64,000 bases of DNA. Source: Meghimatium bilineatum (lineage: Eukaryota > Mollusca > Gastropoda > Stylommatophora > Philomycidae). Position 1 is the stretch's first letter. Every line of letters starts with the position of its first letter. Below, piece by piece: positions 1 to 64,000 of this stretch. Both the position numbers and the translations under genes were made by a program. A model generated the notes under the pieces. It ran no database searches. It saw only the letters and a list, made by a program, of their open reading frames with translations, and was not told the origin of the DNA. The stretch spans positions 898,001 to 962,000 of the forward strand of contig CM067307.1 of assembly GCA_034231615.1 (NCBI GenBank), given 5' to 3'.

Positions 1-1475
1 TAGATGGGAGTTGGCTGCTGAAGTCCATGCTGTTGATCCATATTCTAGTACTGGTCTAATTGCACCAGTATATACCTTCTTTAGGGTTGCCTCATTGGCC
101 CCCCAGTTTGTTTCTGCCAATTTCCTCAGGAAGGCAAGTTTCTTTCTTGCCTTTGATTCTATTTTCTCAATGTGAGGCCTCCATGTCAGTCTCTTATCTA
201 GCGTAGTACCCAAGTACACCGGCTCGGCTTCTGTTTGGATATGTACATTTCCGAGTTTTATCTCTCCTGCTTTGTCCTTATTTGAGAGTGTGAAGAGTGT
301 TGTTGAAGACTATTCATCATTTATCTTTACCATCCATTTATCTGCCCATGCTGCTATGTTGTCTGCTGCCTTTTGTATTTTTTTGTTGGCGATCTTTAGA
401 TGTTCTTCTACACACCACACCACCAAGTCATCAGCGTACATTGCGGCTTTTACACATTGTGGCAATTCACAAATTATATCATTTATGAAGGCAAAAGACA
501 GAGTTGGAGACAATACAGAGCCTTGAGAAACTCCATGTTTTAGGATAACTTTTTTACTGTTGCATCCTTCCATGGTAACTCTTGCTTGTCTATTGTGTAG
601 GAAGGAACGGATTCACTTGCTCATGTTGCCCCCGATTCCGTTTCTTTGCAGCTTTATTATCAGTCCATCTTTCCAGACCTTGTCGAAAGCTTTTTGAAGA
701 TCTATCCATAGGGTGAAAACTTTTTTCTTTTCTTGAAATGCATCTTCTATGATCTGTGACAGGAATGTTATTTGTTCTTCTGTGCTGTTACACTCTCTAA
801 ATCCAGCTTGTTCTGGCACCAATAGCTTCTCTGACTCTAGGTACCACTTTAGTCTTCTGTTGACTATACTTTCCATTGTCTTGCAGACACAACTCGTTAG
901 ACTTATTGGTCTATAACTGTCGGGCTTCTGTTTGTCCTTGCCTCTTTTAATAAAAGGACACATAAACGCTTCTCTCCACGACTGTGGTACATTGCCTGTT
1001 TCCCAGCTATAGTTGTATATCTGTAATAATTTGTACATTGCTGCCTGTCCTAGGTTCCTAAGCATTTCATTGGTGACACCGTCCTGTCCTGGTGATTTTC
1101 TATCCTTTAATTTCCCTATAGATGCCTTTAATTCTTCTATTGTGAATAATTTGGACATGACGTCTGGGCAGTTTGTGCTGTTCTTATCATTGTTCATTTT
1201 TTGACAAATGCTTCGTTGTCTACATGTATTGATGGTAATTGTGCTTTCTTTTCTGTGAGATTCTGCAAGCTTGTCTGCTGCTTGTTTGCCACAGTGAAGT
1301 TTGCCTGAATCCTCCAATGTAATTTTTTTTTGCTGGGTATTGTTATCATCATTTATTTGCTTGGTTAGTTTCCACAGCTTTTCTCCCTTCCTTTTCAAAA
1401 TTTGGTTTTTGAGTTTTTTCCCTCTAACTTCTTGTGTTTCTATCTTTTCTTTAGTGAAATTTGCTTTGGTTTTTT
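1..1475 (-). pseudogene. Jockey-like LINE ORF2, reverse transcriptase part (broken, runs off the window start)
   Basis: Reverse transcriptase of a non-LTR retrotransposon, which would copy element RNA at a nicked target. Reading down the minus strand from 1475, the translation shows KSPGQDGV, SYRPISLTS, LWIDLQKAFDKVW (motif A aspartate), then after a frame break near 575-613 GVSQGSVLSP and MYADDLV (the catalytic YADD). Positions 1-110 continue into the C-terminal region (TGAIRPVLEYGSTAW). The matching endonuclease lies at 2714-3671, separated by a nested insertion. The in-frame stop and frameshift make it a dead copy. The Jockey-type assignment rests on motif style, not on a search. Confidence 0.85.
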
Positions 1476-1487
1476 GTAGAGCGATGT

Positions 1488-2713
1488 TTGTTTGTTTGTT
1501 TTTCGTTCGCTCCATTGTAACCATCACGGATATCCGTGCGATTTCCGCCGGGAGCGTGATTACGTTGTGCCACCGTTATGCGCCTTGTAGGCCTAGCACA
1601 TCCGATTTCGGCATGCCTTGATATTCGGGTGGGCTACCCTTAGCCTGTGACAGCCTCTATATCTGTCTCCAGGCACGCGTAGCGGAGACTCTTCGCTTAG
1701 ACGATTTTTTGCTATCGTCTGACTCGAACGAGGTGTTCCACTGTCTATGAACTTGCCTCGTGTAATTGGACGTGCTGTGCCTGTGCCCATTGGGTACTGA
1801 ACCGTTTCTCATCCGTGAGCCTGGTTCCTTAAGGGGAAAAACTCAACAGAGGAGTTGGACCCTGGCTCTTTCGCCCTCTTAGCCGAGGTGTCATTCACCG
1901 ACATCGTGTACCCCTTGTCCAGGTTCGAGTCTCACACCACGCGTTTGAGAGCAAGGCGTTCTCGAGCTGAGCGTCCTTGTCCCAATAGCGCCTGAGCCCA
2001 TCAGGTACTGAATCCTTTCTCTCTTCAAGTGTATTTCCGGTGTAGGAAAACCTGACAATAGAGTTGGGCCAGGGCTAAATCGTTGTCCCTTTTGTGCCTG
2101 AGCGCATCGAGTACGGAACCCTTTCTCTTCGCGAGCATATTTCCGGTTTAGGAGGCTCGACATTAGAGCTGGGTTAGGTCTTCTTGCTTTACCAAACGCC
2201 AATGGATGGGTCTGGGTCTCTGCCTGTAAGGAACACAGGCAACTAGAAGCTCGTCTCGAGCTGACGGAGCTTGTAGTTGCCCTTTCCTAGGGACTTTTCA
2301 CTTTCTATTTGCAGTTCGCGCTGCCCTCTAGCGCTGTTCTGCCCTTTCATTGTTTCATTGTACTCGGTATGAAATATATTTGTCTCTCGCCATGCATCTA
2401 TCTTTACGTGCATTTTACATTGGCCGCCCCTCCTATTTTCTGACTGGACTGACTTGCTTCACTGTATGTCGACAGTGTCGCTATATGTGGTGATGCTGGT
2501 GGTGTCGGAGATATTGTCTGTCTCTTGTGCACTCAAATCTCTTTCCATCTGCTACCTCCACATTCTCGAACACGATCCCCAAATGATTTAGCCAGAATCA
2601 GCTCGAGCTGCTGTATTTCTGTTTCCAGGGTGCACCGCGTGGAGGTACATTTGGGATCTTGGTTATCTGCTAACCCTGGGTCCGCCTAGAGCAATGCGTT
2701 CCCTTTGCACCCC
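1488..2713 (-). mobile_element. Nested retroposon with 12-bp target-site duplication
   Basis: This block interrupts the LINE between its endonuclease and reverse transcriptase. The 12-mer gtagagcgatgt occurs at both edges (1476-1487 and 2714-2725). The low-coordinate edge is a tttg repeat, read on the minus strand as a (CAAA)n-like 3' tail. The other edge reads, on the minus strand, GGGGTGCAAAGGG. That same terminus recurs at 46866-46879, and the tail-side half recurs inverted at 9860-10260, so this is a dispersed family. No convincing protein was found, so a SINE-like or non-autonomous element is most likely. Confidence 0.75.
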
Positions 2714-3671
2714 GTAGAGCGATGTGATTCTGTTGTGATGGTTGTGTCTCTGCCATATTACGTGCTTCAGTCAGTTCTTCCTGTAGTTTTTGAAGTGTAT
2801 TTGTCCAATATGGTACATAATTCTTCCTTGCTCCTCTTGTTATTGTCTCATTAGCTGCCTGAAGTATTCCTTTATTAAACTCCATGATAATAGTGTTGAT
2901 GTCTCTGCCTGTTAATTTTATGTCTTTTGTAAGTAGGTTTGCTCTATGTTTATATATGTGCCAGTTTGCTTTCTTGTAGTTCCATCTTGGCTTGTTTGGT
3001 CTTTTAATTGTTGATTTGTTCACTTGGATGATAACTGAACAATAATCACTGCCACCAAGTTGTTCGCCTATTGTTCTTTCTATTAATCCAGCCAGTTCTG
3101 AGGTGCAGAATGCCAGGTCTGGGGTTGAGGTGCTATGCCATCTTCTTGAGTAGAAAGTTGGTGGATCCTGTGGATTGTTCAGGAGGATTAGGTTGTTATC
3201 ATCTTGCCAACTTTCTATCTCTTCTCCCCTTCTGTCTAAATTGTTATATCCCCAGGTTTGGGAATGGCTGTTAAAGTCTCCCACTGCCAGAAAGTGTTTG
3301 TTTGGGATGTTAATACTGGTCATGTTTAGTGGGATGTCATTTGGGCAGTAGAAGTTTAATATGTCCAGTTCAAGGGAGTTGTCTTTTATATGAATCATCT
3401 GGTATTCTGCGCCTTCCTCTTGTGTTTTCGTTTCTATGTCATTGATGTTATCCTTGATCAGAGTTAGTATGCCGCCTTTCCTCCGATCTTTCCTGTCTAC
3501 TCTAAAGTATTGGTACCCTCGTATTTTAAATGTTATTTTTTATTATGAGATTGGTTTCCTGTATGCAGCAAATACTAATTTCTTTCTGGTGCAAGGTGTT
3601 TTCAAGTTAGGTTTTTTAAATTTCTAACTCCCTCTGCATTCCAGTGCATAATATTCAGAGGGGTTTTCATC
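2714..3671 (-). pseudogene. Jockey-like LINE ORF2, endonuclease part
   Basis: APE-type endonuclease domain that would nick target DNA. The start reads MHWNAEGV near 3660, typical for the beginning of ORF2 in this group. A frame shift follows near 3600. Further on are AVGDFNSHSQTWG, SRRWHSTSTPDLAF and GGSDYCSVI. The last motif is usually SDH in active enzymes, so the tyrosine suggests decay of the catalytic histidine. The open frame from 3398 runs into the nested insertion, where it meets a stop. The reverse transcriptase continues at 1475. Confidence 0.8.
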
Positions 3672-4045
3672 CTGTCTGGTTGGCCATTCGCTTTCCTCTT
3701 CTGCCTCCTGGCTCCATGAGGTAGATTAGAGGGACCTTCAGTAACTGGAGGTGGATTCTGTCAAAGTTCAGAATCCGGCACTGCTCCTGCCTGGGGGAAC
3801 TTCACAGGGCGAGCACCATGACGATTTTTATAATTTTGTCGTGCAGACATGTCAACTATTCGGTTTGCATGATACCATGGTTGCTGGTGCGCCTCTTGGC
3901 CTGGCATCTCTGACTTCAGCACCTGTGCTTGCTTGGGCAGGATTGAGACCCTGCTCGATATTGTTGGCCCGACCAATCTTAGTTTCCAGCCTCTGTTGGC
4001 TGGACTAAGCCCTATCTCCACGTCACGGAGTTAGCCTCGATAGGG
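3672..4045 (-). pseudogene. Probable ORF1 (gag-like) tail of the same LINE
   Basis: An 86-codon minus-strand frame (4021 to 3761) ends just upstream of ORF2. It contains a basic stretch with RQNYKNRHGARPVKFPQ. A diverged copy of the same DNA is present at 41905-42095, showing that it belongs to a dispersed element. The position ahead of the endonuclease suggests the end of ORF1. No zinc knuckles are visible in this part. Function is inferred from position only. Confidence 0.45.
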
Positions 4046-5235
4046 ATAAACTATGATTGGTGGAGATATAACTAAATTGTTATTAGTGGAGACATAACTA
4101 AAGTGTCATTATTGGAGAAATAACTAAAGTGTCATTGGTGGAGACATAACTAAAGTGTGATTGGTGGAGACATAACTAAAGTGTCATTGGTGGAGAAATA
4201 ACTAAAGTTTCATTGGTGGAGACATAACTAAAGTGTGATTGGTGGAGACATAACTAAAGTGTCATTATTGGAGAAATAACTAAAGTGTCATTGGTGGAGA
4301 CATAACTAAAGTGTGATTGGTGGAGACATAACTAAAGTGTCATTGGTGGAGACATAACTAAAGTTTCATTGGTGGAGACATAACTAAAGTGTGATTGGTG
4401 GAGACATAACTAAAGTGTCATTATTGGAGAAATAACTAAAGTGTCATTGGTGGAGACATAACTAAAGTGTGATTGGTGGAGACATAACTAAAGTGTCATT
4501 GGTGGAGAAATAACTAAAGTTTCATTGGTGGAGACATAACTAAAGTGTGATTGGTGGAGACATAACTAAAGTGTCATTGCTGGAGACATAACTAAAGTGT
4601 GATTGGTGGAGACATAACTAAAGTGTCATTGGTGGAGAAATAACTAAAGTGTCATTGGTGGAGACATAACTAAAGTGTCATTGGTGGAGACATAACTAAA
4701 GTGTCATTGGTGGAGACATAACTAAAGTGCCATTTTGGAGACATGACTAAAATGTAACTTGTGGAGACATGACTAAAATGTAACTGTTGGAGACATGACT
4801 AAAATGTAACTCGTGGAGACATGACGAAAATGTAACTGGTGGAGACATAACTAAAGTGTCATTGGCGGAGACATAACTAAAGTGTCATTAGTTGGAGACA
4901 TAACTAAAGTGTCATAGTTGGAGACATAACAAAAGTGCCATTAGGGGAGACATAACTAAAGTGTCATTACTGGAGACATAACTAAAGTGTCATAAGTGGA
5001 GACATAACTAAAGTGTCATAAGTGGAGACATAACTAAAGTGTCATTAGTAGAGATATAACTAAAGTATGATAAGTGGAGACATAAGTATCAAAAGTGGAG
5101 AAAGTTTCATTAGGGGAGACATAACAAAGGTGTCATTAGGGGAGACATAACTAAAGTGTCATTAGTAGAGACAACTAAAGTGTCATTAGTAGAGATGTAA
5201 CTAAAGTGTCATTATACGAGAAGTAACTGCTGTGT
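4046..5235. repeat. 26-bp minisatellite with six-unit higher-order structure
   Basis: About 45 tandem copies of a 26-bp unit containing ggtggagacataactaaa. Between about 4100 and 4560 five unit variants recur in the order A-B-C-D-E-C, making a 156-bp higher-order repeat present three times, with one B for D exchange in the second. The right third (4740-5235) is more diverged and has truncated units. Confidence 0.95.
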
Positions 5236-5640
5236 CAGTAGTGTAGACTGCATCTGACATTGAAGTATACTGTAGTTGTTATCACGACACATGCAGTGAT
5301 AGATTGGTGGATAAAAAATATTGCGAGATGGGGATTGTTCTGAAGTTAGAACTTTAGTTCAAATTAGAGCATTATGCTCAAATGTTAAAATCTCAATATT
5401 TCAAAATATATCTGGACGCATGCATGCCGAAACGGATCAGCAACTGAAGACAGAGCAAATGGCCGCATTGGAATATACATTGTTGTTATAGGTGACACCA
5501 CACTACACCGCACCACACCAGAAACGAACAACCTTTCTCTACATATGAAACAAATATCCTTTTTTCCGTTGCATCTTGAGGTCTGTCTCTGTTATTTAAA
5601 GTGGACCATCTCATGCAATGATCCCGACAGTTTCAGACGT
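5236..5640. other. No feature recognised
   Basis: AT-rich sequence between the 26-bp array and the next LINE. No long frame, RNA gene or repeat was recognised. Confidence 0.5.
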
Positions 5641-5644
5641 CCGC

Positions 5645-7050
5645 AGACGTTTCAAATGTCTTTGGTATTCTCACTGATTAAAGCCTGCACTTCTTTCTCC
5701 ACAGCTGTGGGACACCATTCTCTGCATTCCCTGCTAAGTGATATTACTACTCTCAAACAAGTTTCGAAATCTGTGGGTAGACCTATCCATTCCGCACCTG
5801 CTGCCACATCCTGTAATCTGCACACGCTTTGTATTACATCCTCAGCACGTCCCATCCACGACCTTCCTCTATTGAGTCTACTGCCTTTAAATTTCTGTAT
5901 TTCGGAATGCAACGGGTGTTCCTTATCTGCATGTATTTGAAGGTACGCCCGTGCACGGCAATACTGTAATCTATGATCAGCTGTTGGGCAGTCAAGTAGG
6001 TATCGCATAGCTCTTGTCGATGTGTCTCTTGTGCATCCCAGAATGATACGCATTGCTGCATTCTGGACTCTATCCAGTCTTTCGATCTGAGTTTGCCTAA
6101 GAGTCAGAATTGCCAGTGCATATTCCACCACAGCCACAACCAAACCCTGGTACAAAAGAAATAACAATCTTTGCTCACACTGCGCAGCAGCCATAACCTT
6201 CATTGCTGCTAAGCCTTTGCCTGCCCTTATGATAATGTGGTCAACATGTTCCCTGAAACTCAGGCTTCTGTCAAAAAACACACCCAGATATCTCATTGTG
6301 CTAGTTCTTTCTAAACTTTTCCCGGACAACGAAACTTGTAGCATGGGTGTCTTTACCATGTCATTGTTCAAGGAAAACCACGTCACGAATGCCTTTGAAG
6401 GATTAACCACTGCTTTCGTATCTCGACACCAATATGTTAGTCTGTCCAGCTCTTTCTGTAGTTCCACTACGCACTCTTCTTGAATTCTGCCCTGTCTATA
6501 CACCAGGATATCATTGGCATATGGCATCGTTCTGCCAACACCTGTGATTTGATTGCCAGCGATATATACTGTGTATACATTGATAAGTACATGAGATAGA
6601 GGCGATCCCTGTGGCAGACCAGGATTAATAACCGTTGATGCAGTTATCCAGTTACCACACTTAAGAACTACTATCCGGTAGTATTATAGTATAGTATTAC
6701 GACAGGAGTAATACTATCCTGTCTCGTAGTCGTAACCTTCGATAACAGTTACCATGTTGTTCCGACAGGCTGACGTTGTGCTTGAACTAGTTACGGGCAT
6801 GGCGTGGATGGGCGGAACAAAAAAGAAACCTGTCGCAAGGGCCAGAGTTGTGCCCTGATGTCGACTTCTGTTTCGGCGACATTAGACTGAAACAAAATCG
6901 AGTCGAATGGCTGCTGGAACAGAGGGCGGAACGCTTATGGGAATGCCCCACGTGATGTGAGGTCAGTTTCTAATCAAAAATCAAGAATACAAGACTGTGC
7001 ATCAGGGCGGAACCCACCGCACGACAAAAAGATTTACTGCAAGATTTAAC
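5645..7050 (-). pseudogene. LINE reverse transcriptase C-terminal half (RNase H type family), with a 320-bp insertion
   Basis: The minus frame from 6527 to 5652 encodes MPYANDILVYRQ (YADD decayed to YAND), WFSLNN, MRYLGVFFDRSLSFREHVDH, and a long connection region with TQIERLDRVQNAAMR. It is a close relative of the copy at 20505-22215, which carries on into RNase H. Here the RNase H part is missing. By comparison with that copy, positions 6671-6991 are an extra insertion between the 5' part (RAVGSALMH, about 6992-7050) and the rest. That insertion includes a plus-strand piece similar to 53530-53600, the tail of another LINE. Not functional. Confidence 0.85.
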
Positions 7051-7065
7051 AGCTGGTGTTAACAA

Positions 7066-7215
7066 AACATGTGTCACACGAACAGCACCCGTGCCACACG
7101 AACAGCACACGTGCCACACGAACAGCACATGTGTCACACGAACAGCACATGTGTCACACGAACAACAAATGAGTCACACGAACAACAAATGTGTCACACG
7201 AATAACATGTGTCAC
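7066..7215. repeat. 18-bp minisatellite
   Basis: About eight copies of tgtcacacgaacagcaca with small variants. It is open in one plus frame only because the period is divisible by three. Confidence 0.9.
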
Positions 7216-7635
7216 ATTAATAGCGATTGCTCCTTTCAAATGTTTATACCAGTTTGAATAAGAAAATTATTCATGTACTAATTTCCAATGTTGTATTAAA
7301 ATGTAAATGAAAATATGATATAAAAGTTATCGAACATCAAGATAAGTCTAGCACAAAGGCAAATCTACATATAAAAGGATAGCTAATCAAGCAGGGGAAT
7401 CTGGCAGGACAGAAAATACGGGTTCGTCAAACGTAATATCTCTCAGATTTTGTTTCAACATGACTGTTACTGTATAAAATCGTGCATCAATCACGGCTGA
7501 AACCATTGCCCATGCCACATAATTCAATTGAAGGAGACTTGACGGATTCAACAACAAGCTACAAGACTTCAGGAAAATGGTACGTTTCACCTGTACACAA
7601 TGATCTGGTTTCTGTGTATGAGCGGGCATTCGATG
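7216..7635. other. No feature recognised
   Basis: AT-rich spacer. An 85-codon minus frame at 7387-7644 shows no recognisable motif and is probably chance. Confidence 0.45.
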
Positions 7636-8535
7636 TATCTCCAATTGTTTGATAGAATTATCTTGTTTTTAATTTCTGCTAAGTTTGTTATAGATAGGAA
7701 AACTTATTGTTTGATAGAATTATCTAGTTTTTCTGCTAAGTTTGCTAAGTTTGTTATAGTTTCTTATAAGTTTGTTATAAGTTTGTTATAAGTTTGTTAT
7801 AAGTTTGTTATAAGTTTGTTATAGTTTGTTATAAGTTTGTTATAAGTTTGTTATAGTTTGTTATAAGTTTGTTATAAGTTTGTTATAAGTTTGTTATAAG
7901 TTTGTTATAAGTTTGTTATAAGTTTGTTATAAGTTTGTTATAAGTTTGTTATAGTTTCTTATAAGTTTGTTATAAGTTTGTTATAAGTTTGTTATAGTTT
8001 GTTATAAGTTTGTTATAAGTTTGTTATAAGTTTGTTATAGTTTGTTATAAGTTTGTTATAGTTTGTTATAAGTTTGTTATAGTTTGTTATAAGTTTGTTA
8101 TAGTTTGTTATAAGTTTGTTATAGTTTGTTATAAGTTTGTTGTAAGTTTGTTATAGTTTGTTATAAGTTTGTTATAGTTTGTTATAAGTTTGTTATAGTT
8201 TGTTATAAGTTTGTTATAGTTTGTTATAAGTTTGTTATAGTTTGTTATAAGTTTGTTATAGTTTGTTATAGTTTGTTATAAGTTTGTTATAGTTTGTTAT
8301 AGTTTGTTATAAGTTTGTTATAGTTTGTTATAGTTTGTTATAAGTTTGTTATAAGTTTGTTATAGTTTGTTATAGTTTGTTATAAGTTTGTTATAGTTTG
8401 TTATAAGTTTGTTATAGTTTGTTATAAGTTTGTTATAGTTTGTTATAGTTTGTTATAAGTTTGTTATAAGTTTGTTATAGTTTGTTATAGTTTGTTATAA
8501 GTTTGTTATAGTTTGTTATAAGTTTGTTATAGTTA
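7636..8535. repeat. Short-unit array, gtttgttata(a)
   Basis: About 85 copies of a 10- or 11-bp unit (gtttgttata and gtttgttataa) with the two lengths intermixed. The left side opens with two longer related pieces near 7640-7740. Confidence 0.95.
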
Positions 8536-8544
8536 GGAAAACTA

Positions 8545-9733
8545 ATCAAGATCAATCTAATCATCTTCAAGTGCCAGCTCTGCAACTACCAAGTTTGGCT
8601 AAAACGGACTACCAATATCGCCTTTCTCTTTGTCTTGATTATGCACTCTGCTATACTGTAACCTGTCCATCTTGTGATGTCTCTTTTCTACTTGTATCTA
8701 TGCCTAAATCTTGCTCGCCGCCCTTGGACTTTAACCTCAAGTAAGGTCATCAACAAGCTGTCATGTCTGTTAATATGTCCAAAATATTTGCTTAATCTTC
8801 ATTTTCTTTTAAAATTCTTTCTTTTCATCTTAAGTGTTGTCAGAACCACTATGTTTATTTTCTTCTCTTTCCATGATGTTCTCCCTACTAGTCTATATAT
8901 CCACATCTCAAAGGCTCTAGACGTCGCCACGTCATATACAGGGTGAGTTTTTTAATTTACCCTCCGACAGAAAAAAACAACCCAGTCCTTACCGGGTGAT
9001 CGAACTCTAGACCTCACTAGTGTGATACTAGCGTGCGGGATGGTTTTTATTTTTGAATGTTCATAAAATAATCCAGCCCAAGTTCATTACTTGATTTATT
9101 GACTTGATCTATTAGTCTTTGTAGTTCATGTTCATATTCTGCTAAAAGAACAAGTGTCATCTGTATATCTCAGGTTGTTTATTATTTTCCCATTGATCTT
9201 GAGTCTTGGCATTCCTTCTATATGTTTAAAGATTATCTCTGTGTAGATATTAAATAGGCTTGGTGATAAAATACATCCTTGTCTTATCCCTCTTCTTCTT
9301 ATTTCTATGTATGGTGAGTAGCTGTTTTCACACCTTATTGATGCAGTTTGTTCCCAATATATATTTCTAATCAGTCTGTCTTTTCTATCAATGCTTATTT
9401 CTTATGCTTATTGCTTTAGTCTGTGAAGCAAAGATAGATACTTATTTGGACTTCTATATATTCATCTATCAACAGTTGAATACTACGTACAGCTTCTCTG
9501 ATTCATTTGTTTTTCCTCAACCTCAAACTGGTATTCACCGACTTCACTGTCTATCTTGTTGCTAATTCTTTCATGTAATATCTTGAGTAGTATTTCAGTT
9601 ATGTTGTAGCTCAAACTTATTGTTCTATAATCCATACAATCCACAGCCCTGGGCTTCTTAGGTAGTCGTTTGCATAATGCTGACTTTACGTTTTGAGGAA
9701 TGTGGAGTTTCATATAAGATCTTAGAACCGCAT
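8545..9733 (-). pseudogene. RTE-like LINE fragment (RT and C-terminal region)
   Basis: DNA-level homologue of the better preserved copy at 22411-23640, same strand and order: the C-terminal end at 8545-8935 and the reverse transcriptase part at 9060-9733. Frames are broken. Positions 8940-9055 are an extra insert with a short tRNA-like look. A minus frame at 9749-9483 preserves RTISLSYNITEILLKILHERI, the upstream part of the RT. The SINE at 9735 landed at its 5' edge. Confidence 0.75.
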
Positions 9734-9734
9734 A

Positions 9735-10281
9735 TACACAATCAATCAATCAATCAATAAACCCGTAACCCTTCAGGGTCGTAGGGGTACCACATTGGAT
9801 GTCTCAGCACACAGAGTCCTCCAGAGAATTCTATCCTCAGCGATGCGGATGAGATATACACAATGTCGGTGAATGACACCTCGGCTAAGAGGGCGAAAGA
9901 GCCAGGGTCCAACTCCTGTGTTGTGTTCTTCCCCTTAAGGATCCAGGCTCACGGATGAAAAACGGTTCAGTACCCAATGGGCACAGGCACAGCACGCCCA
10001 ATTTTACGAGGCAAGTTCATAGACAGTGGAACACCTCGTGCGAGTCAGACGAGAGCAAAAATCGTCTAAGCGAAGAGTCGCCACTACGCGTGCCTGGAGA
10101 CAGATATAGAGGCTGTCACAGGCTAAGGGTAGCCCACCCGAATTGTGAAGGTATGCCGAAATCAGATGTGCTAGGCCTACAAGGCGCATAACGGTGGCAC
10201 AACGTAATCACGCTCCCGGCGGAAATCGCACGGATATCCGTGATGGTTACAATGGAGCGAACGCAAAACAGACAAACATAC
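9735..10281 (+). mobile_element. SINE-like element with 11-bp target-site duplication
   Basis: Flanked by agaaccgcata at 9724-9734 and 10282-10292. The tail-side end (acaaac-type repeat before 10281) and positions 9860-10260 match, in inverted orientation, positions 1500-1900 of the nested element at 1488-2713. The head (cccgtaacccttcagggtcgta and following) instead resembles 27120-27320 and 58415-58640, so the copy looks like a composite of two head and tail modules. Confidence 0.8.
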
Positions 10282-10337
10282 AGAACCGCATAAACAATAG
10301 TGATGAAGATGCTCCAACATGGCTACTCGAAAGTCTC

Positions 10338-10612
10338 TGGAACAGGAGAACAGGAATATATGCAGACGGCTCAGTGGAGAACAGGAATATATGCAGACGG
10401 CTCAGTGGAGAACAGGAATATATGCAGACGGCTCAGTGGAGAACAGGAATATATGCAGACGACTCAGTGGAGAACAGGAATATATGCAGACGGCTCAGTG
10501 AAGAACAGGAATATATGCAGACGGCTCAGTGGAGAACAGGAATATAAGCAGACGGCTCAGTGGAGAACAGGAATATATGCAGACGGCTCAGTGGAGAACA
10601 GGAAAATATATA
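10338..10612. repeat. 31-bp minisatellite built on an RNase H-like YADGS segment
   Basis: About nine copies of a 31-bp unit that in one frame reads GIYADGSVENRN. This resembles the IYTDGS catalytic motif of LINE RNase H domains, such as IIYTDGSV at 21160-21200. It sits directly after the SINE at 9735-10281. Confidence 0.9.
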
Positions 10613-10679
10613 TATATGCTCAGTGAAGAAGAGAGTGAAAAATGGTGGTGGAAGTGTACGACGTAGCTTTAAAACGTTC

Positions 10680-11520
10680 CTGAATAATCAACTAGTGTTT
10701 GATATGCATTAATCCTGTCAATAATCAACTAGTTTTTGATATGCATTAATCCTGTCAATAATCAACTAGTTTTTGATATGCATTAATCCTGTCAATAATC
10801 AATTACTGTTTGATATGCATTAATCATTTCAATAATCAAGTAGTGTTTGATATGCATTAATTCTGTCAATAATCAATTAGTTTTTGAAATGCATTAATCC
10901 TGTCATTAATATTCGACTAGTGTTTGAGATGCATTAATCCTGTCAATAATCAACTAGTGGTTGAAATGCATTAATCCTGTCAATAATCAACTAGTGTTTG
11001 ATATGCATTAATCCTGTCAATAATCAACTAGTGTTTGATATGCAATAATCCTGTCAATAATCAACTAGTGTTTGATATGCATTAATCCTGTCAATAATCA
11101 ACTAGTTTTTGATATGCATTAATCCTGTCAATAATCAACTAGTGTTTGATATGCATTAATCCTGTCAATAATCAACTAGTTTTTTATATGCATTAATCCT
11201 GTCAATAATCAACTAGTTTTTGATATGCATTAATCCTGTCAATAATCAACTAGTGTTTGATATGCAATAATCCTGTCAATAATCAACTAGTGTTTGATAT
11301 GCATTAATCCTGTCAATAATCAATTACTGTTTGATGTGCATTAATCCTTTCAATAATCAAGTAGTGTTTGATATGCATTAATCCTGTCATTAATATTCAA
11401 CTAGTGTTTGAGATGCATTAATCCTGTCAATAATCAACTAGTGTTTGAGATGCATTAATCCTATCAATAATCAATTAGTGTTTGATATGCATTAATCATG
11501 TCAATAATCAACTAGTTTTG
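10680..11520. repeat. 37-bp minisatellite
   Basis: About 22 copies of a 37-bp unit containing actagtgtttgatatgcatt. Variants at the tttttgat and gagatgc positions are shared between distant copies, which points to block duplication inside the array. Confidence 0.95.
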
Positions 11521-11589
11521 GAGAGGCGTTCATCCTGACAATACTCCATAAAGACTTAAACACTTAATTAGCCGGATCAGCAGGCAGAT

Positions 11590-11852
11590 TTCTTGGACTT
11601 TGATGGTAGGACAAACCCACCAACGCTGATGTATGTCAGGACAAAGTCACCAACGCTGGTGTATGTCAGGACAAAGTCACCAACGCTGATGTATGGCAAA
11701 ACAAGGTCACCAACAATGAATTATGTCAGGAAAAAGTCATTAACAATGATTTATGTCAGGACAAAGTCACCAACAATGATTTATGTCAGGACAAAGTCAT
11801 CAACAATGATTTATGTCAGGAGAAAGTCACCAACAATGATTTATGTCAGGAC
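11590..11852 (+). repeat. 30-bp minisatellite, first block, from a LINE TNADV segment
   Basis: Tandem 30-bp units encode DKVTNADV-like peptides in one frame (tnnD type variants on this side). The left flank (11580-11625) reads RFLGL, a stop, W, a stop, DKPTNADV. This is a decayed LINE C-terminal region from which the unit appears to have been copied. The array is continued at 12752 and 13567. Confidence 0.9.
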
Positions 11853-12751
11853 ATCAAATAGCAACATCAAATAGCCAACATACTGCTACTTCCATCATCG
11901 TCAATCAGGAAAAACTGCAGGTAGTCGACAATTTTACTTACCTTGGAAGCACTCTCTCTCGCGATGTCAACATTGATGTGGAAATTAACAATAGACTGGC
12001 AAAAGCTAGTGCTGTATTTGGCAGATTACGCAAAAATGTATGGGACAGAAGAGGTATAAGAACAACCACCAAACTACAAGTATATCATGCTGCTGTTATA
12101 CCAACCTTACTATACGCCTGCGAAACGTGGACAGTGTATGCTAGACATGCAAGAAAGTTAAATCATTTCCATCTTACCTGCCTACGTAAATTACTAAACA
12201 TCCATTGGTGGGACAAAGTACCAGACTACGAGGTCTTGGAAAAATCAACCTCAATAAGCATCAACACAATACTTATGAAGGCGCAGGCACGCTGGGCAGG
12301 CCATCTTGTGCGTATGGAGATCTCGCGTTTGCCAAAACAAATATATTATGGATAACTCAAGGCAGGATTTCGAAAAGCTGGTGGACAGAAAAAGCGTTTC
12401 AAAGACACGCTCAAGTCATCCTTGAAACATCTTAACATTGACGTAGGCGCTTGGGAGAGCCTCGCTCAGGATAGAACAGCATGGCGGTACAGCATTAGAA
12501 CGGGAGCACTAGCGGCAGAAGAATTCAGACAAGAAACTGCAAGACAGAAGCGGACACGTAGAAAAGAAAAAACATCTCAACCTCACACAGATACCTTCTA
12601 TTGTTGTCAATTCTGTAAAAGAACATTTTGTGCGCGCATTGGACTTGCTAGTCATTTAAAAATGCACTATTAACTTTATTTTTTTATTATTTATTGTTAT
12701 TATTATTATGGTTGAGTTTTTGGTCATCGTCGATCACGACGGACGAACATC
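11853..12751 (+). mobile_element. LINE C-terminal fragment with C2H2 zinc finger, inserted in the 30-bp array
   Basis: The plus-strand translation gives FTYLGSTLSRD, VIPTLLYACETWTVY, CLRKLLNIHWWDKVPDYEV and ARWAGHLVRM. After a frameshift near 12340 it continues LAQDRTAWRYSIRTGA and ends in a C2H2 finger (CQFCKRTF, then HLKMH) before a stop at about 12672. It is the same family as 48010-49620. The array resumes with atgtcaggaca on both sides (near 11843 and 12752), consistent with insertion, although the repeat unit itself would give the same match. It is 5' truncated, so it lacks the catalytic domains. Confidence 0.85.
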
Positions 12752-13229
12752 ATGTCAGGACAAAGTCACCAACAATGATTTATGTCAGGACAAAGTCACC
12801 AACAATGATTCATGCCAGGACAAAGTCATCAACAATGATTCATGCCAGGACAAAGTCATCAACAATGATTTATGCCAGGACAAAGTCATCAACAATGATT
12901 TATGTCAGGAAAAGTCACCAACGCTGATGTATGGTACGACCAAGTCACCAACGCTGATGTATGGTACGACCAATTCACCAAAGCTGATGTATGGTACGAC
13001 CAAGTCACCAACGCTGATGTATGGTGGGACAAAGTCACCAACGCTGATGTATGGTCGGACAAAGTCACCAACGCTGATGTATGGTCGGACAAGTCACTAA
13101 CGCTGATGTATGGTGGGACAAGTCACCAACGCTGATGTATGGTCGGACAAAGTCACCAACGCTGATGTATGGTCGGACAAAGTCACCAACGCTGATGTAT
13201 GGTGGGACAAGTCACCAACGCTGATGTAT
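12752..13229. repeat. 30-bp minisatellite, second block
   Basis: Continuation of the TNADV-type array, changing from acaatgatt-type to acgctgatg-type units near 12915. Interrupted at 13230 by a short LINE fragment. Confidence 0.9.
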
Positions 13230-13566
13230 CTATCTATCTATTCGCTGAAACACTTTGTTGCCTTTCGGCATAAGAGGTAGAAGAGTTTTCTGGAGACGGC
13301 CCTCTTGTGTGCTGAGTACATTGTGGAATTTTTCGCCTATTTTATTTCAGTGGTCCATCGTTTTCATGGTCGATCTCTAGATCTGCCGTCGCCGTATCTG
13401 TGTAGCATAGCTTGTTGTGATATGATATCTGATGGTAGTCTGCTGATGTGTGCAAACCATTTGATATGTTGTCTCTTGATGTTTTATAAGATTGGGGTGG
13501 TGCCGGTTTGTTGTCGGATGTCCTTCCTCGCCCTGTGTCTTAACGATATTCCTAGGATTCGTTAAT
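13230..13566 (-). mobile_element. Short LINE 3' fragment with (GATA)n tail inside the array
   Basis: Homologous to 19420-19760 and 43620-43830: the C-terminal region of an RTE-like reverse transcriptase. On the minus strand it ends in a (GATA)n tail (tatctatctatc at 13228-13240). The array motif aacgctgatgtat stands on both sides (13217-13229, 13567-13579) as target duplication or simply as repeat units. Confidence 0.75.
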
Positions 13567-14532
13567 AACGCTGATGTATATCAGGACAATTACCAAAGCT
13601 GATGTATGGCAGGACAATTACCAACGCTGATGTATGGTGGGACAATTACCAACGCTGATGTATGGCAGGACAATTACCAACGCTGATGTATGGCAGGACA
13701 ATTACCAACGCTGATGTATGGTGGGACAATTACCAACGCTGATGTATGGCAGGACAATTACCAACGCTGATGTATGGTGGGACAATTACCAACGCTGATG
13801 TATGGCAGGACAATTACCAACGCTGATGTATGGCAGGACAATTACCAACGCTGATGTATGGTGGGACAATTACCAACGCTGATGTATGGTGGGACAATTA
13901 CCAACGCTGATGTATGGCAGGACAATTACCAACGCTGATGTATGGCAGGACAATTACCAACGCTGATGTATGGTGGGACAATTACCAACGCTGATGTATG
14001 GCAGGACAATTACCAACGCTGATGTATGGTGGGACAATTACCAACGCTGATGTATGGCAGGACAATTACCAACGCTGATGTATGGCAGGACAATTACCAA
14101 CGCTGATGTATGGTGGGACAATTACCAACGCTGATGTATGGCAGGACAATTACCAACGATGATGTATGGCGGGACAATTACCAACGCTGATGTATGGAAG
14201 GACAATTACCAACGCTGATGTATGGCAGGACAATTACCAACGCTGATGTATGGTGGGACAATTACCAACGCTGATGTATGGCAGGACAATTACCAACGCT
14301 GATGTATGGTGGGACAATTACCAACGCTGATGTATGGCAGGACAATTACCAACGCTGATGTATGGCAGGACAATTACCAACGCTGATGTATGGTGGGACA
14401 ATTACCAACGCTGATGTATGGCAGGACAATTACCAACGATGATGTATGGCGGGACAATTACCAACGCTGATGTATGGAAGGACAATTACCAACGCTGATG
14501 TATGGCAGGACAATTACCAACGCTGATGTATT
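13567..14532. repeat. 30-bp minisatellite, third block
   Basis: About 32 copies of a 30-bp unit containing accaacgctgatgtatgg. Variants ggcagg and ggtggg alternate in recurring patterns, a sign of multi-unit duplications. It ends by running into LINE coding sequence at 14530. Confidence 0.95.
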
Positions 14533-14665
14533 GGAAAGAGAAAGAAATACATCCGGGTTTATTTCTACGCTCAGCATGCGCAGACTCCGATGGCTGGGAC
14601 ACACTAAGAGGAAGGAAAATGGCAAAATATTTAAAGATATTATATGGAGATTTAGTCTTGGAGAT
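14505..14665 (+). pseudogene. LINE C-terminal remnant between two arrays
   Basis: The plus frame reads TNADVLERERNTSGF, STLSMRRLRWLGHTKR, then KIFKDIIWRFSL, or KILYGDL in the neighbouring frame. The order TNADV, RRLRWLGH, ILYGEL is the C-terminal order of a common LINE family. The array to the left repeats the TNADV segment and the array to the right repeats the LYGEL segment. Confidence 0.75.
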
Positions 14666-15482
14666 AATCTATTATATGGAGAATTGCAGTCTTGGAGATA
14701 ATCTATTATATGGAGATTTAGTCTTGGAGATAATCTATTATATGGAGAATTGCAGTCTTGGAGATAATCTATTATATGGAGAATTGCAGTCTTGGAGATA
14801 ATCTATTATATGGAGAATTGCATTCTTGGAGATAATCTATTATATGGAGAATTGCATTCTTGGAGATAATCTATTATATGGAGAATTGCATTCTTGGAGA
14901 TAATCTATTATATGGAGAATTGCATTCTTGGAGATAATCTATTATATGGAGAATTGCATTCTTGGAGATAATCTATTATATGGAGAATTGCATTCTTGGA
15001 GATAATGTATTATATGGAGAATTGCATTCTTGGAGATAATCTATTATATGGAGAATTGCATTCTTGGAGATAATCTATTATATGGAGAATTGCATTCTTG
15101 GAGATAATCTATTATATGGAGAATTGCATTCTTGGAGATAATCTATTATATGGAGAATTGCATTCTTGGAGATAATCTATTATATGGAGAATTGCATTCT
15201 TGGAGATAATCTATTATATGGAGAATTGCATTCTTGGAGATAATCTATTATATGGAGAATTGCATTCTTGGAGATAATCTATTATATGGAGAATTGCATT
15301 CTTGGAGATAATCTATTATATGGAGAATTGCATTCTTGGAGATAATCTATTATATGGAGAATTGCATTCTTGGAGATAATCTATTATATGGAGAATTGCA
15401 TTCTTGGAGATAATCTATTATATGGAGATTTAGTCTTGGAGATAATCTATTATATGGAGATTTAGTCTTGGAGATAATCTAG
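14640..15482. repeat. 34-bp minisatellite from a LINE LYGEL segment
   Basis: About 24 copies of a 34-bp unit containing tatggagaattgcattcttg. The first units read LLYGDL and LLYGELQSW in frame, matching the LINE remnant they grow out of. The last two copies return to the first-unit variant (gatttagtc), so the array ends resemble its beginning. Confidence 0.95.
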
Positions 15483-15882
15483 TGTAGATCTCTACTTCGA
15501 TGCAAAGGCACATATGTAATCGCGATTATGCATGATACAGATGCTGACATGGAATCATCGGAACATGACGTCATCGATTGTTTGACATGAAAGTGTAACA
15601 TCAGGAATAAAGTTAAATGAGAAAATGATAGCAGTTCATTCAAGACCTGCATCTCTAAGGAAACTCGTAAGCATACAATCTTACAAGTGGGCCTGTGATT
15701 CCTTGTACATTCAATGGAAGACTATTTGCATCTCAGTCTTTTGAGTCCCATTCATAATCATCATAGGTAGTAGATGATATTTCTTATATCACAACAATAC
15801 TATTACCGTCTGGAAAGACGGAAAGCTGTCTAATATACGTAAAATTTAATAACGTGAACAATTGTTTGATCTTCCTTCTCAG
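15483..15882. other. Upstream region of the lectin gene
   Basis: No recognisable core promoter element was identified with confidence. The stretch cttccttctcag directly before the ATG at 15883 is a good splice acceptor, so a 5' untranslated exon probably lies further upstream and the promoter may lie in or beyond this stretch. Confidence 0.35.
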
Positions 15883-15922
15883 ATGCGATTTGTGTTGCTC
15901 CTGGCTCTGGCCGCTCAGTGCG
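15883..15922 (+). CDS. Lectin exon 1: signal peptide
   Basis: Encodes MRFVLLLALAAQC plus one base. The donor is gtaagt. The acceptor-like cttccttctcag touches the ATG, suggesting a preceding non-coding exon. Confidence 0.8.
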
Positions 15923-18900
15923 GTAAGTATTTTAACATTTCAACTCGACCTTCAAATCTAATCTCTGCCTCTATGAGTATATTTATAAGCTAAGAATTGA
16001 GGAGAAAATACAAGACGATGATGACATATGTTGTAGATAATAATAGCCGGCCAGCACAGTAGATGACTGAACAGTTTCAGACGTGTACATCTCTCTGATG
16101 TGTACGGGGATTACTGAAAAGTCCAATCCTGGCAAATAATCCCCTGCCACAGTTGGTACACTTATGAGAATTTGACTCATGTGTGTTTGTTGTTTTGTCT
16201 TTTCCAACAGAACGTTTTCTCCACGCCTCTTAGATTTGATGCCTCTCAGATTGGATGCCTCTCAGATTGGATGCCTCTCAGATTTGATGCCTCTCGACAG
16301 TGCAAGCACTTATGCTGGTGTTGGTTAACACAAGCAAAAAAGACAAGTTCCTGACATTTCAGGCATCTCTGTCTTTTACTATATCATGAACCCTGACAGC
16401 ATAAGGAGCACAAATTAAAATGATATTTCAAAACAAATATATTCAAATTCATTGCGAGTTATCATATTATACATAGCATATAATTATTACCAACCGTGGG
16501 CGATACGTATTACCCAAGTGTTGTACACGTGACTAACATTCACAGCTAAACATGTGTCCCCACCCATGTGTCCCCACCCATGTGTCCCCACCCATGTGTT
16601 GTAGACTATACTAACATTCACAGCTAGACATGTGTCCCCACCCATGTGTTGTAGACTTGACTAACATTCACAGCTAAACACGTGTCCCACCCATGTGTTT
16701 ATGTCAAGCCTGGGTACAACAAGTAAAGTACTCTTCCTTTCGGGTTCCCCATGAGCTCAACAATAAAAATATCTCCTAGAAGTTCATATGTGATGTAGTC
16801 TATTGAAATTGTCAATGTCTGTCCGTTCTTCTTCTCGTTGAATTAAGTTGTTATTTCTATAAGTTTCGTTTGGGATCTTCCGCCTTGTCTTCGTTGGTGA
16901 GTTCGGTTATTTCTGGTCTACGTCAAATGAGGATGATAAAATTCGATGGAGAGGTGTTCAAGTCCTCTCGATAATTTGTTAACACGTTACAGATCTGGTT
17001 GGAGAAAGTTCTACACTTCTCTAATATAAACCACAATTGGCTCGTCTTCTCACTGTCAGATGTCACCTGATGTAACATGTATTTTATGTATACATGTATT
17101 TTATCCTTGATAAATGCCTTTCTGTCGAAACGTCGATGTGTGTGTGTGCCTATATGTGTTTCATTTTGCTATCAAAATTTCATTACTCCGTTTCACGCTT
17201 TACCTGTTCAATTGTCCACGTCTTCTCCTATCTTCCACTTGTGATATCTTCCTAGTTTTGTCTTAACGTCCTACTAACTTACCAATCTTCTACTATCTTC
17301 CACGTGTTCTCCCATCTTCTCCGTATTCACCTACCCTCCCAATCTTCTCCTATCGTCTTCATCCTCTCCTATCTTCCCCGTCTTCTCCCATCTTCTCCCA
17401 TCTTCGATTAAGACGGAAGTCAAGAGACATATTTAAAAATATTTTTATGCCAACACTCTGATATCAATGCCAGATATGCCTATAGTAGCTGACAGCAGCT
17501 CAGTAGAGAAAAATTACAACATGTGAGATTAAATACCTGAGAAATGAAACAATAGTGATCACTAGACAAAATGAGAAATGAAGAAATCAGGAGAAGAATC
17601 GGTATAAGACCATGCACAGAATACATCGAGAAACAACAAATAAAATGGTTTTGACACCTTATGAGAATTAACTGTAACCAACTACCAACAAGAACATACA
17701 ACATAAGAAGATCTGGATACAAGGCAAGAGGAATACATAGAAAAAAATTATATAGTTTTATGACATCATCATCATCATCAGGTGCCATGCCGGGTGGCGT
17801 AGGCGGTCATGGCTCTCCACAGCTCTCTGTCCACAGTATTATGTATCAAAGTCGTTGTTGTTTCTTTGCCGTGCCAGGTTGTCAAACTGTCTAATATTTT
17901 CTCACGTTGTCGCCCTCTGTCTCTGGTGCCTTCAATCTTGCCTGTTGTGATTATGTTCTCTAAACCTGCCTGTCTCATGAAGTGGCCAAAAAAAGAAGAT
18001 TGCCTTTTTCTTATATTGTTGATTAAGGTCCGTTTCGCATATAACTCTTTTAACACCTCTACATTAGTTTTTCTGGCAGTCCATGGTATTCTCAGCATTC
18101 TTCTGTAGAACCACATCTCTGTTTTAAGACAACCCTGAATAAATACGGATTTAACAGAGCCAAGGCGACACATCTGGCATTGGGCAGACAACTAAAGCTC
18201 TTAGTCACCACCCCTGCGCTTAACGGAAAGTGTGGATATTCTGACCATCATCCAACTGGGGATAGACAATAAACATCTAAATATGTTTTATATTTCTGAT
18301 GTATATTAATGCCTTATATAATTTCCATACATCTAAACCTGTTCACTGTGAATACGGATCCATCTAAATCTGTTCACTGTGAATACGGATCCATCTAAAT
18401 CTGTTCACTGTGAATACGGATCCATCTAAATCTGTTCACTGTGAATACGGCCCTAGTGTATGGTCGTTTGTGCAGATTAATTACCAGTTTTTATATCACG
18501 TTGTCTAAGTTTCAGTAAGTTGTAGATTCTAGTACAAAATATAAGTCTTTCTTTCTAGTAATTCTGATATTAATGTTTAACGATGCTTCAGTTAGAAATG
18601 GTGTTTCTTGATGTTTCAATTAGATATGGTGTTTCTTGATGTTTCAATTAGATATGATGTTTAACAATTTTTGACTTCGAGACGATGTTTGTTGATTTTT
18701 CAGTTAGAAATAAATTTTTTCAGGATGTTTCAGTTAGAAATAATGTTACGTGATGATTATGTTAGAAATGATGTTGAGTTGTTTTCAGCTAGAATGAAGG
18801 AAGACATAATTCCGCTACAAGTCTTCATGTGGAACGCTCAGAAGAACATTTATGAATGAATTACAATCAATAGGCATAAATGCACAAGACCTGCACTCCT

Positions 18901-21900
18901 TGGCAACTGACCGAAAGGCATGGAGAGCTATGACATCTGCCCTATGTGCCAAACTTGGCAACTGACCGACAGGCATGGAGAACTATGGCATCCACCCTAT
19001 GTGCTAAACTTGGCAAAAGAGAAACTGACTGACTGTGTTTCAGTTAGCAATGTTTCTTGATTTGTTAGAAATATTGATGTTTCAATTAGAAAGTGGGCTT
19101 AATGTTTAATGGTGTTTCAGTTAGCAATGATGTTTCGTGATGTTTCAGTTAGCTTTGATTAGTTATGTTTCACTAAGAAAGGATTCACGATGTTTCATTT
19201 ATCAATCGTTAGTGATGTTTCAGTTAGCAATGATGTTTTTATGATGTTTCAGTAAATGCTGGCTGTCCGAATGCATGGAAAGAGTTCAATGGTTTCTGTT
19301 ATGCCTTCTATAATGAAAAAGTAAATTGGCTTGTTGCTGCTGTAAGTAAATATTAAATTATTATTCATCGTACATTCTCAAACTCCCGCTAGAACTCTTT
19401 TGAAGGAGGACAATGATCTATCTATCTATCTATACGCCGTGGCCCTTGTTTGACTTGCGGCGTCAGGGGTGGAAGAGTTCTCTGGGGATGGCCTTCTTGT
19501 GCGCTGTTTGTAAATGTGTTCCTGTCACTTCTTTGATTTCTGTGATCCATCTTTTACATGGTCTGCCTCTGGCTTTATAACCGTTATGTTTATGTGTCAT
19601 GGTCATTTGTGGCATGCTATCTGTCGGTAGTCTGGAAGCATGTGAAAACCACCTGATCTGTTGTCTTTTGATGTGTTCCAATACTGGTATTGTTTTGGTT
19701 ATCTTTCTGATGTTATCGTTTCTAATTCTATCTCTTAATGACACTCCGAGTATTCTTCGTAGACATGTCATTTCTGTTATCACTATTTTTCTTTTGTCCT
19801 GTGCTGATATTGTCCAGGTTTGGCATTGGTATCATAGTTATGGAATAATAATAGTCTTGTATAATGCAACTTTAGTGTCTATGTTTATATTTTTGTTCTT
19901 GAAAATACGTGTCATCTGTCCTAGGATCTGGAATGTTTTGGTGCATCTATTTTGTAACTCTTTACTGGTTTTCCCTTCACTCGATATAGGCCTAATGCTT
20001 CCTAAAAGTAAGTGAACTCATTTTACCTGTTTAAGGTATTTATCATTGATGGAGATAGTGATATTTCTTTCTTTCTTTGCTATTGCCATTATTTCGGTCT
20101 TTTCAATATTGATCTTCATGTTGAATTTTTGACATTTTGTGTGGAGTTTGTTCATATGTTCTTGCAATTGTTCTTCTGAAGATCCAATGACAATGATCCT
20201 ACTATGATGATATCAACAACTTCAGTCCCAGGTGTTAGTGTGATGATATCAACAACTTCAGTCCCAGGTGTTATGGGCTAGTAAACCTTCAATTTTTAAA
20301 CATTACATTCTGTAGCGAAACCTGATTCACGCAAGTATGTCGCCATGTGTTGCTGGGACCCGAAAGGGGAGCAAAGAATAGCAACACTGGTTACCTTCCA
20401 CGCATGTTGTAAAAGGCGACTAAGGAGGTAATGGGATGGAGTTGGCTGTCCCATCCCATATAGGGTCAGTGACCCAAAGCCTTGCTGAATTCCGATGTTA
20501 GTTAGTTAGTTAGTCGTCGGATCATCATCACTGCAAACTGGACACATCCATAGTTGCTCCGATCTCTCCTTGAGTGTATCCGCCATCACACTTCTGCTGA
20601 CAGTTACCGGTCCTATGCTGGTTGACCATCATTCTTCTGCGCCCTCCAAAATGTTCACCTCTAGCAACACCGCATTTCAACCCCTGATCTTTAATCCCAA
20701 TCTAGCCATTGAAAAGGAATCATCATCCACATTAGTCTTACTCTCGCGTGTTATGTCTCTTAAGGAGTTCAAAACGTCAGCGCGATCCATTGCCCCATCG
20801 CCCTGTGCCCCAATCGCGCACGATGCCAGTTCATCCGCTCTTTCATCGCCTCGAACGCCCACATGTCCCAGCACGAAAATAAATGTAACTACTTTCACGC
20901 TCGCATTTCTCAAGGCCTCAACCCACTGTTCGCGAACGAGACCCACTTGTAACTTCTTAATCATACTCAGAGAGTCACTCAAGATGCAGACCTGCGTTAC
21001 TTTCTGTATGCGTAGCCACTCAAATGCCTTGGTCACCGCCATAGTCTCCATGGTCATACTACTCGTAGTGACCGCAATGGCACCATTTTCCTCCTTGATC
21101 GTTGTACCTGCGCACTGAGCTGTAAAGGCCCAAGCACTGCGAACATGTCTAATCACAGATCCATCAGTGTATATAATCACATCCCCCTCTTTGGTATTCT
21201 TACTGACCAAATCATGCTCTTCTTTCTCCACAACTGTGGGACACCATTCTCTGCATTCCCTGCTAAGTGAAATTACTACTCTCAAACAAGTTTCGAAATC
21301 TGTGGGTAGACTTCCGCAACTGCTGCCACATCCTGCAATCTGCACACACTTTGTGTGACATCCTCAGCACGTCCCATCCACGACCCCCCCCCCTCTTGAG
21401 TCTGCTGCCTTTACCTTTCTTTATTTCGAAATGCAACGGGTGTTCCTTATCTGCATGTATTTGAAAGTACACCCGTGCACGGCAATACTGTAATCTATGC
21501 TCAGCTGTTGGGCAGTCAAGTAGGTATCGCATAGCTCTTGTCGATGTGTCTCTTATGCATCCCAGAATGATACGCATTGCTGCATTCTGGACTCTATCCA
21601 GTCTTTCGATCTGAGTTTGGCTAACAGCCACAACCAAACCCTGGTACAAAAGAAATAACAATCTTTGCTCACACTGCGCAGCAGCCATAACCTTCATTGC
21701 TGCTAAGCCTTTGCCTGCCCTTATGATAATGTGGTCAACATGTTCCCTGAAACTCAGGATTCTGTAAAAAAACACACCCAGATATCTCATTGTGCTAGTT
21801 CTTTCTAAACGTTTCCCGGACAACGAAACTTGTGGCATGGGTGTCTTTACCGTGTGATTGTTCAAGGAAAACCACGTCACGAATGCCTTAGACGGATTAA

Positions 21901-24900
21901 CCACTGCTCCCGTATCTCGACACCAATTTGTCAGTCTGTCCAGCTCCTTCTGTAGTTCCACGACGCACTCTTCTCGATTCTACCCTGTCTATACACCAGG
22001 ATATCATTGGCATATGGCATCGTTCTGCCAACACCTGTGATTTGATTGCCAGCGATATGTACTGTGTATACATGGCAAAGTACAGGAGATAGAGTCGATC
22101 CCTGTGGCAGGCTAGGGCTAATAACCGTTGGTGTAGATATCCAGTTACCACACTTAAGAACTACAACCCTGTGCATCAGGGCGGCGACAACCCAACGCAC
22201 GACAAAAGGTCCGATGTATCAGGTCGAAAGGCGCAGATATCGCAACAATTCTGTAAACCATGACACAACGCATTCCATTCTTCGGACTACATCCTGCTAA
22301 TCTGCAGGAGTTTGAGAACGAACGCAGAAGTAGAAGATGCAAGTATGTCCACATTTGTATACCCACTCACAAACACGCACACAAACATATATATACACAC
22401 ACGCGCTAATATCATCATTATCAACAAATGCCGTCTCCGCAACGAAGTTTGACTGCAACACACCTCCATCATCCGGTCTCTTGTTTTGGTGGTGCACTTT
22501 GCTAGACTGTAACCTGTCCATCTTGTGATGTTACTCTCCCACTTGTATCTCTTCCTACCTCTCGCTCACCTCCCCTCGCTGTACCTCAAGTAAGGTCTTC
22601 AATAAGGTTTCATGTCCTTCTATGTGTCCAAAATATATTATTTTCTTGATCATTGCGTCCTTTAATAATATTTCTTCATAATGTTAGAATCCATTTGTTT
22701 GTTTTTCTCTCTTTCCACAATGTTCTCCCTATTATTCTATATATCCACATTTCAATGGCATCAATTCTGTCTTCTAATTGTGTATTTAGTGTCCATGTTT
22801 CTGAGCCATACATTAATATACAATAGATGTAGCATTTTATAAATCTCATTTTTAGCTTGTTTGTAATTTGTTTAGATGTTAATATTTTCCTCATGTTATT
22901 GAAGGTACTTTTAGCCATTCCTATTCTCCTTTTAACTTCTGTTTCAAATCTGTCGTCATTTGTGACTATGTGTCCAAGATATTGATACTGTTTTACTTGT
23001 TGTAGTTTCTCTCCATGTATGTTTATGTTTAGCTCTTGTTCTTCTGTGTCCATGCTGATTATCATGGTTTTTATTTTTTTGGATATTTATATCCGGTCCA
23101 TATTCATTACTTGATTTATTGACTTGATCTATTAGTCTTTGTAGTTCATGTTCACTTTCTGCTAAAAGAACAGTGTCATCTGCATATCTCAGGCTGTTTA
23201 TTATTTTCCCATTGATCTTGAGTATTGGAATTCCTTCTATATTTTTAAAGATATTCTCTGTGTATATATTAAATAGGCTTGGTGATAAAATACATCCTTG
23301 TCTTACCCCTCTTCTTATTTCTATGTATGGAGAGTTTTCACACCTTATTGACCCAGTCTGTTCCCAATATATATTTCTAATCAGTCTGATGTCTTTTCCA
23401 TCTATGCCTATTTCTTGAAGACATTCGATTAATTTTTCATGTTGTACTCTGTCAAAGGCCTTGTTGTAGTCTATGAAGCAAATATAGATACTTTTTAAAA
23501 CTTGTATATAATTACCTATCAATAGTCAGATACTAAGTATAGCTTCTCTGGTTCCTTTGTTTTTCCTTAAACCGATTTGCTCTTCACCGACCTCATCGTC
23601 TATCTTGTTTTTAATTCTTTCATGAATTATCTTGAGTAGTAGTTTGGCTATATGACTCATCAAACATATTCCATATATACACATATAACTTTAATGAAAT
23701 GTAATCTGTACTTTTTCTATCTGACAGGCATCTTGCAAAGTCTACACTGCACGTCTGCCGGAGATTGACAGCTCAGAGAAAAATGAGTTCTTGCTAAAGG
23801 AGATTGCTAGGTTGAATTGTAAGCTATATGTTCTGTACATGCGCACAATGCACCCACTAATGATAGTGTAAAAGCTAATGTTCGGGACAATTGGCATATG
23901 TGCATATGAACTACGGTGCTTCATTGATGACACAGTCTGTAAACTTGATGAAATGATCTACTGATTTGAGGTCACCTGGTCGTTGCATCAATCTTCTGTA
24001 AGATGTCAGTCATATACAGGGTGTCTACAAAGTGGTTGTGCACTCAGTTCCATTGCTCATGACGTCACATAAATTGTTGGTATTTAATATGGATAGTAAT
24101 GATGTCGTTGAGAATATTAATTTTTTTTAAAACGCTAACACGATGTTCAGAACGGTTAAGTACTCCCGTAGATTGCCATGCTCTATTTTGGGTTAGGATT
24201 AACGTTCGATGGAGAAGATAGAAGGAGGTGTCATATTGCTGTTGAATCTGATGTGCAGAAATTGATCAGTGAGAATCGCAGGGGCGGTGTTATCATTATA
24301 TACAGTGATGTTCGTGATACTTCACAGCTCAGTGTGCAAGAGAAAACTATTAGAGAGAAGCCTTCTCTGTAACTACACGTAGCATGCTTATGACAGAGTA
24401 TCTTTGGATTTCTTAATGACGCAGTTGCTACAACTTTCAGGAAGTCCATATGTCAACTGGGTTGGTGCGGCCATACTACAGAGAAAGGTGGCACTTAAGT
24501 GGGGTGATTGGGTATCAGAACCAACGGTCATAATTCCAGGTCTACCTCAGGGTTCTCCCTTGTCTCTTGTGCTATATGTATATAAGGCGCAAATTACCAG
24601 CAGCCAAATCACAGGGTCAGTTAAAACTATGCCGAATCCGACGACATCTTGGTGCATAGGCATGTCAATAATCGGGAAATCTGCACACTTGAAGTGCAGA
24701 AGGAGGTTGAACGAATAGGAAACTGGTGTGAATATACAGAATATGACCGAATATACAGGGGCTTTGGTGAATATCCATCTAGGGCATGCGTAACATGGTT
24801 TTCTCTGAACAATCCCATTCCTTGTGTCTCGTTTCATGCTTAAAAGAACTAGTACAGTGAAGTACCTTTATTGGTGTGTTTTTTTTTTTATAGAAGTCAG

Positions 24901-27900
24901 AGCTTCAAAGACCATGTAGACCACATCATCACAAATACAGGTAAAGGACTGGCAGCAATGAAGGTTATTATTGCTGCCCAGTTTGGACATTATCATCATT
25001 AAGTGACATATTCTTTCCAGAACGTAGTCTTTCCTATGGATCTCTTGAATTCTCCGCGGTCTTGAGCAAGTTGCCCTTCATCTTCCAGTGACATGCGCAG
25101 GCATTCTTGAATGTCTTTTGTCCAACGGCGTCTGGGTCGGCCTTTGCCCCTGTTGTCTTCTATCATCCCCTCCAGTAACACTCTCTTCATGCCGTCGTGT
25201 CTCTTAATATGACCGAAAAAAACTAGCTTTTTCTTTAATATAGTGTTCAAAAGCCAGCCTTCCTGGACGTTAATTGTTCGTAACACCTCCTGGTTTGTTT
25301 TCTTCGCTATCCATGGTATTCTCAAAACTCTTCTATAACACTTTAATTCAAATGATGTTATAACATCAGTTTGGACAGAGGTTGTATTTTCCTTTATATC
25401 AGGGATTAATGGTGGCAGTTGTGGACTATGCACTGGCAATTATGACGCTCAGCCAGACTCAGGTGGCACGATTGGATAAAATACAGAATACAGCACTGAC
25501 AATCGTTCTGGAAATACTATGGCTATGCGATACTTCCAACGCCAGAATATAGAATACAGTATTGCCGTGCAAGGGAGTACCTTAAAATAAATGCGGATAA
25601 CGAACATTCTTTGTATCTCGAAATTCTTAAAGTCAGCGGTAGTAGAATGAGGAAAGAAAATCGTGGATGGTACGGGCAGAGGATATCATACACAGCGTGT
25701 GTAGGTTGCAGGATATAGCGGCAGGTGCAGAATTGACACACTCGCCCATGGATTGCAAAACTTCTTTCAGAGTTATAATAAAACCTGATAGGGCAAGCAA
25801 GGAATGGGGGCCAGTGGCGGTGGAGGCTGAAGTTCAGGCATTGGCTAATGAGAACTCCGGTGTAGGGGATGTGATTATATATACAGATAGATTGGTGGTT
25901 AGACATGTTCGTAGTGCGTGGGTATTCACAGGTCAGTGTGCAGGGGAAAGTGTTAGGGAAGAGGGTTGAGCTTTTGCTGTGACGATGAGTAGTATGACTA
26001 TGAAGATCATGGCGGCGACTATGTCATTAGAATGGGTCAGCTGACAGTGAGCTTTACGTACATGTATCCTGAGTGACTCAATGAGTATGATTATGAAAGT
26101 GCAAAAGGGTCTCGTTCGTGAACAATGGACTGGAATATTGAGAGGATCGATGTTGGAGATGGTGCAACTCCTTCACACTTTAAACAAATGTGACCCTTTA
26201 GCACTTTCAGAGCTAGTTATTACTCAACTGTCATCAATCATCATCATCAGCTCACACAATAAGCCCTGTGGCGATGGGGAAGTGGCGAACCAGAAAGTGT
26301 GGATTGCTCAAGCTGCAGTCACAACACTGCACACAGGCGGATCAAGGCAAAGTCTCGCTTATATAAATAACCAAATGGTCGGAGGGTGTCCGATAAGGTG
26401 GAGGCTGCTGCTGTAACCAAAGTAACAAATAGTAATGCAAAATTAGATAAACATGTTACTGGGAATACCTAACTATGAACAAATTTAGATGAAAAGGTGA
26501 ATAAAAACATGCAATAAAACAAAAAATAGGACAATTTTTCGACGTATCGGTCCAAATGCGACATTTTCAAGAAATTAATAACGTTTAAACAAAACGAATC
26601 AACACAAACTTGATTATTGATTTTGATCGGACAATCAAATATGTATCAGTAATCAAGTTTGTGTTGATTCGTTTGGTTTAAACGTTATTAATTTCTTTGA
26701 AAATTGTCTTTGTTCTTTTTTTTGTATTGTTATTTCTGATTTATTTATATTTATATTCAATAACCTTTATAATTAACTTCCTATTTACCCATCACGGGTT
26801 GGTGAATCATCACGACTACATCAATGTGTTGTCTGTTTATCAATCAAATATGCATTCTGTGTTCACAGCGGGTCCATCATGGGTGATCTATATATCAATT
26901 AAATATGTATTCTGTGTTAACAGTGGGTCCAGTATGGATTGGTGCAACATCACGACTACATCACTTAACGTGGGAGTGGGTGCCAAGTCTGGCTAGTTTG
27001 AACAAATTTTCTAACTGGCAGCCTGGAGAACCAAATGACAGAGGTGAATATATTACACTATCTGTGACCAAATATCTGACAAATATAGACACAACTGATT
27101 ATAATTGACATGTATGTCATGAAGACCCATAGCCCGCCAGGGTCGTACGAGTGCCACACTAGGTTAATCATCACAAAAATATCTTCAAACAACTCTATCC
27201 TCAGCCATTCGGAGAAGTGTAGAAAAATCACGCCCAGACTATTCCTTGATGTCACCAATCCAGGAATTTCTCTGTCCTCTCTCCTCCTTCTATCCTCGAC
27301 CATTTCTTGTAAAATAATTTTATAGCGTGAGTCGTGTCTGGTTACACAACATGATTAAGTCGTGTCTGGTTACACAACATAATTAAGTCGTGTCTGGTTA
27401 CACAACATGATTAAGTCGTGTCTGGTTACACAACATAATTAAGTCGTGTCTGGTTACACAACATAATTAAGTCGTGTCTGGTTACACAACATGATTAAGT
27501 CGTGTCTGGTTACACAACATGATTAAGTCGTGTCTGGTTACACAACATGATTAAGTCGTTTCACCACTGACAAAAGTGTTTCTTGATCATCTGAAATTGT
27601 ATTTATGTTCTGGGGGACAAATATATTTGTCTTGTCTTGAATATAGCTCATCTAACAAAAGTATGTAACAGTTGATTTCAAAAACCTGAATCCTTCTTGC
27701 TGTGTCTGCATTGAGTGTTCAACTTTCACATCTGCATAGTTAGTTAGTCGTTGGATCATCGTCACTGCACTCCGGAAAAATCCATAGGTGCTCAGATCTC
27801 TCTTTGAGTGTAGCCACCATTACAAGTTGACTGACGGTTCCAGTACTTAGTTGATTTATCATCATTCTTTCTTGCTCACAAAATCGCTCCTTTCTAGCGA

Positions 27901-30900
27901 CACCACATTGCAATCTAAGTTCCCTTATTCTAGTCATGGAACAAGAGTCACCGTCACTTATAAAGTCATTTGTTTGTGCGTTTTCCCGTAGGCGTTCAAA
28001 ATGTCTGCTTGATCCATCCTTTTAAAAATTTACTAGCGATCTTAATAAATTTATCTTTACTGTAATACTGATATTACTTTACTATATCATATTGCCATGG
28101 TACTCATCGCTATGTCGAGTCTGATCTCATTTCACGAGTTGGCATCATGACATATTTGCGACCTGCGATATTTGCAGGTGTTAACTTCTTCACGTTTGTA
28201 ACCGTTTAACCGGATATTCGTGGGATCTTGCTTGGTTTTACTAGTCACCAACATTTTGCTTGGTTTCACTAGTCACCAATATCTTGCTTGGTTTCACTAG
28301 TCACCAATATTTTGCTTGGTTTCACTAGTCACCAACATTTTGCTTGGTTTCACTAGTCACCAATATCTTGCTTGGTTTCACTAGTCACCAATATCTTGCT
28401 TGGTTTCACTAGTCACCAACATTTTGCTTGGTTTCACTAGTCACCAATATCTTGCTTGGTTTCACTAGTCACCAATATTTTTCTTGGTTTCACTAGTCAT
28501 CAATATCTTGCTTGGTTTCACTAGTCACCAATATTTTGCTTGGTTTCACTAGTCACCAATATTTTGCTTGGTTTCACTAGTCACCAATATCTTGATTGGT
28601 TTCACTAGTCACCAATATTTTGCTTGGTTTCACTAGTCACCAATATCTTGATTGGTTTCACTAAGTCATCGATATCTTGCTTGATTTCACTAGTTACCAA
28701 TATCTTGATTTTGTCAATAGTACAGCAAAAACTATTCAGCGACTAGCAACTGATGGAGAAAAAAACTAGCAACTGATGGAGAACAACACTAACAACTGAT
28801 GGAGAAAAAAAAACAATCTATACGTTACATTGGTTGCAATTATGAACTCTCACTCAGAATAGGTTAGATTGAGTAATTGTATGAATGCCACGTGTTTGAA
28901 CATTGTGTGTATGCTAAGTAATTTTGACAGACATGGGGATTTTCATGTGAAAACTATTAAATAATACTATTATGAATGTAATGTGTAAGCTTCAAGAAGA
29001 TTTTGTTTGTCTAAACATTATTGATGAATTTTTCACTTGACAGCCCCAAGTGAACATTGTGCGGTCATACAGAATGAGTCTGGCAAAAAGGGATGGGTCG
29101 ACGTGAACTGCTTTCTAGAGAAGAGATTTATCTGTGAGAAAAAGTAAGTGGATGATTTATTTGACATTAAATGTATGTTAGAAAATGTGAGAATATATTT
29201 AATGTTCTGTACGACTTCTCACAATAATTCCTGTTTGCAGGTTGTATCCTGAATAATTTAATGTGTTTACAGGATGTAGCCTGAATGATTTAATGTGCTT
29301 GCAGGTTGTAGCCTGAATAATTTAATGTGTTTGGAGGATGTGTTCGTACACTCATTGCAGTATCTCTTAATTGTGTCTCAATTTCTGGCACAAACAAGAC
29401 TATACTCATTGCATGATCTCTTAATTGTGTCTCGATTTCTGGCACAAACAAGACTATACTCATTGCATGATCTCTTAATTGTGTCTCGATTTCTGGCACA
29501 AACAAGACTATACTCATTGCATGATCTCTTAATTGTGTCTCGATTTCTGGCACAAACAAGACTATACTCATTGCATTAACTCTTCACGTATGGATATATA
29601 AATACTCTTTTCGTGATATAATATGTTGTATAATTAGATGTAAATCAACGGACTTATTTCCTGATACACTACAACAATACATTGTGTCGTGTATAGAATA
29701 AAGTATCCTGGGTATATTATTATGAAAGAGATTTGAAACAATTTCTTTCCATTAAGCAATAGTGAGAATATATTTTTTTCCATTAAGCAATAGTAAGAAT
29801 ATTAGTAATAGCATGACTATAAGCCTAAGTATGCCTAGATATTTTAATGAATAACTGATTCACAATTATTCTTGATAACCATATGGGTCATCTGTCTACG
29901 CGTTACGTATTCATTAGCAGAATATAGTGAAATCTCACTCTACAGCCGTGGAGTTGAATGTGTTGTACACACATTTCATATGCAAACTGAGAAACGGGCC
30001 TCTAATTCTTCACTCATTATCATTAGACCTAAAACAAATTTTAATGTACTCCCATGTAGGCCTGGTTCTGCTGGACTGCTCTTAGTGCCCATGTCTGGCT
30101 GTGGTAACAGAGTTTTGGTATACAAATATGTTAGTCACAAGTGTCTTGATCTCCATCTTGATCTGTGGGGGGGGGGGGGGGGGGTTGAGCAGTAAAGGAG
30201 ATAGCTGGTATGTCACTATGTTTGCTTTCTGGCATCTTGTCTCAATCTATTTCTCTAATTTTCCAATTGTCTAAATTTTGAATAATTCGGAGTGTCTTTG
30301 ACCATTTGAGTTGCATTCTTCATTGGTAAGCCATTGTTTATTTAATGTTTCTTTGGTGATCTTTTCTCATCTAGATTTTGGTCTTCCTCATAGTCTGGTA
30401 TTCTACTGATACATGCACGAAGGGCTGGTTGTGCATGCTCCATTGGCGTGTTTTATTGTGACTTTCGATGATGAAAATTCATCCATTCAGCGAAGTTTAC
30501 ATCATGGTGTCTAATATTGTCGTGAATTTTGTTGGTTGATGTTGTTGGCATGCGACATAAAGTACAAACATAGTGACCAACGAACTGCATAGCAATAATC
30601 AAAATGATCACACATGAAGGCATGTTTTAATGTTGCTCGTTGTTGTCTTACGATGTGAGTCACAGTTTCAGTCAATAGACCATACAGGGCTTCCACAGAG
30701 TGGATGTTCCCATATGATCTGGTAAGACATCTATTGAAGAACGGCTTGCTAGAACAATCATCAACCTACATCAAGTCTTGAATGACAGAAATGTTGGCCA
30801 CTAACAAGATCGATGATATCTATATAAGCTTTAAGTTATCAACAAGAGATAGCGTATGCTAATATGATTATATGCATGTTATATTTGCTATCTCTCTAGT

Positions 30901-31139
30901 ATTTGACATGCATGTTATATTTGCTATCTCTCTAGTATTTGACATGCATGTTATATTTGAAATCTCTCTAGTATTTGACATGCATGTTATATTTGAAATC
31001 TCTCTAGTATTTGACATGCATGTTATATTTGCTATCTCTCTAGAATTTGACATGCATGTTTATTTCTCTTATTGAATTCTGTCTGATCATCGAGACAAAT
31101 GTCTATGTAACTTTGTTGGATATATTTTGTAGGCTCTAG
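15883..31139 (+). CDS. Secreted C-type lectin, six exons
   Basis: Predicted 148-residue secreted carbohydrate-binding protein. Joining exons 15883-15922, 19253-19341, 23728-23818, 26924-27043, 29044-29143 and 31133-31139 keeps the frame throughout. Residues 1-16 are a signal peptide (MRFVLLLALAAQ and following). The remainder is one C-type lectin domain of the long form with six expected cysteines (18, 29, 46, 119, 136, 144), WIGA at 78-81, NWQPGEPN at 104-111 and GWVD at 130-133. EPN is the family's mannose-type calcium and sugar motif. The usual WND is WVD here, so one calcium ligand is changed. Mollusc and other invertebrate proteins of this shape are often immune or mucus lectins; that role is an inference. 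All introns are full of retroelement debris. Confidence 0.85.
16555..16700. repeat. Short duplicated segments with acatgtgtccccaccc
   Basis: Small irregular tandem repeat in lectin intron 1. Segments with gtgtccccacccat and actaacattcacagcta recur three to four times. Confidence 0.7.
17086..17140 (+). other. Possible decayed hammerhead-ribozyme-like motif
   Basis: Positions 17106-17134 read cttgataaatgcctttctgtc followed by gaaacgtc. The order (C)TGATRA, short hairpin, GAAAC, GTC is that of the hammerhead core found in Penelope-like elements and retrozymes. The core has substitutions (TTGATAA for CTGATGA) and the hairpin is weak, so it would be inactive. Low certainty. Confidence 0.3.
17515..17762 (+). 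pseudogene. LINE C-terminal fragment
   Basis: The plus translation with frameshifts gives RNEEIRRRIGIRPC, EYIEKQQIKWF and SGYKARGIHRK. It is related to the minus copy at 19463-19783 (HIKRQQIRWF, NGYKARGRPCKRW). It ends where an opposite-strand element begins at the atc repeat. Confidence 0.7.
17763..18192 (-). pseudogene. RTE-like LINE 3' fragment with (GAT)n tail
   Basis: The minus frame 18191-17778 encodes EMWFYRRMLRIPWTARKTNVEVL, RKRQSSFFGHFMRQ and LENIITTGKIEGTRDRGRQREK, then RELWRAM. This is the C-terminal region of RTE-like reverse transcriptases. The low-coordinate end is catcatcatcatcatca, a (GAT)n tail on the coding strand. Strongly 5' truncated. Confidence 0.8.
18335..18452. repeat. 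31-bp tandem repeat, four copies
   Basis: Unit with catctaaatctgttcactg; almost no divergence between copies, so recent. Confidence 0.9.
18570..19262 (+). repeat. Degenerate repeat made of the exon 2 acceptor sequence
   Basis: About 15 diverged copies of a roughly 20-25 bp motif gatgtttcagttagaaatg. The true acceptor of lectin exon 2 (gatgtttcag at 19243-19252) is the last copy. Identical gatgtttcag pieces occur near 18723, 19141 and 19216. Positions about 18800-19030 are a LINE insertion within it. Confidence 0.75.
18805..19035 (+). pseudogene. LINE C-terminal scrap
   Basis: In the plus frame one reads INAQDLHSLATDRKAWRAM followed by TSALCAKLGN, the end of an RTE-like ORF. Part of it (ccgacaggcatggagaacta and following) is then duplicated. 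Confidence 0.6.
19253..19341 (+). CDS. Lectin exon 2: start of the lectin domain
   Basis: Encodes VNAGCPNAWKEFNGFCYAFY and onwards to WLVAA, the long-form N-terminal disulphide and first helix. Acceptor gatgtttcag, donor gtaagt. Phase 1 in and phase 0 out fit exons 1 and 3. Confidence 0.9.
19371..19417 (-). mobile_element. SINE end fragment
   Basis: The stretch attctcaaactcccgctaga followed by actcttttgaaggaggacaatg matches the SINE end seen at 51398-51450 and 61090-61135. Confidence 0.55.
19418..20170 (-). pseudogene. LINE C-terminal fragment with (GATA)n tail
   Basis: Minus frame 19783-19463: EMTCLRRILGVSLRDRIRN, then IKRQQIRWFSHASRL, DSMPQM and GYKARGRPCKRWI. Further 5' (19800-20170) the DNA continues as thumb and connection region. 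The 3' end at 19418 is tctatctatctatc, (GATA)n on the coding strand. Same family as 13230-13566, 35500-36700 and 43600-43990. Confidence 0.8.
20275..20500 (+). mobile_element. Dispersed conserved repeat block (SINE-like)
   Basis: Contains gttgctgggacccgaaaggg, aaaaggcgactaagg and gctgtcccatcccatatagg. The same order recurs inverted at 44265-44395 with high identity. No tRNA head was recognised here, so the class is uncertain. Confidence 0.6.
20505..22215 (-). pseudogene. LINE with reverse transcriptase and RNase H (5' truncated)
   Basis: On the minus strand from 22200: GNWISTPTVI, LPQGSTLSPVL, MPYANDILVY, WFSLNN, MRYLGVFF, then in a second frame the RNase H domain. It shows IIYTDGSV (catalytic D), METMAVTKAFEWL (E), LSDSLSMIKKL (D) and GHVGVRGDERADELA (H and D), so all RNase H residues are kept while the RT has YAND in place of YADD. 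The 3' end at 20505 has an agttagttagtt tail. Copies at 5645-7050, 24200-26230 and 27740-28020 belong to the same family. The RNase H domain and (AACT)n-like tail suggest a Jockey or I superfamily element. Confidence 0.85.
22215..22335 (+). mobile_element. SINE 3' part with gaa-rich tail
   Basis: Reads ggcgcagatatcgcaacaat, then ctaatctgcaggagtttgag, then aacgcagaagtagaag. It is the inverse of 44150-44265, where the tail is a (ttc)n run. Confidence 0.65.
22411..23640 (-). pseudogene. RTE-like LINE: reverse transcriptase and C-terminal region
   Basis: Minus-strand frames 23522-22956 and 23065-22676 overlap by a frameshift. They encode FIDYNKAFDRVQHEKLIECL, RRGVRQGCILSPSLFNIY and LRYADDTVLLAES (intact YADD), then YQYLGHIVTNDDRFETEVKR and YGSETWTLNT with EMWIYRII. 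The end near 22411 has atcatcattatca, a (GAT)n-type tail on the coding strand. The endonuclease is missing. Family copies lie at 8545-9733 and 39955-40560. Confidence 0.85.
23728..23818 (+). CDS. Lectin exon 3
   Basis: Encodes ASCKVYTARLPEIDSSEKNE to ARLN, with the third cysteine and the family's LAxIxSxxE-like segment (here ARLPEIDSSEKNEFL). Acceptor ctgacag, donor gtaagc. Phase 0 in, phase 1 out. Confidence 0.9.
24180..26235 (+). pseudogene. Plus-strand copy of the RT and RNase H LINE, badly decayed, with a nested insertion
   Basis: Fragments in order: WVGAAILQRK, LPQGSPLSLVL, MPN where YADD is expected, CVTWFSLNN, FKDHVDHIITNTGKGLAAMK, then after the insertion at 24990-25366 YQGLMVAVVDYALAIMTL and QTQVARLDKIQN, then an RNase H with IIYTDRLVVRHVRSAWVFTG (DGS changed to DRL) and LSDSMSMIMKVQ. 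Many stops and frameshifts. Older than the copy at 20505-22215. Confidence 0.75.
24990..25366 (-). mobile_element. Nested RTE-like LINE 3' end with 11-bp target-site duplication
   Basis: Splits the LINE above. The 11-mer cagtttggaca is at both edges (24979-24989, 25367-25377). On the minus strand it encodes YRRVLRIPWIAKKTNQEVL, FFGHIKRHDGMKRVLLEGMI, GKGRPRRRWT and, just before the stop, IGKTTFWKEYVT. It then ends in an atgatgataat tail. A textbook 5'-truncated insertion by target-primed reverse transcription. Confidence 0.9.
26522..26712. repeat. Inverted repeat with roughly 58-bp arms
   Basis: The left arm 26562-26620 (gaaattaataacgtttaaac and following) pairs with the right arm 26648-26706 (gtttaaacgttattaatttc). 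The spacer is about 27 bp. Outside the arms, acaatttttcgacg on the left matches aaaattgtc on the right, but the left side has an extra segment of about 30 bp with gtccaaatgcgac. On the minus strand that segment reads TTGAAAATGTCGCATTTG, GACCGATACGTCG, similar to a decayed hammerhead core. This may be the terminal repeat pair of a Penelope-like element. Confidence 0.7.
26924..27043 (+). CDS. Lectin exon 4: WIG and EPN motifs
   Basis: Encodes LGPVWIGATSRLHHLTWEWV to SNWQPGEPNDR. EPN is the sugar-selectivity motif. Acceptor tgtgttaacag, donor gtgaat. A diverged duplicate of the acceptor and first exon bases lies 55 bp upstream at 26838-26880. Confidence 0.9.
27115..27325 (+). mobile_element. SINE-like copy
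   Basis: Starts at gaagacccatagcccgccag and matches 58415-58600 and the head of the element at 9735. Its right end is expanded into the array at 27326-27560. Confidence 0.65.
27326..27562. repeat. 28-bp minisatellite grown inside a SINE-like copy
   Basis: Eight near-identical copies of a 28-bp unit with gtcgtgtctggttacacaac. In the unexpanded copy at 58595-58640 the same place reads agtcgtgtctcattacatgt once, followed by gccgtttca; the array is followed by gtcgtttca. Confidence 0.85.
27740..28020 (-). mobile_element. 3' end of the RT and RNase H LINE
   Basis: DNA match to 20505-20790, including the shared gttagttagtcgt tail junction at 27738-27750. Strongly 5' truncated. Confidence 0.7.
28225..28705. 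repeat. 28-bp minisatellite
   Basis: About 17 copies of a unit with cttggtttcactagtcacca. The right end is more diverged. Confidence 0.95.
28706..29040. other. Intron sequence, small repeat only
   Basis: Three copies of gcaactgatggaga near 28747-28805; otherwise nothing recognised before lectin exon 5. Confidence 0.5.
29044..29143 (+). CDS. Lectin exon 5: end of the lectin domain
   Basis: Encodes APSEHCAVIQNESGKKGWVD and VNCFLEKRFICEKK, with the last three cysteines. The exon end can be read two ways. aaagtaagt is a good donor leading to the tiny last exon, or the TAA inside it stops the protein right after FICEKK. Both give the same domain; the proteins differ by one residue. Confidence 0.85.
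29230..29335. repeat. Three diverged copies of a tgcaggttgtagcctgaat segment
   Basis: A tandem repeat of about 45 bp just after exon 5. Each copy carries an acceptor-like ttgcagg or ttacagg. No coding exon follows, so these are probably fortuitous. Confidence 0.65.
29336..29580. repeat. 54-bp minisatellite, about 4.5 copies
   Basis: Unit with ctggcacaaacaagactata. Open on both strands because 54 is divisible by three. Confidence 0.95.
29581..30840. other. Lectin intron 5, mostly unrecognised
   Basis: Contains a run of about 20 G at 30163-30183 with possible quadruplex character. 30240-30440 may be very old LINE sequence but no motif could be confirmed. Confidence 0.4.
30866..31062. repeat. 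36-bp minisatellite, about 5.5 copies
   Basis: Unit with gacatgcatgttatatttg. The tgcatgca-like centre is palindromic. Open on both strands because the period is 12 codons. Confidence 0.95.
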
Positions 31140-31330
31140 ATTGCTGATCGGGAGATATGGCTAACAACTGGACCAGGAGAGGTGTGTCAGGATAGCCAAG
31201 TACAGATTTCACACATTTATTTTGTTAGGTAGCAATCAGAAATTATTTGTTGCTATGTCTACTACAACAAATAAATGTTGCGAAGGATAAATGTGTTGTC
31301 TTTTACAATAAACATTGTTTAGATAGTTGT
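31133..31330 (+). CDS. Lectin last exon: two codons, stop and 3' UTR
   Basis: The acceptor tattttgtag precedes G CTC TAG, which after joining to exon 5 gives a final lysine and leucine and then stop at 31139. Two AATAAA signals follow at 31270-31275 and 31307-31312. The fit of phase, stop and poly(A) signals supports this exon over the in-frame stop at the exon 5 donor. Confidence 0.65.
31270..31312 (+). promoter_or_regulatory. Two AATAAA polyadenylation signals of the lectin gene
   Basis: AATAAA at 31270-31275 and again at 31307-31312, about 130 and 170 bp after the predicted stop. Confidence 0.6.
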
Positions 31331-31639
31331 TCATTTGTTGGAAATTAAGCTTATTGTTAGTGGAACTGGTTTCGACTTGTTGGAAACATACTACGAAGGT
31401 CTGTTGTGTTTCGAGCTGCAGTGATGTTGCTATGCGCTAACAAATGGGTGTTGGATTCAAACATTGCCTTGTTGTGCTAACTAAGGTAATTTAATGCCAT
31501 CACAAATCTGTAGTGTTTCGTCTGCCGTGTCTATGTTGATGAATGACGGTGAAGTTTCTGCGTCTGCCGTGTCTATGTTGATGAATGACGGTGAAGTTTC
31601 TGCATCTGACGTGACCGGAAACTTATTGTTAATATTTTA

Positions 31640-31950
31640 ACACACTGTAGTAATTCAAGAGATAACACCCTCAGTTCCTTGGATGATAAATATCCACAAG
31701 ACATATGGGTCAAAGTATACACAGATGGGTCAGCACAAGACATATGGGTCAGGTATACACAGATGGGTCAGCACAGGACATATGGGTCAGAGTATACACA
31801 GATGGGTCAGCATAAGACATATGGGTCAGACTATACACAGATGGGTCAGCACAAGACATATGGGTCAGCACAGAATGCATTGAGGAATGGAGGTGAAGGT
31901 GTATATATAGAATATCCACACAAGCCTAGAGATACGATCAGAACACAGTA
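31640..31950 (+). pseudogene. LINE RNase H fragment interrupted by its own array
   Basis: The plus frame from 31679 reads DIWVKVYTDGSAQ, then the repeat, then QNALRNGGEGVYIEYP. YTDGSA and NGGxGVYI are consecutive parts of RNase H domains in LINEs. Between them the YTDGSAQ segment has been multiplied. No other domain of the element is near, so it is a small remnant. Confidence 0.65.
31698..31872. repeat. Tandem array of the RNase H YTDGS segment
   Basis: Four to five copies of a unit of about 39 bp with acacagatgggtcagcaca. The first copy is in frame with the surrounding RNase H coding sequence. Confidence 0.85.
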
Positions 31951-33168
31951 CTGTTGTACAATATTGGATATGGCTGATTTAACAATTCAAGGCTGTACTG
32001 TTGTACAATATTGGATATGGCTGATTTAACAATTCAAGGCTGTACTGTTGTACAATATTGGATATGGCTGATTTAACAATTCAAGGCTGTACTGTTGTAC
32101 AATATTGGATATGGCTGATTTAACAATTCAAGGCTGTACTGTTGTACAATATTGGATATGGCTGATTTAACAATTCAAGGCTGTACTGTTGTACAATATT
32201 GGAGATGGCTGATTTAACAATTCAAGGCTCTACTGTTGTACAATATTGGATATGGCTGATTTAACAATTCAAGGCTGTACTGTTGTACAATATTGGATAT
32301 GGCTGATTTAACAATTCAAGGCTGTACTGTTGTACAATATTGGATATGGCTGATTTAACAATTCAAGGCTGTACTGTTGTACAATATTGGATATGGCTGA
32401 TTTAACAATTCAAGGCTGTACTGTTGTACAATATTGGATATGGCTGATTTAACAATTCAAGGCTGTACTGTTGTACAATATTGGATATGGCTGATTTAAC
32501 AATTCAAGGCTGTACTGTTGTACAATATTGGAGATGGCTGATTTAACAATTCAAGGCTGTACTGTTGTACAATATTGGATATGGCTGATTTAACAATTCA
32601 AGGCTGTACTGTTGTACAATATTGGATATGGCTGATTTAACAATTCAAGGCTGTACTGTTGTACAATATTGGATATGGATGATTTAACAATTCAAGGCTG
32701 TACAGTTGTACAATATTGGATATGGCTGATTTAACAATTCAAGGCTGTACTGTTGTACAATATTGGATATGGCTGATTTAACAATACAAGGCTGTACTGT
32801 TGTACAATATTGGAGATGGCTGATTTAACAATTCAAGGCTGTACTGTTGTACAATATTGGATATGGCTGATTTAACAATTCAAGGCTGTACTGTTGTACA
32901 ATATTGGAGATCGCTGATTTAACAATTCAAGGCTGTACTGTTGTACAATATTGGATATGGCTGATTTAACAATTCAAGGCTGTACTGTTGTACAATATTG
33001 GAGATGGCTGATTTAACAATTCAAGGCTGTACTGTTGTACAATATTGGAGATGGCTGATTTAACAATTCAAGGCTGTACTGTTGTACAATATTGGATATG
33101 GCTGATTTAACAATTCAAGGCTGTACTGTTGTACAATATTGGATATGGCTGATTTAACAATTTGTATC
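31948..33168. repeat. 47-bp minisatellite
   Basis: About 26 copies of a highly uniform 47-bp unit with actgttgtacaatattggat. The GAG versus TAT variant (ggagatgg or ggatatgg) recurs at irregular spacing. It follows the RNase H remnant directly. Confidence 0.95.
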
Positions 33169-33480
33169 AAACTAGCCAGACAGAAAACGTGTAAGATCCA
33201 TGAGTGTATTAGGTCAGTCCAGAGGTGAAAGTGACCGAGTGGAGGGGGGGGGGGAGTAGGATAGATACATTTATGCTAATGTAGAGGTGGGGGTCTACGA
33301 TCTACTCCGACTCATGGAAAGTTTACAAGAGTGCTGACATCAGAGGAGCAGGCTATTAGCATTATTGAGTAAACACCAGATACAATTTCCCTGACCCAGA
33401 AACAGGGGTAGTCACGCAAACGGTTGAGAGAATGTGGGGTGGCGCCACATGGAGAAATAAAAAACATCAAGGAACAGATA
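33169..33480. other. No feature recognised
   Basis: Spacer with a G run at 33244-33255 and no clear gene. Confidence 0.5.
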
Positions 33481-33482
33481 GA

Positions 33483-34005
33483 GAACACCTCAAAACTTAC
33501 TTGGTCAAGTTTATATCGTGTACAAGATTACCAGCTGGAGAGTTACTTGGTCAAGTTTATGTGGTGTACAAGATTACCAGCTGGAGAGTTACTTGGCCAA
33601 GTTTATGTGGTGTACAAGATTACCAGCTGGAGAGTTACTTGGCCAAGTTTATGTGGTGTACAAGATTACCAGCTGGAGAGTTACTTGGTCAAGTTTATGT
33701 GGTGTACAAGATTACCAGCTGGAGAGTTACTTGGTCAAGTTTATGTGGTGTACAAGATTACCAGCTGGAGAGTTACTTGGTCAAGTTTATGTCGTGTACA
33801 AGATTACCAGCTGGAGAGTTACTTGGTCAAGTTTATGTGGTGTACAAGATTACCAGCTGGAGAGTAACTTGGTCAAGTTTATGTGGTGTACAAGATTACC
33901 AGCTGGAGAGTAACTTGGTCTAGTTTATGTGGTGTACAAGATTACCAGCTGGAGAGTTACTTGGTCAAGTTTATGTGGTGTACAAGATTACCAGCTGGAG
34001 AGGAT
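33483..34005. repeat. 46-bp minisatellite
   Basis: About 11 copies of a unit with caagattaccagctggagag. All three plus frames are open across much of it because the unit lacks stops in any frame; none is a credible gene. Confidence 0.95.
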
Positions 34006-34685
34006 CCATTTGAAACAATCCTTGAGGATATAAAGAGCTACTGGCCCCCTTTGTAATGAAACATTTAATGCCTCCCCTCTTCCCAAATTAACGAAACACT
34101 TACGCCTCCCCCTCCTTCCAAAAGAATCAAACACTTAATCCCCACCAACTTCCCCCTTTTCTCAAAAGAACAAAACATGCACTCTGAAACAAACTCTACT
34201 TCCTTCCCAAAAGAATGAAACATGCACTACCTACCTTCAGCCTAACTCCCAACAGGTAATCATTTACTTGCATTCCACTGCCAGTACTCATATATACATA
34301 TATATTACAATAAAGCATTCATTGTCTGCTTCAACTATTTTCTGATAAAAGTTCTATCCCCTTATCTTGACCTAGATTTCGCGATGTATTTCGTAAAAAT
34401 CACAGTTTTGTTACATTAGTGGGATCCGCCTTCTAGGAAAGTTCCAAAATAATTAATGTCTGCTGATTTGTCTTCGTCATTCATGAGGATTGTTAGTCAG
34501 AGATTGAGACAAAATGTGAGAATAATAATTGTGTTTACAGGTGACAGAATATCAGCATTTCTCCCCAAACTTTTCTTAGTTGCCTACTGTCACATGCATG
34601 GAAAGAAGAAAGTGGCCCTATACTTTGCACTAGAACTAGAATTCCAGTGCCAGGTTTGTCACAGTGCATGTCAGACTTGAGAACA
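34006..34685. other. Spacer with pyrimidine-rich stretch
   Basis: 34030-34255 is C- and T-rich with repeated aaaagaa and cttcccc. A 74-codon frame at 34456-34680 has no recognised motif. Confidence 0.4.
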
Positions 34686-34689
34686 ATCT

Positions 34690-34948
34690 AACACAATAAA
34701 CAACTCTAGAAGGATGATACAACAATAAACAACTCTAGAAGGAAGATACAACAATAAACAACTCTAGAAGGAAGATACAACAATAAACAACTCTAGAAGG
34801 AAGATACAACAATAAACAACTCTAGAAGGAAGATACAACAATAAACAACTCTAGAAGGAAGATACAACAATAAACAACTCTAGAAGGAAGATACAACAAT
34901 AAACAACTCTAGAAGGAAGATACAACAATAAACAACTCTAGAAGGCTG
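34690..34948. repeat. 29-bp minisatellite
   Basis: Nine nearly perfect copies of a unit with aacaataaacaactctagaa. Confidence 0.95.
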
Positions 34949-35091
34949 ATAAAGCTCACACATTGCTTCTTAAGTCATCAATCTTTATTACACAGTCAGG
35001 TCAGTTATCAGAATATGACACATGATGTTGTTGCCTCATTTAGTTATTGAGTATACAGAGTCACTGAAACATAATGACACCTCACACTAGT

Positions 35092-35232
35092 ACACAGTCA
35101 GTGAAAGATAACATGTCACACTAGCACACAGTGACACATGACATGTCACACTAGCACACAGTGACACATGACATGTCACACTAGCACACAGTGACACATG
35201 ACATGTCACACTAGCACACAGTGACACATGAT
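35092..35232. repeat. 30-bp minisatellite
   Basis: About 4.5 copies with gacacatgacatgtcacact, whose centre (acatgacatgt) is nearly palindromic. Confidence 0.9.
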
Positions 35233-35279
35233 ACATTAGAATCAAACATCTTCTATAAATTGTGTGTCACAAAAGTATA

Positions 35280-35475
35280 TATCCTTATCATATAGAGTCA
35301 CCGAAACATCACATACCAATACCATACAAAGTCACTGAAAGACATATCCAACACCATACAATCAAAGAAAAATCATACCACACAGTCAGAGAAATATAAC
35401 ATCATACAGAGTCATAGAAACATCATATATTGAAATCATACAGAGTCAGAAAAGATCATACCATCGAGTCACAGA
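35280..35475. repeat. Degenerate relative of the 36.7-38.6 kb array
   Basis: Loose repeats of catacagagtcactgaaaca type. They share the cataccatacagagtca core with the large array at 36720 and look like its older or ancestral form. Confidence 0.65.
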
Positions 35476-35499
35476 AATATACCTTGTCTTGTCCTATCC

Positions 35500-36700
35500 A
35501 TGTATGACGCTAGACTTCTTGGGGAGCCAAAGCCTTCTTCCTTTAGCTAACTGTGATGCTGCTGCCAAAGTGCAGCCTTGATGTTCTAGTATTTCTTTGA
35601 TGCCATCTTCTTCTGGGTCTTCCCCTGTTTCTCTTTTCAGATCTTTTATTGAAGGCCATCGATGGAATGTGATCTAGTTCCATTCTGATTAGATGGTTGA
35701 ACCATTTGATGTTTTGTATGTCTATGTATTCTTTGCACAATATTGTTTACATCAGATTTCTTATTGTGTCATTGTTTATTCTATCTCTTTTTGTTATCCC
35801 CAGGGTTGTTCTCATACACTTCATTTCGCAAACAGCAAGTTTGTGTTCTAGTTTCTGTCAGGATCCAGGTCTGGCATTGGTAACACAGTGTCAGCAAGAA
35901 TACTGCATTTATTAACAACCTCTTGGAGATCATGTCCATGTTCTGGTGTTTCAGCTGTGGGTGATAATTGATATAAAACTGCTTATGCTTTCTGACATCT
36001 CTATCTCTCTATCTAGTCTCCCATCTTCTGAGAACACACTGCCTAGATACTTAATTGTTTTTACTTGGTTGAGTTTTGTGCCATCTATATATATTTCTAG
36101 TGGGGATTGATTTCTGCATATCTTCAATGTTTCTTATTTTGTTTTGTTAATTCTCATGTTGTTGGTTTTGCAATGGGTATTTAGTGCATTTAGGTGATTT
36201 TGCAACTCAGATTTAACGTTGTATATCAATGCTGGATAGTGTGCCGGATATCAATGCCGAATAGTGTGCCGGATATCAATGCCGAATAGTGTGCCGGATA
36301 TCAATGCCGGACAGTGTGCCAGATATCAATGCCGGACAGTGTGCCGGATATCAATGCTGGATGGTTTGCTGGATATCAATGCCAGATAGTGTGCCGGATA
36401 GTGTGCCAGATATCAATGCCGGATAGTGTGCTGGATATCAATGCCGGATAGTGTGGTGGATATCAATGCCGGATAGTGTGGTGGATATCAATGCCGGATA
36501 GTGTGCCGGATATCAATGCCGGATAGTGTGCGAATAGCAAATGTCTTCTTTCCTCTGATCTCTTGTTCAGGGGGAGGAGGGGTTTGTGTTCTATTACTTT
36601 TAAAGTTTCTTTGGTTTTTTGTCTATATAGATGTTGAATAGGAGCGGGGATAATACGCATCCCTGTCTGACTCCAGATGTTATTATGAACAGTCTGTCAC
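35500..36700 (-). pseudogene. LINE reverse transcriptase fragment interrupted by an array
   Basis: On the minus strand, 36690-36630 reads SGVRQGCVLSPLLFNIYID. After the array comes a connection region at about 36200-35980 (LQNHLNALNTHCKTNNMRIN, then IKYLGSVFSEDGR). A C-terminal frame at 35740-35543 follows, with IKWFNHLIRM and NRGRPRRRW. The stretch expected to carry YADD is replaced by the 25-bp array. Same family as 19418-20170. Confidence 0.75.
36215..36545. repeat. 25-bp minisatellite inside the LINE
   Basis: About 13 copies of a unit with gccggatatcaatgccggat, with partial units. Sits between the VRQGC and KYLGS regions of the reverse transcriptase. Confidence 0.9.
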
Positions 36701-36719
36701 ATTAATTAAGTTACATGTG

Positions 36720-38620
36720 AATATTATAGCACAGTCACAAGAACATCATATATCAATACCATACAGAGTTGCAAAAACATCATACCATACAGAGTTGCAA
36801 AAACATCATACCATACAGAGTCGCACAAACATCATACCATACAGAGTCGCACAAACATCATACCATACAGAGTTGCACAAACATCATACCATACAGTCAC
36901 ATAAACATCATACTATACAATCACATAAACATCATACCATACAGAGTCGCACAAACATCATACCATACAGAGTCACACAAACATCATACCATACAGTCAC
37001 ATAAACATCATACCAAAAACATCATACCAAACAGAGTCGCACAAACATCATACCATACAGAGTCATATAAACATCATACCATACAGAGTCGCACAAACAT
37101 CATACCATACAGTCACATAAACATCATACCATACAGAGTTGCACAAACATCATACCATACAGAGTCACATAAACATCATACCATACAGAGTCGCACAAAC
37201 ATCATACCATACAGTCACATAAACATCATACCATACAGAGTCACATAAACATCATACCATACAGTCACATAAACATCATACCATACAGAGTCACATAAAC
37301 ATCATACCATACAGAGTCACATAAACATCATACCATACAGAGTCACATAAACATCATACCATACAGAGTCACATAAACATCATACCATACAGTCACATAA
37401 ACATCATACCATACAGAGTTGCACAAACATCATACCATACAGAGTCACATAAACATCATACCATACAGAGTCGCACAAACATCATACCATACAGAGTCAC
37501 ATAAACATCATACCACACAGAGTCGCACAAACATCATACCATACAGCCGCACAAACATCATACCATACAGAGTCACATAAACATCATACCATACAGAGTC
37601 GCACAAACATCATACCATACAGAGTCGCACAAACATCATACCATACAGCCGCACAAACATCATACCATACAGTCACATAAACATCATACCATACAGAGTC
37701 GCACAAACATCATACCATACAGTCACATAAACATCATACCATACAGAGTCGCACAAACATCATACCATACAGAGTCGCACAAACATCATACCATACAGAG
37801 TCGCACAAACATCATACCATACAGAGTCGCACAAACATCATACCATACAGTCACATAAACATCATACCATACAGAGTCGCACAAACATCATACCATACAG
37901 TCACATAAACATCATACCATACAGAGTCGCACAAACATCATACCATACAGAGTCACACAAACATCATACCATACAGAGTCGCACAAACATCATACCATAC
38001 AGAGTCGCACAAACATCATACCATACAGAGTCGCACAAACATCATACCATACAGAGTCGCACAAACATCATACCATACAGAGTCGCACAAACATCATACC
38101 ATACAGTCACATAAACATCATACCATACAGAGTCGCACAAACATCATACCATACAGTCACATAAACATCATACCATACAGAGTTGTGCAAACATCATACC
38201 ATACAGTCACATAAACATCATACCATACAGAGTCGCACAAACATCATACCATACAGCCGCACAAACATCATACCATACAGTCACATAAACATCATACCAT
38301 ACAGAGTCGCACAAACATCATACCATACAGTCACATAAACATCATACCATACAGAGTCGCACAAACATCATACCATACAGAGTCACACAAACATCATACC
38401 ATACAGAGTCGCACAAACATCATACTATACAGAGTTGTGCAAACATCATACCATACAGAGTTGTGCAAACATCATACCATACAGTCACACAAACATCATA
38501 CCATACAGAGTCACATAAACACCATACCATACAGAGTCACATAAACATCATACCATACAGAGTCACATAAACATCATACCATACAGAGTCACATAAACAT
38601 CATACCATACAGAGTCAGTT
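36720..38620. repeat. 1.9-kb minisatellite, 24/26-bp units
   Basis: Largest intergenic array. Long units (26 bp, acagagtcgcacaaacatca) alternate with shorter units lacking the gag bases (acagtcacataaacatca). Long and short units recur in blocks, such as repeated long-short and long-long-long-short strings, indicating multi-unit duplication. Confidence 0.95.
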
Positions 38621-38990
38621 AAAGCTGGCTATGCTAATCAACACATTATAACACAAAAAATCTGAGGCTTCTGGTCATATATAACTAGATCATACATTCA
38701 GGATAATCTTGTCATTCAGAATTCAGAGAATCCACAAATAAAATACATTTCTGGAAATAATTTGTCACTGGACAAATATTCTAGTCTTTACACAGCCAAA
38801 TTCAACACTCATCAAATTTCCTTTACACGTCCTTCTGAAACCGTTATGATGCTTCAGAAATATGCCCAACATAGTGATTTTGTTACTAAAAATAACTTGC
38901 CAGGGATGTACGTTATTTCAAAATTGTGGTACCCTTGCAATGCAGACTACAGACTCTCATGAGTATTAATCATGAAGCTATTGATTATTT
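38621..38990. other. No certain feature
   Basis: A 66-codon plus frame at 38762-38962 has no recognisable motif. No splice or poly(A) context supports it. Confidence 0.4.
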
Positions 38991-38991
38991 G

Positions 38992-39792
38992 AAGGAGAGA
39001 TTGTATGACTTATAGAAAGCCACGTCACAATCTAGTTCTAGCATTTGAAGGCGAGATTGTATGACTTATAGAAAGCCACAACGCATGTGGTTGCATCTGT
39101 GGGTCTCACCAATGGCCCACTAGACACACCATCCATGCAACAGAAAACCTTAGTGGATGACATGCCATTATATTGAGGTTATCTTCTTAGCGAAGCTTCA
39201 TGGCACGTCATCTATACAATTATGATTTTGTTTTGTTGTTGAAATGTTTTACATGTTTGCCTGAATATATATGTATGCACCCTCTGTGGTTGGGAGGGAG
39301 CCAGAGATGTACTGTGCAGCACTGAGGAGGAGGAAACTGACATCACTGTTTTTCCTATGGCTGAGGCCCATCATAGAGGCACAGTGACTCAGGACGTGAC
39401 AATCCTTTTGACTTGAACATTTGGTTGCATGCCTGGAGCAATAGAGAAGTTCGGCATAACCAGTAGTCAACTGTTGGCGGGGAATGAGCACAGTGAACCC
39501 TATCTTGGCTACAGTGGCTAGGAGCAGTGCATAGGTTTAAACCTACCTTCCTGGAGGTGTGATAGTTATTATCTGGCTCTGTCCCGGGGTGGGCCGAAAA
39601 TCCACAGACTTCTCAGCAATATAATGCCATCTAATGGCATTAGGTCAAAGGGCAGGAGCCCATGGACCGCTGGATCAGCAACCAACCAACCAACCAACCA
39701 TAGAAAGCCACGTCACAATCTAGTTCTAGCATTTGAAGGCGAGATTGTATGACTTATAGCAAGTCACGTCACAATCTAGTTCTAGCATTATA
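38992..39792. repeat. About 57-bp repeat, four copies, split by a SINE
   Basis: Unit with attgtatgacttatagaaag and cacaatctagttctagcat. Two copies lie before 39079 and two after 39700; the SINE sits inside one unit. Confidence 0.85.
39080..39699 (+). mobile_element. SINE with (CCAA)n tail and 12-bp target-site duplication
   Basis: Flanked by atagaaagccac (39068-39079 and 39700-39711). The 3' end reads aggtcaaagggcaggagccc, atggaccgctggatcagc, then accaaccaaccaaccaacca. The 3' segment recurs inverted at 40084 and 51088. No tRNA boxes could be placed with certainty at its start. Confidence 0.85.
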
Positions 39793-39954
39793 AGAAGTGG
39801 GATTTCACACTTCAAATAAATCTGAGCTTTTCACATTCAAATAGAAAGTACAAGCATGCATTACCACACATAGAAAGTTTCAAGGCTCTCTTGTGCAACA
39901 ACAAATGTTGGCTGCAATAGACCTCCAATATTCTGTATATTGTCTTAGTAATAC

Positions 39955-40560
39955 ACTCTGATAGACTGTAACCTGTCCATCTTGTGATGTTACTCTCCCA
40001 CTTGTATCTGCTTACCTCTTGCTCGCCTCCCCTCAACTTTACTTTCAAGTAAAGTATTCAATAATGTGTCATGTCTTTTAATGGTTGTTTGCTGATCCAG
40101 TCCATGGGCTCATGCCTTTTGACCCAATACCATTGTGTGATATATGCATGTGTTTGTGAGCTGCTTTTTTTTGTTCCATATAATGTGCTCCATTTATCTG
40201 GCTTTGGAGGGAGAAGTATTTTCCTGACGTCATCCAGCGCTGGGCATTCAAAAAGGTGGTGGTCAACAGTTTCATAGGGATGAGTGCACAGCCAGCACCC
40301 TGGAGTGTGTTGTGGTTGTATTCTGTTTAAATATCTTTTAATGTGTCCACAATATTGTATTTGCTTGATCTTTATTTCCTTTAATAATTATTTCTTCATA
40401 TTCAATCTTGTTAGAAACTCTTTGTTTATTTTCTTTTCTTTCCACGTTGTTCTTCCTAATCTTCTATATATCCACATCACAAAAGCATCAAGTCTTCTAA
40501 CTGTTTGTTTATTGTCCATATTTCTGAGCCATTTATCACAGATTTTTAATTATGTTGATG
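39955..40560 (-). pseudogene. RTE-like LINE 3' fragment split by a SINE
   Basis: Matches the 3' part of the element at 22411-23640 (gactgtaacctgtccatctt, cccacttgtatct, aatgtgtcca, tctatatatccacat). Interrupted at 40084-40333. Confidence 0.75.
40084..40333 (-). mobile_element. Nested SINE with 10-bp target-site duplication
   Basis: Flanked by tcttttaatg (40074-40083 and 40334-40343). The low-coordinate side (gctgatccagtccatgggct, catgccttttgaccc) is the inverse of the 3' end of the SINE at 39080. 5' truncated. Confidence 0.8.
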
Positions 40561-40734
40561 TCTAAACAACTTGCGAACACCCTTGATAATGGGAGATAAG
40601 AATTCTCAATATTACTGGTCAGTAAAGCGTTACACTGTACTGTCTGTCCCAATGTGAATGATGGTTGATAGTATCCACACTTGTCACTAAGCGTAGGGGA
40701 TATTGATAACCTTAACTGTATATGCTACACAAAT

Positions 40735-40905
40735 GTGGATACAGGCAACCAATGTGACACACCTCGTTGTGAATAACTTCAATGTGGATACAGGAAACCA
40801 ATGTGACACACCTCGTTGTGAATAACTTCAATGTGGATACAGGTAACCAATGTGACACACCTCGTTGTAAATAAATTCAATGTGGATACAGGCAACTAAA
40901 TGTTA
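40735..40905. repeat. 49-bp repeat, about 3.5 copies
   Basis: Unit with ccaatgtgacacacctcgtt. Confidence 0.85.
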
Positions 40906-41039
40906 TACACTCATGAATGAATTGAAATCCTACCCTGTTCAGTACAATTAGCTGCACTAGTGTATAAGAGATTTCTTGGACAGAAAATATAAGTAACAGT
41001 GAGGTTTTGAGTATGCTGAATATAGAGGAAGGATGGCTG

Positions 41040-41300
41040 GTGAATATGATTTTACATAGAAAACTAAGATAATTCTGACATAAAAAGACGCAATGGCATG
41101 GAAAGACTCAATTTAGAGGGCAGAATTCTGAGAACTAGAAGAAGAGGTAGACCTAGAAGGAGATGAACAGATGACATCAAAAATTGTATGAAGTTATCAT
41201 TGTAGGAGGCAGGCAGATTGGCATGAGATATAGTTGGGTTCAGGACATCAATTGCAAAGACAACATTCTGGAAAGAATATGTCACGTGATGTAGTGTAGA
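41040..41300 (+). pseudogene. RTE-like LINE 3' end
   Basis: The plus frame, with stops, reads GRILRTRRRGRPRRR, TDDIKNCMKLSL and ends IAKTTFWKEYVT. This is the same C-terminus as the nested element at 24990-25366, on the opposite strand. Lies about 125 bp beyond the end of DHX16. Confidence 0.75.
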
Positions 41301-41364
41301 ACATCTACCTGAGGTCAGGTATTATATAACAAATATGTACTCAATTCAACAAAACTTTTGTTAT

Positions 41365-41370
41365 TTTAAT
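41365..41370 (-). promoter_or_regulatory. Possible ATTAAA poly(A) signal of DHX16
   Basis: ATTAAA on the minus strand, 54 bp after the stop codon. No AATAAA was found nearby. A common variant signal; unproven. Confidence 0.4.
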
Positions 41371-41423
41371 ACCAGGTCTTGCAGACGTGAAGTGACTGAC
41401 ATTTTCTGATCATTGAAGTGACT

Positions 41424-62488
<21,065 letters not shown>

Positions 62489-62519
62489 CTAAGTAGACAT
62501 AATACAAGAAACATACATA

Positions 62520-63560
62520 AATGTGATGAGAAGACTAGTTGATGGTGATGTATAAATATGAGGAGACTAGTTCATGGTGATGTGACTAGTTCATGGTAAT
62601 GTGACTAGTTCATGGTAATGTGACTAGTTCATGGTGATGTGACTAGTTCATGGTAATGTATAAATGTGATGAGAAGACTAGTTGATGGTGATGTATAAAT
62701 ATGAGGAGACTAGTTCATGGTGATGTGACTAGTTCATGGTAATGTATAAATGTGATGAGAAGACTAGTTGATGGTGATGTGACTAGTTCATGGTAATGTG
62801 ACTAGTTCATGGTAATGTGACTAGTTCATGGTGATGTGACTAGTTCATGGTAATGTGACTAGTTCATGGTAATGTGACTAGTTCATGGTGATGTGACTAG
62901 TTCATGGTGATGTGACTAGTTCATGGTGATGTATAAATGTGATGAGAAGACTAGTTCATGGTGATGAGAAGACTAGTTCATGGTGATGTGACTAGTTCAT
63001 GGTGATGTGACTAGTTCATGGTGATGTGACTAGTTCATGGTAATGTATAAATGTGATGAGAAGACTAGTTGATGGTGATGTATAAATATGAGGAGACTAG
63101 TTCATGGTGATGTGACTAGTTCATGGTGATGTGACTAGTTCATGGTGATGTTACTAGTTCATGGTGATGTGACTAGTTCATGGTGATGTGACTAGTTGAT
63201 GGTGATGTATAAATATGAGGAGACTAGTTCATGGTGATGTGACTAGTTCATGGTAATGTGACTAGTTCATGGTGATGTGACTAGTTCATGGTGATGTGAC
63301 TAATTCATGGTGATGTATAAATATGAGGAGACTAGTTCATGGTAATGTGACTAGTTCATGGTAATGTGACTAGTTCATGGTGATGTGACTAGTTCATGGT
63401 AATGTGACTAGTTCATGGTGATGTGACTAGTTCATGGTGATGTGACTAGTTCATGGTAATGTGACTAGTTCATGGTGATGTGACTAGTTCATGGTGATGT
63501 ATAAATGTGATGAGACTAGTTCATGGTGATGTGACTAGCTCATGGTGTTGTATAAATGTT
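62520..63560. repeat. 19-bp minisatellite with longer insert units
   Basis: Mostly gtgactagttcatggtgat or the gtaat variant. It is broken at intervals by a gtataaatgtgatgagaaga or tataaatatgaggaga segment, giving a second level of repetition. Confidence 0.95.
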
Positions 63561-63815
63561 AATGGATTAAAAGATAACAACATAGTGAAGGTATTATCAA
63601 GTTTAGAAGTCTTTATGTGGATACGTACGAAGTAAGGTTGTGACCTAGTGAAACGGTAGCGATGCACTCAGCGCAAAGTTTAAACATGATGTAGTGTCAA
63701 CATCAGCAAAGTGCAATGGAGATGGAGAGAGAAAACACATCCATGTAACCACATCATAAGGACAGCTGGAGAGGAGATGGGCACCACTAGCTAAACCTTT
63801 TGCCCACTGAAATAC
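63561..63815. other. No feature recognised
   Basis: Unique spacer between the array and the terminal LINE. No DHX16 N-terminal exon could be read here on the minus strand. Confidence 0.45.
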
Positions 63816-63819
63816 TACA

Positions 63820-64000
63820 ATGGATTATACTTAGAGCACATCAAACAAGAGACATTACATGATTACAACACGTCTATATCGATCTGTGGTTGCCCTATTT
63901 GCAACTTGCGTTTCGCTGATGATATTGATCTTATAGCTGGGTCAGAACAATCATTGCAAGAATTAACAGCTAAGTTGGAAAAAGTTACCAACAAGTACGG
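63820..64000 (+). pseudogene. LINE reverse transcriptase fragment, runs off the window
   Basis: The plus frame from about 63832: YLEHIKQETLHDYNTSISIC, CPICNLRFADDIDLIAGSEQ, LTAKLEKVTNKYG. FADD is intact. Upstream part missing or unrecognisable; the element continues beyond 64000. Confidence 0.85.

Follow-up and report, generated by a model that had tools for sequence, protein, structure and literature searches.

Minisatellite birth between direct repeats of 5–10 bp was described by Haber and Louis (1998), as summarised in PMC6947457 and PMC3389668. Minisatellites derived from transposable elements (TEs) are also described, with hotspots in AluS and LTR12 (PMC3389668, where the Alu part cites Jurka and Gentles). 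The same source gives flanking direct repeats in 300 cases, mostly of 7 bp, and the LTR12 arrays are thought there to have been carried by transposition. The maize tandem repeats CRM1TR and CRM4TR have had more than one origin, each time in comparable parts of related retrotransposons (PMC3648361), and satellites related to LINEs include chicken HinfI (CR1, partial ORF2) and Phodopus PROsat (LINE-1 ORF2) (PMC9659126). Direct-repeat founders, Alu-derived minisatellites, TE hotspots and arrays carried by transposition are already known from these summaries (PMC6947457, PMC3389668, PMC3648361, PMC9659126).

The locus described here lies in a 64-kb window, the whole stretch of DNA analysed (contig C10, CM067307.1, positions 898001–962000; the assembly has 1.61 Gb in 32 contigs). 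It carries an array of 30-bp units and an array of 34-bp units in the remains of one LINE, and other copies of that LINE carry arrays of 29-bp units at a third place. The 34-bp and 29-bp arrays resemble the Haber–Louis type in that an 8-bp or 7-bp repeat, respectively, lies at the place of the array with a spacing equal to the unit length, and the proposed course is slippage or unequal exchange followed by growth. They differ in that many copies of a single LINE have arrays over identical seeds, and the 30-bp array stands apart in having no seed. As in AluS and LTR12 (PMC3389668), some parts of the element are multiplied more often than others, and the carriage described for LTR12 resembles what is proposed for the 30-bp array; in contrast to those cases, the part concerned is the coding 3' end of a LINE, the junctions are exact to the nucleotide, and unit variants are of help in telling arrays born repeatedly from inherited ones. 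CRM1TR and CRM4TR share the repeated origin from similar retrotransposon regions, but are drawn from LTR/UTR sequence, and the short direct repeats required for birth in one step were not found in PMC3648361. HinfI and PROsat, too, are tandem repeats with a relationship to LINE coding sequence. However, they are termed satellite DNAs (PMC9659126), whereas the present arrays have short units and occupy dozens of dispersed loci.

The beginnings of minisatellites are hard to study since an array is usually observed a single time, when it has already formed, while a LINE family offers many copies of one starting sequence. What is new here is a LINE coding region with three comparable places: two have seeds and show signs that arrays arose there repeatedly, and the array at the third was probably inherited. 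A search of literature outside subscription journals found no published case of recurrent LINE-born arrays. In such a family the old slippage model becomes testable, as births per copy can be set against seed length, spacing and seed decay. The overall explanation favoured here, with a probability of roughly three in four, combines seeded births at the 34-bp and 29-bp places with a 30-bp array that was probably carried by the element.

The LINE copy in the window

The family was found by a DNA search with the stretch between the two arrays, and a majority consensus of 818 bp was made from 29 other copies. It reads SFHMRCLRRILGVRWQDKVTNTDVLERTGNTTVFSMLSLRRLRWLGHTRRMEDGRILKDLLYGELQSGKRSQGRPLLRYKDVCKCDMHDTGIDTESWEQDAMDRVAW, followed by an end that looks zinc-finger-like by eye (Pfam matches are sub-threshold only). 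A FADD-type motif lies upstream in three copies (L010, L035 and L071), and an RVT_1 match scores 13.9 bits, below the cut-off of 29.6 (E 0.044). Three pieces of the window are colinear with this consensus: 11586–11634 with consensus 251–299, 14503–14670 with 269–439, and 15445–15850 with 402–818. They align with scores of 62, 189 and 402; the highest values among 200 shuffles of each piece were 38, 38 and 44. The sequence-only reading had proposed that both arrays grew in one LINE copy, in the right order, and this holds; the consensus built from the family contains both array units. Window 11586–15850 is thus a single old LINE copy, the 3' end of its ORF, in which both arrays lie. Its identity to the consensus is 79%, the lowest value among 97 rows (median 87%). 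Its features are as follows.

11586..11634, + strand: left remnant of the LINE (consensus 251–299), running into the first 30-bp unit
11608..11853, + strand: 30-bp array, block 1, 8.2 units (TRF), at site A of the LINE, a site also expanded in other copies
11860..12753, + strand: insertion within the 30-bp array, the 3' end of another, young LINE, left end cut short (from identity to genomic copies)
12752..13229, + strand: 30-bp array, block 2, 16.1 units (TRF)
about 13230..13565, - strand: antisense piece, probably from a third LINE, whose 3' end has a short run of CTAT (by eye)
13567..14531, + strand: same motif as the 30-bp array in 28-bp units, 34.5 units, 2 bp lost per unit (TRF)
14532..14637, + strand: unexpanded LINE between the arrays (LERERN...RRLRWLGH...KDI; from the consensus alignment)
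14638..15481, + strand: 34-bp array, 25.1 units (TRF), junction inside the AAAGATCT direct repeat (consensus 398–405 and 432–439)
15482..15850, + strand: right remnant of the LINE (about consensus 440–818), to the consensus end

The first array had been taken as one run multiplied about 90-fold. It holds about 59 units instead (8.2 + 16.1 + 34.5), because 11860–12753 is an inserted LINE and about 13230–13565 is apparently another fragment; these two break the run, and its last block consists of 28-bp units. The inserted LINE is 99.1–99.3% identical to all seven genomic copies compared, over 893–894 bases, and 40 of 40 scored places, the window counted in, stand at 99–100% identity. Reverse frame 2 of 13230–13565 gives 25 residues, a stop and then NIKRQHIKWFAHISRL, and its likeness to a LINE C-terminus was judged by eye. 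The LINE also extends to the right of the 34-bp array as far as 15850, a part that had gone unmentioned in the earlier reading.

The 30-bp unit encodes W-Q-D-K-V-T-N-T-D-V and stays in frame, while 29-bp and 34-bp units break the reading frame. The motif LYGEL of the 34-bp unit can be read in the first units only, since 34 is not divisible by 3. The units align to the consensus of a TE and the flanks are the same TE, as in other TE-derived minisatellites. The stretch between the arrays (14532–14637) includes the place that forms the 29-bp array in other copies. At 3 mismatches the window's 34-bp unit is private: all 21 genome matches fall in the window. An origin from this part of the LINE was rejected for the 37-bp array just upstream (10683–11543), with scores of 22 and 25 within shuffle maxima of 31 and 35, and likewise for a neighbouring 31-bp array, with alignment scores within those of shuffles. 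Rfam gave no match in window 10000–17000.

Expansions of the same bases in other copies

The sample of other copies comprises 99 loci less 3 duplicates (L048, L062 and L072), i.e. 96 copies. The first search gave 39 places outside the window, of which 29 are L010–L038, 3 are L111–L113, 5 were also reached via the second search and 2 (on C5 and C2) are outside the sample. All 72 places of the second search are in the sample, including the 5 also reached by the first; most new places from a further search are outside it. TRF units of the 96 copies were placed on the consensus, and expansions at the same two places as in the window were sought.

Site A (consensus 269–299, 30 bp) is expanded in 8 of the 96 copies (L015, L021, L031, L074, L092, L100, L109 and L111), and one further copy (L026) has a 41-bp array overlapping it. 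Site B (consensus 353–388, 29 bp) carries arrays in 10 of 96 (L044, L045, L047, L055, L056, L058, L060, L063, L084 and L089), in addition to L093, which has 25-bp units at this site; its own letters hold GATGG at a spacing of 25 (by eye). Two of these arrays have about two units only (2.1 in L045, 2.3 in L021). Elsewhere in the 96 copies there are single cases with units of 22, 39, 42, 43, 47, 52 and 75 bp, plus a few weak ones. The 34-bp array occurs in none of the 96 sampled copies, as judged from TRF units placed on the consensus; it was found at 6 other loci by the junction search described below.

At site B the length could be measured in 68 copies; 46 of them match the consensus length exactly, and a class of +29 is absent, the two-unit copy L045 standing at +23. 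At site A the corresponding count is 17 of 46, the other copies are scattered in length, and no +30 class is present (L021 is at +27).

These counts have to be read against a genome rich in minisatellites. TRF reports 94 rows in the 64 kb of the window, and arrays with at least 3 units and a period of at least 10 fill 31% of it as 46 merged arrays; beside 56 other loci arrays fill 13–15%, with 0.38–0.43 array starts per kb. It could be argued from this background, and from two other copies (L026 and L139) which likewise have two arrays each, that the two arrays of the window arose by chance and need no cause. This does account for their closeness, which had been offered as evidence in itself and is weak as such: the window has 9 gaps of 110 bp or less between arrays against 4.9 expected (P 0.04). 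As the whole story, however, chance is very improbable. About 1.1–1.2 arrays of at least 3 units are expected per 30-bp site in 96 copies, and 9 are seen at site B and 7 at site A, with the same junctions (10 and 8 when two-unit cases are counted). Two close arrays are ordinary in this window; the remarkable point is that many other copies have multiplied the same bases.

Direct repeats at the junctions

In the consensus, the longest exact direct repeat at spacings of 15–80 is AAAGATCT, which has 8 bp, a spacing of 34 and position 398. AGATGGC (7 bp, spacing 29, position 353) is joint second-longest with two other 7-bp repeats. The comparison covers 9682 exact-match runs of at least one base. 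The junction of the window's 34-bp array falls inside the AAAGATCT repeat, giving 9 equivalent starts at 398–406 (P 0.012 among positions at the same spacing), and the junction of the 29-bp arrays at site B falls inside the AGATGGC repeat (P 0.010 on the same basis). The founder unit of the 34-bp array is flanked by a direct repeat of the 5–10 bp described by Haber and Louis, and that of the 30-bp array is not. At the latter place the consensus has a 1-bp overlap at spacing 30 (P 0.52), so the seed rule leaves it unexplained.

Ten array classes were compared in this way. In the eight classes other than the 34-bp and 29-bp ones, the junction overlap is 4 bp (a 47-bp array on C9), 2, 2, 1, 1, 0, 0 and 0 bp; among the ten, then, five have an overlap of 0–1 bp and two have 2 bp, and Fisher's combined P is 0.02. 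The 41-bp class is scored 0 by the method, yet TTGGA occurs at a spacing of 41 at its junction (by eye). The seed rule is clear for two places (34 bp and 29 bp) and unproven for the rest, including the 30-bp site. The suggestion that something in this sequence promotes tandem growth can be kept for the 34-bp place, with its 8-bp seed, and for the third, 29-bp place; it finds no support at the 30-bp place, with its 1-bp overlap and inherited look.

Junction patterns, i.e. a unit followed by itself, were searched for in the whole genome with 3 mismatches allowed. The consensus 34-bp junction has 49 matches, which lie at 6 loci outside the window. All six were read, one of them partly; each is an array with the expected junction and has LINE sequence on one or both sides. 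Their units are mostly of 34 bp, with 32 bp in some, and four of the six lie on contig C7. For the 29-bp junction there are 1245 matches, and the exact ones among the 100 matches listed represent at least 27 loci (hand count). The 30-bp junction has 3128 matches; the 100 listed are all exact and spread from C1 to C11 over at least 24 loci (hand count).

The 34-bp junction is one of three patterns predicted from direct repeats, of which 2 gave arrays or array-like runs at new places. For the 60-bp junction, predicted from a 6-bp seed, there are 17 matches, spread over 3 candidate loci; one locus accounts for 13, at intervals of 50 bp, and another for 3, at intervals of 60 bp. A 48-bp junction from a 7-bp seed has 1 match and the prediction otherwise failed, so a seed alone is not enough. 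The sole control, an unseeded junction at spacing 34, has no genome match.

Signs of repeated birth and of probable inheritance

Unit variants were compared in 30-bp arrays (21 loci, 245 units) and 29-bp arrays (20 loci, 221 units), with 51 single-unit copies as reference for the 30-bp place. Beyond the sampled copies, 12 of at least 24 listed 30-bp loci, some of the others being already in the sample, and 10 of at least 27 listed 29-bp loci were picked by hand. In three of the 29-bp arrays a copy-specific change is present in every unit (7 of 7 in L047, 53 of 53 in L056 and 5 of 5 in L084), and copy-specific variants occur in most units of two loci of the 34-bp set (L140 and L141). Those arrays therefore grew after the copies had diverged. 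No enriched shared variant was found among the 20 loci with 29-bp arrays.

The 30-bp arrays show a different pattern. Compared with single-unit copies, they are enriched in 4C>T (14/21 against 6/51), 7G>A (11/21 against 3/51), 3G>T (9/21 against 0/51) and 6G>C (6/21 against 0/51). Variants common to loci and absent from single-unit copies are what inherited arrays would have; gene conversion would give the same. All of the enriched variants lie at unit positions 3–7, beside the junction, and repeated junction errors may be their source. By eye, the left flank is LINE-like in 14 of the 21 loci and not in 3 (L092, L109 and L111), and in 4 it leaves the fetched stretch. Taken together, unit variants and flanks suggest that 30-bp arrays, whose unit is in frame, probably go back to one or few births and then spread with the LINE. 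One of the 30-bp variants, TGGTAGGAC, is however a stop in frame, so that some mixes of units would not have been compatible with a working element.

An extension of inheritance to all three places, in which the arrays were present in source elements and spread by retrotransposition with no births at individual loci, would agree with the rare variants common to 30-bp arrays and with L109 and L131–L133, which begin inside a unit (by eye). The last three are among the 10 loci with 29-bp arrays fetched by junction and have no LINE-like left flank, as if the array had been present before insertion, or the flank may have been lost. The 34-bp loci add a further shared feature: four of the six outside the window have 414G>A (TATGAAG), as do 11 of the 86 copies aligned, so some 34-bp arrays may share a birth. 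However, a source element would have had its frame broken by 29-bp and 34-bp units, no class has exactly one extra unit at the 29-bp place, the 29-bp loci lack an enriched shared variant, and several arrays have copy-specific variants in all or most units. Inheritance at all three places is accordingly considered unlikely. Ectopic gene conversion, in which a few copies with arrays would have passed them to other LINE copies, is given equally little credence. It would produce shared 30-bp unit variants in copies scattered over the tree, but it leaves unexplained both the copy-specific variants in every unit and the match of 29-bp and 34-bp units to the spacing of direct repeats.

The tree of copies is compatible with one origin for any set of arrays, being star-like, with 4 of 90 inner branches well supported. 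It was built without the array columns, and L055, L056 and L089 (29-bp) and L093 (25-bp) were lost from it for lack of columns. For 9 and 7 array rows it requires 9 and 7 changes, on a tree without power in this respect. In the group table 6 changes are needed for each set against a shuffled mean of 5.5, and 425 and 417 of 500 shuffles are as low.

Under the favoured combination of seeded births and a carried 30-bp array, a LINE copy would have inserted at the window locus long ago. The 34-bp stretch between the copies of the 8-bp repeat would then have been duplicated via slipped mispairing or unequal exchange, and the duplication expanded into an array by further events of either kind. Short direct repeats would preset both the place and the unit length, and other copies of the LINE multiplied these bases too, at least several of them independently. 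The ancestor of the 30-bp array was probably already an array in the source element and would have reached many places along with the LINE; each array would then have changed length separately. Place, unit, junction and recurrence are direct observations, as are unit variants, both those specific to a copy and those shared. That the molecular step was slippage, a process visible in its outcome, and that retrotransposition carried the 30-bp array are inferences. The loci L131–L133 and the sharing of 414G>A count against a clean split of the two histories.

A more far-reaching version appears doubtful, although less so than the alternatives above. It would have an active LINE lineage whose protein contained, towards its C-terminus, an in-frame, length-variable run of the 10-residue motif W-Q-D-K-V-T-N-T-D-V. 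The minisatellite would then have been a travelling coding part that seeded dozens of loci, and after insertion new arrays would have arisen repeatedly from two further parts of the ORF.

Seed spacing and unit length in other LINE copies

One copy of the LINE, at locus L093, carries an array with a 25-bp unit, whereas the unit at that place in the other array-bearing copies is 29 bp. A letter change peculiar to this copy causes GATGG to recur at a spacing of 25, as read by eye. The locus thus serves as a natural test of whether the spacing of the seed, a short direct repeat, sets the unit length of the array. A 47-bp array from the same LINE family, covering consensus positions of about 353–404, was also noted at G000:C9:9782369-9783155 on the basis of pattern matches only.

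As in the window's own copy, two different arrays occur within a single LINE copy at L026, with units of 41 and 42 bp, and at L139 (C7:13299250-13300250), where they are:

Array 1: a 54-bp-spaced stretch of consensus 334–356
Array 2: a 34-bp array

Minisatellite content of the window

Minisatellites, counted as arrays of at least three units, number 46 and occupy 31% of the window (1–64000), approximately twice their share in the flanks of 56 LINE loci (13–15%). One frame of the array at 10345–10609 gives IYADGS once and ENRNICRRL repeatedly, and the array at 31695–31868 starts with VYTDGS. In both arrays the letters presumably resemble those with which the RNase H domain of a LINE begins.

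Minus-strand open frames

59208–61118, minus strand: 33-bp array with an open frame of 587 codons, repeating 11 protein letters (not shown)
54655–55299, minus strand: open reading frame that includes 11 letters of DEAH helicase type (not shown)

The 587-codon frame is less likely to be a gene than a by-product of the array's unit length. Going by resemblance, the shorter frame may be one exon from the gene for a spliceosomal helicase.
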